From contig JAMXLF010000094.1 of the NCBI GenBank assembly GCA_024281055.1, forward strand, positions 1-64,000: a stretch of 64,000 nucleotides of DNA. The letters run 5' to 3'. Shown in pieces: positions 1 through 64,000 of the stretch. Each line of letters starts with the position of its first letter. Positions within the stretch are counted from its first letter, which is position 1. The position numbers were made by a program, and so were the translations under genes. The DNA comes from Geobacteraceae bacterium (GTDB taxonomy: Bacteria > Desulfobacterota > Desulfuromonadia > Geobacterales > Geobacteraceae). The notes beneath the pieces are model-generated. The model did not search any database. It had not been told where the DNA came from and saw only the letters and a program-made list of their open reading frames with translations.

Positions 1-80
1 CTCCCTCCTACTGTAACTACTGAATGCAGGCTTTGCAACACAAAGCAATACGTTGCCGCCTCATCACTGCAAACAGCAAT

Positions 81-212
81 TGTCCACGAAACACACGAAA
101 TGCACTAACTAGAATCAGTACAAATAAATCAGCCAGGCACGATCGGTTGTATAACTGCTTTATTCGGCCTCGTTTTCGATTTGTTTCGTGTGTTTCGTGT
201 GTTTCATGGATA
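81..212. repeat. Inverted repeat, 'TGTCCACGAA' dispersed family
   Basis: Twenty bases at 81-100 are complementary at 18 of 20 positions to 193-212, so the 130-bp block can fold into a long hairpin. A related pair (TGTCCACGAAC / GTTCGTGGACA) occurs at 46341-46415. No convincing gene lies in 1-315: the two opposing reading frames here are low complexity and lack ribosome binding sites. Confidence 0.6.
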
Positions 213-264
213 AACGCCTTAGCTTCCCTCAAAACACGCTTTTTTTGACCCATGTCATACGATT

Positions 265-284
265 ATTCCCCGAGAAGGGGTAAT
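265..284. promoter_or_regulatory. Short inverted repeat upstream of the DUF1858 gene
   Basis: CCCC (268-271) and GGGG (277-280) are flanked by near-complementary AT bases, about 35 bp before the next start codon. It could be an operator or a small leader hairpin. The stem is short and contains one bulge, so this is tentative. Confidence 0.3.
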
Positions 285-315
285 GTGAAATCATCACGAA
301 GACGGGAGGATGACC

Positions 316-543
316 ATGCACTTGAACGGCAACAGCGACAACCAGGCAATCCAGGAGGTGATCGCAGCCCACCCCGGAATCGGCGCAATCCTCCAGAACT
401 ACGACATCGGCTGCGTCACCTGCAAGGTGGGGATATGCCTTCTCAAGGACGTGGTCGCCATCCACGGCCTGTCAAAAGAGGACGAGGCAAGAATCGAACG
501 GGAAATCAACGACTACCTGGCAGACCTGGGAATAGCGAACTAG
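316..543 (+). CDS. DUF1858-like small redox protein
   Basis: A 75-residue cytosolic protein. It begins with a helical stretch that places 'AIQEVIAAHPGIGAIL' before a CxxC motif in 'GCVTCKVGICLL', the arrangement of DUF1858 (hybrid-cluster-protein-associated disulfide) domains. ATG 316 is preferred over ATG 310 because the GGGAGG at 304-309 directly abuts 310 but lies 6 bp from 316. It heads a cluster with a cysteine-rich protein and a hemerythrin. ScdA/YtfE iron-sulfur repair proteins combine a similar N-terminal cysteine domain with a hemerythrin domain, so this may be a split version of that system; that link is an inference. Confidence 0.6.
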   Translation: MHLNGNSDNQAIQEVIAAHPGIGAILQNYDIGCVTCKVGICLLKDVVAIHGLSKEDEARIEREINDYLADLGIAN

Positions 544-579
544 ATATCAACAACAAGCGTACCGAAAGGAGAAAACATC

Positions 580-1038
580 ATGAGTACATTGGGTGGCGGC
601 TGCCCCGGCAGCCTGGCACGGGTAATCGAACGGGAAGAAACCACCAGCGTGACCGCGGCGGCCAACACGCCGTCGGAATTGCGGCAGTGGCCAGTCCAGC
701 TCCACCTGGTCCCACCCACCGCCCCATATTTCGCCAACAGCGACATCCTTATCTCCGCCGACTGCGTCGCCTTCGCCCTGGGTAGCTTCCACCGGGAACT
801 GCTACGGGGAAAGGCGCTCGCCATCGCCTGCCCGAAGCTGGACGAGACCGGCGGTTACGTAGAGAAACTGGCGACAATCTTCCGGGAGAATGCAGTGAAG
901 AGTGTCACCGTAGCGATCATGGAGGTCCCCTGCTGCCGCGGCCTCGATGTCATGGTTAAGCAGGCCCTCGGCCTCTCCGGCAAGGATATCCCGCTGGAAA
1001 CTGTCATTATCGGCATCGACGGCGAACGGAGGAACTGA
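580..1038 (+). CDS. Cysteine-rich domain protein, paralogue of the C-terminal half of the ferredoxin at 16811
   Basis: A 152-residue protein starting after AAAGGAG. From about residue 35 to the end it closely resembles the C-terminal two thirds of the protein at 16811-17566: both have QWPVQLHLVP, then ADC, CPKLD and EVPCC at matching spacings. Four shared cysteines suggest metal or Fe-S binding. This copy has no ferredoxin clusters; its N-terminus is only a short 'GGGCPGSLARVIEREE' leader. It lies between the DUF1858 gene and the hemerythrin gene, with gaps of 36 bp and 2 bp, so the three probably form one operon. I do not know a biochemical function for the domain. Confidence 0.6.
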   Translation: MSTLGGGCPGSLARVIEREETTSVTAAANTPSELRQWPVQLHLVPPTAPYFANSDILISADCVAFALGSFHRELLRGKALAIACPKLDETGGYVEKLATIFRENAVKSVTVAIMEVPCCRGLDVMVKQALGLSGKDIPLETVIIGIDGERRN

Positions 1039-1040
1039 CC

Positions 1041-1607
1041 ATGAAACAGGACATCACCTCTGCCCTTGTCCGCGAACACAACCTGATCAAGCGGATGCTC
1101 ACTCTCCTCGAACGGAACGCGCCGCTAACTGCAGAAGGAAGCTTCTCCGATTACCGCTTCTACCTCGACGGTGTCGATTTCATCCGTAACTACGCCGACC
1201 GCTTCCATCACGCCAAGGAGGAGGACGTCCTCTTCGCGGCCCTCGTTGCCAACGGCATGCCGCGGGAGCACAGCCCGGTGGCTGCCATGCTCATGGAGCA
1301 CGAGCAGGGACGCGCCTTTGTCAGGGCCATGGAGGAGGCGGCCACTGCCGCTCTTGCCGGAAAACCTGCCCAGGAGCGGCTAATCGCGGCGAACGCTCTT
1401 GCCTACGCAGAGCTCCTGCGTGAGCACATCGCCAAGGAGGACGAGATCCTCTACCCCCTTGCCGAGCGGATCATCCCCGCGGAAGCCCGGGACGGAATCC
1501 TCGCCGGCTATGCCCGGGCGGGAGAGAATGCTCCGGCCGGTTTCGAGGAACGCTACACGGCGCTCGTCACCCGCTACGAGACGGAGGCGTTACAGCAGGC
1601 GGCCTAG
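1041..1607 (+). CDS. Hemerythrin HHE domain protein
   Basis: A 188-residue, all-helical protein. Histidine and acidic ligands typical of a di-iron hemerythrin fold are visible: an early His (REHN), FHHAKEED, MEHEQGR and HIAKEDEILYP. The last motif is characteristic of cation-binding HHE proteins. It starts 2 bp after the preceding stop codon, so it is translationally linked to the cysteine-rich protein. Relatives sense or carry oxygen or NO, or repair iron-sulfur centres. The neighbouring DUF1858 protein favours a nitrosative or oxidative stress role, by inference. Confidence 0.85.
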   Translation: MKQDITSALVREHNLIKRMLTLLERNAPLTAEGSFSDYRFYLDGVDFIRNYADRFHHAKEEDVLFAALVANGMPREHSPVAAMLMEHEQGRAFVRAMEEAATAALAGKPAQERLIAANALAYAELLREHIAKEDEILYPLAERIIPAEARDGILAGYARAGENAPAGFEERYTALVTRYETEALQQAA

Positions 1608-1703
1608 CAGCCTGCGTACAGGGGCAAGCGTCATCGAAAAAAAAGCTCGCGTCTGCGGGCCTTTTCCGTGCACATCACTGGAAACGCGGCTTTGACCTGC
1701 CCC

Positions 1704-1907
1704 CTACTTTCCCTGCTGCCGCCTCACCGTGATCGACTCGCCGCCGATCCCCCAGTTGTCGGTCTCAACCTCGTCGATGACCACCACCGTGGTGGCCGGG
1801 TTCTTGCCGAGGACGTCCACGAGGAGCTGGGTCGCCCCCTTGATCAGCGCCGCCTTCTGCTCTGCGGTCGCCCCTTCCCTGGTGATCCTGATGTTCACAT
1901 ACGGCAT
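1704..1907 (-). CDS. 4-oxalocrotonate tautomerase family protein
   Basis: A 67-residue protein. After removal of Met the N-terminal residue is the catalytic Pro of the 4-OT superfamily (MPYVNIRITREG). The body has the expected beta-alpha-beta layout, ending with 'NWGIGGESITVRR'. The length suits the small hexameric members (60-75 residues). A clear AGGAGG lies 7 bp upstream. The physiological substrate cannot be told from sequence; a keto-enol tautomerase acting on a dicarboxylate or similar is likely. Confidence 0.85.
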   Translation of the reverse strand: MPYVNIRITREGATAEQKAALIKGATQLLVDVLGKNPATTVVVIDEVETDNWGIGGESITVRRQQGK

Positions 1908-2105
1908 GGTTCTCCTCCTGGTGTTTTTTTGGGGTCACTGGTAATCCGCGTTACCACCGCCGGCTTCCGAGCGCAAAACGTCCCTGTTCGCTTCGCACAT
2001 GGGGGGGCTTTTGTCAAGGAGTAACTTCCCGCCGTCCACGGACTTCGTGCACGTCCCCCGGGAACGGGTGAAAATCCCGGAGCGATAGCCGATGGAAGGA
2101 ATGAT

Positions 2106-2135
2106 TTGCATTTTTGCCCCCAAATCCTATATAGT
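2106..2135 (+). promoter_or_regulatory. Candidate sigma70 promoter for def-fmt
   Basis: TTGCAT at 2106-2111 and TATAGT at 2130-2135 are separated by 18 bp, with an overlapping TATATA at 16 bp spacing. It lies about 30 bp upstream of the def start codon. The 258 bp between the tautomerase and def hold no other gene I can support. Confidence 0.45.
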
Positions 2136-2166
2136 AATAAAGTTAATGAACCCTTGCAGGAAGGCC

Positions 2167-2682
2167 ATGATCAGAAGAATTCTCACCTATCCCGACCCGG
2201 AGCTGAAGAAGAAGTCGGCACCGGTGACGGTCATCACCGACAAGACCCGCGAACTGGTCCGGGACATGGCGGAAACCATGTATGCCGCCCCCGGAGTCGG
2301 CCTCGCCGCGCCGCAGATCGGCGTCCACCAGCGGGTGATCGTCATCGACGTATCCGGCAAGGATGAGCACCCGGCCCTCATCGTCGCCATCAACCCGGAG
2401 ATCATCCACACCGCCGGGGAAACCTACGAGGAGGAGGGGTGCCTCTCCGTGCCCAAATATGCCGCCAATGTCCGGCGCCACGCCGAGGTGGTGGTGCGCG
2501 CCCTCAACCTGGAGGGGGACGAGGTCACCTGGCAGGCCGACGGTCTGCTGGCCGTTGCCTTTCAGCATGAAATCGACCACCTGGACGGAATCCTCTTCGT
2601 CGACCACCTCTCCCCCCTGAAACGGGAGATATTCCGGAAAAAATACCGCCGCATCGCGGAAGGGCTCCAGGAGTCGGCATAA
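2167..2682 (+). CDS. def: Peptide deformylase
   Basis: A 171-residue metalloenzyme that removes the formyl group from nascent polypeptides. All three signature motifs are present: GVGLAAPQIG near residue 43, EEGCLSVP near 89 (Cys metal ligand), and HEIDH near 134 (two His ligands plus the catalytic Glu). ATG 2167 follows AGGAAGG at close spacing. The frame opens upstream, but the residues before 2167 do not belong to the family. The fmt start overlaps the def stop by one base, the usual def-fmt coupling. Confidence 0.95.
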   Translation: MIRRILTYPDPELKKKSAPVTVITDKTRELVRDMAETMYAAPGVGLAAPQIGVHQRVIVIDVSGKDEHPALIVAINPEIIHTAGETYEEEGCLSVPKYAANVRRHAEVVVRALNLEGDEVTWQADGLLAVAFQHEIDHLDGILFVDHLSPLKREIFRKKYRRIAEGLQESA

Positions 2683-3632
2683 TGGCGGGCCTGCGCGTAG
2701 TGTTCATGGGGACGCCGGAGTTTGCCTGTCCCACGCTCCAGAAGCTCATCGACCGGGGGGAGGAACTCCTCGCGGTGGTGACACAGCCCGACCGGCCAAA
2801 GGGACGGGGACAGCAGTTGCAGGCGTCGCCGGTGAAGCTCCTCGCCGAGCGTCACGGCATCCCGGTGCTGCAGCCTCTCAAGGTCCGCACCCCCGAGTTC
2901 ATCGATGTGGTCCAGGAGCTCGCCCCCGACCTCATCGTGGTGATCGCCTTCGGCCAGATCCTCCCCCAGCGCCTCCTCGACATCCCGCGGCACGGCTGCA
3001 TCAACATCCATGCCTCGCTTCTCCCCTCCTACCGGGGAGCGGCGCCCATCAACTGGTGCATCATCAACGGCGAGACCGAGACCGGGATCACCACCATGCT
3101 CATGGACGCGGGGCTCGACACCGGCGACATGCTGGTGAAGAGGGCGACCCCCATCGACCCGGAGGAGAATGCCCAGTCCCTCCACGACCGGCTCATGGCC
3201 CTCGGTGCCGAGGCCCTGGCCGAGACCCTCGATCTCCTCGCCGCCGGGAAGCTTGTGCGGGAGAAGCAGGATGATGCCCGCTCCTGCTATGCCCCGATGC
3301 TCAAGAAGGAGGACGGCCTCGTCGACTGGGGAAAGGAACCCCAGGCCATCAAGAACCTGGTGCGCGGGGTGACCCCCTGGCCGGGGGCGTTTACCTTCCT
3401 CGACGGCAAGCAGCTGAAGATCTTCCGGGTGCGGATCGCCGAAGGAAGCGGCACGCCGGGAGAGGTGCTGCGGGCCGAGCGGACCGGACTCGAAGTGGCC
3501 TGTGCCGGGGGAAGCCTCTTCATTGACGAGCTCCAGTTGGAGGGGAGAAAGCGACTTTCGGCCGGCGAGTTCCTCGCCGGTATGACCGTCACACCCGGGG
3601 TATTCCTGGGGAAAGGGCCAAACACGCCGTGA
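2682..3632 (+). CDS. fmt: Methionyl-tRNA formyltransferase
   Basis: A 316-residue enzyme that formylates initiator Met-tRNA using 10-formyltetrahydrofolate. The N-terminal formyltransferase fold includes GTPEFACPTL, the folate-binding NIHASLLPSYRGAAP stretch near residue 108, and 'GITTMLMDAGLDTGD'. The C-terminal tRNA-binding domain begins near residue 205. It overlaps def by 1 bp and the following DUF116 gene by 4 bp, so the three are co-translated. Confidence 0.95.
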   Translation: MAGLRVVFMGTPEFACPTLQKLIDRGEELLAVVTQPDRPKGRGQQLQASPVKLLAERHGIPVLQPLKVRTPEFIDVVQELAPDLIVVIAFGQILPQRLLDIPRHGCINIHASLLPSYRGAAPINWCIINGETETGITTMLMDAGLDTGDMLVKRATPIDPEENAQSLHDRLMALGAEALAETLDLLAAGKLVREKQDDARSCYAPMLKKEDGLVDWGKEPQAIKNLVRGVTPWPGAFTFLDGKQLKIFRVRIAEGSGTPGEVLRAERTGLEVACAGGSLFIDELQLEGRKRLSAGEFLAGMTVTPGVFLGKGPNTP

Positions 3633-4399
3633 GCGACCTCGACCGGCACACCGCGCCGCCCCGCAAGCGCCTGTTCGTCGCCCTCATGGGGGTGACCTGC
3701 ATCCTCATCGTCGGGATCATCTACCTCCTCTGGTGGGTACCCACCCGCGGCCTTGCCAACATCCACCCGGAGCTGCCGCGCCTCGTCGGGCTCGTCACCG
3801 CGGCCCTCTCGGGGGTCGCCCTCTTCGGCACGCTGCTCCTCGTTCTTACCACCGCCCTCGGCAAGGACATCCTCTTCACCCGGTTCATGCGCGGGGTGGT
3901 GATCAAATTTCTCCTCCCGGTGATCGAGTTCATCGGCAAGCTGATCGGCATCCCCAAGGATACCATCCGCCAATCGTTCATCGCCATGAACAACAGTCTC
4001 GTTCAGTCCCAGCGGTTGCACATCCGCCCCGACCGGGTCCTCATCCTCCTCCCCCACTGCCTTCAGCTGTTCGACTGCGAGATCAAGGTGACCGGCGACA
4101 TCAACAAGTGCCTGCGCTGCGGCCGCTGCGACATCAAGGGGCTGGCGGAGCTCGCCGAGAAACACCGGATCGACATCTCCGTCGCCACCGGCGGGACCCT
4201 GGCGCGCAAGGTGATCATCGAGAAGCGGCCCAAACTGGTGGTGGCCGTCGCCTGTGAACGGGACCTGACCTCGGGGATCAAGGACTGCTATCCTCTCCCG
4301 GTCATCGGCATCCTCAACGACCGCCCCTTCGGGCCCTGCTTCAACACCAGCGTGGACGTGGAGAAGATAGATGCGGCACTCAACGAGGTGCTTGCCTAG
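3629..4399 (+). CDS. DUF116 membrane protein
   Basis: A 256-residue protein with a GTG start overlapping the fmt stop as GTGA. Two hydrophobic segments lie near residues 17-35 and 48-72. The soluble part has a cysteine set (LPHCLQLFDCEIK, then CLRCGRCDIKGL) and later AVACERDL and GPCFNT. This matches the DUF116 family, which commonly follows fmt in deltaproteobacteria. The cysteines suggest metal or Fe-S binding at the membrane. The biochemical function is unknown. Confidence 0.8.
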   Translation: MSDLDRHTAPPRKRLFVALMGVTCILIVGIIYLLWWVPTRGLANIHPELPRLVGLVTAALSGVALFGTLLLVLTTALGKDILFTRFMRGVVIKFLLPVIEFIGKLIGIPKDTIRQSFIAMNNSLVQSQRLHIRPDRVLILLPHCLQLFDCEIKVTGDINKCLRCGRCDIKGLAELAEKHRIDISVATGGTLARKVIIEKRPKLVVAVACERDLTSGIKDCYPLPVIGILNDRPFGPCFNTSVDVEKIDAALNEVLA

Positions 4400-4403
4400 A
4401 GCC

Positions 4404-5423
4404 ATGATGCAGCATCGCTTGCACGGCGAAACGGAAAAAACGAAACGGCTGGCAGAACTGCGGTTTGCCGCCCGCTCGGTGCTCCTGCTCCTCCTGGTGG
4501 CGATGATCCTTCTCCCCCTTCCGGCGCTTGCCGGAACCGGCCCGCACATCACCGGCTACCGTCCCATTTACCAGCCCTGTTTCGACCACACCGGTACCCT
4601 GCAGGTCGCCATCCGGCGCTACGAAGTGGCCGGCACGCCATACGTCCTGCTGGTAAATCCCTGGACATTGGCAACCTCTGTTACCACACTCGCCTCCCTC
4701 AGGACTTCCGAGGCCCCCATGGACCCGGCACAGCTCAAGGCCACGCCGTTCAGCCGGGCACTCGCCCGCTTCACCGCTTCCCCCTACCGGCTGCAGAACC
4801 ACGGCATCACCCGGGCCGACCACCCCGTCGTGGGGGAATTCCTGACCGTCGACCTCTGCCCGTCGCGCAAGCCCTTTGAGCGTGCCATGTTTGAGGCGGT
4901 CACGGCTCTGCCGCAGCACCGGGAAGGGCCGGTCCCGGTCGCCATCGCCATCACCGGGAGCTGGCTGGAACACCACCGCGAAGACCTCGCCTGGCTGGTG
5001 GGGCAGGCCGCAAAGGGAAGGCTGGCGATCACCTGGGTGAACCACTCCTTCAGCCATCCCTATGACCCTCATGCCCCACTGGAGCGGAACTTTCTCCTCA
5101 CCCCGGGGACAGATTTCACCCGCGAAGTTCTCGCCACGGAGCAGCTCCTCCTGGAAAACGGCCTTGTCCCCTCCCCCTTCTTCCGCTTTCCGGGACTGGT
5201 CGCCGACGGCCCTCTGCTTGCGAAGCTCCGGGAGCTCTCCCTCATCCCCCTCGGCAGCGACGCCTGGCTCGCCAAGGGAGAGCAACCGAAAGATGGAAGC
5301 GTCATCCTCGTGCACGGCAACGGCAACGAGCCGCGGGGTATCGAGCTGCTGATGCCGATGCTGCGCGGCGAGCGGGGGATACGGCTCCTCCCCCTGCAAC
5401 GGGCTGTGGCGGGCGCGGAATAA
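4404..5423 (+). CDS. Divergent polysaccharide deacetylase-like exported protein
   Basis: About 339 residues. The N-terminal stretch has basic residues, then a hydrophobic core (SVLLLLLVAMILLPLPALAG), consistent with a signal peptide. The domain resembles NodB-type polysaccharide deacetylases: 'VNHSFSHP' corresponds to the metal-binding H-x3-H motif, and FFRFPG and 'ILVHGNG' match later motifs. The family's first motif, normally TFDDG with the catalytic and metal Asp residues, reads 'AIAITGSWLEH' here, so activity is uncertain. Start ATG 4404 is chosen because it lies just past the DUF116 stop; an in-frame ATG at 4371 would overlap it. Confidence 0.6.
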   Translation: MMQHRLHGETEKTKRLAELRFAARSVLLLLLVAMILLPLPALAGTGPHITGYRPIYQPCFDHTGTLQVAIRRYEVAGTPYVLLVNPWTLATSVTTLASLRTSEAPMDPAQLKATPFSRALARFTASPYRLQNHGITRADHPVVGEFLTVDLCPSRKPFERAMFEAVTALPQHREGPVPVAIAITGSWLEHHREDLAWLVGQAAKGRLAITWVNHSFSHPYDPHAPLERNFLLTPGTDFTREVLATEQLLLENGLVPSPFFRFPGLVADGPLLAKLRELSLIPLGSDAWLAKGEQPKDGSVILVHGNGNEPRGIELLMPMLRGERGIRLLPLQRAVAGAE

Positions 5424-5434
5424 GGAGAAAGAAT

Positions 5435-5803
5435 GTGGACATCTTTGCCTCGATAGCCGAGCGGAGAATCCAGGAGGCGATGGCGCGCGGCGAGTTCGAC
5501 AACCTTCCCGGGAAGGGGCAGCCGCTGCCGCCTGACGACCTCGCCGGGGTGCCGGAAGAGCTGCGGATAGCCTACAAGCTCCTCAAGAACGCGGGATGCC
5601 TGCCGCCGGAGGTGGTCCTTGCCCGGGAGATTGCAACCCTTCGCAACCTCGTTGATTCCCTGGAAGATGACGAGACCCGGCGGCAAAAGCTCCGGGAGCT
5701 CAATTTCAAGCTCCTCAGGTTCAACATCATGCGCAAGCGGCCGTTCAGCCTGGACGACTTCCCCGACTACCGGGAACGCCTGGAGGAGAGGATCGCGGGT
5801 TAG
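5435..5803 (+). CDS. DUF1992 (DnaJ-homologue subfamily C member 28-like) protein
   Basis: A 122-residue soluble protein with the family signature: 'AERRIQEAMARGEFDNLPGKGQPL' (cited from its start, AERRIQEAMARGEF) near residue 8, followed by a helical segment rich in charged residues. The start is GTG 5435, preceded by AAGGAG at 7-8 bp; the overlapping ATG at 5433 is out of frame. It lies 11 bp after the deacetylase-like gene in the same string. The family is widespread and conserved but poorly characterised. Confidence 0.8.
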   Translation: MDIFASIAERRIQEAMARGEFDNLPGKGQPLPPDDLAGVPEELRIAYKLLKNAGCLPPEVVLAREIATLRNLVDSLEDDETRRQKLRELNFKLLRFNIMRKRPFSLDDFPDYRERLEERIAG

Positions 5804-5815
5804 GAGAACGACACC

Positions 5816-6145
5816 GTGTTTTTCATGAAGCTGCTGATCGCCAACGCCATCATCGTCGCCTGCGCCCTGATAGGGAAGCGCTTCCCGACCCTGGCGGGGC
5901 TCATCGCCACCATGCCCCTCACATCGCTCCTGGTCCTCGTCTGGCTCCGCACGGACAACCCGGACGACACCCGGCTCATGACCGACTACACCCGGGGCGT
6001 ACTCTGGGGGATCATCCCCACCATCCTCTTCTTCGCCGTCGCCTGGTTCTGTTTCAGGAGCCGTCTCTCCCTCCCCCTCACCCTTTCCGCAAGTTTCGCC
6101 GTGTGGCTTGCGGGGGCAGCCGTCCATCAATGGCTCGTCCGGTGA
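5816..6145 (+). CDS. DUF3147 small integral membrane protein
   Basis: A 109-residue protein with about four predicted membrane segments: residues 3-20, 26-44, 62-80 and 86-106. The stretch 'FPTLAGLIATMPLTSLLVL' is typical of DUF3147. GTG 5816 has AGGAG at suitable spacing; ATG 5825 is an alternative in-frame start. The stop overlaps the next gene's ATG by one base. Function unknown. Confidence 0.7.
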   Translation: MFFMKLLIANAIIVACALIGKRFPTLAGLIATMPLTSLLVLVWLRTDNPDDTRLMTDYTRGVLWGIIPTILFFAVAWFCFRSRLSLPLTLSASFAVWLAGAAVHQWLVR

Positions 6146-7101
6146 TGTTTCCGATGAGAATCATGCGCCTTCTCACGCTCGCCACAGCCGCGTTCCTCCT
6201 TGGCTCATCTGCTTTCGCCCAGCCCTCCGGGGAGCGCTACGCCGTCGCCCTCACTCCAACTCCAGTCCTCAACACCTCCGATTTTGCCGCGGTTTTCGGC
6301 GGGCGGGACGGGAAAACCCTCCAGACCGACAGCTGCGGGCTTATTCGCGCCGTGGAGTTCACCGCCCTGCCGGGTACGGTCTTCCGCATCGAGGCCGCTC
6401 TGGAAAGAGACGGCCAGCACATCTTCCGGGTCACCACCACCGATTACCCCTACCCGGCAAAAACCGGCTACTTCATCGACAGCCGCTTCGTGGCCACGTC
6501 CCACACGGAGCCACCTCCTCGCCCCCGACGTCTCCCCGCCCGCGAGGCGATCCTCGCTTGTCTCCTCGGCGCCGAGGGGCAACGGTACATCTGGGGGGGG
6601 AACGTGTGCGCCGGGGTGCCGGAGCTTCTCCGCTTCTATCCCCCGGCCGCCACTACCCGCCTCGACCCGGCAACCCGCGAGCGCTGGGAGCTCAAGGGAC
6701 TCGACTGTTCCGGGCTCCTCTACGAGGCGACCGACGGCTATACCCCGCGGAATACGAGCGCCCTCGTCGCCTTCGGCCAGGGAGTGCCGATCGCCGGGCG
6801 CTCCGCGGCCGAGATCGCCCGGATGGTGGAGCCCCTCGACCTCATCACATGGTCGGGGCACGTCCTTATCGTCCTTGACCGGCAGCGGGTCATCGAGAGC
6901 CGCCTCGATTGCAAGGGGAAGGGGGGAGGTGTCCGGGTGCGCCCGCTGGCAGAGGTCCTCGACGAGATCATGGCGACGAGGGTGCCGTTCAACGACTACA
7001 CGCCGGGAGAACAAGGGAGAAAGGGATTCGTCATCCGCAGATGGTACCCGGAAGCCGTCCCGGCCAGCTCTACCCCTGGCGCCGCTTCAACTCATCGGTA
7101 A
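6145..7101 (+). CDS. Exported NlpC/P60-type cell-wall hydrolase
   Basis: About 318 residues with an N-terminal signal peptide (RLLTLATAAFLLGSSAFA). An SH3-like region is followed by an NlpC/P60-type domain: 'GLDCSGLLYEA' supplies the catalytic Cys near residue 190 and 'WSGHVLIVLD' the His near 235. Such enzymes cleave cell-wall peptides in the periplasm. The start at ATG 6145 overlaps the DUF3147 stop (TGATG). The last 32 bp overlap the 3' end of the convergent gene 7070-7864. Confidence 0.75.
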   Translation: MFPMRIMRLLTLATAAFLLGSSAFAQPSGERYAVALTPTPVLNTSDFAAVFGGRDGKTLQTDSCGLIRAVEFTALPGTVFRIEAALERDGQHIFRVTTTDYPYPAKTGYFIDSRFVATSHTEPPPRPRRLPAREAILACLLGAEGQRYIWGGNVCAGVPELLRFYPPAATTRLDPATRERWELKGLDCSGLLYEATDGYTPRNTSALVAFGQGVPIAGRSAAEIARMVEPLDLITWSGHVLIVLDRQRVIESRLDCKGKGGGVRVRPLAEVLDEIMATRVPFNDYTPGEQGRKGFVIRRWYPEAVPASSTPGAASTHR

Positions 7102-7864
7102 CGAGTTTTTTCTGGGGTGGGGAAAGGCGGCGGGAGACGAGGAGGCCGTGCACGTCATGGCTTCCCAGGTGGGGGAGGAAGAGGGTGAACCAGACCGCCG
7201 GCGTCTTCGGATTCCGCAGGATGGCCAACTGAAGGTTGGGACGGTTCTTGAAGCGAGGGTGGCGAGCAACCGCCGAGATGGATTCGGCGTTCGCGGCTGG
7301 CCCGCTGAGGAACTGGAAGACGGCCGCTTCCGTAAGGCGGGGGTTGGCCAAGCAGGCCTCCGTCAGCCGGGAGTCCCCCTCCTTGAGGAGCGCCTCCACC
7401 ACCGCGGAAGTCCCACGTCGGGCGAGGGTCAGCTTGTTGCCGAGGGGGGTGGTCGGCAGGCGCTGGATGATGGCCCGCTCCGCCGCAAGGCGTTGATCGG
7501 GGGTGACGCCGGGAATAAAACAGACGTCCACAAGCTCGAACAGGTAAAGGTGCGGCAGGAGCGTCTGAACCAGCGGCCCCGGGGTGACGGGATTCTTCAC
7601 CAGGGCGAGCTTGAGGGGGTGGCTCTCCGCCACCTCCTTCAGCCGAGAGACCCCCTTGAGGAGGTCCTCGGCAAGATCACGCCGCTTGAGGAGCGCCAGG
7701 AGATGGTTGTCGTCCAGCTGGGGGTTCTTCAGAGCGGCGTGCAGGACTTCGCCGGAGCTATCCTCAAGGACCAGGAAGAGTTCCTCCTTCCCCGCCGTCA
7801 GTGCCCGGTGGAGCCGACGCCCCAAATCCCCGTCCAGGCATGCACTTTTTGCAGCATTCTCCAT
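7070..7864 (-). CDS. Hypothetical alpha-helical repeat protein
   Basis: About 264 residues with no signal peptide or membrane segment. The sequence consists of repeated helical hairpins with a recurring 'L..NP..' pattern (AALKNPQLDD, ALVKNPVTPG, ACLANPRLTE, AILRNPKTPA). This suggests an armadillo/HEAT or leucine-rich-repeat-variant solenoid that binds protein. ATG 7864 is preferred to the TTG one codon upstream. It converges on and overlaps the NlpC/P60 gene by 32 bp. Function not recognised. Confidence 0.6.
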   Translation of the reverse strand: MENAAKSACLDGDLGRRLHRALTAGKEELFLVLEDSSGEVLHAALKNPQLDDNHLLALLKRRDLAEDLLKGVSRLKEVAESHPLKLALVKNPVTPGPLVQTLLPHLYLFELVDVCFIPGVTPDQRLAAERAIIQRLPTTPLGNKLTLARRGTSAVVEALLKEGDSRLTEACLANPRLTEAAVFQFLSGPAANAESISAVARHPRFKNRPNLQLAILRNPKTPAVWFTLFLPHLGSHDVHGLLVSRRLSPPQKKLVTDELKRRQG

Positions 7865-7922
7865 CAAGAAACCTCAACGTACCTCATCTAAGCTAACTCA
7901 GCATGACCGAATTCAGGTGAAC

Positions 7923-8051
7923 GATGAAACCGCTCAAAAATGCCCAGATGCAAGGCGCCGAGGGAGCGAGCAGCGCAGCATACATCAGTATGTGAGCAGC
8001 GCAGCGAACGAAGGCAACGCCGCAGGTGGGCGTTTTTCAGCGGTTTCATTC
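7923..8051. repeat. Large imperfect palindrome, dispersed repeat family (copy 1)
   Basis: The outer arms share GATGAAACCGCT.AAAAA.G in inverted orientation, with a further hairpin CATAC-atca-GTATG at the centre. Internal GAGCAGCGCAGC occurs twice. Copies of similar design are at about 54006-54196 and 59556-59690. It fills the gap between the convergently transcribed helical-repeat and MerA-like genes. Its right edge covers the last codons of the MerA-like gene. Confidence 0.65.
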
Positions 8052-9452
8052 GGCACAGCAGGAGAGTTTGCTGATATCCCTCGAAAACCCCTGGGCGCAG
8101 AGGCGCAACCCCTCACTCATCGACGGATAGACATGCAAGGCGCTTGCCAGCTCGGCGACAGTCATCCGGCAGCGGACGGCGAGTGCCGCCTCGTTGATCA
8201 GGTCGGCGCCGAGGTGGCAGGCCAGGTGCACGCCGAGGAGCCGGCCGGTGGTCCGGTCGGCGACCATCTTGATGACCCCCGCGGTGTTCCCGGTGACGTG
8301 GGCCTTGGGTATCGCCGCAACAGGCATGGTGTTGGTTACCGCGTCGAAGCCGGCCCGGCGTGCTTCCTCCTCGCCATAGCCGACCGCCGCCACCTCCGGG
8401 TCGGTGAAGATCGCCATGGGGGCCAGCAGGTAATCCATCCGGCATCCGCAGCCGGGATTGAGCATATCCTCCACGGCGACGATCCCTTCCCGGGCCCCCA
8501 CCGTGGCGATCATCATCCCGCCGATCACGTCGCCGGCAGCCCAGATACCAGGGACCGTGGTCCGCATCTGGTCGTCCACCCGGACGCACCCCTTGCCATC
8601 GACCTCGACACCGGCTTTCTCCAGGCCGATGCCTGAGCTCGCCGGGGCCGTGCCCACGGCGAGCAGAAGCTCCTCTGCCCGCAGCGTCTTCCGGTGTCCG
8701 CCTATCTCGGCCTCCATCAGGCGCTCATTCCCCTCCCGCCTCACCGCGCAGACCGTCGCATCGACCATGATCTCCATCCCCTCGGCACGCAGGGCCTCCT
8801 GCAGCGCCAGAGCCGTCTCCGCCTCAATCGGGCCGAGGACTCGCGGACCGTGCTCGATGACCGTGACCCGCGTCCCGAACCTATGGTACATCTGCCCGAG
8901 TTCAAGGGCAATCACCCCGCCGCCGATGATGACGAGGGATGCCGGAAGCCTGCGGAGAAGGAGGGCGCTTCTGCTCGTAAGGCACTCCGCCTCCTCCACC
9001 CCCGGTATATTCGGGATACGCGGAACACCGCCAGTGGCGATGAGAATCCGCTCGCTGCTGAACGTCTGCCCTTCCACCTCCACGGTCCGCGAATCGACGA
9101 AGCGGCCGGTGCCCCTGACAAGGGTAAGGCCCGGCACTTGGCGGAGGACATCGAGATATCTTACCTGACGCAGGTGACGCACCACGCCGTCCTTGTGGGC
9201 GGCAAGGCCGGCAAAATCGGGCGCACCCGGCGCCGCGCCGAAACCGAGCCTTGCCGCACGCCGCGCATTCTGATACACTTGGGCGGCATGGATGAGCGTC
9301 TTGCTCGGGATGCAGCCCCAGTTGATGCAGGTCCCCCCGAGGACGCTCTTCTCGACCATCAGCACCCGCGCCCCCAGCGCGCAGGCCCGCAACGCCGCGG
9401 CAAAGGCGGTGGACCCCGAGCCGAGAACAATGACATCGTGGTTGTCCGGCAT
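8046..9452 (-). CDS. merA: Mercuric reductase-like FAD/NAD(P)-dependent oxidoreductase
   Basis: A 468-residue class I pyridine nucleotide-disulfide oxidoreductase. It has an FAD motif 'VIVLGSGSTAFAAAL', redox-active Cys42/Cys47 in GGTCINWGCIPSK, an NAD(P) motif 'VIIGGGVIALELG', and 'GIWAAGDV'. The tail resembles mercuric reductase: VYPSMSEGLRLCAQGF followed by vicinal Cys465-Cys466 in LSCCAE (family norm CCAG). No N-terminal heavy-metal domain is present and no merR, merT or merP lies nearby, so the substrate could be Hg(II) or another thiol-reactive species. AGGAGGG precedes ATG 9452. Confidence 0.75.
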   Translation of the reverse strand: MPDNHDVIVLGSGSTAFAAALRACALGARVLMVEKSVLGGTCINWGCIPSKTLIHAAQVYQNARRAARLGFGAAPGAPDFAGLAAHKDGVVRHLRQVRYLDVLRQVPGLTLVRGTGRFVDSRTVEVEGQTFSSERILIATGGVPRIPNIPGVEEAECLTSRSALLLRRLPASLVIIGGGVIALELGQMYHRFGTRVTVIEHGPRVLGPIEAETALALQEALRAEGMEIMVDATVCAVRREGNERLMEAEIGGHRKTLRAEELLLAVGTAPASSGIGLEKAGVEVDGKGCVRVDDQMRTTVPGIWAAGDVIGGMMIATVGAREGIVAVEDMLNPGCGCRMDYLLAPMAIFTDPEVAAVGYGEEEARRAGFDAVTNTMPVAAIPKAHVTGNTAGVIKMVADRTTGRLLGVHLACHLGADLINEAALAVRCRMTVAELASALHVYPSMSEGLRLCAQGFSRDISKLSCCAE

Positions 9453-9602
9453 GACACTCCCTCCTGACCTTAAGTGTACCCGGAACGAAGGCGAAAGACA
9501 ATCCGACGAACGGTGAACCTGCCGGCTTCACGGCGAACATCGGCTATCATCCGGCACGTATCGGCATTTTGATTGCGAACATCTGATCAGTAAGGAGTGC
9601 CC

Positions 9603-10310
9603 ATGGAAAACAGGGAAATTCTGAGAAAATCGCTCCTCTTCTCGGGACTGGACGAGGAGGGGCTGACCGAGGTGGCAGCCATAGCCACCAAGCGGAGCTT
9701 CGCCAAGGGAGAGGCGCTCTTCACCGAGGGGGAACCGGCTGCCGGCTTCTACCTCCTGGCACAGGGCTCCATGAAACTCTGCAAGGTCTCTCCTGACGGG
9801 CGGGAGAAGGTACTCCACTTTGTCCACCCCTCCGAAACCTTCGCCGAAGCGGCGTTCTTCGGCGATGGCCGGTATCCCGCCGAGGCGCGCGCCACGGAGA
9901 AGGGAGAAGCGCTTTTTTTCCCCCGGGAGGCGTTCATGGGGCTCCTCGAGCGCAACCCCCGCTTCGCCCTCAACCTCATCGTCTCCCTGTCGCTGCTGTT
10001 GCGCCGCTTCGCCCGACAGATCGAGGAACTCTCTTTCGCCGAGGTGCCGGCGCGTCTGGCCGCCTATCTCATCGAGCTTGCCGAGCGGAAGTCGACCTCC
10101 TTCCAGGGAAAGACCTACCTCGACCTCGACATGAAAAAGGGGGAACTCGCCTCGCGACTCGGCACGGTGAGCGAAACCCTCTCGCGCACCTTCAGAAAAT
10201 TCAAGGAGGAGGGGTTTGCCGAGGTGGAGGGAAGCCGGGTCATCATCCTCGACATGGCGCGCCTCAGGAGCCTTGCCGGGAAGCAGAGTACACCCCGGGA
10301 AATCGGCTGA
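9603..10310 (+). CDS. Crp/Fnr family transcriptional regulator
   Basis: About 235 residues. Residues 10-125 form a cyclic-nucleotide-binding-type beta barrel (FTEGEPAAGFYLLAQGSMKLCK). Residues 150-225 form a winged helix with 'GELASRLGTVSETLSRTFRK' as recognition helix region. No Fnr-type cysteine cluster is visible, so it is not a direct [4Fe-4S] O2 sensor. ATG 9603 has AAGGAG at 8 bp; an in-frame GTG lies two codons upstream. It is divergent from the MerA-like gene, whose expression it may control from the shared 150-bp gap. Confidence 0.85.
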   Translation: MENREILRKSLLFSGLDEEGLTEVAAIATKRSFAKGEALFTEGEPAAGFYLLAQGSMKLCKVSPDGREKVLHFVHPSETFAEAAFFGDGRYPAEARATEKGEALFFPREAFMGLLERNPRFALNLIVSLSLLLRRFARQIEELSFAEVPARLAAYLIELAERKSTSFQGKTYLDLDMKKGELASRLGTVSETLSRTFRKFKEEGFAEVEGSRVIILDMARLRSLAGKQSTPREIG

Positions 10311-10324
10311 GAGCCTGCGGCGGT

Positions 10325-11425
10325 TTACGGGGAAAGGAAGAACTTGAGCAGCGAGACACCGGCAAGGGCAATGAAGATGAACGGGAGGAGCAGGTAGCCG
10401 AGCGCGGCCAACCCCAGCCAGCCAAATTTTTCTCCCGTCCCGAAGGGACGGGCAGCGTCTCCCTTGATCTCACGCAGGCCCTCGTAGACCAGCCAGGTGT
10501 AGATGAGCGTAAAGGGTATGGCCAGGAGCGAGAGGACCGCACCGACGATCGGCACCCAGCCGATGACAACGGAAAAGAGCCAGATGATGATCAGCCGGGC
10601 AAAGACATCGAACCAGTAACCCCGCACATATTCCCTGCTCGCGAAGAGGGCGTCCATCCCCCGCGCCTGTCCGCCGGCAACGACGAACTGGGCGAACACG
10701 AACCAGACGGAAAAGATCACCCCTGGGATAAAGAAGAGCAGGTACCCGCCGATGACGATGAACCCGCTCAGGAAATAGAGCCAGGAAAAAGCGAGAAAGC
10801 GCTCCCACCCCTTCTCCAGCGCCTCCCTCACCCCCAGCTCCGCATCGGCCACGGCGCAGATGAGCGCACCGAGTCCCCAGAACATTGCCACACAGCCGAC
10901 GATGCCTCCCGCCACCCCCCCCCCGGCAAGGAGTGCCGTCTTGCTCTCGGGCATCCCCAGGGAGAGAAGGTACCCCACGCAGAGAAAGAGCCCGAGCGGC
11001 ACGATAAGGGAGATGACGGCCAGGAGGTAGAGGGCGATGAGAGTGCCGATCCGGTTCTTGTAGATCTCCCAGGTCCGCGCGAAAAGCTCGTTGATACCGA
11101 CAAGCCGGCCCGGTGCCACCGTCTTGCTCCCGAGGGGGGCTGTCTCCGGATTTTCCTGCTGCTCTTCCCCAATCGGCGCCGTCGTTTCATCCGGCTGGCG
11201 GTGAGATGCTTCCCGCTGCTCAGGGGCATCTGGCAGTGGCGCGACCTCCTCCTGACGGCGAAGGGGCTCCTCTTCTGCAACAGGGACAGCACTGCACGCC
11301 CCTTCCAGCATGAAGCTCTCCCGGCAGCGCGGACAATTGACCCTGGCCTCGCCAGCAGGTATGACCTCCCGCGCCACGTCCTTCCAGAACCCGCAGTGGG
11401 GACAGGTTATCCGTATCTCTGCCAT
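10325..11425 (-). CDS. Zinc-ribbon membrane protein
   Basis: A 366-residue protein. It starts with an MJ0042-type zinc ribbon (CPHCGFW and CPRCRESF, residues 9-37). A Glu/Pro-rich linker to about residue 105 follows, then a membrane domain with roughly six hydrophobic segments between 130 and 365. The membrane part resembles glycerophosphodiesterase-type or DUF975-like multi-pass domains. It converges on the Crp/Fnr gene with only 14 bp between stops. Function unknown. Confidence 0.65.
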   Translation of the reverse strand: MAEIRITCPHCGFWKDVAREVIPAGEARVNCPRCRESFMLEGACSAVPVAEEEPLRRQEEVAPLPDAPEQREASHRQPDETTAPIGEEQQENPETAPLGSKTVAPGRLVGINELFARTWEIYKNRIGTLIALYLLAVISLIVPLGLFLCVGYLLSLGMPESKTALLAGGGVAGGIVGCVAMFWGLGALICAVADAELGVREALEKGWERFLAFSWLYFLSGFIVIGGYLLFFIPGVIFSVWFVFAQFVVAGGQARGMDALFASREYVRGYWFDVFARLIIIWLFSVVIGWVPIVGAVLSLLAIPFTLIYTWLVYEGLREIKGDAARPFGTGEKFGWLGLAALGYLLLPFIFIALAGVSLLKFFLSP

Positions 11426-11614
11426 CTGTTTCCTTCTCCGGACAGGGTAATGGGTTACTCTAGCACAGGTGGGTCGTCATGGGGAGCCCTTTTTTCCCGT
11501 TCAGGCCGGCGCGACCGGCAGGCAGTGCCTCCTGGCCCAAGGCCATGCCGGCTTTCCACATCAGCCCGACACAGGAAATCTACTCAGAAACGCGAGCTGG
11601 GTGTCAAAGCGGAA

Positions 11615-12526
11615 TTAATCGAGGGAAGCCCGAAATGAGTGGTTGGTTTCTGATGCGAGAATTTGGCGGGGAGGACGGCCGGTGCGGGTAAGTTTGTCCT
11701 GGTACATACGCTGGTCGGCCTGTGTCAGGGCAGCAAGCAGCTGGTCGCTGTTGAGGGCCGTTGCCGTCCCCAGCGAGAGGCCTACGGCGGTTTTGCAGGC
11801 GTCATGATCGTCTGTCATGCTCTTCCTGATCCGCTGAACGGATTCCCGTGCCGCTAGTTCATCGGCGACGGGGAGCAGCACGGCAAATTCGTCGCCGCCC
11901 ACCCGTGCCACCACATCTTCCGCACGGAACGCCTCCAGGAACAGACGCGCCACCCAGGCGAGCAGCCTGTCCCCGGCGGCATGGCCGTGACTGTCGTTGA
12001 TGATCTTCAGATCATCGACGTCCGCCATCACGATGCTGACGGGAAAGAGCCTGCTCCGGCTCAGCCTCATGAGCTCCTGTTCGAAATAGGCCCGGTTGTA
12101 AAGGCCGGTCAGTACGTCGTGAGAGCTCGTATACCTCAGCCTCTCTTCTGCCTGCTTGCGCCCGGTAATGTCCCGCACCACCTCGATGCCGGCCACCACG
12201 GCACCGTCGGCGTCCTTCAATGGAGAGACGGTGATCTCGAAGTGCACCATCCCTTTCTCGGTGGCCACACTCCGTTCCACCGTATGAATTCTGCCGCTCC
12301 GGAACGACAGCGCCATGGGGCATCCAGGGCAGACGCGACCCTCGCGCTCATATGCCTGGTAGCAGTATGCACCCAGGTGATCACCCATGAGCTCTCGATG
12401 GATAGGGTTCTGGTAGAGAACGCGGAAATCGGTACCCTGGATGCTCACCCCATCGCCTATGGCGGCGAGGATCGCCTCCGGCCTGGCCATTTCCACGCAG
12501 AACGTTGGTCGGCGCTTGCTTTGCAC
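11615..12526 (-). CDS. PAS-GGDEF diguanylate cyclase
   Basis: A 303-residue signalling protein. A PAS domain (about 15-130) with an unusual cysteine pair in GRVCPGCPM precedes a GGDEF domain (about 140-285). The active site is intact (VGGDEF, near residue 208). An RxxD inhibitory site lies exactly five residues before GGDEF (RAED), so product feedback is expected. It makes c-di-GMP from two GTP. GTG 12526 is chosen because GAGGGA lies about 10 bp upstream; the alternative ATG 12490 has no ribosome binding site. The PAS cysteines may serve redox or cofactor sensing, by inference. Confidence 0.85.
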   Translation of the reverse strand: MQSKRRPTFCVEMARPEAILAAIGDGVSIQGTDFRVLYQNPIHRELMGDHLGAYCYQAYEREGRVCPGCPMALSFRSGRIHTVERSVATEKGMVHFEITVSPLKDADGAVVAGIEVVRDITGRKQAEERLRYTSSHDVLTGLYNRAYFEQELMRLSRSRLFPVSIVMADVDDLKIINDSHGHAAGDRLLAWVARLFLEAFRAEDVVARVGGDEFAVLLPVADELAARESVQRIRKSMTDDHDACKTAVGLSLGTATALNSDQLLAALTQADQRMYQDKLTRTGRPPRQILASETNHSFRASLD

Positions 12527-12699
12527 GAGAAACTATCCCTCACCAGGCAGTCTCATTAACAAAAAATAAATAACTGTTAATTAGTTGCATTAAATGTATA
12601 TCACGGAAATACTGCTTGTCAAAATCCGGTTGTCATAAAAAATTTCCGATATGTTTTTCTCTGCCGGAACAGCCGGCGACTCGGACACGCATTCCCCGT

Positions 12700-12728
12700 T
12701 TGCTTTTTTGGTCGCTTCCTTCTATGAT
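12700..12728 (+). promoter_or_regulatory. Candidate promoter for the DsbC-like gene
   Basis: TTGCTT (12700-12705) and TATGAT (12723-12728) with a 17-bp spacer lie about 45 bp before the start codon. The surrounding 250-bp gap is AT-rich from 12550 to 12660 and holds no gene. Confidence 0.5.
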
Positions 12729-12775
12729 GATGGCCGCCGTGCACGTCGGACTTTAGACACCTTCGGGAGGTGAGC

Positions 12776-13285
12776 ATGTCCATCGCCCACAAATGCGCAG
12801 AAGCCATATCCCGGATCGCCGTGCTTTTCCCGGTTCTCGTGACCTTGGCCAGCGGGCCTGCCTCGGCCGGCGAGACAATGGACCTCGGGAAGGCCATCAG
12901 GATCGGTACCGGGAAAACCATGGTCATAGAATTCACCGACCCGGACTGCCCGTTCTGCCGCAAGGCGGCCGCCTATTTCCGCAACCGGCGTGACGTTACC
13001 CTCTATATCTTTCTCAAACCCCTGGCCATGCATCCCCACGCCCGGGAGAAGGCCCAGTACATCCTTTCTGCTTCCGACAAGGCGCACGCCTATGACGAGG
13101 TCATGACGGGAAAGCTCGATGGCAAGGAACCGGGCGGCATCACCCCTGAAGGAAAGCGGCTCCTTGAAGAGCACGCGGCCATTGCCCGGAAGTACAAGAT
13201 CGACCGTGTCCCCTCCTTCATCATCTCCGGGAGGATCGTAGAAGGATTCGATCTGCGACGGATAGAGGAACTCCTCCCGCGCTAA
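12776..13285 (+). CDS. Periplasmic DsbC-like thiol:disulfide protein
   Basis: A 169-residue exported protein. A hydrophobic signal peptide (IAVLFPVLVTLASGPASA) is followed by a thioredoxin fold with redox motif CPFC in 'FTDPDCPFCRKAAAYF', matching the DsbC/DsbG class. It also has a cis-Pro loop 'RVPSFIISG'. The dimerisation domain usual in DsbC is absent, so this is the catalytic domain only. ATG 12776 has GGGAGG at 6 bp. It probably shuffles or reduces disulfides in exported proteins such as multiheme cytochromes; the substrate is inferred. Confidence 0.8.
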   Translation: MSIAHKCAEAISRIAVLFPVLVTLASGPASAGETMDLGKAIRIGTGKTMVIEFTDPDCPFCRKAAAYFRNRRDVTLYIFLKPLAMHPHAREKAQYILSASDKAHAYDEVMTGKLDGKEPGGITPEGKRLLEEHAAIARKYKIDRVPSFIISGRIVEGFDLRRIEELLPR

Positions 13286-13300
13286 ACTGGCCCCATACGA

Positions 13301-13330
13301 CGAGAGGGGCTGCCATGGCAGCCCCTCTCG
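13301..13330. terminator. Perfect 30-bp dyad between convergent genes
   Basis: CGAGAGGGGCTGCC is followed by its exact complement, forming a perfect palindrome centred at 13315-13316. It sits between the 3' ends of the DsbC-like gene and cysteine synthase, the right place for a bidirectional terminator. It lacks a T tract on either side, so strict intrinsic termination is uncertain. Confidence 0.5.
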
Positions 13331-13355
13331 CGTGCATCGCTCCTTTCCCGCAAAC

Positions 13356-14279
13356 TCACGGTGGGCAGCAGGCACAGACCGAGCGGAACAGGGCCGTGCT
13401 CAGGTACCGGTCCCCCCGGTCCGGCAGAATGACGACGATCGTTCCCGCGGTCATCTCCGCGGCCACCCTGAGCGCGCCGGCCACCGCCGCCCCACTCGAC
13501 ATGCCGACGAAGAGTCCTTCCCGCTCCGCCAGAAGACGCGCAGTTTCGAAGGCCGGATCGTCGTCGATGGTGATTTTTTCGTCGAGGGACTCGGGGCGGT
13601 AGATCTCCGGCACGATCGCTTCCTGCATGTTCTTGAGACCCTGGACCTTGTGGCCGAGCCGCGGTTCGACACCGACGATCCGGACCCCGGGCTTCACTTC
13701 CTTGAGGTACTTGCCGACTCCCATGAGTGTACCGCTCGTCCCCATCCCCGCCACAAACACGTCAACCTCGCCGGCGGTTTGCCGGAAGATCTCCGGGCCG
13801 GTCGTCTCGTAGTGGGCCAGGGCGTTGTTGGGGTTCGCATACTGGTTCGGCATATAGTATAGGTCCGGTTCCGCGTCGAGAATGCGGTGGGCGAGGCGGA
13901 TCGCGCCGTCGGTGGCCTCCTCGGCCGGAGAAAGGACCACCTCGGCGCCGAACGCCTCGAGGATGCTCCGTCGCTCAAGGCTGACGCAGGCCGGCATGAC
14001 GAGCTTTACCCGGTAGCCCCTGGCGGCACCGAGCATCGCAAGGGCTATGCCCGTATTGCCCGAGGTCGGTTCGAGGATTGTCTTCCCCTTGCCGAGCGCG
14101 CCCTCCTCTTCGGCACGGGTGAGCATGTAGAGGGCCGGTCGGTCCTTGACCGAGCCTCCGGGATTGTTTCCCTCCAGCTTGGCGAGGATCCGGACCCTGG
14201 GATTGGGGTTGATGCCGGCCAGCTCGACGAGGGGGGTATTGCCGATGCTCGCATCGAGGGAGTAAGGGGTATGTGCCAT
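13356..14279 (-). CDS. cysM: Cysteine synthase (O-acetylserine sulfhydrylase)
   Basis: A 307-residue PLP enzyme that makes L-cysteine from O-acetylserine (or a related acceptor) and sulfide. Visible are the PLP lysine in GGSVKDRPAL (Lys45), the substrate loop PTSGNTGIAL (71-80), the phosphate-binding GTSGTLMG, and a late 'GMSSGAAVAG'. It ends in 'CACCPP', with three cysteines. The overall pattern is closer to CysM than CysK, but the choice is not decisive. A GGAAAGGAAG ribosome site precedes ATG 14279. Confidence 0.88.
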   Translation of the reverse strand: MAHTPYSLDASIGNTPLVELAGINPNPRVRILAKLEGNNPGGSVKDRPALYMLTRAEEEGALGKGKTILEPTSGNTGIALAMLGAARGYRVKLVMPACVSLERRSILEAFGAEVVLSPAEEATDGAIRLAHRILDAEPDLYYMPNQYANPNNALAHYETTGPEIFRQTAGEVDVFVAGMGTSGTLMGVGKYLKEVKPGVRIVGVEPRLGHKVQGLKNMQEAIVPEIYRPESLDEKITIDDDPAFETARLLAEREGLFVGMSSGAAVAGALRVAAEMTAGTIVVILPDRGDRYLSTALFRSVCACCPP

Positions 14280-14445
14280 GGTGGGCTGCTTCCTTTCCGT
14301 TATAGTCTGTCAGTATCCGGGACCTGTGCTAAACTCAAAAATCGTCGTTAACCATGGATGCATATGGATAACTGCGGATATAGCTGGATATAGTCAATTA
14401 CATGCTCACACGAAGGTTGAAGAGGGACGTTCGTAGCCGGAACCG

Positions 14446-15777
14446 TCAGGTGTCCCGGGACTTCCCCCGGCCGGAGCGCCGACGCCTGCGCCGTCTGCGT
14501 CGCTGTGGCTGCTCCGGCGCCTCCCCCTCATGGGGAGACGAGGAAAGGGGGTGCTCCCGGACAAACTGTTCCCACCAGGTGGGCAGTTCCCTGTCTTCTC
14601 CGGTCACCTCGGCCCGGAAGCGGAGATAGACACACGCCTCGCCGAAGCCGGGGCGGGCCATGAACGAGTGGGGTTGACGGCCGGGAGTTTTCCGGAAGCG
14701 GTGCTGCATGGCCAGAACCTGGCGCGCCATGAGGGCTACCCGGTGCGGGACCTGCACGGTCGGCGCAGTTTCCCCGAGAAACTCCGCCATGGCCATGTCG
14801 ACCGCCTGCTGCGGGGGAACCCCCTCCGCCCGGAAGCCTTCCCCTTTCTCCTCCAGGTACTGACCGAAGAAGAGGGTGAGCAGAACATGCGGCGGGACGT
14901 CTTCACCGGCCCCATGTCGCTCATCGACGAACTCCAGGGCTTTCCCCACCCAGACATGGGGGAAGTCAGCCGTTTCCGTATCCAGCCACGCATTGAACCG
15001 GGGAAGGAGAGCGGCAAGGAGCCCGGTCCGGCGCAGGAGCTGGTAACTCGCCTCCGCCTCTCCCTGGAGGAAGAGCTTGAGAATCTCTTCGTAGAGTCGC
15101 GGCGGGGTGGAACGGACGATGGTGGGCGCGAGTTCGAGGAGCGCCTGCCACGTCGTCTCCTCCATCTCGAAACCGAGCAGAGCGGCAAAGCGGACGGCGC
15201 GCACCATGCGTACCGGGTCCTCGGTGAAGCGCTGGCGGGGATCGCCGATGGTGCGGATGACCCCGCGTCGCAAGTCTTCCATTCCCCCCGCGTAGTCGAT
15301 AATGGAGAAGTCGGCGATATTGTAGAAGAGGGCATTCACGGTGAAGTCGCGGCGCAGGGCATCCTCTTCCGGGGTGCCGAAGACGTTGTCCCTGAGAACC
15401 ACCCCCTCGTCGCTCACCAGATGGCGTGGCGGCCGCTCGATGGACTCTTCGTCCTCGGCCTGCTCCGGCTGGGCCGCGCGGAAGGTGGCGACCTCGATAA
15501 TTTCGTCGCCGAAGTGAAGATGGGCAAGTCGAAAGCGGCGACCGACGAGGCGGCAGTTGCGGAACAGCCGCTTCACCTGACTGGGGGTGGCGTCGGTCGC
15601 CACATCGAAGTCCTTGGGTTCCCTACCGAGAAGAAGGTCACGCACGCCTCCCCCAACAAGGTAGGCGGTGAAACCGTTGTCGCGCAGTCGGTAGAGGGTC
15701 CTGATGGCGTTGGGGCTGAGGAGCCTGCGGGATACGGTGTGCTCCGGGCGGGGAATTATCACTGGTTCTCCATGCAT
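14446..15777 (-). CDS. pcnB: Poly(A) polymerase / tRNA nucleotidyltransferase family, PcnB type
   Basis: A 443-residue class II nucleotidyltransferase. The head domain has 'YLVGGGVRDLLLG' and the metal-binding DFDVAT near residue 57, then RRDFTVNALFYN and 'GDPRQRFTEDPVRMVRAVRF'. The C-terminus is extremely basic (nine or more consecutive Arg residues), as in PcnB poly(A) polymerases that bind RNA. It adds 3' A tails to RNA and promotes decay. Geobacter sulfurreducens is known to have a poly(A) polymerase separate from its C- and A-adding enzymes, which supports this call. Confidence 0.85.
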   Translation of the reverse strand: MHGEPVIIPRPEHTVSRRLLSPNAIRTLYRLRDNGFTAYLVGGGVRDLLLGREPKDFDVATDATPSQVKRLFRNCRLVGRRFRLAHLHFGDEIIEVATFRAAQPEQAEDEESIERPPRHLVSDEGVVLRDNVFGTPEEDALRRDFTVNALFYNIADFSIIDYAGGMEDLRRGVIRTIGDPRQRFTEDPVRMVRAVRFAALLGFEMEETTWQALLELAPTIVRSTPPRLYEEILKLFLQGEAEASYQLLRRTGLLAALLPRFNAWLDTETADFPHVWVGKALEFVDERHGAGEDVPPHVLLTLFFGQYLEEKGEGFRAEGVPPQQAVDMAMAEFLGETAPTVQVPHRVALMARQVLAMQHRFRKTPGRQPHSFMARPGFGEACVYLRFRAEVTGEDRELPTWWEQFVREHPLSSSPHEGEAPEQPQRRRRRRRRRSGRGKSRDT

Positions 15778-15834
15778 AATGGCTCATTCATACCACATTT
15801 GCCGCGGAAAAGCAAAGACGCCGGGAAAGCTTTC

Positions 15835-15864
15835 TTTACCTGGCGCGTCGGCTTCTGCTATACT
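15835..15864 (+). promoter_or_regulatory. Candidate promoter for gene 15920
   Basis: TTTACC (15835-15840) and TATACT (15859-15864) are separated by 18 bp, about 55 bp before the start codon, in the divergent gap with pcnB. Confidence 0.4.
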
Positions 15865-15919
15865 TACGCATAGGGTTTTTTTCCTGCAGCAGATTGCCCT
15901 GCAACACTGGAGGCCTGTC

Positions 15920-16339
15920 ATGTTTGGCTGGTTCAAAAGGAAACAGCCGCCGATCACCTTTGCCGACAACAAGGCCGCCTTTGACTATGCCTGCGAGCAG
16001 TTCGACAATCGCATCCTTATCGAGGCCCTCATCCCCGCCCTCGTGGAGGAACGGGGGAGGACCGGCGTCGAGGGAGAGCGATATTTCCGTCTACGGCTGG
16101 CTGGCAAGGGAAGCGGCCGGGAGGTATGGGCCTGTACCCTCAAGGAAGCGGTCGACTGGCCCGAGGTGGGGGATCTCGTCGGGTTCCGGGTGGTCATGAT
16201 CGCCGACGATCTCCCCGAAGAGATGAGCGTCATCGGCTTTGTCGCCGTAAAGCTCGAACCGGTCTGCGTCCCCGGCAAGGGACTGCGGGTGATCAAGAGC
16301 TATACGCCGAAGAACATCAAACCGACTGTCCGTTGGTAA
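15920..16339 (+). CDS. Conserved hypothetical protein
   Basis: A 139-residue soluble protein starting 'MFGWFKRKQPPITFADNKAAF', cut here to its first residues MFGWFKRK. CTGGAGG lies 6 bp before the ATG. The central part is beta-rich (RYFRLRLAGKGSGREVWACTL) and the tail is basic. I do not recognise a family. It is divergent from pcnB and upstream of the YgbA gene, separated from the latter by 93 bp. Confidence 0.6.
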   Translation: MFGWFKRKQPPITFADNKAAFDYACEQFDNRILIEALIPALVEERGRTGVEGERYFRLRLAGKGSGREVWACTLKEAVDWPEVGDLVGFRVVMIADDLPEEMSVIGFVAVKLEPVCVPGKGLRVIKSYTPKNIKPTVRW

Positions 16340-16365
16340 TCCGGGAAGAAAACCGGCTTCTCTCT

Positions 16366-16375
16366 TGTACAAGAT
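16366..16375. promoter_or_regulatory. CTTGTACAAG palindrome upstream of the YgbA-type gene
   Basis: A perfect 10-bp palindrome lies in the 93-bp gap before the YgbA-type gene, followed by AAGATGC and a GC-TCATC segment loosely like NsrR half sites. It could be an operator for an NO-responsive regulator. This is speculative because the gene for such a regulator is not in the window. Confidence 0.25.
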
Positions 16376-16432
16376 GCTGTTTTTTGACCTGCGTCATCCC
16401 TTTCGCAGCCCGCTTCCCCTAATATTGGTTTC

Positions 16433-16777
16433 ATGGAACTGTTTACGAGCGCCCAGAAAAAGGACCTGAAAGTCCTCATCAACTTCGTCCGGGTCTTCTG
16501 CCGGGCAAAGCACAACGACCACCCCAGGGTTGCCGCAACGGACGCGGAAGGAGGCGGCGGAGATGTGCATCTCTGCGCCGATTGTGCCGGATTGGTGGCC
16601 TATGCCCTGGAGAAGCGCCGCAAATGCCCCCTCGACCCGAAACCCTCCTGCAAGAATTGCCACATCCACTGCTACAGCAAGGAGTACCGGGCCCGGATCC
16701 GCGAGATCATGGCCTTTTCCGGACGGCGGATGATTATGAGGGGACGCCTTGACTACCTCTGGCATTATTTATTTTAA
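16433..16777 (+). CDS. YgbA-type nitrous-oxide-stimulated-promoter family protein
   Basis: A 114-residue cysteine-rich protein. The motifs LCADC, then CPLDPKPSCKNCHIHCY, followed by 'REIMAFSGRRMIMR', match the YgbA family (Pfam 'Nitrous oxide-stimulated promoter'). In enterobacteria ygbA belongs to the NsrR/NO regulon. The Cys and His residues probably bind zinc or an Fe-S centre. It precedes the ferredoxin gene by 33 bp in the same direction, forming a likely two-gene stress unit. Confidence 0.85.
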   Translation: MELFTSAQKKDLKVLINFVRVFCRAKHNDHPRVAATDAEGGGGDVHLCADCAGLVAYALEKRRKCPLDPKPSCKNCHIHCYSKEYRARIREIMAFSGRRMIMRGRLDYLWHYLF

Positions 16778-16785
16778 AACGTAAA

Positions 16786-16799
16786 AATTCATTTGAATT
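16786..16799. promoter_or_regulatory. AATTCA-tt-TGAATT inverted repeat
   Basis: Two 6-bp complementary half sites separated by TT lie in the 33-bp gap between the YgbA-type and ferredoxin genes, just before the latter's ribosome binding site. It could be a regulator-binding site; no companion copy was found upstream of the related cluster at 316. Confidence 0.25.
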
Positions 16800-16810
16800 A
16801 GGGGAAACGA

Positions 16811-17566
16811 ATGATCAGAAAAATCGTCCAGATCGACGAAGAGAAATGCAATGGCTGCGGGCTCTGCGTCCCAGCCTGCGCCGAGGGTGCCATCCGCATC
16901 GAGAACGGCAAGGCGCGGCTCTCTGCCGACAACCTCTGCGACGGGCTCGGTGCCTGCCTCGGCGAGTGCCCCCAGGACGCCATCCGGGTGATCGAGCGGG
17001 AAGCCGATGAGTTCGACGAGGCGGCAGTGGAAGTGCACCTGAAGGAAATCGGCAGTGAGCCACACGCACCGGCTGGGCATGCTGCGCCCGAACCGCATCG
17101 TCACGCCCACCATCACGGCGGCTGCCCCGGCTCCCGCGCCATGACCTTGGCTCCCGCAGCCGGAACCGCCAGTGCACCCACGGGGGAGAAGCAGCCAAGC
17201 CGCCTCGCCCAGTGGCCGGTCCAACTTCACCTCGTGCCGGTGACCGCCCCCTATTTTCAGGACGCCGATCTCCTCATCGCCGCCGACTGCGTGCCCTTCG
17301 CCTATGCCGACTTTCACCGGGACTTCCTGGCCGGGAGAGCGGTGGCGGTCGGCTGCCCGAAGCTCGACGACAATCGGGCGTACATGGAGAAGCTGACCGA
17401 GCTCTTCCGGAACGCCTCCATCAGGAGCATCACGGTGGTGCGGATGGAGGTCCCCTGCTGCGGCGGCATTGTCATCGCGGCTCGCCAGGCCTTGGCTGCC
17501 TCGGGGAAAGATATCCCGTTCCGGGAAGTGACCATCGGTATTCGTGGAGAGGTGAAAGAGGCATAG
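16811..17566 (+). CDS. Two-cluster ferredoxin fused to a cysteine-rich domain
   Basis: A 251-residue protein. The N-terminal ferredoxin module has CNGCGLCVPAC and an atypical second set CDGLGACLGECP, so one full and one variant [4Fe-4S] site. A His-rich linker (HRHAHHHGG) follows near residue 95. From about residue 130 comes the domain shared with the protein at 580-1038: QWPVQLHLVP, AADC, GCPKLDD and VPCCGG. Its position after the YgbA-type gene suggests electron transfer during nitrosative or oxidative stress. The stop codon lies inside a hairpin repeat. Function of the shared domain is unknown. Confidence 0.75.
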   Translation: MIRKIVQIDEEKCNGCGLCVPACAEGAIRIENGKARLSADNLCDGLGACLGECPQDAIRVIEREADEFDEAAVEVHLKEIGSEPHAPAGHAAPEPHRHAHHHGGCPGSRAMTLAPAAGTASAPTGEKQPSRLAQWPVQLHLVPVTAPYFQDADLLIAADCVPFAYADFHRDFLAGRAVAVGCPKLDDNRAYMEKLTELFRNASIRSITVVRMEVPCCGGIVIAARQALAASGKDIPFREVTIGIRGEVKEA

Positions 17567-17589
17567 GGGCGACCGACCGATCGCCCCTA
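17564..17589. repeat. Hairpin TAGGGGCGA / TCGCCCCTA
   Basis: A perfect 9-bp stem with an 8-base loop that includes the ferredoxin stop codon. A larger relative with GTAGGGGC / GCCCCTAC arms is at 32137-32195. This is a small dispersed repeat that may also slow transcription between the ferredoxin and HD genes. Confidence 0.55.
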
Positions 17590-17620
17590 CAACCACCTTT
17601 GCCCGGGAGGAGCAGAGCAT

Positions 17621-18124
17621 ATGGAACAGCGCATCGCGTCAATACAGGCAGCCATGGAGGAGTATTTCGGCAGTGACCGGCGCAGGATCGACCACGCCCT
17701 GCGGGTGACCGACTTCGCCCGCCGGCTCCTCCTCCACGAGCCGGGGGACCGTGAGCTCGTCCTGGCAACGGCGCTCCTGCATGACATCGGCATCCCCGAG
17801 GCCGAGCGCAAGCACGGCTCCGCCGCCGGCCATCTCCAGGAGATCGAGGGGCCGCCGGTGGCCCGGGAGATTCTGGGCCGGTTGGGTTACATTGAACCGT
17901 TCATCGCCGAGGCCTGTGCCATCATCGCTTCCCATCACTCGCCGGGAGAGGTGGACTCCGCCAACTTCCGGGCCATCTGGGACGCCGACTGGCTCGTCAA
18001 CCTGGGGGACGAATGCGAGCTGGATGATGATGCAAAGGTGACACGGCTGATCGAGCGGATTTTCCTGACCGACGCCGGGAAGCGCATCGCACGGGAGATT
18101 TACCTAACAGGACAAAAAAGATAA
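17621..18124 (+). CDS. HD-domain phosphohydrolase
   Basis: A 167-residue protein with the HD superfamily metal-binding pattern: an early His in RRIDHALRVTDF, HDIGIPEAERKH near residue 50, 'IIASHHSPG' near 104, and D in 'IWDADWLVNLGD' near 123. These proteins hydrolyse phosphate esters of nucleotides or other small molecules. GGAGGAGC precedes ATG 17621. It follows the ferredoxin gene with a hairpin repeat between, so co-transcription is possible. Substrate unknown. Confidence 0.8.
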   Translation: MEQRIASIQAAMEEYFGSDRRRIDHALRVTDFARRLLLHEPGDRELVLATALLHDIGIPEAERKHGSAAGHLQEIEGPPVAREILGRLGYIEPFIAEACAIIASHHSPGEVDSANFRAIWDADWLVNLGDECELDDDAKVTRLIERIFLTDAGKRIAREIYLTGQKR

Positions 18125-18141
18125 AATTTGTCCTTTTTCAA

Positions 18142-18170
18142 TTGACAACCGCCATCTCCACTGTTATGTT
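18142..18170 (+). promoter_or_regulatory. Sigma70-type promoter for the peroxiredoxin gene
   Basis: A consensus TTGACA (18142-18147), a 17-bp spacer and TATGTT (18165-18170) lie about 40 bp upstream of the start codon. Confidence 0.65.
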
Positions 18171-18211
18171 TTTTATAGTGAATTAAGTGCACTTTGAAAG
18201 GAGACTCCCAG

Positions 18212-18811
18212 ATGTCACTCACCACGCTCGTAACCCAGGAAGCCCCTGACTTTACCGCCGAAGCCGTCATGCCGGACAACACCTTCGGCGAGATCACCCT
18301 TTCCAATTATCGGGGGAGATACGTCGTTCTCTTCTTCTACCCCCTCGATTTCACTTTCGTCTGTCCTTCTGAGATTCTCGCCTTCGACCGCCGCCTGGGC
18401 GAGTTCAAGGCGAAGAACTGCGACGTGGTCGGCGTATCCGTCGACTCCAAGTTCACTCACCTGGCCTGGAAGAACACCTCGGTGGAGAACGGCGGGATCG
18501 GCAACATCCAGTACCCCCTTGTCCAGGACCTGAACAAGGCCATCGCCCGCTCCTACGGCATCCTCTTCAACGATTCGGTTGCCCTGCGCGGCCTCTTCCT
18601 CATCGACCCCCATGGCAAGATCCGCCACGCCATCATCAACGATCTCCCCTTCGGCCGCAACGTGGCCGAGGCGCTCCGCATGGTGGATGCGGTCCAGTTC
18701 TTCGAGGCCCACGGCGAGGTCTGCCCCGCCAACTGGCAGGAGGGTGAAGAGGGGATGAAGCCGACCAAAGAAGGGGTGGCCGACTACCTCGCCAAGCATG
18801 CGGTGGGGTAA
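18212..18811 (+). CDS. 2-Cys peroxiredoxin (AhpC type)
   Basis: A 199-residue thiol peroxidase. The peroxidatic Cys51 is in FTFVCPSE and the resolving Cys near 171 is in GEVCPANW, the typical 2-Cys arrangement; 'FFYPLDFTF' precedes the first. It detoxifies H2O2 and alkyl hydroperoxides in the cytosol. ATG 18212 has AAAGGAG at 8-9 bp; the frame opens slightly earlier at a TTG that has no ribosome site. It has its own promoter and terminator, so it is probably a single-gene unit. Confidence 0.92.
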   Translation: MSLTTLVTQEAPDFTAEAVMPDNTFGEITLSNYRGRYVVLFFYPLDFTFVCPSEILAFDRRLGEFKAKNCDVVGVSVDSKFTHLAWKNTSVENGGIGNIQYPLVQDLNKAIARSYGILFNDSVALRGLFLIDPHGKIRHAIINDLPFGRNVAEALRMVDAVQFFEAHGEVCPANWQEGEEGMKPTKEGVADYLAKHAVG

Positions 18812-18833
18812 GCGGGATTCCCGGTAAGGTTTG

Positions 18834-18867
18834 AAACGGCGCGGTCGGCAAGGTCGCGCCGTTTTTT
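18834..18867 (+). terminator. Intrinsic terminator after the peroxiredoxin gene
   Basis: AAACGGCGCG pairs with CGCGCCGTTT, separated by an 11-base loop and followed by a T run. It lies 25 bp after the peroxiredoxin stop codon and marks the left border of the lower-GC defence island. Confidence 0.8.
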
Positions 18868-19013
18868 GTTCGCCCTGTTCTTTTTGCTCCGCCTGATACT
18901 GCTTACGCCCTGATCACGTGCCCTTCCTTTAGAGGTTTTCATCTGGAAAAGGACTGAGGATTCTGGTAAAAAGATACAGCTCCACTCTTTCTTTGCCATT
19001 TGGGGAAAAACCT

Positions 19014-19658
19014 GTGTCCCTGACCGAATCCCAGACTCGCCAGAACATAATCGACCAGCAGCTTGCAAAAGCAGGCTGGGGGCTCAAGTCTCGCTCTCTG
19101 GTGGAAGAGTTCCTGATCCGCGCTGCCGAAGATGATCCGGAATGGCGCGAGCAGCGTGGCTTTGTGGATTACGCCCTTCTCGGTAGGGACGGCAGGCCGA
19201 TCGCCATTGTCGAAGCGAAGCGTTCAAGTAGAAATGCAATTGTTGCGAAGAGACAGGCGGCGGACTATGTCGATCAACTCAAGAGTCAATTCGGATATGA
19301 TCCTTTCATTTTCCTCGCCAATGGCAAGGAGCTCCTTTTCTGGGACCGTGCCAACTACCCGCCCCGCGAAGTAAGCGGCTTCTTCACCATCGACGATCTT
19401 GAGCGGCTTGTCCACCAGCGGCGCTACGCCCAGCCGCTCCATTCGGTGGAAATCAACACCTCCATTATCGACCGCGATTATCAGGCAGAGGCGGTGCGGC
19501 GGGTCACCGAAGTCGTCGAGCAGGCCCGGCGCAGGTTTCTGCTGGTCATGGCGACCGGCACCGGTAAGACCCGCATTGCCGTTGCTCTGAAAAGGAACCT
19601 ATGTCTCAGTCCGAATCCCATACTCATCAGGATGTGTTTTCATGACCCATGCTGCTGA
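19014..19658 (+). pseudogene. hsdR: Truncated type I restriction endonuclease subunit HsdR (5' part)
   Basis: About 214 residues remain of a protein normally near 800-1100. The N-terminal nuclease domain is intact, with PD-(D/E)xK elements in 'FVDYALLGRDG' and 'IAIVEAKRS'. The Walker A motif 'VMATGTGKTRIAVAL' follows at about residue 188. Homology stops abruptly near 19590, giving way to a short unrelated tail that ends inside the next gene. The helicase motifs are lost, and no hsdM or hsdS is in the window. GTG 19014 with GGGGAA upstream is the likely start. This is a decayed restriction system, possibly cut by the insertion of the next gene. Confidence 0.8.
19601..19645 (+). other. 14-codon ORF overlapping the STAND gene start
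   Basis: An ATG preceded by AAAGGAA opens a 14-residue frame whose TGA overlaps the following ATG as ATGA. It could be a leader ORF coupling translation of the giant STAND gene, or the first codons of a gene lost at the deletion junction. There is no independent support for a function. Confidence 0.3.
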
Positions 19659-22600
19659 TTATCGCGGTGCCACAGGTTCTAACGCAGGCGACCAATTCCA
19701 TGAACTGTGGGCGTTGGAGCAGATTCTTACTCTTTTGCAGCCAAAAACAAAACTTGCCGCAGTAACGGTTGAGGGTGTAGCTGCTGCTAAGATAGATGGC
19801 GAAAGCGAACCTCACTGGGATGGCGTAGACTGCGGACTCTTCTTTGGTGGTGAGCGTTTTGAAACTGCAGAACATGTAGACCTTGTGCAGCTAAAATATT
19901 CCGGCAATCCTTCAATTGCCTGGTCTGTCTCCCGCCTTACAGACTCAACGGCGACAAGGGGTAATAATTCCGTTCTCAGAAAAGTGGCAGATGATTTTGC
20001 CGCAGCAAAAAAACGGATGAAGGCTGATGCACAATTGAGAATCCGTCTGGTAAGTAATCAGCCGATTTCAGATAATGTCTTGAAAGTATTCGCCGTAGGC
20101 GCCAGTGGCGGTAAAATATCGGATGAGCTTAAGGCTAGTTATCAGACCATAAAGCAAGCAATTGGTTTAACCGGAAAGAAGTTGACCAGCTTTTTCAATG
20201 CCGTTGATTTCTCTGAATGTAGCACCAATTCCAGATTTTCACATCGTGAACGAGTTATTCTTGCTATTGCCGACTTGATTGAGGGGAATGCCTCGGTAGA
20301 TTATGCCGAGCTTGCTAAACGCATCAGAGAGCTGATGCTCCCAGAGCGAACCAGGGAGCTAATAACCTTCAAAACCGTGTTGTCGTGGTTTGATGTTGCC
20401 GATCCCGATGCGCTTTTCCCCTGTCCGCAAAAGATCAATACAATTGAAAAACCGATAGTGAGGGATGCTACAAAACAGCTACTTGACGCGATGCTTGCAG
20501 GGAACCGGCTGATATGTCTGCACGGCCCAGGTGGTTGCGGAAAAACCACAACATTGCAGCAAATCAGCGAGCTGCTGCCAACGGGGTCGTGTCTCACGGT
20601 ATATGACTGTTTTGGCGGTGGGCAGTATCTGTTTTCCAATGATAAACGCCATTTGCCGGAAAATGCTTTTTTACAAATCATTAACGACATAGCTCTTGTC
20701 CTTGGAACCCCTTTTATAATCCCTCGCGGCGAACGTCAGCCTTTTGATGTTCGCCGTTTCATAAAGCGCCTGCATGAATCGGCTTCCGTATTAGGCAGTG
20801 CGTATCCAGACGCACTCCTTGTCATTGTGGTTGATGCTGCTGACAATGCGGTGACGGCGGCAGTAAAAGCTGCACAAGTGGAACCATGCTTTGTCCATGA
20901 GTTATGTAGCGCTGATATCCTTTCACTGCCTGCAAACGTTAGCATTGTCATTAGCTCCAGAACCGCGCGAAAATCCAGCCTCAACTTACCCCAGAATACT
21001 CCGAAAATTGTCTGCCCACCGTTTTCTCCTGATGAAACAACAGAATTTGTTAAAACCTGCTGGCCGCAGGTGACAGATGAGTGGGTAGCTGATTTTCATC
21101 AGCTTTCCCATGGTATTCCCCGTGTGCAGGGATATGCCGCGGGTATTGCCGGGAACGATTCGTCAAAGGCGATTGCTGCCCTGCAACCTGGAAAAGGCTT
21201 GCATGATTTGCTTCGTTCGCAGTTTGATTTTGCTCTGAAAAAAATTGGACAACCTGAATTATTCGGCTTGTTGACATCAGCCCTGGCAGTGCTGCCGCCG
21301 CCAATTCCGGCAAAGCATCTCGCGGCGGCAATAGGTACCACTTCTGAGCTGGTAATCGATCTTGTTAACGATTTATTGCCGGGGATCAAGGCTGGTGAAG
21401 AGGGTATCCTTATCGCCGATGAGGACTTCGAAGATTTTATCAAAGATGAAGCAAAACCACAGATGGCTGTAATGAAGGACCGTGTGGCAGATAATCTTTT
21501 AGAGCATCACGAAACGGATTCCTATGCCGCAACCCATGTTGCCGATTCCTTGGTAATCGCTTCTCGCAACGACGCCTTACTCTCGTTGATTGAACATTCA
21601 TCTGCTCTCAAAATCATTCCTGACCCGGTCATCAGAAGAGAAATCCATGTAAGGCGTCTACGCTTGGCGCTGCACGCCTGTCGTCAGACTGGTAGCATTA
21701 CAGATTCAATCAAAACCATCATTATCAGTGCCGATGCCAATAAAGACGAGGCGAGCCTGCAAGAGGTTCTGTCGAAAAATCCTGAACTGGCGGTTTGGTT
21801 TGCATGGCCGACGCTTCGGCGGCTGGTATTGGCAGACAGCAACAATGCCAGATATCAGGGCTCGGTTCTTGCGCAGGATGCAGCAAGGGCGGCGCGTATT
21901 GGTGATCGAACAACTGCGCGAGAACGGCTTATTGCCCATGATGCCTGGCTTCAGCGTAGAAACGAAATGATGACTGGAAAAGGAGCCCATAAAGAGTGGA
22001 TAGTGACTGATGATGACATTGCCGCTAGGGCTGAAGCCATCTTCAGAATTGCTGATGCTGAATACGTCTTGAGTGAACTGCGAAGATGGAGCCCCAAGGA
22101 TATTCCGATTCGAGTCGGTTTAAGGATTATTCCTACCTTGGTACACAACGGGCGACATGAGCAACTTCAGGAAGTGTTGAATGGGACCCTCCTGAAAGAA
22201 CCTTGGAGCCTTTTGTTGGCAATTCCTCTTGCATTTGCGGGTTTTCCGGTTGATGCGGCCATCTTGGAAAGATCGCTCGCACGATTACGGCGAGGTCATA
22301 TCCCCCCAAATGTGATGTATGACACCTCCGCATCAAGTAGCTGGAAGCAGCAATACTTTGGAATTGTGCTGACAGCTTGTGAGTTGGCGGTCTGGTCAGG
22401 TGTTGACAGTGGTGTCATCAAAAGGGCGCTGACAATACTTAACCAATCGCTGGAAAAGCGATTTTACGTAACTCAACCGCAGATTCTCGATGCAGCTATC
22501 CGCATGTGGCTACTTGAAAGGTTTCTGGACGCAGGTGAAATATCAATAGATGTCTATCTAACGTCCATCAGTTCTGAAGCGTTATGTCATCCCACGAAGT

Positions 22601-25041
22601 CAGGTGATGGCGAGACAAAAGCAGAAAAACGAGAGTGTAGCGAGCGGTACGAAAGATTTTCACTTCAGGTCAAAGCTGTTTTCCCGCTCTATGAAAGCAG
22701 GCTTTCCTTCATTACCAAGCAAAACGGCAGTCACTTTGATGACAACACCGTCAAAGAGCTGCTGAAAGGGATTGACGCCAGCAATTATCGTTTTGACCGG
22801 GAGTATTGGGCTAAAGATCTTAGGCTATCCGCCGCCAAAAGTGTTTTGAGCCTCATGGCAATTCCGGGTTTTTCAGCACCGATACTATTCGAAAAGTCGT
22901 TGGAAATCCTGAGCGGAAAATACAAAAATCAATTCGGCACCGATGCGATTCCGTTACTTCGCATGCTTCTTCTCAGGCAATCAGAGCATTCGTTGGCACT
23001 TGAAACCGTTACAAACAGGGTAAAGGGGTTGGAACACATAAAATGCGCCTCTTCGGAGAAAACGGAAGCACTTCTATCCTACAGCAGGTTGCTTTTGCCG
23101 GTCAGCCCTGTTGATGCGGAAGCCCTGTTTTCCGAAGCAATTGAGCTTACCAAGGAAATTGACCATGAGGCGTACGATCAGATCAACTTGCTGAACGTGC
23201 TGGCTGTTGGAAGCTTATCGCTCTCTGAGGCGGAGCAAAAAAGATGTGCTGCTGAAAGCTACCGTTTTGTCAGCGGTGCCGCAGAGCGATTGGATTATGA
23301 CGGATTCCCCTGGGAGACAGCTTCATCGGCATTGGCGAGACTCTCAATTAACGTCGGCATGGCTGCAATATCACGGTGGGCGGATGAGGGAACATGCCGC
23401 CTGAATATTACATTGCCGAGCCTGTTGATCGAAGGTGTTTCAGAAAATAATATTTCACCCGCAGTGGTAACGGCTCTCGCAATCCTACTGCAATGTCCCG
23501 ATGAAGACTTGGCGGCTAAGACGGCTGAGAAGGCCAAAAGTACCGGCGAACATTTGCAGGCAGCCTCGGTATTCGCAAAGGACTGGTTGCTGCATGTTTC
23601 GACAAAATCCAGACTGGAATTTGCAAGTAAGATCCTGTCGCTTGTCGATTCAGAGGAGATCTCGCAGTATCCTGATTTAGTGTCCTTACAAAAGACTGTG
23701 AAATTTCTTGAGCAGCTACCAACAGTAAATTCGAAAGAATCAGAGCATGAACTTTTGAATAGCTATTCGCCTGATGACGAGAATGCTAAAATTGTTAACT
23801 GCAAATTCGATCTCAATGGCCGCAGATTCGTAACCGTTGAAGCCATACAAAGCTTTCTTAAGGAGGTAATAACAGATCGACGTCAAGTTCGTGAAGGCGA
23901 AGTGCTTGAGGAAATGCGTAAGGCAACCCAGATTGCGGATAGGGTTGCATTTCTCAACGCGCTTGTAGAAGTTGAACTGGAATATTTCGCGGCGAGAAGC
24001 TTGACAGAAGTGCTTGTACGGGCGCTAAAATCCTGGCAGGGGCCGGCAATCCAACGATGGAAGTCGGAAAACCTCCCAAGCGTCATTACTCGACATTTTG
24101 CAAGTTTTGCTCGCTGGATTGAAGAGCGGGATTCCTTGTTACCTGAAGTTCTGTCTGTTGCAACTGTATCCCCTGCTCAACGATTGGATCTTGTGGTGGA
24201 GGGAATTGAAAGATCCGCCGCCGACCTTGGCAACAGAACACTCTATGCCTTACTACGCTTTCTTGTTGCCGACCTTACCGGGGAACAGCTTACGACTCTG
24301 ATTCCCTGGTATGTTGATCGCCTTGCCGCAAGAATCCCAGTTGATGATCGTCATGTCCTTGATATCCACGACGTGCCAACGGAAACACCTCGTGCGGTGG
24401 GACGCTTCCTTTTTAACCAGATGGCTGATATTGATGTTCGCGTCAGGTGGCGCGCCTCACACGCGCTTCGGCGTCTTGCGCAACTGCACGCGAGTGATGT
24501 CTTTGACGCTGTTGTGTCCTGCTACCACGCTACTGAAGAAAGCACCTTTCAAGCAAAAGAATCTCCATTTTACTGGCTTGCCGCGCGCCTTTGGCTGACG
24601 ATGGGGTTGAATCGCGTCGCCTCGGAAACACCGACTATGGTGTTGCCACATGCTAATCTTCTCGCCGATATTGCAACAGATTCAACTTTTCCTCACATAC
24701 TCATTAGAGAACATGCAAAGCGAGCGGTATTGAAGCTGATTGCTACACAGGATGAGCTGAAATCGGCAATTGATTTTGCTGCTCTGTGCTCAGTCAATGT
24801 GCCGTCAAATACTACTGACGTCCACCGTTATCCTTCTCGCTCATATCAATGGCATGATGTTTCGAAAAGGCGTTTTCACTTCGATTCGATGGATACGCTC
24901 CCCTATTGGTATGAATATATCCTGCGCATATTCCCGACCGTTGACAAAAATCATGTGCTCGACCTAGCTGAAAATTGGATCGTTGATAAGTGGAAAGCGC
25001 CTGTAAATGCGGGATTTGGAGCCGCGCAAGGCGAGATATGA
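19642..25041 (+). CDS. Giant STAND NTPase with N-terminal Cap4/DUF4297-like nuclease, main part
   Basis: 1,799 residues. The N-terminus (15-90) fits the Cap4/DUF4297 dsDNA endonuclease pattern: AGDQFHELWALEQIL, then Glu44 in VEGV, Asp60/Asp63 in WDGVD and QLK at 83-85. A STAND/NACHT-like ATPase follows, with Walker A HGPGGCGKTT near 295, Walker B 'LLVIVVDAADN' near 392 and 'IVISSRT' near 435. The rest is a long helical-repeat region, presumably for target recognition. This layout is that of Avs-type anti-phage proteins. The frame ends early: the conserved C-terminus continues in another frame at 25007-26059. GC is lower than in the flanks. Confidence 0.75.
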   Translation: MTHAADYRGATGSNAGDQFHELWALEQILTLLQPKTKLAAVTVEGVAAAKIDGESEPHWDGVDCGLFFGGERFETAEHVDLVQLKYSGNPSIAWSVSRLTDSTATRGNNSVLRKVADDFAAAKKRMKADAQLRIRLVSNQPISDNVLKVFAVGASGGKISDELKASYQTIKQAIGLTGKKLTSFFNAVDFSECSTNSRFSHRERVILAIADLIEGNASVDYAELAKRIRELMLPERTRELITFKTVLSWFDVADPDALFPCPQKINTIEKPIVRDATKQLLDAMLAGNRLICLHGPGGCGKTTTLQQISELLPTGSCLTVYDCFGGGQYLFSNDKRHLPENAFLQIINDIALVLGTPFIIPRGERQPFDVRRFIKRLHESASVLGSAYPDALLVIVVDAADNAVTAAVKAAQVEPCFVHELCSADILSLPANVSIVISSRTARKSSLNLPQNTPKIVCPPFSPDETTEFVKTCWPQVTDEWVADFHQLSHGIPRVQGYAAGIAGNDSSKAIAALQPGKGLHDLLRSQFDFALKKIGQPELFGLLTSALAVLPPPIPAKHLAAAIGTTSELVIDLVNDLLPGIKAGEEGILIADEDFEDFIKDEAKPQMAVMKDRVADNLLEHHETDSYAATHVADSLVIASRNDALLSLIEHSSALKIIPDPVIRREIHVRRLRLALHACRQTGSITDSIKTIIISADANKDEASLQEVLSKNPELAVWFAWPTLRRLVLADSNNARYQGSVLAQDAARAARIGDRTTARERLIAHDAWLQRRNEMMTGKGAHKEWIVTDDDIAARAEAIFRIADAEYVLSELRRWSPKDIPIRVGLRIIPTLVHNGRHEQLQEVLNGTLLKEPWSLLLAIPLAFAGFPVDAAILERSLARLRRGHIPPNVMYDTSASSSWKQQYFGIVLTACELAVWSGVDSGVIKRALTILNQSLEKRFYVTQPQILDAAIRMWLLERFLDAGEISIDVYLTSISSEALCHPTKSGDGETKAEKRECSERYERFSLQVKAVFPLYESRLSFITKQNGSHFDDNTVKELLKGIDASNYRFDREYWAKDLRLSAAKSVLSLMAIPGFSAPILFEKSLEILSGKYKNQFGTDAIPLLRMLLLRQSEHSLALETVTNRVKGLEHIKCASSEKTEALLSYSRLLLPVSPVDAEALFSEAIELTKEIDHEAYDQINLLNVLAVGSLSLSEAEQKRCAAESYRFVSGAAERLDYDGFPWETASSALARLSINVGMAAISRWADEGTCRLNITLPSLLIEGVSENNISPAVVTALAILLQCPDEDLAAKTAEKAKSTGEHLQAASVFAKDWLLHVSTKSRLEFASKILSLVDSEEISQYPDLVSLQKTVKFLEQLPTVNSKESEHELLNSYSPDDENAKIVNCKFDLNGRRFVTVEAIQSFLKEVITDRRQVREGEVLEEMRKATQIADRVAFLNALVEVELEYFAARSLTEVLVRALKSWQGPAIQRWKSENLPSVITRHFASFARWIEERDSLLPEVLSVATVSPAQRLDLVVEGIERSAADLGNRTLYALLRFLVADLTGEQLTTLIPWYVDRLAARIPVDDRHVLDIHDVPTETPRAVGRFLFNQMADIDVRVRWRASHALRRLAQLHASDVFDAVVSCYHATEESTFQAKESPFYWLAARLWLTMGLNRVASETPTMVLPHANLLADIATDSTFPHILIREHAKRAVLKLIATQDELKSAIDFAALCSVNVPSNTTDVHRYPSRSYQWHDVSKRRFHFDSMDTLPYWYEYILRIFPTVDKNHVLDLAENWIVDKWKAPVNAGFGAAQGEI

Positions 25042-26059
25042 CGAGCGCCGCTATAATTTGTGGTCACACAGACATGGTCAGATGCCTGAAATTGAACGGC
25101 ATGCCACCTACTTGGAGTGGCATGCAATGTCCTGCGTTATCGGCGAACTACTGAATACGTATCCCATTTCAACTACTGACTCTTTCTATGACAGCTTCGA
25201 CAGCTGGTTGACGGATAAGATGCCAACTTTTCCTGACATCTGGTTCAGTGATCTGCGTCAGCCGACACCACTGGATATGGAGCTTTGGGAAATATCCACT
25301 CAAAAGGAGGATGAATGGCTCAGCTCCGTCACCTCCGGGCGGTGCATTGAAAAACTTGGAGTTCATGGTGATGGTAATAGCGACTGGATTGTGGTCGCCT
25401 GTGGCTATGAGGCTCAAATTGACGGTCGCCGGGAATCTACCCATGCCTATTCAGCCCTGATCACCACGGGAGATATTCCACTACTGTTCAACGCTCTTTC
25501 GAACAAAGAGTTTGCACAGGATTTTTATGTGCCTACCGAGGATAATGATCGCGATGATGAGGACTCCGAGGGTTCATTGGCGCCTTGGCTTGTGCATAAA
25601 CAGGGAGAGATGCTGTTTGATCGTAGCGATCCTTTGTTGCATGAAGCCTTCGCATTGTCGCAAGAACCCGGACAAATTCTGACAGAGTATTTTGGATTGG
25701 ATAAGTCAAACTGTGCCTACAAGTGGCATTCACGGAAGATGTCCGGCGGTGTATCATTCTTCGGTGAACTTTGGAGCGATCGTAGAGAGCGCGATGATAA
25801 TGGTTATCAGACCAACAACGGTACCAATGGTTGGCGTCTTTGGATGCGAAAAGAACATTTGTTAATCTTCTTGAAAGACAAACAAATGCACCTTGTCTAC
25901 GAAGTTCAGGTAAACAGGGAAATTTATGATCGCTTTTCGTATGAACGAGAAACTACACGGAAACAAGAACATAAAAGCAAGTCGGTATTGGTTTTTGAAA
26001 ACAATGGCAGCATTACGGATACCATCGGAAGAATTGGATCTTGGATGGAAGCTCCATAA
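25007..26059 (+). CDS. C-terminal part of the STAND protein in the +1 frame
   Basis: 350 residues, starting 'MRDLEPRKARYDERRYNLW', which reads as a direct continuation of the preceding gene. Joining the frames would give roughly 2,140 residues. A TAA at 25004-25006 closes this frame upstream and the first frame stops at 25039-25041, so any shift must fall between those points. Alternatives are a decaying gene, a sequencing error, a programmed +1 shift, or reinitiation at ATG 25007 to give a separate protein. The chain is Trp- and acid-rich with no motif I can name. Confidence 0.6.
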   Translation: MRDLEPRKARYDERRYNLWSHRHGQMPEIERHATYLEWHAMSCVIGELLNTYPISTTDSFYDSFDSWLTDKMPTFPDIWFSDLRQPTPLDMELWEISTQKEDEWLSSVTSGRCIEKLGVHGDGNSDWIVVACGYEAQIDGRRESTHAYSALITTGDIPLLFNALSNKEFAQDFYVPTEDNDRDDEDSEGSLAPWLVHKQGEMLFDRSDPLLHEAFALSQEPGQILTEYFGLDKSNCAYKWHSRKMSGGVSFFGELWSDRRERDDNGYQTNNGTNGWRLWMRKEHLLIFLKDKQMHLVYEVQVNREIYDRFSYERETTRKQEHKSKSVLVFENNGSITDTIGRIGSWMEAP

Positions 26060-26143
26060 ACAAAGCAATAGATGCTCAGGATCAGCGACGCAACGGGACG
26101 ATCCGCAAAAGTGGGCTAAGGCAAGAAGGGATTGAGGTTAGCG

Positions 26144-26971
26144 ATGAAACGGACCATAAACGTCAAAGGCAGTGAGATTGCCGTCTTTCACAAGGAACAC
26201 GACGACTACATCTCTTTGACCGATATTGCCCGCCACCGTGACGCGGAACGGACCGATTACATCATTCAGAACTGGTTGCGCAACCGCAATACCATCGAAT
26301 TCCTCGGCATCTGGGAGCAACTCAACAACCCCGATTTTAAACCCATCGAATTCGATGGGTTTAGAAAACAGGCCGGTCTTAACAGCTTCGTCCTAACCCC
26401 CAAGAGATGGATTGAGCAGACCGACGCCATTGGGCTGGTGTCCAAGGCCGGCCGTTACGGTGGAACGTATGCTCATAAGGATATCGCCTTTGAATTCGCG
26501 GCTTGGATATCCGTTGAGTTCAAACTTTATCTCATCAAGGAATTCCAGCGTCTCAAGGAGGAAGAAAGCCGGACGCTCTCCCTGGAGTGGAATCTTCAGC
26601 GCACCCTAGCCAAGGTCAACTACCGGATTCACACCGATGCAGTTAAAGAGAAACTGATCCCGCCCCGCCTCACCAAGGCCCGCATAACCGCCATCTATGC
26701 CAACGAAGCCGATCTGCTGAACGTCGCCCTGTTCGACATGACGGCCCGCGAATGGCGCGACGCCAACCCGGAGAAGGATGGCAACATCCGGGATCATGCT
26801 ACATTGGAGCAGCTGGTCGTTCTCTCCAACCTTGAAAGCATCAATTCAGTGCTCATTCATCAAGGGCTCACGCAGCAGGACCGCCTTTCTCAACTGAACG
26901 ACATTGCGATTACTCAGATGAAATCCCTTACCGGCGCAAGCGCCATCAAGCGGCTTACTGGTCCGGTTTGA
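26144..26971 (+). CDS. KilA-N domain protein
   Basis: About 275 residues. The N-terminal 110 residues match KilA-N: 'ISLTDIARHRDAERTDYI', WLRNRNTIEFLG, and 'GRYGGTYAHKDIAFEFAAW'. This is a DNA-binding fold found in phages and in bacterial defence or restriction islands. The C-terminal half is helical and lacks a known effector. ATG 26144 has TGAGGT upstream; a TTG four codons earlier is less likely. It lies 84 bp after the STAND gene and may be co-expressed with it. Its role is unknown. Confidence 0.8.
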   Translation: MKRTINVKGSEIAVFHKEHDDYISLTDIARHRDAERTDYIIQNWLRNRNTIEFLGIWEQLNNPDFKPIEFDGFRKQAGLNSFVLTPKRWIEQTDAIGLVSKAGRYGGTYAHKDIAFEFAAWISVEFKLYLIKEFQRLKEEESRTLSLEWNLQRTLAKVNYRIHTDAVKEKLIPPRLTKARITAIYANEADLLNVALFDMTAREWRDANPEKDGNIRDHATLEQLVVLSNLESINSVLIHQGLTQQDRLSQLNDIAITQMKSLTGASAIKRLTGPV

Positions 26972-26989
26972 GAGTTTGTACGATAACTC

Positions 26990-27013
26990 CGGTAGTGCTC
27001 CGGTGCTACTGGA
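26990..27013. repeat. Small hairpin CCGGTAG / CTACTGG
   Basis: A 7-bp stem with one G-T pair and a 10-base loop lies between the KilA-N gene and the next small gene. No T tract follows, so it is not clearly a terminator. Confidence 0.35.
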
Positions 27014-27028
27014 ATGGGGAGAGAATAC

Positions 27029-27202
27029 ATGAAAGCGAAAAAACAATTGCCTACAGATCCTGATCTGGCAGGAGTTGACAAGGCACTAAAACGTGCTGCC
27101 AAATCAGCCCGCACGCTGGCGCGGCAAACCAAAACCCCGTGCTATGTGGTCAAAGACGGAAAGATTGTAGATATTTCCAAAATATCCAAGCATAGCGGCT
27201 AA
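27029..27202 (+). CDS. Small basic hypothetical protein of the defence island
   Basis: 57 residues, starting after GGGGAGA at about 8 bp (an in-frame ATG at 27014 is less well placed). It is Lys/Arg/Ala-rich in the first half (KALKRAAKSARTLARQ) and ends in a beta-like 'TPCYVVKDGKIVDISK'. Small proteins of this look occur near restriction or toxin-antitoxin genes, which would suit an antitoxin or regulator. I cannot assign a function. Confidence 0.5.
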   Translation: MKAKKQLPTDPDLAGVDKALKRAAKSARTLARQTKTPCYVVKDGKIVDISKISKHSG

Positions 27203-27293
27203 GCAGCGAACAAATTATGTTGGTTCGCCGTAATTACAGAGGAAAAGGGTACCGACCCTCCCATTATTCTCTTCAGTTGCTATACTTTCTTCC

Positions 27294-29525
27294 ATGAACG
27301 AACCTCGCATCGAGGAAAACCGGGTCCTTTTCGGTGCCGACCCGACCGAGGGGATCGTGGCGGCCGAGCTGGCCGGCCGCTTCATCCGTCTCTTCATTCG
27401 CGACAAGAGCGGCGTCAGGTTCAAGGACGCTCCCTTCCGCCCCTTCATTCTCATGGAATCGCCGGCACTCCTTGACGGTTTCGGCCACACCGCCGTGATC
27501 GAGCCGCTCGCGGGGGAAGAGGGCTTCCGCCACCTCGCTTTCTTCAGGGATTGGCGCGAGTGTCTGGCGGCCCGGGATTTCCTCGCCAGGAAGAGCGGCG
27601 CCACCCCCTCGTCCCCCGCCGCCCCCTATCTCTTTCTCTCCGACCCCGTCCAGCAGCACCTTCTCCTCACCGGCAAGACCCTCTTCAAGGGGTTTGACTT
27701 CGACAAGCTCAAGCGGCTCGCCCTCGATATCGAGACCGCCTGCGCCGAGGGATTCGAGTTCTCCAACCCCCAGCGGGCGGAAGACCGGATCATCTCCATC
27801 GCGGTCGTCACCAGCTTGGGACGTGAAGAGGTCCTCGCCGGGCCGGAATCGGACGAAGCGGAGATGCTCTCACGGCTCACGGAAATCATCCGCCGGGAAG
27901 ACCCCGATGTCATCGAGGGACATAACCTCTTCCGTTTCGACCTGGAGTATCTCCGGATACGGGCGGAGCGCCATGGCATTCCCCTTCGCTGGGGACGGGA
28001 CGGAAGCCTGCCCCGGGTCAGCCACTCGCGTTTCACCGTTGCCGAGCGGACCGTCGATTACCCGCGCTGGAACATCTATGGCCGCCACGTGATCGACACC
28101 TACTTTCTCCTGCTGATCTACGACGTTAGTTCCCGCGAGCTGGAGAACTTCGGCCTGAAGGCGGCGGCCATCCACTTCGGGTTGAGCGCCCCGGACCGCG
28201 TCTACCTGGACGGACACGAGATAAACCGGGTGTATGCCGAGAGCCCCGAGACTCTGAAGCGGTATAACCTGGATGACGCCCGGGAAACCCTGGCGCTTGC
28301 CCGCCTCCTCTCCTACCCCTATTTCCTCCAGGCCCGCATGTTCCCCTACTCGTACCAGAACTGCGTGGTCCGTGGCACCGCCACCAGGATCAACACCCTG
28401 TTTCTCAGGGAATACCTGCGCCGGCGGGTCGCCATTCCCGCGCCAGGGGGCGACGGGAGTTTCGCCGGGGGATACAACGACGTTCTCGTCACCGGCGTGG
28501 TCGGCCCCGTTGTCCATTGCGACGTTGCCTCCCTCTACCCCTCCCTGCTTCTCGCCTTCCAGCTGGAGCCGGCCAGGGACCGGCTCGGTCTCTTCCTCCC
28601 CCTTCTTGCTGAGCTGCGGAAGTTCCGCCTTGCGGCCAAGAAACGGACGCGGGACGAACAGGATTCCCGGCAGCGCGACTACTGGCAGGCGCTGCAACAG
28701 GCGTTCAAGGTGCTCATCAACTCCTTTTACGGCTATCTCGGCACAACCCTCCACAACTTCTCCGACGTGGCGCTGGCTGCCGAAGTAACACGCCGGGGCC
28801 GGGAGATCATCGGCACGATGCTGGCCTGGCTCGCCGCCCGGCAGGCGCGGGCCGTGGAGGTGGACACGGACGGCATCTACTTCATCCCGCCCCCTGGCAT
28901 CGTCTCCACGGCCCAGGCGGAACGACTCGTCCGAGAGCTGTCGCAGGCGCTGCCCTCCGGCATTGAGGTGGAAATGGACGGCCATTACCGGGCCATGTTT
29001 TCCTACAAGATGAAGAACTACGCCCTCCTCGGTTACGACGGCTCGGTAACCATCAGGGGGAGTGCCCTCAGGTCGCGGGGGACGGAAAAGTACCTCCGGG
29101 AGTTCATGGAGGAAATGATCCGACTCCTCCTGGCGGACAAGGGGGAAGCAATCATCGAGCTGCATCGCTCCTTCCTCCGGCGGTTGCATGCCCACGACTT
29201 CGACATCACGTGGCTGGCAAAGACCGAGACCCTCGGCGAATCCCCCGCAATCTACCGGCAAAAGGTCCGACAGGGGAAACGCAGTCAGTCGGCGGCCTTT
29301 GAGGTTGCCCTCAGGGCCGGTCGCGAGTTCCGGGCCGGCGACCAGGTCAGCTACTATGTCACCGGCAGCGGCAAACGGGTAGCGGCCCACGAGAACTGCC
29401 GCTCCGTTGCGGAGTACGACCCGTCCCGCCCCGATGAGAACGTGGCATACTATGCTGACCGGCTGGACCAGCTTCTGCAGAAGTTCGCCCGGTTCGTCCC
29501 CGGTGAAAAAGCTCTGTTCGATTAA
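27294..29525 (+). CDS. polB: Family B DNA polymerase (Pol II-like)
   Basis: 743 residues. The 3'-5' exonuclease domain has Exo I LDIET (near 146), Exo II 'GHNLFRFDLEYL' and Exo III 'YNLDDA'. Polymerase motifs are A 'DVASLYPSLL' (near 409), B 'KVLINSFYGYL' (near 471) and C VDTDG (near 522), where a Tyr is more usual before the first Asp. It is compact, close to Pol II size without large insertions, and should act in lesion bypass or replication restart. No ribosome binding site precedes ATG 27294; TATACT at 27281-27286 hints at a leaderless transcript. Confidence 0.88.
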   Translation: MNEPRIEENRVLFGADPTEGIVAAELAGRFIRLFIRDKSGVRFKDAPFRPFILMESPALLDGFGHTAVIEPLAGEEGFRHLAFFRDWRECLAARDFLARKSGATPSSPAAPYLFLSDPVQQHLLLTGKTLFKGFDFDKLKRLALDIETACAEGFEFSNPQRAEDRIISIAVVTSLGREEVLAGPESDEAEMLSRLTEIIRREDPDVIEGHNLFRFDLEYLRIRAERHGIPLRWGRDGSLPRVSHSRFTVAERTVDYPRWNIYGRHVIDTYFLLLIYDVSSRELENFGLKAAAIHFGLSAPDRVYLDGHEINRVYAESPETLKRYNLDDARETLALARLLSYPYFLQARMFPYSYQNCVVRGTATRINTLFLREYLRRRVAIPAPGGDGSFAGGYNDVLVTGVVGPVVHCDVASLYPSLLLAFQLEPARDRLGLFLPLLAELRKFRLAAKKRTRDEQDSRQRDYWQALQQAFKVLINSFYGYLGTTLHNFSDVALAAEVTRRGREIIGTMLAWLAARQARAVEVDTDGIYFIPPPGIVSTAQAERLVRELSQALPSGIEVEMDGHYRAMFSYKMKNYALLGYDGSVTIRGSALRSRGTEKYLREFMEEMIRLLLADKGEAIIELHRSFLRRLHAHDFDITWLAKTETLGESPAIYRQKVRQGKRSQSAAFEVALRAGREFRAGDQVSYYVTGSGKRVAAHENCRSVAEYDPSRPDENVAYYADRLDQLLQKFARFVPGEKALFD

Positions 29526-29619
29526 CGGTCGCCAAGTGGCAGCTTGCCACCTCCGGATATTTGTGTTACAAGGGTAGAAGAATACCATTTGCATTGACAT
29601 TGCGTTACAGGAGGTTTGT

Positions 29620-30042
29620 ATGCGGATTTTTGCGATCCTCGTTCCCTTGGTTCTGCTCCTTGTCTTTGCCTCCCCCGTATTGGCCCAGGAAGCCCAGAAG
29701 CCGGACGCAATCATCGAGAGAATGGCTTTCAAGCTTACCCGGGGTATCGCCAATATGGTCACGTCGGTGGCTGAGATACCCAAGCAGAGCTACCTGACCG
29801 TCCGCGACCGGGGGACGGTCGGTTATCTGATCGGACCGCTGAAGGGCATCGGAATGACTGGCTACCGCGCCCTCATGGGTGCCGCGGAAACAGCCTTCTT
29901 CCTTGTGCCGCCGCCGGGTTACTACGACCCGATGATCGACCCCGACTATGTCTGGAATGGCTGGGAGGAAAAACGGGCAAAGAGCCTCGCGGAAATGGAA
30001 GAACCGGTACAAACGGCACCTCCGGAGAAAAAGGGAGAATAG
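29620..30042 (+). CDS. Exported TIGR04073-type protein, first copy
   Basis: 140 residues with a signal peptide (FAILVPLVLLLVFASPVLA). The mature part has 'KLTRGIANMVTSVAEIPKQSY', 'GPLKGIGMTGYRALMGAAE' and 'PGYYDPMIDPDYVW', the pattern of the exosortase-system-associated family TIGR04073. AGGAGG precedes the ATG. It lies 1 bp before a paralogue. No exosortase or PEP-CTERM gene is visible here, so the link to that system rests on the family name only. Likely periplasmic or membrane-associated. Confidence 0.75.
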   Translation: MRIFAILVPLVLLLVFASPVLAQEAQKPDAIIERMAFKLTRGIANMVTSVAEIPKQSYLTVRDRGTVGYLIGPLKGIGMTGYRALMGAAETAFFLVPPPGYYDPMIDPDYVWNGWEEKRAKSLAEMEEPVQTAPPEKKGE

Positions 30043-30043
30043 C

Positions 30044-30424
30044 ATGTCCGGAAGACGGATTTTTTTGGTGCTTGTGGCAGTGTGGGGAGTTCTCTCCCTC
30101 GGCCAGCAGAACAGGGCCTGGGCGCAAGACACGAGAAGCGTCGACGACGCCTCTGCGCAGGAGGTCGTCGAAGGTATGGGCAACAAGGCAGCGCGGGGTA
30201 TCGCCAACGTGACCACAGGCTGGATGGAATTCCCCAAGCAGATTTACGAGACCTACCAGGAGGACGGATGGGCACAGGGAGTCTTCGTCGGCCCCTTCAA
30301 GGGGCTGGGGATGACGGTCGTGCGAACGGTGTCGGGGGCCGTTGAATTCGCAACCTTCTTTATAGCTTACCCGGGCTTTTTTGACCCCTATTTCGACCCT
30401 CCATATGTCTGGGAGAAGGAGTAA
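30044..30424 (+). CDS. Exported TIGR04073-type protein, second copy
   Basis: 126 residues with a signal peptide (FLVLVAVWGVLSL...AWA). It shares 'ARGIANVTTGWMEFPKQIYE', 'GPFKGLGMTVVRTVSGAVE' and 'PGFFDPYFDPPYVW' with the preceding gene, so the two are tandem duplicates. AAGGGAG lies 7 bp before the ATG. Both are followed by one strong terminator. Function unknown. Confidence 0.75.
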   Translation: MSGRRIFLVLVAVWGVLSLGQQNRAWAQDTRSVDDASAQEVVEGMGNKAARGIANVTTGWMEFPKQIYETYQEDGWAQGVFVGPFKGLGMTVVRTVSGAVEFATFFIAYPGFFDPYFDPPYVWEKE

Positions 30425-30471
30425 GCGTTAACGGGCTACTGCCCGGAAAGATCGGTACATCATCACAACGG

Positions 30472-30543
30472 GAAACGGCAGCGACTGCGTTGACGGAGGT
30501 TCATAGGACACCGTCTCAACGCAGGTGCTGCCGTTTCTTTTTT
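30472..30543 (+). terminator. Long hairpin terminator after the TIGR04073 pair
   Basis: GAAACGGCAGC plus TGCGTTGA at 30472-30493 pairs with 30515-30537, interrupted by one 3-base mismatch and followed by TCTTTTTT. It ends the two-gene unit and faces gpmI. Confidence 0.8.
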
Positions 30544-30573
30544 CCGATTTTCCAATCCGCGTTCCAGGCGGGG

Positions 30574-32118
30574 TTACAGACCTGTTTCGATGAGGCTTCT
30601 GCCGCTCATCTCTTTGGGTTGGGGAAGCGCAAGAATCTGGAGGATGGTCGGGGCGATGTCGGCGAGGATTCCGGCGCGCAGCCGCACCCCTCGCCGCGCT
30701 TCGTCCACGAGGACCAGCGGCACCCGGTCGGTGGTGTGAGCGGTATGGGGACCGCCGCTCTCGTCCACCATGACCTCGGCATTGCCGTGGTCGGCGGTGA
30801 TAATGGCGCATCCCTGCTTTTCCAGCACGTTGGCCACGAGCCGGCCGACGCACTCGTCCACCGCCTCAACCGCCCGGACCGCAGCATCGAGAATGCCGGT
30901 ATGGCCGACCATGTCGGCATTGGCAAAGTTGAGGACGATCAGGTCATAGTTCCCCGTGTCAAGGCGCCGCAGAAGTTCGTCGGTAACCGGGTAGGCACTC
31001 ATCTCCGGCTTCTGGTCGTAGGTGGCGACATCCTTGGGGGAGGGGATGAGGCAGCGCTCCTCGCCGGCGAAGGGAACCTCGCTCCCGCCGTTGAAGAAGA
31101 AGGTCACGTGGGCATACTTCTCCGTCTCGGCGATGCGGAGCTGGCTGAACCCCGCCCTGCCCACCACCTCGCCGAGGATGTTCTTCAGCTCCTCGGGGCC
31201 GAAGGCGACCGGCAGGCCGAAGGTCTCGTCGTAGGTGGTCATACAGACGTATGCGGCGAGTTTCGGCCAGCTCTGCCGGGTAAATCCGGTGAACGTCGGG
31301 TCGGTGAGACAACGGGTGATCTCCCGGGCGCGGTCGGAACGGAAGTTGAAGAAGATGAAGCCGTCACCGTCCGCAAGCCTTCCCACCGGCACACCATTTT
31401 CCACGATCACCGACGGGACGACAAACTCGTCCCCCACCTCTTCCCGGTAGCTCTGCTCGATGGCCGCGGCGGCAGAGGGGAATTCCCGACCCTCCCCGCA
31501 AGCCATGGCAGCATAAGCCTTCTCCACCCGCTCCCAGCGATTGTCCCGGTCCATGGCATAGTAGCGGCCGATCACCGTGGCGATCTTTCCGACACCGATC
31601 CGCCGCATCTCCCCTTCCAACTGGGCCAGGTACTCCGCCCCGCTGCGGGGCGGGGTGTCGCGACCGTCGAGGAGGCAGTGGACAAAGACCTCGGTGAGTC
31701 CTTCCCTCTTTGCCAGTTCGAGGAGGGCATAGAGGTGGGTGTTGTGGGAGTGGACCCCGCCGTCGGAGAGGAGCCCCGACAAGTGGAGCCGGCCGCCGTC
31801 GGCCTTCGCCTTCCGGACGCAGTCGAGGAGGACCGGGTTGGTGAAAAAATCGGCGTCGGCGATAGCCTTGCTGATGCGTGTCAGGTCCTGGTAGACGATG
31901 CGCCCCGCGCCGATGTTGAGGTGTCCCACCTCGGAGTTCCCCATCTGTCCTTCTGGTAGCCCCACCGACATTCCCGAGGTGCCGATGTCGATGCACGGGT
32001 ACTCCCGGCAGAGCCGATCCATGTTCGGGGTCGCTGCCTGGGCGATGGCATTGTTCTCCCGCCGAGGATTGAGTCCCCAGCCGTCGAGGAGCATGAGAAG
32101 CACGGGTTTCTTGGACAT
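30574..32118 (-). CDS. gpmI: 2,3-bisphosphoglycerate-independent phosphoglycerate mutase
   Basis: 514 residues; a two-metal enzyme interconverting 3- and 2-phosphoglycerate in glycolysis and gluconeogenesis. The alkaline-phosphatase-type metal site is visible in MLLDGWG (near residue 10) and the nucleophilic Ser in '[17 protein letters not shown]' (near 63). '[10 protein letters not shown]' and 'TADHGNAE' are later ligands. AGGAGG lies 7 bp before ATG 32118; the frame continues upstream into a repeat and that part is not coding. Confidence 0.95.
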
Positions 32119-32136
32119 CGTTCCTCCTGAAAAAAT

Positions 32137-32195
32137 GTAGGGGCGGCCCCATGTGGCCGCCCGCACTTAGGGCAACCACGTGGGGTTGCCCCTAC
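32137..32195. repeat. Nested inverted repeat GTAGGGGC / GCCCCTAC
   Basis: The outer 8-bp arms enclose two inner hairpins, GGCGGCC-ccatgt-GGCCGCC and GGGCAACC with GGTTGCCC, giving a three-way-junction shape in the gap between rlmH and gpmI. It is a larger relative of the 17564-17589 hairpin. Confidence 0.6.
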
Positions 32196-32203
32196 AGATC
32201 ATT

Positions 32204-32665
32204 TTAATGATGATATGGTTCGTTGTTGAGGATGGTGCACGCCCGGTAGAGCTGCTCCAGCAGAAAAACGCGCACCATCTGGTGGGTGAAGGTCATCCGG
32301 GAAAGGGCGATGGTCTTGTGGGCCTGGGCGCGGAAGTCGGCGGAGAAACCGTAGGCACCGCCGACGACGAACACGAGCTCCGGGGCTCCGAGCTCCCGTT
32401 CCCGGCCGAGGAAGCGGGCCAGCTCCGGCGAGGTCAGCTCCTCGCCCCGTTCATCCAGCAGGATCAGCCGGGAGTTTTTCGGGACGAGCCGGGCAAGGCG
32501 CGTGCATTCGGCCTCCCGCCCCGCCTCCGCCTGGGCCCCTTTTTCTTCCTTTGCCTCGGTGATGGCGAGGGGGAAATACCGTTTGAGCCGGCCGGCGTAT
32601 TCGTCGATGCCGGCCTTTACCCACGCCTCCTGGGTCTTCCCGACCCAGAGAAGGCGGAGCTTCAC
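32204..32665 (-). CDS. rlmH: 23S rRNA (pseudouridine1915-N3)-methyltransferase
   Basis: 153 residues, the usual length. A SPOUT-fold methyltransferase acting on assembled 70S ribosomes. It has 'LLDERGEELTSPELARFLG', 'FVVGGAYGFS' and the C-terminal knot 'ALSRMTFTHQMVRVFLLEQLYRA', ending NNEPYHH, all diagnostic. Its start overlaps the rsfS stop by 4 bp (ATGA). Confidence 0.95.
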   Translation of the reverse strand: MKLRLLWVGKTQEAWVKAGIDEYAGRLKRYFPLAITEAKEEKGAQAEAGREAECTRLARLVPKNSRLILLDERGEELTSPELARFLGRERELGAPELVFVVGGAYGFSADFRAQAHKTIALSRMTFTHQMVRVFLLEQLYRACTILNNEPYHH

Positions 32666-33048
32666 TCCCCCTTGCCTTCCCAGAGGAATTCTTCCGGGAT
32701 CGCCACGGCAGGGGCCGCGCTCCAGAGCTCATCGAGGTCGTAGTAGCGCCGCTGTTCCTCCTGGAAAATGTGGACAATCACATCGCCGTAATCGATGACG
32801 ACCCACTTCCCCTCGGTCATCCCTTCGATGTCGAGCGCCTTGCCCAGTTTCCTCATCCCCTGTTTCACCGAATCGGCGATGGCCTGGACCTGCTTGTCCG
32901 AGCGCCCGGAGGCGAGCACGAGGTAGTCGGCAATGGAAGAAAGACGGCCGATCTCAAGGATCCTCACATGGAGGGCCTTCTTGTCCAGGGCCAGGGCGGC
33001 GCATTTGATCGCCCGTTCCCGGGACGTCAGCGTGCTGTTAGTGGGCAT
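32662..33048 (-). CDS. rsfS: Ribosomal silencing factor RsfS
   Basis: 128 residues; binds ribosomal protein L14 and blocks subunit joining under starvation. Family features are ALDKKALHVRILEI, 'IADYLVLASGRSDKQVQAIAD', 'GKWVVIDYGDVIVHIFQ' and 'YYDLDELW'. ATG 33048 is chosen because it overlaps the nadD stop by 11 bp and gives the normal length. The open frame continues upstream inside nadD without family similarity. Confidence 0.93.
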   Translation of the reverse strand: MPTNSTLTSRERAIKCAALALDKKALHVRILEIGRLSSIADYLVLASGRSDKQVQAIADSVKQGMRKLGKALDIEGMTEGKWVVIDYGDVIVHIFQEEQRRYYDLDELWSAAPAVAIPEEFLWEGKGE

Positions 33049-33688
33049 TCGTGTATAACCTGTGTTCCTTGATGTAATGTTCGACCGTTTCGGGGACCAG
33101 ATAGCGGATGGAGCGGCCGAGGTGGGCCAGCTTCCGGATGGCGCTGGAAGAGATGTCGAGCGGAACCCCTGCCAGATAGTAGACCGAGTAGCCGGAGCGG
33201 TGGGCCAGCCGTTTTTCCGCGTCATAGTAGCAGAACTCGGCGGCAATATCAACCGGCAGGACTTCTTTCAGGTCCGCGACAGCGCTTCCGGGCCTCTCCA
33301 CCGTCACGATGTTACACGCCGCGAAGATAGCCGCGTACCTGCGCCACAGGCCGATCTCCAGAAACGAATCGCTCCCGATGACGAAAAACAGCTCGTCATC
33401 GGGGTATTCCGAACGCAGGACCTCAATGGTATCGATGGAGTACGATTTTCCCCGGCGCTTCCCCTCCAGGTCGGAGACGGCGAAGCGCGGGTTGTCATGC
33501 ACCGCCAGCTCAACCATCCGGTAGCGGTGGTGGAAGGATAGATCTCCGGCAACGGGCTTGTGGGGCGGTGAGGCGGCAGGGATGAAGAGTACCCGGTCGA
33601 GGGCGAAGCTCTCCCGGACCTCCTCGGCAATACGGAGGTGGGCGAGGTGGATGGGGTTGAAGGTGCCGCCGATGATGCCGATGCGCAT
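33038..33688 (-). CDS. nadD: Nicotinate-nucleotide adenylyltransferase
   Basis: 216 residues; makes deamido-NAD from nicotinate mononucleotide and ATP. The nucleotidyltransferase signature GIIGGTFNPIHLAHL is at residues 3-17, 'FIPAASPPHK' near 38, 'FFVIGSDSF' near 103, and 'ISSSAIRKLA' near the end. ATG 33688 is the first plausible start; it has no clear ribosome site because an AT-rich repeat abuts it, and a TTG three codons upstream is possible. Confidence 0.93.
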   Translation of the reverse strand: MRIGIIGGTFNPIHLAHLRIAEEVRESFALDRVLFIPAASPPHKPVAGDLSFHHRYRMVELAVHDNPRFAVSDLEGKRRGKSYSIDTIEVLRSEYPDDELFFVIGSDSFLEIGLWRRYAAIFAACNIVTVERPGSAVADLKEVLPVDIAAEFCYYDAEKRLAHRSGYSVYYLAGVPLDISSSAIRKLAHLGRSIRYLVPETVEHYIKEHRLYTNAH

Positions 33689-33777
33689 AAATTCCAAATC
33701 TCAAATTCCAAATCTCAACTACACCTCGTAAACCACAAACTGTATTTGTGATTTGCTGCTTGGGATTTGAAATTTAC
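33689..33777. repeat. AT-rich direct and inverted repeats (CAAATTCCAAATCT type)
   Basis: AAATTCCAAATCTC occurs twice in tandem at 33691-33718. A partly complementary GATTTG...GGGATTTGAAATTT lies at 33752-33776. Together they can fold into one hairpin filling the proA-nadD gap. Similar short AT-rich repeats are often dispersed in bacterial genomes; nothing else is seen here. Confidence 0.5.
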
Positions 33778-33783
33778 GGGGCC

Positions 33784-35040
33784 TTAGCCCCGGACCTGTC
33801 CTTCGCCGTAGACGATGAACTTGGTCGTGGTCAGGTCCTCCAGCCCCATGGGACCGAAGGAGTGAAGCTTGGTGGTGGAGATGCCGATCTCCGCGCCGAG
33901 TCCCAACTGGTTGCCGTCAGCGAAGCGGGTCGATGCGTTGACGAGGACCACGCTCGAGTTCACCTCCCGGATGAAACGCTGGGCATTGCCGTAATCGGCA
34001 GTGACGATCGCCTCGGTGTGGAGCGAGCCGTACCGATTGATGTGATCGATCGCCTCGTCGAGCCCGTCCACGACGCGGGCGGCAAGGATCAGGTCGAGGA
34101 ATTCTGCGTACCAGTCCTCCTCCGTGGCAACCCGGGCTTTGGGGGCGAACTGGCGGAAGGTCTCGTCGCCGCGGATCTCGACCTTGAGCGCCGCAAGAAC
34201 CTCATATATCCGAGGCACAAAGATCTCGGCCACGTCCTTGTGAATGAGGAGCGTCTCCAGGGCGTTGCAGACCCCGGGGCGCTGGGTCTTGGCGTTGACG
34301 ATGATCTTTTCCGCCATAGCGAAGTCGGCGGAAGCATCGACGAAGACATGGCAGACCCCTTTGTAGTGCTTGATGACCGGGATACGGGAGTGTTCCACCA
34401 CGAAGCGGATGAGGCTCTCCCCGCCGCGGGGGATGATCAGGTCGATGAGCTCCTGCTGCTTGAGCATCTCAAGGACACCCTCCCGCTCCACGAAGGGGAT
34501 GACGGCGAGGGCCGCATCGGGGATGTCCATCTTCCGCATCTCGTCCTGGAGGATGCGGGCGATGGCCACGTTGGAATTGATCGCCTCGGAGCCCCCACGC
34601 AAGACCACGGCGTTACCGCTCTTCAGGCAGAGAGCGGCGGCATCGGCCGTTACGTTGGGGCGCGCCTCGTAGACGATGCCGATGACGCCGAGGGGGATAC
34701 GCATTTTGCCCACCATGAGATTGTTGGGGCGGCGCCACATCCGGGTCACCTCCCCCACGGGGTCGGGAAGGAGGGCCACCTCGCGCAGGGCGTCGGCCAT
34801 TCCCTTCACCCGCGCCTCGTTGAGCATGAGGCGGTCGAGCATGGCGCCGGACAATCCCTTGTTCTCCCCCGCCTCCAGGTCCTTTGCGTTCTCCGCGATG
34901 AGGTGCGGGGCGTTATTGATGAGCGCCATGGCCATATTCATGAGGAGCTCGTTCTTTGCCGCGGAGGAGAGCCGCGCCATGGCGAGCGAAGCCGCACGGG
35001 CATCGGTGGCGATCTTTCTGATCTTTTCGGCGATGGTCAT
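33784..35040 (-). CDS. proA: Gamma-glutamyl phosphate reductase
   Basis: 418 residues; the NADPH-dependent second step of proline synthesis, making glutamate semialdehyde. Motifs include 'GVIGIVYEARPNVTADAAAL', 'VVLRGGSEAINSN', 'VIKHYKGVCHVFVD' and the catalytic Cys in 'QRPGVCNALETLLIH'. AGGAGG precedes the ATG. It follows proB in the same direction with an 80-bp gap. Confidence 0.95.
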   Translation of the reverse strand: MTIAEKIRKIATDARAASLAMARLSSAAKNELLMNMAMALINNAPHLIAENAKDLEAGENKGLSGAMLDRLMLNEARVKGMADALREVALLPDPVGEVTRMWRRPNNLMVGKMRIPLGVIGIVYEARPNVTADAAALCLKSGNAVVLRGGSEAINSNVAIARILQDEMRKMDIPDAALAVIPFVEREGVLEMLKQQELIDLIIPRGGESLIRFVVEHSRIPVIKHYKGVCHVFVDASADFAMAEKIIVNAKTQRPGVCNALETLLIHKDVAEIFVPRIYEVLAALKVEIRGDETFRQFAPKARVATEEDWYAEFLDLILAARVVDGLDEAIDHINRYGSLHTEAIVTADYGNAQRFIREVNSSVVLVNASTRFADGNQLGLGAEIGISTTKLHSFGPMGLEDLTTTKFIVYGEGQVRG

Positions 35041-35120
35041 GGAGGGTACCTCCTAGTCTAAAATTCTAAAGAAGACTGTTGCAGGAGCGTCGATTTTTCG
35101 CAAGGTCAAGGCGCTCCCTT

Positions 35121-36242
35121 TTAAAGTACGACCAGGTTGTCCCGGTGGATAATCTCATCCCCATACCGGTAACCGAGAATCTCTTCGATCTCCCGGCTCT
35201 TGTGCCCGAGAATACGCTCTATCTCCGGGCGGGAGTAATCGGCGATTCCCCGGGCGAATTCCACGCCATCCGGGCCGCAGACCCGCACGCAGCTCCCCCG
35301 TTCGAACTCCCCTTCCACCCCGACGATACCGGAGGGGAGGAGGCTCCGGCCGTGCTGGGCGAGGACCTTGCGAGCACCCTCGTCCACGATGAGCCGACCT
35401 TTCGGCCTGAGGGTGTAAGCGATCCAGTGCTTGCGCCGGTTCAGCACCTGCCGCGCCGGCAGGAAAAAAGTGCCCGCCTCGCTCCCGGCAAGGGCGCGCC
35501 CGATCAGGCCGGGAGTCTTGCCGTTGAGCATGATGGTCGGCACCCCAGATCGCCCCACCTTTTTAGCTGCGGCCAGCTTGGTAATCATGCCGCCGGTGCC
35601 AACCCGGGAACCGCTCCCCCCGGCAGCCTGCTCCATCTCCCGGGATATGGCCTTGACGAGAGGGATAAGCCGGGCGTCGGGATTGGTCCGGGGGTCGGCC
35701 TCGTAGAAACCGTCGATATCGGTGAGGATCACCAGGAGATGAGCCTCGGTCAGGTTGGTGACGAGGGCGGAGAGGTTGTCGTTGTCGCCGAACTTGATCT
35801 CCTCAACGGCCACGGTGTCGTTCTCATTGATGACCGGGACGATCCCGAAGCCGAGAAGCGTATCGAGGGTGGCGCGGGCATTCAGGAACCGCTGGCGATC
35901 GGCCAGGTCCTCGCGGGTCAGGAGCAGCTGGGCAACCTTGAGGCCGTGCCGTGAAAAAGCTTCCTCATAGGAACGCATGAGCTTCGACTGGCCGACGGCG
36001 GCAGCCGCCTGTTTCTGGGGAATTGTCCGTGGCTTGTCCTCCAGCCCCAGGGCCTTCCTCCCGGCAGCCACGGCACCGGACGAAACGATGATCACCTCGC
36101 GCTTTTCCCGGCGCAGTGCGGCAATCTCGGCGGCAAGCCGGCCGATCACCCCGGCGTCGAGACCGTCGTCCTCACTGGTCAGAACCCTGCTGCCAATCTT
36201 GACGACGATCCGTCGCGCCTTTTTCAGAAGCTCTCGCTGCAT
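35121..36242 (-). CDS. proB: Glutamate 5-kinase
   Basis: 373 residues; the first, usually proline-inhibited step of proline synthesis. The amino-acid kinase domain has '[12 protein letters not shown]', '[17 protein letters not shown]', 'INENDTVA' and [14 protein letters not shown]-terminal PUA domain (about 285-365) is present, as in full-length ProB. ATG 36242 is used; the frame extends upstream with no family similarity. Its usual upstream neighbour obgE is here about 14 kb away. Confidence 0.95.
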
Positions 36243-36328
36243 GATAGATAAGTGTACCAGACCACGGTTGATAAATACAGGAATTGCCGTCAAAACACTT
36301 CAGGCGAAGTCTGGAGCAGACGCAAGGA

Positions 36329-36349
36329 AGGGCGGGTTACAAACCCGCC
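36329..36349. terminator. GGGCGGGTT / AACCCGCCC hairpin upstream of proB
   Basis: A 9-bp stem with a 3-base loop lies between proB and the mobile element. It lacks a T run, so it may be a leader or repeat hairpin rather than a true terminator. Apart from the target duplication and element end, the 36243-36510 gap holds nothing else recognisable. Confidence 0.4.
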
Positions 36350-36437
36350 CCGGAAGCCGCACCGTCAGCGTCTAACCGCATCCGCCCAGTAACAGGCCGG
36401 CATACTACCATGTTTGCCCGCGAATGGCAATTACTGC

Positions 36438-36445
36438 AAATCCCG
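36438..36445. repeat. Target site duplication AAATCCCG, left copy
   Basis: The same 8 bases lie directly outside the right end at 39636-39643. Because the element end starts with GG, a 9-bp duplication is equally compatible. Length 8-9 bp is typical of IS1-family insertions. Confidence 0.85.
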
Positions 36446-36470
36446 GGTAGTGGGTCAGTTTGAAATTTCC
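36446..36470 (+). repeat. Left terminal inverted repeat
   Basis: Begins GGTAGTG, two variable bases, then TCAGTTTGAAATT. The first 22 bases match the inverted right end at 20 positions. Confidence 0.88.
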
Positions 36471-36510
36471 AGGGATTGAAATGCTTGAGGGTATATGTTA
36501 CCTTTAGGGC

Positions 36511-36750
36511 ATGAAAACTATTAAAGGAAAAGGCAAGCATCTTGATTTCTGCCAGATCGCGCACGCTGTAGTTGAAGCCGCAACGGACGAAACCCCGCAA
36601 GAGGAAGAACCTGCAAAGAATCCTGCCGCTGTCGCTCTTGGCCGTCTAGGTGGGTTGAAAGGCGGCAAAGCCCGCGCCGACAAGCTCTCTCCTGAACGTC
36701 GCAAAGAGATTTCAAAGCAAGCCCTCGAAAAAAGATGGGGCAAAAAGTAA
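36511..36750 (+). CDS. Small basic protein with NPAAVALGRLGGLKGGKA motif
   Basis: 79 residues. The N-terminal half is helical with an acidic linker (DETPQEEEPAK). The C-terminal half is Lys/Arg/Gly-rich: NPAAVALGRLGGLKGGKARA, then 'LSPERRKEISKQALEKRW'. This looks like the KGG-type or histone-H1-like small nucleic-acid-binding proteins common in bacteria. It is the first gene inside the mobile element and could help package or regulate the element's DNA or RNA; that role is inferred. Confidence 0.6.
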   Translation: MKTIKGKGKHLDFCQIAHAVVEAATDETPQEEEPAKNPAAVALGRLGGLKGGKARADKLSPERRKEISKQALEKRWGKK

Positions 36751-36793
36751 ATTCCTATTGATTTGCCTGAAATAATGTGAAACACTAGGCATA

Positions 36794-37174
36794 GTAACTG
36801 TGCGCCATGTACGGATGCAACTGTGCATCTGGGCGCGGCCCAAAGTGGGGAAGGAGGTTTCCAGTTACATGAGGACCTCCTATGCGCACAGTCAAATTTA
36901 AAGACATATATGCTTTGGGTGCCGGACAAAGACTCCATGTAATATGGGGAAATTGTATGGGTATTCAAAGCAAAAGTCTAACTGGGGGCGAGACGGTTAG
37001 CAGGAAGGCTCGTCTCATGGTTAGACAAAATAAAATTAAAACTAATCGTGGGGCCAGCACGATTGAAAAGGAAGGACGCCCCCATGATTAGAATCCAGTA
37101 CCTTGCTGCGGCTCATGGAGAGCCTTCCGAAAGCCTGGATCTGTTAGCAATACGCTACAGGTCTGGGCTTTTTT
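36794..37174 (+). ncRNA. Highly structured RNA or attenuator leader inside the mobile element
   Basis: Perfect or near-perfect stems follow one another. They are ACTGTGCGC (36797) with GCGCACAGT (36884), enclosing hairpins GATGCA-actg-TGCATC and AGGAGGT/ACCTCCT; GTCTAAC (36976) with GTTAGAC (37020), enclosing GAGACG/CGTCTC; and a 12-bp stem 37042-37053 with 37080-37091. Last is a 12-bp stem 37132-37143/37158-37169 with a T6 run, a textbook terminator. In each main module a GGAGG/GGAAGG sequence lies in the loop and an ATG abuts the 3' arm. Alternative pairings exist. A 69-codon frame (36882-37091) runs through it, but its coding status is doubtful. Confidence 0.6.
37132..37174 (+). terminator. 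Strong intrinsic terminator closing the structured region
   Basis: AGCCTGGATCTG pairs over 12 positions (three G-T) with CAGGTCTGGGCT, with an inner TAGC/GCTA, then TTTTTT. It stands 15 bp before the ribosome binding site of the HTH gene, so it would stop or attenuate transcription into that gene. Confidence 0.85.
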
Positions 37175-37198
37175 CGTTTATGGCGCATGGAGGTTGTC

Positions 37199-37387
37199 AT
37201 GGTCGAAGATCGTTTTATAAGAGCTGGGGAAGTCCAGCAGCTAACCGGACTTAACCGCGTTACAGTTTGGCGGATGGAAAAACGCGGAGAGTTCCCGAAA
37301 CGGCGCAAACTGACTGTAAAAGCTGTTGGATGGAGTTTAGCGGAGATTCTTAGATGGATGGAAAGCCGTGAGCAGGTAGCGGCTTGA
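37199..37387 (+). CDS. AlpA/MerR-like small HTH protein
   Basis: 62 residues. 'FIRAGEVQQLTGLNRVTVWRMEKRGEFPKR' matches the AlpA-type helix-turn-helix, and 'GWSLAEILRWMESRE' is the usual C-terminal helix. Such proteins regulate or assist excision of mobile elements. GGAGG lies 5 bp before ATG 37199; an ATG four codons earlier has no ribosome site. It follows the structured region and its terminator directly. Confidence 0.8.
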   Translation: MVEDRFIRAGEVQQLTGLNRVTVWRMEKRGEFPKRRKLTVKAVGWSLAEILRWMESREQVAA

Positions 37388-37414
37388 CTATCTCGCAAAG
37401 AAAGGAGGTCAAAG

Positions 37415-37489
37415 ATGCCGCCGCCTTTACTCAAGGTGCTGGAGCGGATTCGGCACCGTCAACAAAAAATAAGTAGAGGGAAAGAGTGA
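37415..37489 (+). CDS. 24-residue ORF with a near-consensus ribosome binding site
   Basis: AAAGGAGGT lies 5 bp before ATG 37415. The peptide is basic (KVLERIRHRQQKISRGKE) and its last codons lie inside a long hairpin. It may be a leader peptide for the transposase or a coupling ORF in the HTH transcript. It is too short for family recognition. Confidence 0.4.
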   Translation: MPPPLLKVLERIRHRQQKISRGKE

Positions 37490-37580
37490 TCGCCTGGTAA
37501 GCCTCTCTCTTCCCCTCTATGAATCCGCACCCGGCTAGGGGATGCTGTATTCTATGCCTGCCATGATACAGCATCCCCCC
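37435..37580 (+). ncRNA. Second structured block upstream of the transposase
   Basis: GCGGATTC (37444-37451) pairs exactly with GAATCCGC (37521-37528). This encloses a 13-bp stem with one mismatch (37474-37486 with 37507-37519). A perfect 13-bp hairpin, GGGGATGCTGTAT (37538) with ATACAGCATCCCC (37566), follows. The last hairpin ends in CCCCTT rather than a T run, so it is not a normal terminator. It may control transposase expression or act as a DNA site. Confidence 0.5.
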
Positions 37581-37653
37581 TTCTAAGTCAAAGAGTATTC
37601 AAGCTTTTTAAGCATAGGGACCAAAATATTTCTCACAATGCTGACTTTTTTAC

Positions 37654-37681
37654 TTGACGGCTTAAATAAAAAAGCTATAAT
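37654..37681 (+). promoter_or_regulatory. Transposase promoter
   Basis: TTGACG (37654-37659), a 16-bp spacer and a perfect TATAAT (37676-37681) lie 39 bp before the transposase start codon. Confidence 0.65.
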
Positions 37682-37720
37682 GGAATCATAAGGCAGTTAA
37701 GTTGTTCGGTGGGGGTCGCC

Positions 37721-38548
37721 ATGAACAAACTGAGTATCGAGAAAAGGGCGCAAGTTATCGGTTGCCTCGTTGAAGGCATGAGCATTCGTTCTACGGTTCG
37801 GATTACTGGCGCTGCCAAGAACACGGTAACAAAGCTTGTCGTTGATCTCGGTCAGGCATGCTATGACTACATGGATAAGGCTATGCGTGACCTCCCCTGT
37901 CGGCGTATCCAGTGTGATGAAATATGGTCCTTCTGCTACGCCAAAGAAAAAAACGTCCCGGCAGACTTGAAAGGTCAGCTAGGCTATGGCGACGTGTACA
38001 CCTGGACGGCCCTTGACCCCGACACAAAACTAATCCCCTCTTTCATGGTGGGCAAGCGTAGCGCGGAATATGGCAACGTATTTATGCAAGACCTCGCTGG
38101 TCGTCTCAGAAACCGCGTACAGCTCACCACAGACGGCCACAAGGTATATCTTCAGGCTGTCGAAAACGCTTTCGGCTGTGAGATTGATTATGCAATGCTG
38201 GTAAAGATTTACGGCGGGGTTTCAACTGAGGATGAGAGAAGATATAGCCCAGCAGAATGCACAGGGGCCGAAGTCCAGGTAATCACCGGCAATCCAGATG
38301 AAAAGAAGATTTCAACGAGTCACGTAGAGCGGCAGAACCTGACCATGCGCATGAGCATGAGACGTTTTACTCGTCTTACCAATGGATTCAGCAAGAAGAT
38401 TGAAAACCATTTCTATGCTACGGCGCTTTACTTCATGTATTACAACTTTGGCAGGATTCACAAGACGCTGCGGGTTACACCGGCAATGGAGGCAGGAGTA
38501 AGTGACCACGTTTGGACATTGGAAGAAATAGCGGGGCTAGTGGATTAG
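37721..38548 (+). CDS. IS1-like DDE transposase
   Basis: 275 residues in one uninterrupted frame, unlike classic IS1, which needs a frameshift. The N-terminal HTH is 'GMSIRSTVRITGAAKNTVTK'. Catalytic residues are probably Asp near 66 (QCDEIWSFCYAKEKN), Asp near 138 (TTDGHKVYL) and Glu in HVERQNLTMR near 202. The tail 'YNFGRIHKTLRVTPAMEAGV' is typical of this widespread transposase type. ATG 37721 follows GGTGGGGG. TIR sequence and target duplication length agree with an IS1-related enzyme. It appears intact. Confidence 0.85.
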   Translation: MNKLSIEKRAQVIGCLVEGMSIRSTVRITGAAKNTVTKLVVDLGQACYDYMDKAMRDLPCRRIQCDEIWSFCYAKEKNVPADLKGQLGYGDVYTWTALDPDTKLIPSFMVGKRSAEYGNVFMQDLAGRLRNRVQLTTDGHKVYLQAVENAFGCEIDYAMLVKIYGGVSTEDERRYSPAECTGAEVQVITGNPDEKKISTSHVERQNLTMRMSMRRFTRLTNGFSKKIENHFYATALYFMYYNFGRIHKTLRVTPAMEAGVSDHVWTLEEIAGLVD

Positions 38549-38553
38549 AATTA

Positions 38554-38916
38554 TTATTTATGAGGGACAATAGGCACAAGATGTGTCAATATAGGTACGA
38601 GAGCATCCCATATCTTCCAGAACAAATAAAAAATGCCACCACCGATAAAAGTTATTAGTCCACAAACAACCTTTATTGTTACCTTGGCGGCATGAACGTC
38701 TTTATCTACATTATTTAATGTCTTGCTATTCTTTTCTAGTTCTACTGTCAGTGTTGTAACGGCTTGGTCTAGTTTACCAAGGGTTTTTTGCATTTCCATA
38801 ATGGCTTGTAGGGTAAAGCTATGATCAGCAGGGGGAGGGTAAGCCTCTGGAGTAGTTTGAGGTAACCTACCGGGTACTGAACCCAATGAATTTTGAGTAG
38901 TTCCGGTTTTACCCAT
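38554..38916 (-). CDS. Small membrane protein with coiled coil (mobile element cargo)
   Basis: 120 residues. A Pro/Thr-rich start is followed by a heptad-like helix (IMEMQKTLGKLDQAVTTL) and one or two membrane segments near residues 78-112 (VVCGLITFIGGGIFYLFW). The shape is like XhlA-type phage proteins. Its start overlaps the stop of the upstream gene by one base, so the two are co-translated, convergent with the transposase. A small soluble partner plus a membrane protein would fit a toxin, immunity or abortive-infection pair, but nothing here proves it. Confidence 0.55.
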   Translation of the reverse strand: MGKTGTTQNSLGSVPGRLPQTTPEAYPPPADHSFTLQAIMEMQKTLGKLDQAVTTLTVELEKNSKTLNNVDKDVHAAKVTIKVVCGLITFIGGGIFYLFWKIWDALVPILTHLVPIVPHK

Positions 38917-39185
38917 TAATCGCTTCCCTCTATCTTAGAAGCCATCCATTCCCATAAAGTCGGTTCTGATCGCCCCCAGTATGCAGTAATTTTAAAGACG
39001 ACCCCGCCAATTGGTGTCCCTTCAGAAATACCCAACATATCTGAGACTTGTTGTGCTGTGCTCCGACTAGAGACAACCCATTGTGTTGGCGTAATCCGGT
39101 AACGATCAGAATCAGGGAATACACCTTCTATCCTATGTATAAATTGGGTGTTTTCATTCGGTACTAACACAGCAAACAAGCCCAT
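38916..39185 (-). CDS. Small soluble hypothetical protein (mobile element cargo)
   Basis: 89 residues with no signal peptide or membrane segment. It mixes beta-like stretches (FAVLVPNENTQFIHRI, 'TQWVVSSRSTAQQVSDML') and ends in 'VFKITAYWGRSEPTLWEWM'. It overlaps the following membrane protein gene by one base. I do not recognise the family. Its expression probably starts in the 39186-39330 gap, which has no other gene. Confidence 0.55.
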   Translation of the reverse strand: MGLFAVLVPNENTQFIHRIEGVFPDSDRYRITPTQWVVSSRSTAQQVSDMLGISEGTPIGGVVFKITAYWGRSEPTLWEWMASKIEGSD

Positions 39186-39336
39186 AATTCGCCCTTTTAA
39201 GCCAATAAAAGTGGGTTTAGGTTAAACACCTTATACCTTACGGAACACTAAAGTCAATGAGTAAACGCCTTTCGTTCCGATCATTTTTACTTTATTATAA
39301 ACAGAAATGAATTCTATTTTCAAGTAAAATCTAAGC

Positions 39337-39376
39337 AAAAAAATGCCCGACTCCTTGGAGGGCCGAAGAGTCGGGC
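39337..39376 (-). terminator. Minus-strand intrinsic terminator
   Basis: On the minus strand GCCCGACTC pairs with GAGTCGGGC across a 14-base loop, followed after one base by T7. It lies 150 bp upstream of the two-gene cassette and would stop transcription entering the element from the right, or end a small RNA. Confidence 0.8.
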
Positions 39377-39474
39377 CAACGTCTTGATGCTTTATTATTT
39401 ACCAACAGATCGGCAAGTTTGCAAGCTCGTATATGCACTTTTCCGCCAACCGTAACCGCTCGACAACCGGAATA

Positions 39475-39507
39475 TAAAAAAGCAGAGCCGCCAATGGACA
39501 GCTCTGC
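39475..39507 (-). terminator. Second minus-strand intrinsic terminator
   Basis: GCAGAGC pairs with GCTCTGC across a 12-base loop, followed by T6-7 on the minus strand. With the terminator at 39337-39376 it forms a tandem barrier just inside the right end. Confidence 0.78.
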
Positions 39508-39574
39508 AAAGAAGGAGGCAGTATAGTGGAATATTATTATGTCACGGGGATGGAGGTTTGCAAGTACCGAAAGG
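39475..39574 (-). ncRNA. Candidate small RNA at the element's right end
   Basis: A minus-strand promoter-like pair (TTGCTT at 39607-39602 and TATATT at 39585-39580, spacer 16) would start a transcript of about 100 nt ending at the 39475 terminator. The segment just before the terminator contains CCTCCTT, which could pair with Shine-Dalgarno sequences. No ORF is likely. This is inferred from promoter and terminator only. The rest of 39186-39666 holds no gene. Confidence 0.35.
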
Positions 39575-39610
39575 CAAATAATATACCATGCGTGAGCGGT
39601 TAAGCAACCC

Positions 39611-39635
39611 GTCAATTTCAAACTGAGACACTACC
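39611..39635 (-). repeat. Right terminal inverted repeat
   Basis: Inverted match to the left end, 21 of 25 positions, reading GGTAGTG inward on the minus strand. Confidence 0.88.
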
Positions 39636-39643
39636 AAATCCCG
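39636..39643. repeat. Target site duplication AAATCCCG, right copy
   Basis: Identical to 36438-36445, directly outside the right element end. Confidence 0.85.
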
Positions 39644-39666
39644 GCATCGACCGATTGCCGCGCCCG

Positions 39667-42600
39667 TTATCGGTCGAGCACCGCCCGCACCTTCTGGAGC
39701 AGGCCGTTTTTCGAAACCGGCTTCATGAGGAAATCGAGACTTTCGTCGAGCAAACCCTTCTTATGGATGATGTCGTCGGTGTACCCGCTCGTGAAGATGA
39801 ACTTCATCCCCGGCGCCATCCGGGTGATCTCGTCGAAGACTTCCTTGCCGTTTTTCCGCGGCATGATCACGTCGCTCATCACTAGTGCTATCTTGTCCCG
39901 GTGCTGCCGGAACAGGGACACCGCTTCCTCGCCGTTGGTGGCGGTAATCACCGTGAAGCCGGCCAGTTTCAGCATCTCTTCCATGAAGTGCCGAACAATG
40001 GCGTCGTCCTCGGCGAGGAGGATGGTTTCCGTTCCATAGGCAGGGAGTACCGCCGCTTTTCGCGCCTCAGCCTCGGCACCCGACTCGACCGGCAGGTAAA
40101 TGGTAAAGGTCGTCCCTTTGCCCGGCTCGCTTTCGACGGCAACCGCACCATTGTGCTGTTTGACGATGCCGTAGATGATGGAAAGGCCAAGCCCGGTACC
40201 CTTGCCAGGTTCCTTGGTGGTGAAGAACGGTTCGAAGATCCGTGCCCGGGTCCGCTCGTCCATGCCGGTGCCGGTGTCCGCAACGGTGATGAGGGCATAC
40301 TCACCCGGCTTTTCCAGTTCGCAGCGGCGGGCTGCACGCTGATCAAGCTGCTCCTGGCGCGTGCTGATGCAGAGTTTTCCGCCGTCCGGCATGGCATCGC
40401 GGGCATTGGCAACCAGATTGACGAGCACCTGGTCGATCTGCCCCCGATCGGCCAGCACCATCAGAGGAATGCTGGTCAGGTTTGTCTGAAATTCGATGTC
40501 CTCGCCGACGATCCGCGCCAGGAGCTTGGTCACGTTGATGATGATCTCGTTGACCGGTACCGGTTTCGGGTTGATGATCTGCTTTCTGCCGAAGGCGAGG
40601 AGGTTTCTGGTCAGCTCGACGGCACGCTCCGCGGCACCCAGCAGTTGCTCGCTGCACATCATGAGAAGTTCGTTGTCCGGGTCGATATTCTCCCGGATTA
40701 TCTGCCCGTAACCGGTGACAGCGGTCATGAGATTGTTGAAGTCGTGGGCCACGCCGCCGGCCAGGAGCCCGATCGATTCCATTTTCTGGGCTTGGTGCAG
40801 TTCCTGTTCCAGGCGCTTCCGCTCTGTGATGTCGTGGATGATTCCCCGGTATCCGGTGATCTCGCCCCGGTCATCGCGGGTTACCGACGCGGTCTTCAGC
40901 ACGTGAAGGGTTTCCCCGTCCTTCCGTTGCAGCCGCATTTCGAAGTTCCGCACGAATCCGTGCCAGTACAAAGCCCGCAGGAAACGTTCCCGATCAGCCG
41001 GATCACTGTAAAGCTCGCTGGATAAGTCGAGCGCGGCCAATTCTTCCCTTGTGTAGCCGAGGAGCTCGATACCGGCGGGGTTTACATCCACCAACCGGTT
41101 ATCGGCATCCATGAGGTAGATCATATCCTTCGATTCCTCGAAGAGGGAGCGGTACTTTTTCTCCGACTCACGCAGCAGCGTCTCCCGCACCAGGTTGTCC
41201 AGGGCAAAGGAGACATCCTCTCCCATCTGCTGCAGCAGTTCAACGTGTTGCTGATCGAAAAAGTCGGCCTTGTCCGCATATAGGGTCAAGGCGCCGACCA
41301 CCTTGCCCTCTTGCTTCAAGGCGACAGAGGCAGAGGCCCTGATCCCGTGGGCCCTGCCCCGTTCATGCCAGGGGCGCGTAGCCGGATCGCCCAGGAAATC
41401 GTTACAGATACAATAGGTACCCTCGCGGACGGAAATACCCGTGGGGCCTTCCCCCGCCGGTTCTTCGATGGCCGTGATGCGGATGTCGTCCAGGTACGCG
41501 GTTGCCCCCCGGGCCGCCACCCTCTCCACCCGCCCGGTCTCCTTGTTCATAAGGCCAACCCAGGCCAGAAGGAACCCGCCGTCCTCGACGGCGATGCGAC
41601 AGAATTCGTTGAACAGGGTCTCCCGGTCCACAGTCCGAGCAATAGCTTGCCTGGTCCCGCTCAGCACCGTATTCAGCCGGTTCATGCGCTGGACGTTCTC
41701 TTCCGCCCGTTCCCGTTCCGCAATTTCGGCCAGCAGGGTTTCAACGGTCCCGGCCAGTTCCTCCGTCCGTTCCCTGACCCTCGCTTCCAACTCGTCGTGG
41801 GCTTTCTGCAAGGCCTCTGCAGCACGTTTTCGCTCCATGGCGATGGCAACCTGGTCGGTCACCGCCTTCATGAGGGAGAGATCGTCGCCGGAGAAACCGG
41901 TCCTCGTTCTGGTCCCGAAGGAAAGGGTGCCGATGACCCGCCCCTGAGACAACAGGGGATGGCAGGCATACGCCTGGATGCCGTACGCCTTCACCAGCTC
42001 CGTCCGTGGGTCCGGGGTGTTCGGGATGTCCTCCGCGACGATACGACAGGCATCCCGGGCGGCACAGCCGCAGACCGCCGTACCGTAGTCGAGCCACTCG
42101 ATACTCTTCGCCTCGTCCCCGGGAATACCGGCACAGGCGTTCAGATGCAGGCGCCCCGCCTCCTCGTCAACCAGAAAATTGAAGAACGCGTGGCAGTCAA
42201 GGAAGGACATGACCTTTCGGCAGAGAGAATCGACTACTTCTTGCGGTGAGTCGCTCGCGAGCAGTTCACTGGCAGTCTCAGCCAACAGGTTCGTGCGCTC
42301 GTAGCTCTTTCGCAGCGTCTCAGCCAACGTGTCCCGTTCCGTCAGCGACCGGGCGAGCTTGAGGTTGCTGTAGCTCATCCGCGATATCATGTCGGCAAGC
42401 TCCATGAAATAGGACATGCCGGCGGCCAATGCCTCTCTGCTCATCCGCGGAACGCTTTCGAGGCAAGTGATGTACACTTTTTCGTCGAACCCGTACTTTC
42501 TGGCCTGGGTGCGGAAAAGCTCGTAATCCAGTGGCTCGTCTTCAAAGAAGAATTGCCCCATGAAGAAGTTGCCGAAATGTTTGCCGCCGACCATGATCGG

Positions 42601-43602
42601 CGTTGCTACGTCCCACATGTTGTTTTTGCATTTGTACAGCTTGAACTCACCTTCGGGGACGCCCGCTGAAAGCAGGGTGTCGCTTTCAATGCAGTTTTCG
42701 CAGGTCTCGGGATTGACCCGGTGAAATTTCGTGCAGATGTCCTGCCATCCCACGCCGACCAGAACCCTGCCTTTGAGATCGATCATCGCCATGGGCATCC
42801 GGGTCAGCTTGTAGAAGTTGTCCATGAGTGACTGCATCGATTGTGCGTCGATGATGTCGGCAAGATCGAGGCTCCCGATGTCACCCTCAGGGGAAAGGAT
42901 GCTGTCCAGCTTCCTCCTGACGCGGGACTCGCTCTCGCGCAGCGCCTCCTCGACTCGCTTGCGTTCCTTCATTTCACCCCGCAGCTCGGTGCTCGCCTCC
43001 TCTGCCTGCCGGCGGGCAATGACGGCGTCTTCCATCATGTTGAGGGCGGCCCGGCGCGAATCGAGGAGGGACACGTTGGCGGTGGAGAGCTCGGTGGTAC
43101 GCTCGGCCACGCGCCGCTCTAGCGTTTCGTTGATCTCCCTGAGCGATTGTTCCGCCGCTTTCAACTCCCTGGTGCGTTCTTCGACCCGCAGCTCCAGCTC
43201 GTCATGGGCCTGGCGCAGCTTCCGCTCGGCCTGGTGCTTGTAGAGCGCCATCTCGACGTGGGTTTCGAGGCCCAGCTCCTCGAACGGCTTGAGGATGTAG
43301 CCGAACGGGTCGGTCAGCTTGGCCCGTTCCAGGGTCGCCCGGTCCGAGTGGGCCGTGAGATAGATCACCGGCAGGTCGAGCTCCCGGCGGATGGTCTCGG
43401 CCGCTTCGATCCCGTCCATGGCGCCGGCCAGGCGGATGTCCATCAGGACCAGGTCCGGACGTTGCTCCCGCGCCAGCTCGATCGCCTCTTCGCCGAGGCC
43501 CGTCGTGCCGCTCACCCCATAGCCGAGCCGGCGCAGCGTGCCAGCCAGGTCCGCGGCGATGATCGCTTCGTCCTCAACGATGAGAATGGTTGCTTTAGTC
43601 AT
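39667..43602 (-). CDS. Hybrid histidine kinase: REC-PocR-GAF-GAF-PAS-HisKA-HATPase-REC
   Basis: 1,311 residues, cytosolic. Order: receiver (1-125, '[10 protein letters not shown]' with the phosphorylatable Asp), coiled coil, PocR sensory domain (about 255-415, with CENCIESD and [14 protein letters not shown]), GAF (430-585), GAF (640-810), PAS (815-935), HisKA ([10 protein letters not shown] near 952), ATPase ([11 protein letters not shown], 1065-1175), and a C-terminal receiver (1190-1311). PocR domains are thought to bind small ligands such as glycols. Receivers at both ends indicate a phosphorelay. The mobile element inserted 24 bp past its stop codon. Confidence 0.85.
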
Positions 43603-43640
43603 GGGGTACTCCCAAAATCAGGTATATAGGCTGAAGGCTG

Positions 43641-46265
43641 TCAGGCTGAAAGCAATTCCCGTTTCTCGTCAGCCTTCAGCCTGAAAGTCACTGTAAACTT
43701 CATCCCCTCGGTGCTGCCGACCACAACCTCGGCACGCAGCTGCCCAGTCAGCATATGCACCAGGCGGAGCCCCATGGAGCCGGACTTGCGCCAGTCGTAC
43801 CCCGCCGGGAGGCCGGCACCGTTATCGCTTACACTCAAAGCGATGCTGCCGCCCTCGGCCCCGCGCAGCGAAACGGTCACTTTTCCCTCGTCCCGACCCC
43901 GGAAAGCGTGCTTGAGGGCGTTGCCGGCCAGTTCGTTCAGGATCAGGCCGCACGGCACCGCGATGTCCACCGGGAGCGACACCGGCTCCAGGTCGAGGAC
44001 GAGCCCGATCGCTTCCGCGGCGGCCCCGTGGACGCGCCAGAGATAGTGCAGCAGGCTCCGGGCGTATTCCGCGAAATCCACGCGGGCGAGACTCTCCGAC
44101 TGGTAGAGCTTCTCGTGGACCAGCGCCATGGAGCGAACCCGGTAGGTCACGTCCTGCAGGACCTCGCGCACGGTCTCGTCCTGCGTCCCTTCCGCCTGCA
44201 TGCCGACGAGGCTGGAGATGACCTGGAGGTTGTTCTTTACCCGGTGGTGGACCTCCTTCAGCAGCACTTCCTTCTCATGCAGCTCCCTGGTCCGCTCCAC
44301 CATCTGCAGCGCCAGCTCGCTGTGCGCCTTTTGCAGTGCTTCCTCGGCTTCCTTGCGCTCGGTGATATCCCACACCAGGCCGTGCACCCACTGCGCTTGC
44401 CCGGCAGCATCCCGCGCCAGACGTCCACGGCTGCAGATGAAGCGGATGCGCCCGTTCGGCCAGACGACGCGATACTCTGCCTCGTAGGGTGCCCCGTTTT
44501 TGATGGTCTCCCCGAGGGCGGCGGTGATGGTTTCCCGGTCATCAGGATGCACTGTGGCGTAAAATGCGTCTGCGGTCCCGTCGAAACGGGCCGGGTCGAT
44601 TCCCAAACACCGACAGACCTGGTCGTCGAAGTGCCGCTTTCGTTCGTTCAGGTCCAGCCGCCAGACCCCCATGTCGGCGGCCCGCAGTGCCATCGACAGC
44701 TTCTCCTCACTTTCCCGCAGCGCCTCTTCGGCCCGTTTTTGTTCCGAGATGTCAGTGTTCGTCCCGAACCAGCGGACAATCCTGCCATCCTGATCGAAGA
44801 CCGGTATGACCCGGGTCAGAAAGGGCCGGAAGATGCCGTCAGCACCATGCAGAGGGAAGACCATGTCGAACGTTTTTCCGGTTGCAAGTGACTCTTTCCA
44901 CTGTTCCACAACCTGCGGCAGGACCTCGGGGTCGTGAACCGACTGCCATCCCCATCCCTCCATCTGTTCCGGGGTTGTGCCCGTGTAGTCATACCAGCGT
45001 TGGTTGTACCAGGTTATGTAGCCGTCGGCGTTTGCCCACCACGCGAGGTTCGGGATGGATTCAGCCAGGGTGCGGAACTGTTCCTCGCTCTCTCGCACCG
45101 CCTGCTCAGCGGCTTTCCGATCGCTGATGTCGTCGAAGACGACGACGGCCGTGGTCACATTCCCCTCGGCATCGCGCAACGGGGCCGTGTTTACAACCAG
45201 CGGCAACCGGACGCCGTTGGCCCGCTCGATGGTCATTTCCACGTTATGGGATTCTTCCCCCCGCCACGCTCGGCTTACGGGAAGGTCATCCACGGGAAAC
45301 GGCGTGCCGTCGGGCTGCAGCAGCTTGACCCGGGCAATATGGTCCTGCAGGTCAAACCCGTCATAGTCGGTGCCGTAGATCTCCGCGGCCCGCCGGTTGA
45401 TCAATGAGAACCTGTTGTTAGAGTCGATCAGCACAACCCCGACGGGAGCAGTCTCCAGAATGGTCTCCAGCCGCCGTCGGTTGGCGTCCGTCTGCTCATG
45501 GGCCCTGGCCAGCGACTCCTCGGCCCGCTTCCGCTCGGTGATGTTGTCAAATATGGCGACAAAATAGCCTTTCTGGGGGCTGTAGACCGAGATCGACAGG
45601 TAAAGAGACGGGGACTTTAAGTCGATGTCGAACCTCTCCGGATTACCTGTTCGTGCAACGCGGCCGTAAAGCTCGAACAACTCCGGGTTCAGCTCTTTGA
45701 TTCGCGGGATGACCTGCGTAACCCGTTTGCCGATCACCTCAGCCAAGCCGGTCAGTTTTCCGAAGGAATTGTTCACAGCAAGATAGACAAAATCCTCCGG
45801 TTGCCCATCCTCATCGAACAACATCTGGCAGTAGGCGAATCCGTCGAGCATGTGTTCAAAGAGGGAGCGATACCTCGCCTCGCTCTCTCGCAGTTCCTCC
45901 GCCCGCTGCTGCTCTCGAATCCGCGCCGTGCGCTGCATCCCCGCCAGGAGGCTCACGCCGATGCTGGCGACCACCCAGATGACCTGACACATCATGGCGC
46001 CTGAGTCGTGGACGTTGAACCGGCCGAACACGAAGTTGACGAGGAACAGGGAGGCGAAGGTGGAAACCAGCCCCGGCCCCACGCCTCCCAGCGCCGCCGA
46101 TACCACAACCGCCGGATAGAAGCCGAGGTACGGTGCCGGGGTAAGCGCCAACGGCAGGAGCCAGCGAGCCAACGCCGAGAGTGCGGTCGCCCCCACCGCC
46201 AGCCCGTAGCCGGCCAGCAAACCCAGCTGGTCCTTCTGAGAAATACGGTTATCGCGCTGATTCAT
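43641..46265 (-). CDS. Membrane multi-PAS histidine kinase (HWE/HisKA_2 type)
   Basis: About 874 residues. A four-helix KdpD-like (DUF4118) membrane domain at 10-110 is followed by four PAS domains (about 130-235, 255-378, 388-508, 515-641). The phosphoacceptor segment 'LKEVHHRVKNNLQVISSLV' near 665 marks the HisKA_2 class. The C-terminal ATPase has 'LILNELAGNALKHAF' and 'DNGAGLPAG'. There is no receiver, so a partner regulator is needed; the adjacent REC-containing kinase 38 bp downstream is a candidate. ATG 46265 has GAGG at 6 bp; ATG 46277 is an alternative. Confidence 0.85.
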   Translation of the reverse strand: MNQRDNRISQKDQLGLLAGYGLAVGATALSALARWLLPLALTPAPYLGFYPAVVVSAALGGVGPGLVSTFASLFLVNFVFGRFNVHDSGAMMCQVIWVVASIGVSLLAGMQRTARIREQQRAEELRESEARYRSLFEHMLDGFAYCQMLFDEDGQPEDFVYLAVNNSFGKLTGLAEVIGKRVTQVIPRIKELNPELFELYGRVARTGNPERFDIDLKSPSLYLSISVYSPQKGYFVAIFDNITERKRAEESLARAHEQTDANRRRLETILETAPVGVVLIDSNNRFSLINRRAAEIYGTDYDGFDLQDHIARVKLLQPDGTPFPVDDLPVSRAWRGEESHNVEMTIERANGVRLPLVVNTAPLRDAEGNVTTAVVVFDDISDRKAAEQAVRESEEQFRTLAESIPNLAWWANADGYITWYNQRWYDYTGTTPEQMEGWGWQSVHDPEVLPQVVEQWKESLATGKTFDMVFPLHGADGIFRPFLTRVIPVFDQDGRIVRWFGTNTDISEQKRAEEALRESEEKLSMALRAADMGVWRLDLNERKRHFDDQVCRCLGIDPARFDGTADAFYATVHPDDRETITAALGETIKNGAPYEAEYRVVWPNGRIRFICSRGRLARDAAGQAQWVHGLVWDITERKEAEEALQKAHSELALQMVERTRELHEKEVLLKEVHHRVKNNLQVISSLVGMQAEGTQDETVREVLQDVTYRVRSMALVHEKLYQSESLARVDFAEYARSLLHYLWRVHGAAAEAIGLVLDLEPVSLPVDIAVPCGLILNELAGNALKHAFRGRDEGKVTVSLRGAEGGSIALSVSDNGAGLPAGYDWRKSGSMGLRLVHMLTGQLRAEVVVGSTEGMKFTVTFRLKADEKRELLSA

Positions 46266-46340
46266 GGTAATCCTCATGCTTCAGGCTTCGCATCAAAACA
46301 AAAGACTTAGTTTAAACCCAAAAGATCTTTAAGAAGCATT

Positions 46341-46415
46341 TGTCCACGAACCACACCAAAAACACGAACAAAAACGGATTTAATTTTTCGTGATATTTCG
46401 TGTCGTTCGTGGACA
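46341..46415. repeat. Inverted repeat TGTCCACGAAC / GTTCGTGGACA
   Basis: A perfect 11-bp pair encloses AT-rich sequence with further CGTG/CACG similarity. Same family as 81-212. It fills most of the 200-bp gap between two signalling genes. Confidence 0.6.
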
Positions 46416-46468
46416 GGTTGGTTTTCTCCGTGTCCTCCGCGTCTCCGCTTGAACCAGGGGTTACACTT

Positions 46469-49400
46469 TTACCCCTCCTCGAAATCGAGCGGATAGCGCG
46501 GCGCTTCGTCCACCTTTGCGCACAGCTCGTTGATCTCCCTCTTCAGCTCGATCATCCGCAGTTCCCTGCCGACCGAGGCGGTGTTGAAGCGGGTCAGCTC
46601 CGCATTGGCGGCTTCCAGCTCTTCGGCGTGCTGCCGGATTTCCGCCTCGATCCGCTTCCGCTCGGTGATGTCACGGGCCACGTGGACGGTCCCCATCATG
46701 GCCCCCTGCTCGTCCAGAAGCGGCGTGGTGGTGACGAGGAAATCGCCGCCGAGGCGCTCCTCGCGGACTTCGGCCTGGTGTTCCCGGCCATCGGCCAGGG
46801 TCAGGACGTGGGGACAGTTGTCAGTGGGCCCGTTGTCGCCATGGACACTGTGGTAGCAGAGCTTCCCCTCGCACTCTTTCGGCGTCACCCCGAGCCGCTC
46901 CGACATGGCCCGGTTGGCACGCACGATGCGATGATTCTCGTCCATGATGGCGATCAGGTCCGGCACGCTGTCAAAGGTACGCTCCCACTCCTCCTTGGCC
47001 CGCCGCAGCGCCAGTTCCGCCTCCTTGATGTCGGAGATGTCCTCGGCGAAGATGACGATACCGCCGATGTTTCCTGCAACATCGTGCCAGGGGCGAATTT
47101 CCCACCGCACCCACTGCGCTGAGCCGTCGGCCCGCCCGAAACGGTCCCCTTCGGACCTCAGCACTTCGCCGGCCAGCCCGCGGCGGTGCGCCTCGCGCCA
47201 CTCCGCGGAGATCTCCGGGAATACGTCATAATGGCACTCGCCGATGAGGTCGCGCTCTCCCAGACCATAGTCGGAGAGCCAGCGGCGGCTCACGCTCAGG
47301 TAGCGCATGCCGGTGTCGAACATGGCCAGCGCCGCCGGGGCATGCTCGATGAAGAGGCGCAGCCGCGCTTCGCTCTCCCGCACCGCATTCTCCATCCGCT
47401 TCCGCTCGGTGATGTCGATGAGGATAACGACGATGCCGTCGATTCTCCCCTCCGCGGTCCGGTAGGGAAAGAGCCGCTTGAGGTAGACCAGTTCCTCATC
47501 GAGGGTCGTCACTTCCCGCTCCGCGAAAGGCTCTCCCGTTAGTACCAGCTCCGCGTCGTGGCTGAAGGAGGGCCAGTCGATCTTCCCTGCCAGGTGGTGG
47601 AAGGGGCGGCCGACATCGGCCGGGATCAGGTTGAACACCCGGGTCATGGCGGGGGTGTACCCCTTTATCTTCAGCTGCCGGTCGAGGAAGATGGTGGCAA
47701 TCTCCGAGCTGGCGAGAAGGTTCTCCATGTCGCTGTTCAGCTGGTTGAGCTCTTCCACCTTCCCTTGCAGCTCGGCGTTGACCGTGACCAGTTCCTCGTT
47801 CAGTGCCTGGAGCTCCTCCTTCGAGGTTTCCAGTTCCTCGTTGGTGGACTGGAGCTCTTCGTTGGCGGACTGGAACTCCTCGTTCATGGAGAGGAGCTCC
47901 TCGTTGGCAGTCAGGAACCCTTCCTGGGAGGTTTCCAGCTGCTCGGTGACGGCCTGGAGCTGCTCGTGGGTGATGCGCAGCTGATCCTCCAGTTGGCGGA
48001 CCAGGATGTCCTTGGCGGATTCGTCGCCGGGGAGCGCTTCCATGGCGGAGGCCGGCGCGGCATGTGCCTGCGAAGGGGAAACCGGCTCGAAGACGACCAT
48101 CGCCAGCTTCCCGGAAGACGGCCCGGTGGCGAGGGGTTCCACCAGTACGTTGACCGTCATGTCTTCTGCGCCGGCAGTGACCTTCACCTCCCGGAACGCG
48201 ACCTGCCTCTGCTCGGCGAAAACCTTGTAGATCGCCGCCCGCAGGGCCGGTCGCAGCTCCTCCCGGGCCATCTTCAGGATGTCACGGGTCGGCTCTCCCA
48301 CCGGCAATTCGAGGAAGCGGTTCGTCCGGGTGGAGACGTGTACCACTTCGTACTTCTCGTTCACCACCACGCACGGCGGGGAGTAGCGCTCCAAAAGGAG
48401 CCGTTCAGCCAGTGTACCCGGTAACGGCTCCCGGTCTTCGCTCCGGCGCGAAAGCCGTGTCGATCCGGGGAGCGTGCGGACCGGCGTGGTAAAGGGAAAG
48501 AGAGGTTCAGCGCGGCTTTCCCCCTCCCGGCGCCCGAATATCTTCCACTTCTTGTCGACGGGGGTGAAGAGGTCGGATTGCTGACGCCCCACAGCTTCCG
48601 CGGAGCCCAGGAAGAGGAATCCGCCCGGTTTCAGCACTTGGTGGAACAAGGTCATGAGCCGTTTCTGCATGTCGGGGGTGAGGTAGATAAGGAAGTTGCG
48701 GCAGACAAGGAGGTCGAGCCGGGAAAAGGGAGGGTTCTTGATGAGGCTGTGGTGGGCGAAGACGATCATCTCCCGCACCGGCTTCACCACCTGCCAGCGG
48801 CCGTCGAGCCTGGTGAAGAAAGTCCGCAGCCGTTTCTCCCCCACCTCTGCCTCGATGCCGTCGCCGTAAATCCCGGCCCGGCCTTGAGCTACGGCCGCTT
48901 CATCGATGTCAGTGGCGAAGAACTGCACCTTGGCATCGAGGCGCTGTTCGTCGAGATACTCCCGGATCAGGAAGGCCATGGAGTAGACTTCCTCGCCGGT
49001 GGCGCAGCAGGCGTGCCAGATCCGCACAGGATCGGCCGGGTCGCGGTCTGCAAAAAGGCGGGGGATGACCGTCTGCCGAATCGTTTCGAACGCGTCCGGG
49101 TCGCGGAAGAAACTGGTCACGCCGATGAGGATGTCCTGGGCGAGGGCGTGGGCCTCCTGGGCATTTTCCCGGACGAGGGCGGCGTATTTCCTGATCCCCG
49201 CCACTTCGTTTACCGCCATGCGGCGCTCGATTCGACGCATGACGGTGCTTGCCTTGTAGGAGCTGAAATTGTGGCCGGTTGCGGCCTCCACGCTGGCAAA
49301 AATAGCCTGCAGTTCATCGTCGAGGGTGGCAGTCTCGCAGGCCCGGGAAGTAAGGGTGCACGTGCCGCGGGCAATCTCGGCGATCTTCGCCGGTATCTCG

Positions 49401-49999
49401 TCCGCCGGGAGGATGAAATCCACCGCCCCGGTGGCGATGGCGCTTTGGGGCATGGCGGGGTTCAGGGCCGACCCCGGCTCCTGGACCATGACGACTCCGC
49501 CTGCTTCCTTGACCGCTTTTGCCCCTGCGGCACCGTCGAGGCCGAAGCCGGAGAGGACCACGGCGACGGCGCGCTCATTCAGCTCCGCGGCAAGGGATTG
49601 GAAAAAGCGGTCGATGGGGTGGTGGGCAGCCCGGCTGGAGCTTTCCGGCTCTTCGAGCCGGAGCCGGCCGTCGCTCACGGTGAGGTCCCGCCCTGCAGGG
49701 ATCACATGGACCGTGTTCGGCGCGAGATCCATTCCCTCTTCCGCCGTCACCACCGTCATGGTGGTGTACCTGCCCAGCATTTCGGCGAGAAATGACGGCC
49801 CTTCCGGGGGGATGTGCATGATCACCACGAAGGAGATGCCGCAGTCGGAGGACATGGCGGTGAAGATATGTTCGAGGGGCCCCTGACCACCCGCGGATGC
49901 GCCGATGCCGACGACGAAGCAGGGAGGCTCTGTAACCCGAACTGGAGAGGCAGAAGCTGAACCACTTGTTTCCGGAGATGAATTCTTTTTCTCAATCAT
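46469..49999 (-). CDS. CheB-CheR fusion protein with PAS domains
   Basis: 1,176 residues. An N-terminal CheB-type methylesterase (30-210; active-site Ser in GIGASAGG, and VLSGFGLDGAAG) lacks its own receiver. A CheR methyltransferase follows (225-475; 'RIWHACCATGEEVYSMAFL'). A long coiled coil (660-765, 'NEELQSTNEELETSKEEL' repeats) joins three PAS domains (770-1120). No kinase domain follows, unlike longer relatives that end in a histidine kinase. It may modify chemoreceptor-like or other protein glutamates in response to PAS signals. ATG 49999; no neighbouring receptor gene. Confidence 0.88.
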   Translation of the reverse strand: MIEKKNSSPETSGSASASPVRVTEPPCFVVGIGASAGGQGPLEHIFTAMSSDCGISFVVIMHIPPEGPSFLAEMLGRYTTMTVVTAEEGMDLAPNTVHVIPAGRDLTVSDGRLRLEEPESSSRAAHHPIDRFFQSLAAELNERAVAVVLSGFGLDGAAGAKAVKEAGGVVMVQEPGSALNPAMPQSAIATGAVDFILPADEIPAKIAEIARGTCTLTSRACETATLDDELQAIFASVEAATGHNFSSYKASTVMRRIERRMAVNEVAGIRKYAALVRENAQEAHALAQDILIGVTSFFRDPDAFETIRQTVIPRLFADRDPADPVRIWHACCATGEEVYSMAFLIREYLDEQRLDAKVQFFATDIDEAAVAQGRAGIYGDGIEAEVGEKRLRTFFTRLDGRWQVVKPVREMIVFAHHSLIKNPPFSRLDLLVCRNFLIYLTPDMQKRLMTLFHQVLKPGGFLFLGSAEAVGRQQSDLFTPVDKKWKIFGRREGESRAEPLFPFTTPVRTLPGSTRLSRRSEDREPLPGTLAERLLLERYSPPCVVVNEKYEVVHVSTRTNRFLELPVGEPTRDILKMAREELRPALRAAIYKVFAEQRQVAFREVKVTAGAEDMTVNVLVEPLATGPSSGKLAMVVFEPVSPSQAHAAPASAMEALPGDESAKDILVRQLEDQLRITHEQLQAVTEQLETSQEGFLTANEELLSMNEEFQSANEELQSTNEELETSKEELQALNEELVTVNAELQGKVEELNQLNSDMENLLASSEIATIFLDRQLKIKGYTPAMTRVFNLIPADVGRPFHHLAGKIDWPSFSHDAELVLTGEPFAEREVTTLDEELVYLKRLFPYRTAEGRIDGIVVILIDITERKRMENAVRESEARLRLFIEHAPAALAMFDTGMRYLSVSRRWLSDYGLGERDLIGECHYDVFPEISAEWREAHRRGLAGEVLRSEGDRFGRADGSAQWVRWEIRPWHDVAGNIGGIVIFAEDISDIKEAELALRRAKEEWERTFDSVPDLIAIMDENHRIVRANRAMSERLGVTPKECEGKLCYHSVHGDNGPTDNCPHVLTLADGREHQAEVREERLGGDFLVTTTPLLDEQGAMMGTVHVARDITERKRIEAEIRQHAEELEAANAELTRFNTASVGRELRMIELKREINELCAKVDEAPRYPLDFEEG

Positions 50000-50227
50000 T
50001 GTTGCCTCGGAGAAGAGATGTCGCTGTCCTTGAGAATCTAATGAATTATAACGGAATCGTGCCGGATATTAAAGGTTTTCCTTGTCCAGCGGGAGAATAG
50101 TCCCGCTTGTGCGAGTTCGGCAAGAGGAACAACGGACGGACTATAGCGTAACGGCGGGAGAAATAGATACACTGAAGGAGCGTTTCAGGATACAGGAGAA
50201 AGGCGGGGCGCAGCTCGGAATGCTTAC

Positions 50228-51235
<1,008 letters not shown>

Positions 51236-51250
51236 TCAACATCTCGCTAT

Positions 51251-51286
51251 TAAATCCCCCTTTGGTAAAGGGAGAAGGGGGATTTA
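51251..51286. repeat. Hairpin TAAATCCCCCTT / AAGGGGGATTTA
   Basis: A perfect 12-bp stem with a 12-base loop in the obgE-rpmA gap, followed at 51304-51335 by a less perfect copy of the same motif. Such AAATCCCCC repeats are dispersed in many bacterial genomes. Confidence 0.6.
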
Positions 51287-51357
51287 CCGACAACGACAAT
51301 TTCCAAATCCCCCGCCCCCCCCTTTGCTTAGGGGGTGAAGGGTGTTCATCAAACAAC

Positions 51358-51387
51358 AAAAGCCCGGAAGCATGGCTCCAGGCTTTT
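51358..51387 (-). terminator. Candidate terminator or attenuator after rpmA
   Basis: On the minus strand AAAAGCC...GGGCTTTT forms a hairpin with inner GGAGC/GCTTCC pairing, followed by a T-rich stretch (GTTGTTTG). It may reduce read-through from rplU-rpmA into obgE. Confidence 0.6.
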
Positions 51388-51409
51388 GCACGGGAATATA
51401 AAAGGGGCG

Positions 51410-51667
51410 CTAATTAGCCGGATAAACGGAAACCTTCTTCCGGTCCCTGCCCAGCCGTTCGAACTTGACGATCCCGTCGATGAGGGCAAAAAGGGTGTAG
51501 TCCTTGCCGCAGCCGACGTTGTTGCCGGGGTGGATCTTGGTGCCGTGCTGACGATAGATGATGTTTCCGGCCTTGACCGTCTCGCCGCCGAATTTCTTGC
51601 AGCCCAGCCTCTGGCCGTCCGAATCCCGGCCATTCCTGGATGAGCCTACGCCTTTCTTGTGTGCCAT
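51410..51667 (-). CDS. rpmA: 50S ribosomal protein L27
   Basis: 85 residues, normal length. '[20 protein letters not shown]' and '[19 protein letters not shown]' are diagnostic. The N-terminus follows MAHKK without the cleavable extension seen in Firmicutes. It lies 30 bp after rplU. Confidence 0.97.
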
Positions 51668-51697
51668 ATCACGATCTCCTTACTCAGGTAAAACTTT

Positions 51698-52006
51698 TTA
51701 GGCGTTGATCTTTTCGATCTTGAGGATGGTGCGCGGCTGACGGTGCCCGTTGAGCTTGCGGGAGTTCTTCCGGCGCTTGGATTTGAAGACAAGAATCTTC
51801 TTGTCTTTTCCCTGCTCGACGATCTTGCCGACCACCGAGGCGCTGGGCACTAACGGTGTTCCGATCTTGACCGTTTCGCCGCCAACCATGAGGACTTCGC
51901 TGAGTTCGACGGTATCACCAACCGCCCCCTCCAGTTTTTCGACCTTCAAAAGGTCTCCCTCGGAAACTTTGTACTGCTTTCCTCCGGTTTTGACTACTGC
52001 GTACAT
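51698..52006 (-). CDS. rplU: 50S ribosomal protein L21
   Basis: 102 residues: '[18 protein letters not shown]', cut here to its N-terminal motif KTGGKQYKV, and the C-terminal '[17 protein letters not shown]'. First gene of the rplU-rpmA-obgE string. Confidence 0.97.
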
Positions 52007-52049
52007 GTATCTTCACCACCTTTGCGCTGATTAGTGAGTCGAGCATAAA

Positions 52050-52078
52050 AAAATAACCAAATAACAACGACAAGTCAA
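52050..52078 (-). promoter_or_regulatory. Promoter for rplU-rpmA
   Basis: On the minus strand TTGACT (52078-52073), a 17-bp spacer and TATTTT (52055-52050) lie about 45 bp before the rplU start, within an AT-rich stretch. Confidence 0.6.
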
Positions 52079-52095
52079 GGATTTTTTTCTACAAC

Positions 52096-52398
52096 CTACC
52101 CAAGATCCACATAAATATCATCCCCCGTAACCTGTACCGGGAAGACTCTGAGGGTATACTCGGGAAACTCTGCGCAGGAGCCGGTCTTCAGATTGAACCG
52201 ATACCCGTGGCGCTGGCAGGAAAGATGTTCCGCATCCTTGACCAGCGCGCCGGAAAGTGGCGCCCCCTGGTGGGGACACTCCGGTTCACAGGCATAGATT
52301 GTCCCCTTGGCGTTCACGAGCAGAACCTCCCGGCCATCAACGGAGACGAGCTTCTTCCCCCAAAGAGGGACATCAGTGACTTTTGCGGCGAAATGCAT
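52096..52398 (-). CDS. Rieske-type [2Fe-2S] protein
   Basis: 100 residues. The cluster ligands are visible as 'CPHQGAPLSG' (Cys, His) and 'SCQRHGYRF' (Cys, His), the pattern of small soluble NirD/BphF-like Rieske ferredoxins. AGGAGG lies about 10 bp before ATG 52398; the reading frame extends upstream without similarity. It follows RNase G by 89 bp. Its redox partner is not evident. Confidence 0.82.
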   Translation of the reverse strand: MHFAAKVTDVPLWGKKLVSVDGREVLLVNAKGTIYACEPECPHQGAPLSGALVKDAEHLSCQRHGYRFNLKTGSCAEFPEYTLRVFPVQVTGDDIYVDLG

Positions 52399-52487
52399 GA
52401 GGGAAAATCCTCCTGAACTGCTGCTGACCTCCCCCCATTCCCCTCCTGAATCAGGAGGGTGTGTCCGCAAGGCGGGGGTGGAGTAGC

Positions 52488-53996
52488 TTACGAAATCGTT
52501 ATTTCGAACTGCTCCTGATGAAACCCCGGCTTCGCCCGCACAGTGATCCGCTTCTTGAAGCGCTTTTCCAGCTCTTCAAGACCGCGCCGCTCTTCGTCGT
52601 AGAGAAGATCTGCCACCTGCGGGTGCACCGTGAGCATCACCTTGGTGCCGCGGATATCGAGCATCTCCCGGCGCAGCTCCCGGAAAATCTCGTGACAGAC
52701 GGTGGTCTTGGATTTCACATACCCCCGCCCTTCGCAGTAAGGGCACGGCTCGCACATCATCCGGCCGATCGACTCCCGGACCCGCTTGCGGGTCATCTCC
52801 ACCAGCCCAAGCTCTGATATCTTGAGGATGTTGGTCTTGGACTTGTCGGCCTTCATCGCCTCCTCAAGGGCGGTGAAGACCTTGTCCCGGTTGACCTCCT
52901 TTTCCATGTCGATGAAGTCGATGATGATTATGCCGCCGATATTCCGCAGCCGGAGCTGGTAGGCGATCTCCTTGACCGCCTCCAGGTTGGTCTTGAGGAT
53001 GGTGTCCTCGAGATTATGTTTCCCCACGAACCGCCCGGTGTTGACGTCGATGGCGGTGAGTGCCTCGGTCTGCTCGATGATGATGTAACCACCGCTCTTC
53101 AGCCAGACCTTACGCCCGAGCGCCCGGCTGATTTCCACCTCCAGGCCGAAATGGTCGAAGATCGGCTCCTCCTCGTCATACAGCTCGATGGAGTATTTCA
53201 TCTTGGGAGTGAATGTGGTGATGAACTGGACGATCTTGTCGTGCTCCGGCTTGGAATCGACCACGATCCGATCGACCTGCTCGGTCAGGATGTCACGCAC
53301 TACCTTCTGGGTCACGTCGAGGTCGGAGTGGATGAGACAGGGAGCGCTGGCCTTATCCTTCCGCTTCACGATCTCTCCCCAGAGCTTGGTGAGGTAGTTC
53401 ATGTCGGCTACAAGGTCTTCCTCGCTCTTCCCCTCCGAAACCGTGCGGATGATGAAACCGCTGCCGGCGGGCCTGATCCGCTCCACGATCTCCTTGAGCC
53501 GCTCTCGTTCCGTCTCGTCCTCGATGCGGCGGGAGATCCCCACGTGGTCTACGGTCGGCATGTACACAAGATGGCGACCGGGCAGGGAAATGTGGGAGGT
53601 GATGCGAGCCCCCTTGGTGCCGATCGGCTCCTTGGACACCTGCACCAGAAGTTCCTGGCCTTCCTGGAGGAGTTCCTCGATGGGGTGGAGGGGATGGAGG
53701 ACGGGCCCCTCGCCCTCCTGCTCTTCCTTCTTGCCGTTACCATCCATGAAGGATTCGAACTCCTCGATGGCGTCAAACACGTCGGCAACGTAGAGGAATG
53801 CCGCCTTTTCCAGGCCGATGTCGACAAAAGCCGCCTGCATGCCGGGTAGAACCCTGATAACACGGCCCTTGTAGATATTGCCCACGATCCCCTTAACCTT
53901 GCTCCTCTCGATGTAGAGTTCGGCTATGGTACCGTTCTCGATGAGGGCGATGCGGGTTTCGTGGGAGGTGGTGTTGATTACCAGCTCATTACCCAT
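52488..53996 (-). CDS. rng: Ribonuclease G (RNase E/G family)
   Basis: 502 residues; an endoribonuclease for 16S rRNA 5' maturation and mRNA decay. An S1-type domain (about 38-130) contains an acidic insertion (FMDGNGKKEEQEGEGP). Catalytic Asp residues lie in 'TAIDVNTGRF' near 315 and 'IIIIDFIDM' near 357. The zinc-link Cys pair is in CEPCPYCEGRG near 415. Its length is close to Rng and lacks the RNase E degradosome tail. ATG 53996 has GGGAG at 6-7 bp. It follows the radical SAM gene. Confidence 0.92.
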   Translation of the reverse strand: MGNELVINTTSHETRIALIENGTIAELYIERSKVKGIVGNIYKGRVIRVLPGMQAAFVDIGLEKAAFLYVADVFDAIEEFESFMDGNGKKEEQEGEGPVLHPLHPIEELLQEGQELLVQVSKEPIGTKGARITSHISLPGRHLVYMPTVDHVGISRRIEDETERERLKEIVERIRPAGSGFIIRTVSEGKSEEDLVADMNYLTKLWGEIVKRKDKASAPCLIHSDLDVTQKVVRDILTEQVDRIVVDSKPEHDKIVQFITTFTPKMKYSIELYDEEEPIFDHFGLEVEISRALGRKVWLKSGGYIIIEQTEALTAIDVNTGRFVGKHNLEDTILKTNLEAVKEIAYQLRLRNIGGIIIIDFIDMEKEVNRDKVFTALEEAMKADKSKTNILKISELGLVEMTRKRVRESIGRMMCEPCPYCEGRGYVKSKTTVCHEIFRELRREMLDIRGTKVMLTVHPQVADLLYDEERRGLEELEKRFKKRITVRAKPGFHQEQFEITIS

Positions 53997-54005
53997 AGTT
54001 TCTCC

Positions 54006-54196
54006 CGGAAACCGCGGCTTTTTCGCCCTGGCGGCGTAAGTCTTCGAGTTCGCTCGAGGCTCGGCCACTGGCCTCGCCCTGCGGGCAGCCCGAAGCTGTC
54101 AGCTTTCGCTGCCGCGAAAGATTGACGGCAGATCCCGGAGAGCGCCTCCGCGCTTTCCCTCGCCAGCCTTGCCAGGACAAAAAATCCACGGTTCCC
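54006..54196. repeat. Large imperfect palindrome, dispersed repeat family (copy 2)
   Basis: The outer arms GGAAACCGCGGCTTTTTCGCC (first 20 bases considered) and GGACAAAAAATCCACGGTT are mostly complementary, with inner CCTGGCGGC/GCCTTGCCAGG. This is the same plan as 7923-8051 and 59556-59690. It fills the 227-bp gap between rng and the radical SAM gene. An open frame across it is not credible as a gene. Confidence 0.55.
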
Positions 54197-54223
54197 ATTC
54201 TGATGTATGCCGTTCATAACTGC

Positions 54224-56713
54224 TTAATCCTTGAAAATGACTTCGAGCTTCTCGATCCTTGCGCCCTCGAGTTCCGCAGCACTGAGGCCGGTGATGGCTG
54301 TCACGAACTCCAGCGGCTTGCCTCGCTCCACGAGCATTTCCAGGGCATTTCCCGCAACGGTCAGCTCGTGCAGTTCCCGGCGCAAGTCGATTTCGGTCAC
54401 CCGCCCCTTCTTCTCTCGATGGAAAACAAAACTATCCCGGGCCAAAAACCGCGCCACACACCCCAACAGGTCTATCCCGACATGGTCGGGAACTGTAACC
54501 CGATAGCGTATTTTATCAATGATAACCGACAGCGCCGCCGCCCGCAATGGAATTTCCGCAGCATCGAGGATTTGTATGCCGGAAGGAAGAGCGGCGTTCA
54601 GCTCCTGCAGCACTCTGTCGGCAGAATAGCCGGTGGCAATTTCCATGTCGAAAAACTCGGCCCATGATTCGACACCCACGGACAGGGCGGTGGCAAAGGA
54701 GAATTTGGGATGCGGGTGAAACCCTTGGGAGAAGCGGATGGGGATACGGGCCCTGCCGACCGCCCGGGTGAAGAGATTGATGAGTTCCAGATGGCTCAGG
54801 AGGCTCATGGTACCGGTCTTACTAAAGCGGAGCCTGATCCGTGCCGTCTCTTCGCCATACTCGGGCCGCTGGGTTCTTTGGTCCGGCATCTCTCCGACAG
54901 ACAGGCTGTTCAGCTGCATCCTGATGCGGTCGAAGTCGCAGACACCGCATCCCGTGCATTTCCCGGTGCGGCAGTCAGCGGTATAGCTCCCGGCGGCCGC
55001 TTTCTCCCGTTCAGCGAGGAGAAACTCCCGGCTCACCCCGCAGTCCAGGTGGTCCCACGGAAGAATTTCATCGACGTCACGACGGCGGAGGTAAAAGAGG
55101 GGATCGATCCCGGTAGCGCAAAAGGCTTCCTGCCACGCAGCGAAATTGAAATGATCCCCCCAGCCGTCAAAACGGCATCCGAGCTCGTGTGCTTTTCGAA
55201 GCACCCGGCCAAGCCGCCGGTCACCACGGGCGAAGACCCCTTCGAGGACCGACAGCGGTGCGTCCTGCCATTTGAAGTTGAGCTTTTTTTTCCGCAATTC
55301 CTGGCGGAGGAACTGTTGCTTGGCGAGAATTTCTTCGTAACTGATCTGCGCCTCCCACTGAAAGGGGGTATGGGCTTTGGGTACGAAGCTGGAAACCGCG
55401 ACATTGACATCGCCACCACTTCCCGCACGTCGCCCCTCCCTTTTCACCTTGCCGGCCAGATCGACAATTGCCGCGACATCGTCGTTGGTTTCGCCGGGGA
55501 GACCGATCATGAAGTAGAGTTTGACAAGCCGCCAGCCAGCGCTGTACACGGCAAAGGCGGTCGCCAACAGGTCATCCTCGGTTATCCCTTTGTTGATGGC
55601 GCTACGCAATCGCTCGCTTCCCGCCTCAGGAGCCAGTGTGAAGCCGGTCTTTCTTACCTTTTTCACTTGCTCCACCAACTCCTGGGTCAAGGTCCCTACC
55701 CGGAGAGAGGGAAGGGAGACAGCAATCCGGTCCTTGCCATGCCTCGCCATAAGCTCCGTGATGAGCTGCGCAATGCAGCCATAGTCGCCGGTGGACAGGG
55801 AAAGAAGGGATATCTCGTCGTAGCCCGTGTGCCGCAACGTCTCCTCAACCAGATTCAAAACCGTTGCCGGAGTCCGCTCCCGGACTGGCCGATAGATATA
55901 CCCCGCCTGACAGAAGCGACAGCCGCGGGTGCAACCACGGGCGATCTCAACGCTCACCCTGTCATGTACCGTTTTCAGAAAGGGGACGACCGGTGCGGTC
56001 GGATAGGTGGAGGTGTCGAGCTTGGCGACGATGCGGCGACGAACCTTGGTATAGTCTTCCCGGAGTGGAGTTATTGCTGCAATTCGCCCTCCTTCGTCGT
56101 TCTCGACAGCAAAAAATGAGGGTACGTAGACACCAGCGATTCCAGCCAACCGCTGGAGGAGATCATTTTTCGAGCCATGCTCTCTCTTCCATTCCCGGCA
56201 AACAGCAGCAATCTCCAGCGCCGCCTCCTCGCCGTCGCCCAGAAGAAATGCATCGAAGAAATCAGCCAGCGGCTCAGGATTGCAGGCACAGGGCCCGCCG
56301 CCTATAATCAGCGGGAACCCTTCCTCGCGCTCCACTGCCAGGAGGGGAATGCCGGCAAGCTCCAGCATGTTGAGGACGTTGGTGTAGGAGAGCTCGTACT
56401 GGAGGGTAAAACCGAGAATGTCGGCCTCTGCCAACGGGATGTCGCTTTCCAGAGAAGACAGGAAGGCACCGTCGGTGCGCAGTTGGTCTTCCCGGTCTGG
56501 CCAGGGTGCATAGACCCGCTCGGCTGCGAGCCACGCAACATTGTTCAGGACGGCGTAGAGAACCTGGATGCCCAGGTGGCTCATCCCCACCTCATACACG
56601 TCAGGGAAGGCAAGCACAAACCGCATTTCCGCGGTCGACTTCCGAACCGAACCGACTTCTCCCCCCATATACCGGGCGGGTTTTTCAACCTTGAGCAGAT
56701 CGTAGCTGGGCAA
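54224..56713 (-). CDS. TIGR03960-type B12-binding radical SAM protein fused to DUF2344
   Basis: About 829 residues. The N-terminal part (30-230) is the B12-binding-like domain typical of TIGR03960. The radical SAM cluster motif is in 'CTRGCRFCQAGYIYRP' near 260. From about 620 a DUF2344 (TIGR03936) domain follows: 'RLRFSKTGTMSLLSHLELI' and 'FSQGFHPHPKFSFA'. In many bacteria the two parts are separate genes; here they are fused. TTG 56713 is the preferred start, with GGAG at 7 bp; TTG 56731 has no ribosome site. It is linked to rng and rplU by gene order, suggesting an RNA or ribosome role, not proven. Confidence 0.85.
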   Translation of the reverse strand: MPSYDLLKVEKPARYMGGEVGSVRKSTAEMRFVLAFPDVYEVGMSHLGIQVLYAVLNNVAWLAAERVYAPWPDREDQLRTDGAFLSSLESDIPLAEADILGFTLQYELSYTNVLNMLELAGIPLLAVEREEGFPLIIGGGPCACNPEPLADFFDAFLLGDGEEAALEIAAVCREWKREHGSKNDLLQRLAGIAGVYVPSFFAVENDEGGRIAAITPLREDYTKVRRRIVAKLDTSTYPTAPVVPFLKTVHDRVSVEIARGCTRGCRFCQAGYIYRPVRERTPATVLNLVEETLRHTGYDEISLLSLSTGDYGCIAQLITELMARHGKDRIAVSLPSLRVGTLTQELVEQVKKVRKTGFTLAPEAGSERLRSAINKGITEDDLLATAFAVYSAGWRLVKLYFMIGLPGETNDDVAAIVDLAGKVKREGRRAGSGGDVNVAVSSFVPKAHTPFQWEAQISYEEILAKQQFLRQELRKKKLNFKWQDAPLSVLEGVFARGDRRLGRVLRKAHELGCRFDGWGDHFNFAAWQEAFCATGIDPLFYLRRRDVDEILPWDHLDCGVSREFLLAEREKAAAGSYTADCRTGKCTGCGVCDFDRIRMQLNSLSVGEMPDQRTQRPEYGEETARIRLRFSKTGTMSLLSHLELINLFTRAVGRARIPIRFSQGFHPHPKFSFATALSVGVESWAEFFDMEIATGYSADRVLQELNAALPSGIQILDAAEIPLRAAALSVIIDKIRYRVTVPDHVGIDLLGCVARFLARDSFVFHREKKGRVTEIDLRRELHELTVAGNALEMLVERGKPLEFVTAITGLSAAELEGARIEKLEVIFKD

Positions 56714-56816
56714 ATCATTATCTCCGGACAAAAAACAGACTCAAGACGTCAGCTGTGCGTAGCCAGTCCCGACAACTTGAGATGAGCTAACGAATGAATA
56801 TTGGCACTTACCAGGA

Positions 56817-56822
56817 TTATAC
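56817..56822 (-). promoter_or_regulatory. Perfect -10 box TATAAT upstream of the radical SAM gene
   Basis: TATAAT on the minus strand lies about 105 bp before TTG 56713 and just downstream of the terminator. The -35 candidate TTGTTG is at a short spacing (14 bp), so the promoter may be weak or of extended -10 type. Confidence 0.35.
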
Positions 56823-56839
56823 AAAGCAGGAGCCCCAAC

Positions 56840-56861
56840 AAAAAAAGGCCCCGGCGGGGGC
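56840..56861 (-). terminator. Terminator in the leader of the radical SAM gene
   Basis: On the minus strand GCCCC-cgcc-GGGGC is followed by T7, 120-150 bp before the radical SAM start. An upstream GGCGG can pair with CCGCC of the same hairpin, which would disrupt it. Promoter-like TTGCCA and TATTCT lie about 30-60 bp further upstream. This looks like a transcription attenuator. The 56714-57160 gap holds no credible gene. Confidence 0.55.
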
Positions 56862-57160
56862 TCTCCGCCACGACCTCATCCTCGTAACAGAATAGTGTAT
56901 ATCGTTTTTTTTGGCAAGAGGGAACTCGTTCACTCGGATGGACGCCATCAAGTATCAATTGCAAATCGCCATCAACGTACCGCGCTTGATTTATACCTCA
57001 AATGAGGCATAGTTTGGAGGATATCCGGTGGTCCTCCGCTTCTATTCAACCGGCGCGTTATTGCAATGTCAATTAAATCAATACTTTAAAGCTTAATTAG
57101 TCGATTGGCACAACAGCTGCAATCAACTTGCAAAACCCATTTCCTTAAGGAGGATGAAAA

Positions 57161-57418
57161 ATGAAAAAGGTTCTTGCTACTCTCGTTTCCGCTCTTGTTG
57201 CCGTTGCTTTCGCTGGCGTTGTGTTCGCCGCTGAGCCCGCCAAAGAAGCCGCTCCGGCTGCTGCTCCCGCCGCTGGCGAAGTGAAGAAAGAAGAGAAAGC
57301 CCCGGCCAAGAAAGCCAAGAAAGCCAAGAAAGCCAAGAAAGCCAAGAAAGCTGCTAAGAAAGAAGAAGCTAAGCCTGCTGAAGCTCCGGCTGCTCCGGCT
57401 GCCCCGGCTGCGAAGTAA
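57161..57418 (+). CDS. Secreted Lys/Ala/Pro-rich small protein
   Basis: 85 residues. A clean signal peptide (VLATLVSALVAVAFAGVVFA) is followed by a low-complexity mature part: Ala/Pro/Glu, then five tandem AKK units around residue 50-65, then Ala/Pro again. The mature part is disordered and highly basic in its centre. AAGGAGG lies 8 bp before the ATG, and a strong terminator follows, so it is a real, probably well-expressed single gene. Similar short periplasmic proteins occur in Geobacter-like bacteria. Function unknown; binding of polyanions or cell envelope is an inference. Confidence 0.75.
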   Translation: MKKVLATLVSALVAVAFAGVVFAAEPAKEAAPAAAPAAGEVKKEEKAPAKKAKKAKKAKKAKKAAKKEEAKPAEAPAAPAAPAAK

Positions 57419-57442
57419 TTCGGTTATTTTACTCGCGAGAAA

Positions 57443-57471
57443 GGCCGCATCCGAGGATGCGGCCTTTTTTT
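57443..57471 (+). terminator. Intrinsic terminator after the Lys/Ala-rich gene
   Basis: GGCCGCATCC and GGATGCGGCC are separated by only two bases, so the inner pairs open to form the loop; a T7 run follows. Confidence 0.88.
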
Positions 57472-57597
57472 ATTGCCAGATGGCGACCACCTGTTCTGCT
57501 GAGAAACCGGCGAGACAGGCCTCTATCAAAAAAACCAAGTCTTGTTACTCGCGATAAGGGCGAAACTTTCAGCCTCCGCCCCAAAGTCCCAGAAACG

Positions 57598-57629
57598 AAA
57601 AAAGGGCACTCCGTCATGCGGAAGCGCCC
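57598..57629 (-). terminator. Intrinsic terminator after dksA
   Basis: On the minus strand GGGC...CTTCCG-catga-CGGAG...GCCC forms a stem with one mismatch, followed by T6. It lies 30 bp after the dksA stop. Confidence 0.85.
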
Positions 57630-57656
57630 ATGTGTGTCTGGAATCTTGCTACCGGC

Positions 57657-58076
57657 TCAAACCTCTTCTTCCTCCCCGAGGGAGATTTCCCGGTAAACCC
57701 TCTCCTCTTCGAAACGTTTCGTCTGGGCCTGCTGCTTCTCGATGTCCGCCTTGCACTTGACACAATAGCGCGCAAAGGGCATCACCTTCAGCCTGCCGAT
57801 AGGGATTTCCTCTTCGCACTCCTCGCAGATGCCGTACTCTCCCTCTTCCATCTTCATGAGCGCTTCTTCGATATTGTGAAGTTTTTCCCGCTCCCGATCC
57901 CCGAGAAGGAGCCCCAGTTCCCGGTCCCGCTCCGATGAGGCCTGATCGTAGATATCGCCGCTCGGTTCGCCGCTGGGAAGGTCAGACCCCGACTTCACGG
58001 CCTTGTTGATTTCCTTGAGCGTGTCCTCCTTCATTTTGAGAAGCATCTGCCTTATTTCGTCCAGCTTTTCAACCAT
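57657..58076 (-). CDS. dksA: DksA/TraR family zinc-finger transcription factor
   Basis: 139 residues. An N-terminal coiled coil is followed by 'DQASSERDRELGLLLGDRE', the DksA tip region, and a four-Cys zinc finger (CEECEEEIPIGRL...CVKC). The tail is very acidic (GEEEEV). It binds RNA polymerase and with ppGpp adjusts transcription in starvation. The DxxDxA tip motif of E. coli DksA reads 'YDQASSERD' here, so the response may differ in detail. Confidence 0.9.
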   Translation of the reverse strand: MVEKLDEIRQMLLKMKEDTLKEINKAVKSGSDLPSGEPSGDIYDQASSERDRELGLLLGDREREKLHNIEEALMKMEEGEYGICEECEEEIPIGRLKVMPFARYCVKCKADIEKQQAQTKRFEEERVYREISLGEEEEV

Positions 58077-58176
58077 TTATACCACTCCATTGTTCATGAT
58101 CTGCCCGTTTGGGCCACGAAAGGATACAGTAATCTGCTCTTTTGTCAACAAAAAAACGCCCTTCCCCAAACCGGCA

Positions 58177-59538
58177 TCAGGATACTATTTCACCGATGAG
58201 ATCGTAATCGGACGAATCGGTGATTTTCAGGTTGACGATATCACCCACACTGGCAGTGCCGGCAGTAATATAGACCTGACCATCGATATCCGGTGCCTGG
58301 CGGGAAGACCGTCCCTTGAGGAGCAGGTCGGTTTCTTCGCTGTACCCTTCGACGATCACCTGTTCAATCGTATCTATCAGGCGCCGGTTCCTCTTGAAGG
58401 AGACCCGCGCCTGGGCGCGCATGAGCTTTTTGTAGCGTTCCCTCTTCAGCCGCTCGGAAACCTGGTCGGGCATGGCTGCCGCAGCCGTTCCCTCCTCACG
58501 GGAGTAACAGAAGACTCCAAGCCGGTCGAACTGAATCTCTTCCACGAAGTGGAGGAGTTTATTAAAATCCTCCTCCGTTTCCCCGGGAAAACCGACGATC
58601 AGTGAGGTGCGAAGAGCGACCTCCGGGATTTCCGTCCGCAGCCGGGCAATGAGTTCGCGAATTTCCGCTTCGCTGCTCCGCCGGTTCATCCTCTTGAGAA
58701 TGGGATCGCTGACATGCTGGAGAGGGATATCGAGATATTTGCAGATCTTTTCCTCGTCCCTGATGAGGTGTACCAGGCCATCCGTGATCCCGTCGGGGTA
58801 AGCATAGAGGAGTCGTATCCAGCGCAGACCATCCAGCTTGACAAGTTCCCGCAGCAGCCCCTCCAGTGACACTCCGCCAGCGAGGTCGCGGCCGTAGGCG
58901 GTGATATCCTGAGCGATCAGGTTGATCTCCTTCACGCCGCCGGCTACAAGCTCCCGGGCCTCATCGAGCAGCCTCTCCAGAGGGCGTGAACGAAACCCGC
59001 CGCGCAGGCTCGGGATCACGCAGTAGGAACAGCAGTTTGAGCACCCCTCGGCAATCTTCAGGTAGGCCGTATAGTAGGGGGAGGATTTGAGCCGGGGGAG
59101 GTGCTCGTCAAAAAGGAAATTGGGATCTCCCGTATAACGGAGCTGGCCGGGAGCAGCCTTTTTTTCGGCGATGATCTCGGCAATGCGTGGATAGTCGCCG
59201 GTCCCGACGAAGATGTCGACCTCTGGAAGCTCGCCGGCCAACTCTTCCTGGTAGCGCTGAGGGAGGCAGCCGGTGACGATGAGGAGACGGCACCTGGCAT
59301 CGTGCTTGCGGTCGGCGAGGTCGAGGATGGTGTCGATACTCTCCTGCTTGGCCTCCTTGATGAAGGAACAGGTGTTGACGATGATGATATCCGCATCCCG
59401 CTCATCGGTGGTAACCTCGTATCCCTCCCGCCCCAGGTAGCCAAGCATAACCTCGGCATCCACCAGATTCTTCGGACAGCCGAGGCTGACCAGACTGACT
59501 TTTTCTTTTGTTGCTCCTCGCAAACTCACCTCGTGCAT
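58177..59538 (-). CDS. rimO: Ribosomal protein S12 methylthiotransferase RimO
   Basis: 453 residues. The N-terminal UPF0004 domain has '[19 protein letters not shown]', '[18 protein letters not shown]' and 'VTGCLPQRY', with three Cys for one cluster. The radical SAM motif is '[15 protein letters not shown]' near 160. A C-terminal TRAM domain ends 'YDLIGEIV'. The signature PKNLVD and the SFIKEA motif separate it from MiaB. It methylthiolates Asp of S12. Confidence 0.93.
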
Positions 59539-59555
59539 TTTGATTTTTGCATAAT

Positions 59556-59690
59556 GAAACGCGGATTTTTCCCAAGGTCAAGGCGATCGAGGGATGACGC
59601 GGAGACGTGGTACCCACAGGGCATAAACAGCGCCACGCCGCACAAGGAATCCCGAAGATCAACGAAGAGATTGGGGAAAAGCCGCGTTTC
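59556..59690. repeat. Large imperfect palindrome, dispersed repeat family (copy 3)
   Basis: GAAACGCGGATTTTTCCC (59556) is nearly complementary to 59673-59690. Internal CAAGGCGATCGAGGGATGACG and GAAGATCAACGAAGA segments resemble those in copies 1 and 2. It fills the gap between rimO and yajQ. Confidence 0.65.
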
Positions 59691-60174
59691 AAGAGCGGAA
59701 ATTGACGAATTGCAGCTCGATTCCCAGATCCTTCCCCTTGAGCACCCGGATGGTCTCTTGCAGGTCGTCGATATTCTTGCCCGTCACCCGCACCTGATCC
59801 TCCTGGATCTGACCCTGAACCTTGAGCTTGGTCTCCTTGATGAAAGCGATAATCTCTTTTCCCTTTTCCTTGGAAACCCCTTGCTGGATGGTGATGATCT
59901 GACGCATCATGCCGCCCGAAGCGGACTCTGCCTTCCCGTACTGCAGGGCCTTGAGCGAGATTCCACGCTTCACGCACTTGGACTGGAGAATGTCGACAAT
60001 CGCCTTGAGCCTGAAATCGTCGTCCGCCAGCACCCGGATCGCCTCCTTGTCCAGGGAGAGTTCGCTCTTTGTGCCTTTGAAGTCATACCGCTGAGCAATT
60101 TCCTTGACGGTCTGATTGACGGCATTGTCAACTTCCTGCATGTCCACCTTTGAAACGATGTCGAACGACGGCAT
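59689..60174 (-). CDS. yajQ: YajQ family nucleotide-binding protein
   Basis: 161 residues, family length. '[20 protein letters not shown]', cut to its start [10 protein letters not shown], and '[13 protein letters not shown]', '[16 protein letters not shown]', '[16 protein letters not shown]' are diagnostic. YajQ-like proteins bind RNA or nucleotides, and some bind c-di-GMP, which would fit the GGDEF proteins of this genome. Confidence 0.93.
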
Positions 60175-60225
60175 CCAAACCTCCCCGAAAAGTCGGGCGC
60201 AAGTTGAGTCTCAACTGACCTGCAC

Positions 60226-60948
60226 CTATGGCTTTATCACCTCGACCCCGTGCGGGATCTTGAAATTGAACTTGTCAGCGGCCATCCCCCGATTGACCCG
60301 CACCTTGCTGAACTCGATTGCAGTCGTATTCCCCAGACGGTCAAACAGTAGCGATGCCTTTATGGGAAAGGGGACCCGGGCCTCGCCATTCTCACGAAAC
60401 TCCTCCACAGCCTGGGCGGATATGGTTAATTGGAGCTTTGCCATGGCCTGGGTCGGCTTTTTGGGGATGAGTTCCACCACGTAATCCCCCTTTTTGTCCC
60501 TTCCCTCACCGACGAAATGAACGGAAAAATCCCTGCTGACATTACCCATACCGGTCAGATAATTGAGAGCAACGCTGTTGCCACTCTCAAAGAAAGCCGT
60601 CATGTCAGCAACCATGACCTGCCGGTTGTCGGGAATATAGTACCAGACCTTCCTGCCGTTTGATATGATCTGTTGGCGCGGCTTCGAGTAATCGAAGCGG
60701 AACATGGTCGATCCATTCGCCGATTTTTTCATATAGAGCTCACCGGCACCCCGCTCTTCCCGTTTCACGGAAGCGATAGTGGTGCGCTGGGAGAAATCCG
60801 CCTGGACGTCATTGAGGAGGCGATACCCCTGTTCGAGGGTAGCAACCACGTCCTTCAGTGCAGGAGTCGGCGCGGCCAAGCAGGGCGCTGCCAAGACAAG
60901 CAACACCGTAACAACACGTGATAACAGCCGAGTACCGTAGCGGTTCAT
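60226..60948 (-). CDS. lolA: Outer-membrane lipoprotein carrier protein LolA
   Basis: 240 residues with a signal peptide (VVTVLLVLAAPCLA). 'LNDVQADFSQRT', 'GELYMKKSANGSTMFRFDY', and 'VWYYIPDNRQVMV' match the LolA half-barrel that carries lipoproteins across the periplasm. Its ATG overlaps the stop of the CheC-like gene (ATGA), so it is translated with the chemotaxis operon, an unusual partnership. Confidence 0.85.
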   Translation of the reverse strand: MNRYGTRLLSRVVTVLLVLAAPCLAAPTPALKDVVATLEQGYRLLNDVQADFSQRTTIASVKREERGAGELYMKKSANGSTMFRFDYSKPRQQIISNGRKVWYYIPDNRQVMVADMTAFFESGNSVALNYLTGMGNVSRDFSVHFVGEGRDKKGDYVVELIPKKPTQAMAKLQLTISAQAVEEFRENGEARVPFPIKASLLFDRLGNTTAIEFSKVRVNRGMAADKFNFKIPHGVEVIKP

Positions 60949-61304
60949 TGTACTTCCTTGGTAGGGGATATACCCGTTGACAAAATTTCAAAGGCGACAT
61001 GCGCAATGTCGCCTTTACTGGAAACCCGAAATGTCTGGGACTCTGGGAATGATTGTCCCGGGTTTGGCAGTATTAATTTTGCCATAACTCGTTCTGGTGC
61101 GCAACCACTTTTACAGCGACACCACTCCAGCCCGCCAATGGTCTTCGGGATGTGTGCGATGTCCAAGGTATGAACGCGAAGATGGTTTGGGCACACTGTC
61201 GTCCGCAGGAGCCGGGAGAGGGCCGTGGCTGCTTGCTCCATCCCCCTTTTGTCGATCACGCGCAACACATCAAGGTTTTCGTCGGACAGCCGCGGTGACC
61301 CCAT
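60945..61304 (-). CDS. Short CheC/CheX-like protein of the chemotaxis operon
   Basis: 119 residues. The start 'LSDENLDVLRVIDKRGMEQAATALSRLL' resembles the N-terminal helix of CheC/FliY phosphatases, where the motif xxxExxNxxxGNAATALS is usual. Here Asn and Gly of that motif are replaced and only one such helix occurs, so phosphatase activity is doubtful. Later residues include 'GGLEWCRCKSGC' with three Cys. ATG 61304 has AGGG at 8 bp; ATG 61310 is too close. It lies 12 bp after cheA and overlaps lolA. Confidence 0.45.
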   Translation of the reverse strand: MGSPRLSDENLDVLRVIDKRGMEQAATALSRLLRTTVCPNHLRVHTLDIAHIPKTIGGLEWCRCKSGCAPERVMAKLILPNPGQSFPESQTFRVSSKGDIAHVAFEILSTGISPTKEVQ

Positions 61305-61316
61305 GGACATCCCTTG

Positions 61317-62966
61317 TTAGAAGAGATTTGCGATATCGAGAATAAAAACGATCTGGCCATCCCCCAGAACAGCTCCGCCCGTAAGACCCTTCAGCTTGTC
61401 AAGCGGGCTTCCCAGCGGCTTGACGAACACCTCCTGCTGGCCGAGGAACCGATCAACGGTCACGCCGACCTTGCGTCCTTTTACTTCGCTTACGAACAGG
61501 GGAATGGTGTTGGCACTCCGCGACGTTGACCGGAAGCCGAAGGTCTCTTCCAGGCTCAAGAGCGGAAGAGGTTCCTCGTCAAGATAAAAAAGCGTCTGGT
61601 TGTCGCAGACCTCGATCATGTCGCGCCTGATTTCAAGTGTGCGCATGACCGCGGAAACAGGGACGGCTACCGTAAGTGGGCCGGCAGTGACGAGAAGCAC
61701 GTTGATGATGGCTATGGTGAGGGGAAGCTTGAGAATGATCCGGCTTCCGCATCCCTTTTCCGATTCTATCGCCATGCTCCCACCGAGCGTCTGGACGGTT
61801 GACCGCACTGCGTCCATGCCAACCCCCCGGCCGGAAACGTCGGTCACCTCTCCGGCGGTGGAAAAGCCGGGAATGCAGGTAAGGAGGAAGGCTTCCCGCG
61901 GGGACATGAGCCGTCCTTCTTCCGGTCCGATAACCCCTTTGGCAACAGCCGTCGCGATAAGCCTCGCCGGATCCATCCCCCTGCCATCATCCTCGACGGT
62001 AACGACCACGAGGTCCTTTTCCCGACTGACCGAAAGTGTGATTTTACCTTGCAGTGGTTTGCCGCTGGCAAGCCGCTCCTTCTCGGATTCCAGTCCATGG
62101 TCGACGGCGTTGCGCAGAATATGGATCAGGGGGTCGGCAAGCTCTTCCAGTATTCCTCTGTCAAGCTCGATTTCCTTGCCGACAATCTCAAAGACCGCGT
62201 CTTTCCCTCCCTTTCGGGCAAGGTCCCTTACCATCCGGGGAAAACGGTCGGAAACCGCTGAAAATGGCAGCATCCTGACCAGCACCACTTCATTGTGCAG
62301 CTCCCGCAACAACCGGGACAGCTCGGTGATCGCATCACCAAAGCTCGCCAGGCCGACATCTTTGCCGATCGTCAGTAGCCGGTGCTTGGTCGTGATCAGC
62401 TCACCGGTCAAGTTAATGAGGTGATCGAGGACCTCTGTCTTTACCCTGACCGTCTGCTGGGATTCCCCTCCTCCTTTGGGGCCCTCCACCTTTACGCCGC
62501 TCTCCGTAACCGTATTCATAGGGTGCGTGAGCTCGATTGTTCCCAGCCTTCCGCCGTCGTCCGCAAGGACAACAGGCTCCGAGGGGGAGGCGGCAGAATA
62601 CCCGGCAAGACGCTCCAACAACCCGTCTATTTCCCTCTCACCAGACAACCCCTGCTCCACGTCCTGGATCATCGCCTCGATGAGATCAGCCCCTTCCAGA
62701 AGGAGGTCAGCCGCCCCGGCAGTAAACACCTCTCCCCCTCGGCGGAACCGGTCCATAAAATCTTCCATCTTATGGGCAAGGGTCGCGATCCGGCCGTACC
62801 CCATAGAAGAGGCCATCCCTTTCAGGGAATGGGCGGAACGGAACAGTGAATCTATCGTTTCCCGGTCGACAGCCTCGCTTTCCAGAACGACGATGAGTTC
62901 GCCGATGGCGCGCAGGTGTTCCCGGGATTCGGAGATAAACAGTCCTCGGTACTGGGACATGTCCAT
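61317..62966 (-). CDS. cheA: Chemotaxis histidine kinase CheA
   Basis: 549 residues. HPt domain with phosphorylated His46 in AHSLKGMASS. No P2 response-regulator-binding domain is present; the linker (110-165) is short. Dimerisation (170-235), ATPase (240-410, 'HILRNAVDHGLE', 'DDGRGMD', 'GRGVGMDAV') and CheW-like domain (415-549) follow. Lack of P2 makes it shorter than E. coli CheA. ATG 62966 has GGAG at 9 bp. It lies downstream of cheW in one operon. Confidence 0.93.
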   Translation of the reverse strand: MDMSQYRGLFISESREHLRAIGELIVVLESEAVDRETIDSLFRSAHSLKGMASSMGYGRIATLAHKMEDFMDRFRRGGEVFTAGAADLLLEGADLIEAMIQDVEQGLSGEREIDGLLERLAGYSAASPSEPVVLADDGGRLGTIELTHPMNTVTESGVKVEGPKGGGESQQTVRVKTEVLDHLINLTGELITTKHRLLTIGKDVGLASFGDAITELSRLLRELHNEVVLVRMLPFSAVSDRFPRMVRDLARKGGKDAVFEIVGKEIELDRGILEELADPLIHILRNAVDHGLESEKERLASGKPLQGKITLSVSREKDLVVVTVEDDGRGMDPARLIATAVAKGVIGPEEGRLMSPREAFLLTCIPGFSTAGEVTDVSGRGVGMDAVRSTVQTLGGSMAIESEKGCGSRIILKLPLTIAIINVLLVTAGPLTVAVPVSAVMRTLEIRRDMIEVCDNQTLFYLDEEPLPLLSLEETFGFRSTSRSANTIPLFVSEVKGRKVGVTVDRFLGQQEVFVKPLGSPLDKLKGLTGGAVLGDGQIVFILDIANLF

Positions 62967-63025
62967 AGGTCAGTCTCCAGTCACACTGCGTCCGGCTCTC
63001 AGCCCATGTGCCATCGTCCCTCCGC

Positions 63026-63451
63026 CTACCCGTTGATAGTGGCTTCCAGCTTCTCCAGAATGTGGCGCACCGCCAGCACCTTCACTTCTCCGCCCGCCAT
63101 GACGAGCAGCGATGCCGTCATTTCATCGCTTCCATCTCGTTCTTCGAGAACGGTCTCTTCGGCAATGATATCCTCGACCATATCTACACGGAAGGCGAGG
63201 TTAGCTATGTTTCTGTCCAGAACCAGGATTTTCTCCCCGGGAAAACCCGGCTTGGCACCGAAAAACATCGCTAAATCGAGCGCGGCAACCAGGGTACCGT
63301 GGAAATTGATAATTCCTGCGAAATAATGGGGAGCACGCGGGATAGGATAGGTCAGTGGAGGCTCCATGACCTCTGCCACTTCACGAAGATCGAGGGCATA
63401 GCGTTCCCCACGGAGCGAAAAAATGATAAAGCGTCTGCAGCCACTGTTCAT
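63026..63451 (-). CDS. cheW: Chemotaxis coupling protein CheW
   Basis: 141 residues. 'FIIFSLRGERYALDLREVAEVM', 'RAPHYFAGIINFHGTLVAALDL' and the second beta barrel 'ILVLDRNIANLAFRVDMVEDI' are typical; the usual Arg-Gly of the R-G-x-V/I-P motif is changed to INFHGTLV. It links CheA to the receptor. Its ATG overlaps the receptor stop by one base (TGATG). Confidence 0.88.
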   Translation of the reverse strand: MNSGCRRFIIFSLRGERYALDLREVAEVMEPPLTYPIPRAPHYFAGIINFHGTLVAALDLAMFFGAKPGFPGEKILVLDRNIANLAFRVDMVEDIIAEETVLEERDGSDEMTASLLVMAGGEVKVLAVRHILEKLEATING

Positions 63452-64000
63452 CAGGCTTGGGCCTCATTCACACCGATCTTGAACCGTTCTACGACCTGGG
63501 TAAGTTCCGCCGCAAGTTTAGCCATTTCCTGGGAAGCGTACACCATCTCCTGCATAGCCGCAGACTGCTCTTCCGTGGCCGCCGACACCTCCTCGGAAGA
63601 GGCCGCATTGTCTTCGGCAACCTTGGCGATTTCATCGATTGCCCGCACCATCTTCTCGGCCCCCTCGGTTTGCATCTGGGAAAGATCGGCGATGCTGTTC
63701 GCCTTGCGCTCAGTTTCGACGACCGTCGTAAGAATCTCCCGGAAGGAAGCTGCCGTAACATCAACATTCTTCTTTCCCTCCCCTATCTGCCGGGAGCATT
63801 CTGTGATGGTTTCGTGTACCTTGTTACTCTCCTCCTTGAGCACCCCGATCAGCTCAATGATATCGGAAGCTGACTTGCCGGTCCCGTCAGCCAGCTTCCG
63901 GACCTCGTCGGCAACCACCGCAAACCCCTTGCCGTACTCACCCGACCGCGCCGCCTCTATCGAGGCGTTAAGGGCTAGCAGGTTCGTTTGACGTGCGATG
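63451..64000 (-). CDS. Methyl-accepting chemotaxis protein, 3' part
   Basis: The gene runs off the right edge, and about 183 C-terminal residues are present. The conserved signalling hairpin tip region '[20 protein letters not shown]' is followed by '[20 protein letters not shown]', and then the descending coiled coil with '[19 protein letters not shown]' near the methylation region. The protein ends '[10 protein letters not shown]' with no CheR-docking pentapeptide. The N-terminal sensor is outside the window. Confidence 0.93.

Follow-up and report, generated by a model that had tools for sequence, protein, structure and literature searches.

Folding predictions for positions 36790-37174 of the window (the whole 64,000-nt stretch of Geobacteraceae DNA that was analyzed) point to a real, strand-biased and orphan RNA structure, an array of hairpins that ends in an intrinsic terminator just ahead of an alpA-like gene. 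Both array and gene are cargo; the IS1-family transposon that carries them (36446-39635) is intact and 3190 bp long. The reading that we tentatively favor, as possible though somewhat short of probable, is that the array is the 5' leader RNA of the alpA-like gene, in which translation of short overlapping open reading frames (ORFs) would decide whether transcription reads through the terminator.

Predicted structure of the array

The segment from 36785 to 37180 has a predicted minimum free energy of -157.6 kcal/mol (z -7.84), which none of 100 dinucleotide shuffles reached. Folding of 36790-37174 gave z -8.9 on the + strand versus -6.2 on the - strand, with 21 G-U pairs versus 8, and this bias in folding and G-U content points to a + strand RNA and not to a DNA palindrome. 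When 36000-40100 was scanned, strong structure was restricted to about 36790-37200, apart from a hairpin near 37540-37580 past alpA. The array is the most structured segment within its own transposon, and the structure at 36790-37200 came top of 1018 windows in a scan of 30 related elements. Folding supports the central claim of the first-pass annotation of this DNA, made from the letters alone: a structured RNA that has hairpins at start regions and a terminator and lies upstream of an AlpA-type gene. No convincing sigma-70 promoter was found just upstream of the array.

The individual modules differ from that earlier description, which had three alike modules, each with a Shine-Dalgarno (SD)-like motif in the loop and an ATG sequestered at the 3' arm. 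In module 1 (36797-36892, + strand; z -4.25), ACTGTGCGC/GCGCACAGT form the closing stem of a branched hairpin, and the arms at 36797-36805 and 36884-36892 are indeed complementary at nine of nine positions. The AGGAGG of this module (36852-36857), however, is not in a loop but base-paired with CCTCC, and the module's natural start is ATG 36869, at 11-nt spacing from AGGAGG, and not ATG 36882 at the 3' arm. A long hairpin at 36911-36972 (module 1b, +; -28.6 kcal/mol, z -6.71), with ATG 36957 adjoining its 3' arm, had been missed. Module 2 (36976-37026, +; z -4.51) has the stem described for it, with AGGAAGG in the loop and ATG 37017 at the 3' arm. The 12-bp stem of module 3 (37042-37091, +; z -2.97) pairs ATG 37084 and joins the arms 37042-37053 and 37080-37091 by 11 Watson-Crick pairs of 12 and one G-U; here too the SD-like motif is in the loop, as proposed. 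The computed unpaired probability of the SD is about 0.7 in modules 2 and 3 and 0.01 in module 1; that of the ATG is 0.03 in module 3, in keeping with sequestration, but 0.48 in module 2, where the ATG is paired only about half the time. The competing partners of the 5' arms were located in both modules (CTAAC/GTTAG in module 2 and AATCGTG/CACGATT in module 3), the latter pair also in the fold with the 3' arm blocked. An integron attC site was considered for the attC-like arms GTCTAAC/GTTAGAC of module 2; such arms are absent from modules 1, 1b and 3, and the likeness was judged a coincidence from the sequence.

Modules 2 and 3 are diverged tandem copies. Their local alignment scores 18.5 against a shuffle mean of 7.9 (sd 1.5; 0 of 1000 shuffles) and contains 40 identities, 15 mismatches and 6 gap columns. 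What the two have in common is AGGAAGG, an 8-base spacing, the ATG and the hairpin, with AGGAAGG and most of CATGRTTAGA unchanged between them. Modules 1 and 1b have no sequence similarity to modules 2 and 3 or to one another, so that the proposed repetition holds for modules 2 and 3 and fails for module 1. Equal random divergence retained so stable a fold in 6.6% of trials starting from module 2 and 0.4% starting from module 3. Inspection of the base pairs by hand found one double compensatory change (G-C to A-U), after the ATG, and the rest one-sided or unchanged; the covariation in this comparison, the sole one that bears on the array, is therefore modest. For modules 2 and 3 taken together, the predicted folds are nearly equal in energy (-41.4 kcal/mol nested versus -39.4 kcal/mol as two local hairpins), and the cross-module pairing may be a simple by-product of duplication.

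The AGGA/AAGGA motifs in the loops of modules 2 and 3 recall a CsrA-binding leader or a CsrB-like sponge, in which GGA motifs in hairpin loops would be combined with a terminator, and CsrB is similar in length to the array. This explanation was rejected as very improbable for this host, given that its 11 GGA motifs are no significant excess over the 8.1 expected for the array (P 0.11) and that the present genome, 99.6% complete, contains no match to CsrA (PF02599), which alone makes such a sponge unlikely.

Searches for relatives of the array returned the window copy only, a result that holds for the collections and sensitivities named here. Rfam, including the C4 antisense RNA and isrK families, had no match in 36400-37450 even at E values up to 10, in agreement with the earlier statement that no named RNA class has this layout. 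A DNA search of 196 relatives and of the genome itself recovered only the window copy, and distant blastn searches against phages and plasmids matched the transposon ends and left the array unmatched. The covariance model of modules 2 and 3, built on the nested fold, was run on 27 loci and, within the order, on 141 genomes, with no convincing match other than itself. The pattern AGGAAGG-N8-ATGRTTAGA occurred in 35 stretches of viral contigs, none of which had the module hairpin on inspection.

Start sites, terminator and a translation-gated leader

Three strong SD-ATG starts (36869, 37017 and 37084) were observed where 0.28 are expected (P ~0.003). A 69-codon open frame (36882-37091, +) has in-frame ATGs at 36882, 36957 and 37017, and its stop overlaps ATG 37084. 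ORF b, from ATG 37017 to TAG 37091, accordingly overlaps with its stop the start of ORF c, a 56-codon open frame (37084-37254, +; within the frame 37048-37254) that begins at the module 3 ATG and reads across the terminator to end beyond the alpA start. No family or homologue was found for the short-frame peptides in Pfam, NCBIfam and PHROG or among related loci and viral contigs; this includes the ORF c peptide in PHROG and the 69-aa frame in viral contigs.

These start sites bear on a second explanation, in which the array is a structured ncRNA that stands by itself, is about 380 nt long and acts in trans, be it on the mRNAs of other genes or on the transcript that arises from its own readthrough, its ORFs and SDs being incidental or only targets. 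A very stable multi-hairpin fold whose end is a strong terminator would suit such an RNA, as would open frames without known relatives, but three well-spaced SD-ATG starts exceed chance and are what modules 2 and 3 conserve, and Rfam gave no match; we regard a free ncRNA as somewhat unlikely.

The intrinsic terminator (37129-37174, +; -26.1 kcal/mol, z -4.60) consists of the stem 37130-37144/37157-37171 followed by T6. It had been annotated as a perfect 12-bp terminator with T6 and is strong, but the stem is 15 bp long (12 Watson-Crick and 3 G-U pairs) and not literally perfect. As in an attenuator, it lies between leader and gene, 15 nt 5' of the SD of alpA. The alpA-like gene itself (37199-37387, +; 62 aa) has its ATG 5 nt after GGAGG, and its product matches Phage_AlpA in Pfam (E 1.1e-16) and an excisionase and transcriptional regulator family in PHROG (E 4.8e-16). 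Past the gene, a strong hairpin at 37539-37580 (GGGGATGCTGTAT/ATACAGCATCCCC) lacks a T-run and may be a bidirectional terminator or a binding site.

Among 62 other AlpA genes, 4 have a preceding terminator by a simple rule but no such array. A few of these 62 upstream regions are structured or contain terminators; the modules were seen in none. The motif of terminator plus GGAGGTTGT had two other matches in 395 genomes, both ahead of unrelated genes. Given that other alpA genes have preceding terminators, the terminator alone may only insulate, and the array before it could be palindromic cargo DNA, drifting or left over as a relic, that now serves no function. The occurrence of the array as a single copy without homologue agrees with this, yet decay would not be expected to leave the strand asymmetry in folding and G-U pairs, a z near -8 over 390 nt, the excess of SD-ATG starts, or a duplicate that retains both hairpin and start site. 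We consider a relic ahead of an insulator unlikely.

A translational or attenuation leader, as the first-pass annotation had suggested, is still the best reading; of its elements, the terminator, the start sites, the duplication and the structure as predicted are what the sequence shows. In the default state, hairpins would enclose the start sites, the short ORFs would be little translated, and transcription would halt at the terminator, freeing an RNA of about 380 nt. Ribosome entry at ORF b would open module 3 and allow an overlap re-start at ATG 37084, and ribosomes translating ORF c through the terminator stem would let the polymerase run on into alpA. The threshold of this switch could be set by the cross-module pairing together with the competing partners of the 5' arms in modules 2 and 3. 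That the array is transcribed, that its short ORFs are translated and that readthrough reaches alpA are steps that we infer. Counting against the leader model are the negative results of the promoter and homologue searches and, for the short ORFs, lengths (24 and 56 codons) that chance produces not rarely and peptides that have no known relatives.

Comparison with known regulatory RNAs

The leader model has its closest working precedents in IsrK and the immunity region of the satellite phage P4. In the prophage Gifsy-1, a terminated IsrK RNA and a readthrough mRNA govern the ribosome site of an upstream ORF (PMC4825925). Both IsrK and the predicted array RNA belong to mobile elements and have a terminator of their own; the IsrK readthrough mRNA has its ribosome site in alternative structures, and its upstream ORF couples to the downstream gene (PMC4825925). 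They differ in that the array has no Rfam match and precedes alpA, whereas IsrK precedes an antiterminator gene. In P4, termination is prevented by translation of Eta and caused by the CI RNA (PMC10111431), and its immunity region (seqA, CI RNA, kil/eta) resembles the present locus in its nested ORFs, in the association with an alpA-type gene and, on the leader model, in translation preventing termination (PMC10111431). Unlike P4, the present element contains no integrase or primase, the array has no C4/CI-type RNA match, and alpA lies downstream here and upstream there. The stop is intrinsic here and Rho-dependent in P4. The element thus belongs to neither the IsrK nor the P4 kind, having no Rfam match and alpA as its sole satellite gene. 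A phage satellite (P4-like or PICI) was likewise rejected, as only an alpA-like gene, out of the set of integrase, alpA and primase, is present between the transposon ends.

The array may resemble ribosome-mediated attenuators of the erm/trp type in having four arms whose pairing is predicted to alternate (5'2:3'2 and 5'3:3'3 versus 5'2:3'3 and 3'2:5'3) beside short ORFs and a terminator. Diagnostic stall codons were not seen in the array, and such leaders are not known to contain repeated SD-ATG modules. If the leader model holds, translation-gated termination in the style of P4 and IsrK would extend to transposon cargo, and AlpA-type regulators, key switches of phage satellites, would gain a layer of RNA control.

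The host transposon and its sister elements

The transposon context with its target duplication was absent from the first-pass annotation. Two copies of GGTAGTGNNTCAGTTTGAAATT lie in the window, in inverted orientation at 36446-36467 and 39614-39635, with 0 occurrences expected in shuffles. These positions are the left 22-bp terminal inverted repeat (GGTAGTGGGTCAGTTTGAAATT, +) and the right one (-), which mirrors it, and directly outside them lies a perfect 8-bp direct repeat, AAATCCCG, at 36438-36445 and 39636-39643 (without strand), the two copies of the target-site duplication. The transposase (37721-38548, +; 275 aa) matches NCBIfam transpos_IS1 with E 3.9e-15, below the curated equivalog cut-off. 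Its best match is IS1, ahead of IS1595, and its full-length relatives on plasmids are 57-60% identical and mostly annotated as IS1 family transposase. The element combines inverted ends, a target duplication in the 8-10 bp range and an IS1-type DDE transposase, as is typical of the IS1 family. Some 30 loci with these ends encode homologues of a small basic protein with an H1-like tail (36511-36750, +; 79 aa), which, judging by these sequences, is part of the transposon core. Two further cargo genes of 120 and 89 aa (38554-39185, -), arranged as an operon, match no Pfam, NCBIfam or PHROG family over the cut-off, and the 120-aa protein, in which a hydrophobic stretch near the C-terminus is apparent by eye, has no relative in 96 other genomes. 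The insertion site lies between a proB-like gene (35121-36293, -) and a sensor-kinase gene.

The same ends were found in 77 viral-contig stretches, many with 8-bp duplications, on alphaproteobacterial plasmids and, with at most one mismatch, in 7 of the 138 genomes searched from the order, the present genome included. For about two dozen elements, perfect 8-bp duplications marked the boundaries, and several of these elements are short and without a full transposase. Across elements, the basic protein and the transposase recur and the cargo varies: it includes a HigB-like toxin with HTH/M78, a SocA/Panacea antitoxin, PIN/MazE (VapBC-like), an AAA/AbiEii-type ATPase, a DNA methylase and many HTH/M78 pairs. 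Among the loci compared, the window copy is the only such element to contain both array and alpA. It thus resembles passenger-bearing IS1-family transposons in its IS1-type transposase, its inverted ends starting with GG and its 8-bp duplications, and differs in carrying a structured RNA and alpA where its sisters often carry toxin-antitoxin, HTH/M78 or defence-like genes. Together these elements form an IS1-family group whose regulatory, toxin-antitoxin and defence-like cargo is exchangeable and can include structured RNAs too.

The toxin-antitoxin and defence-like cargo of the sisters would fit an RNA-protein addiction module, in which an AlpA-like protein or a short peptide would be harmful and the RNA would keep it in check, and the order of RNA units, terminator and small gene recalls type III systems such as ToxIN, likewise in a mobile element. 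The RNA units of ToxIN are short pseudoknot repeats, whereas the array has just two repeats, both long hairpins, and the gene after the terminator is of the Phage_AlpA/excisionase type, a family of DNA-binding regulators that is not a known toxin. No ToxN/CptN/TenpN-type nuclease follows the terminator, and a type III assignment was rejected; an addiction module in the wider sense seems to us quite improbable. Only a little less doubtful is the composite proposal of a new, transposon-borne class of multi-start leader, in which tandem SD/ATG modules and overlapping mini-ORFs would gate the AlpA terminator, or else of the RNA half of an addiction module.

Other members of the group are reduced in size. 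One element (L211:4336-5394) has no transposase gene, the same ends (3 and 0 mismatches) and a MazE/PIN frame, and from its sequence is apparently a mobile VapBC-like unit of about 1.06 kb. MITE-like elements of 345-486 bp with the same ends and 8-bp duplications occur in viral contigs (L057, L077, L099, L105, L074 and L098), and the first four of these keep a fragment matching the transposase C-terminus.
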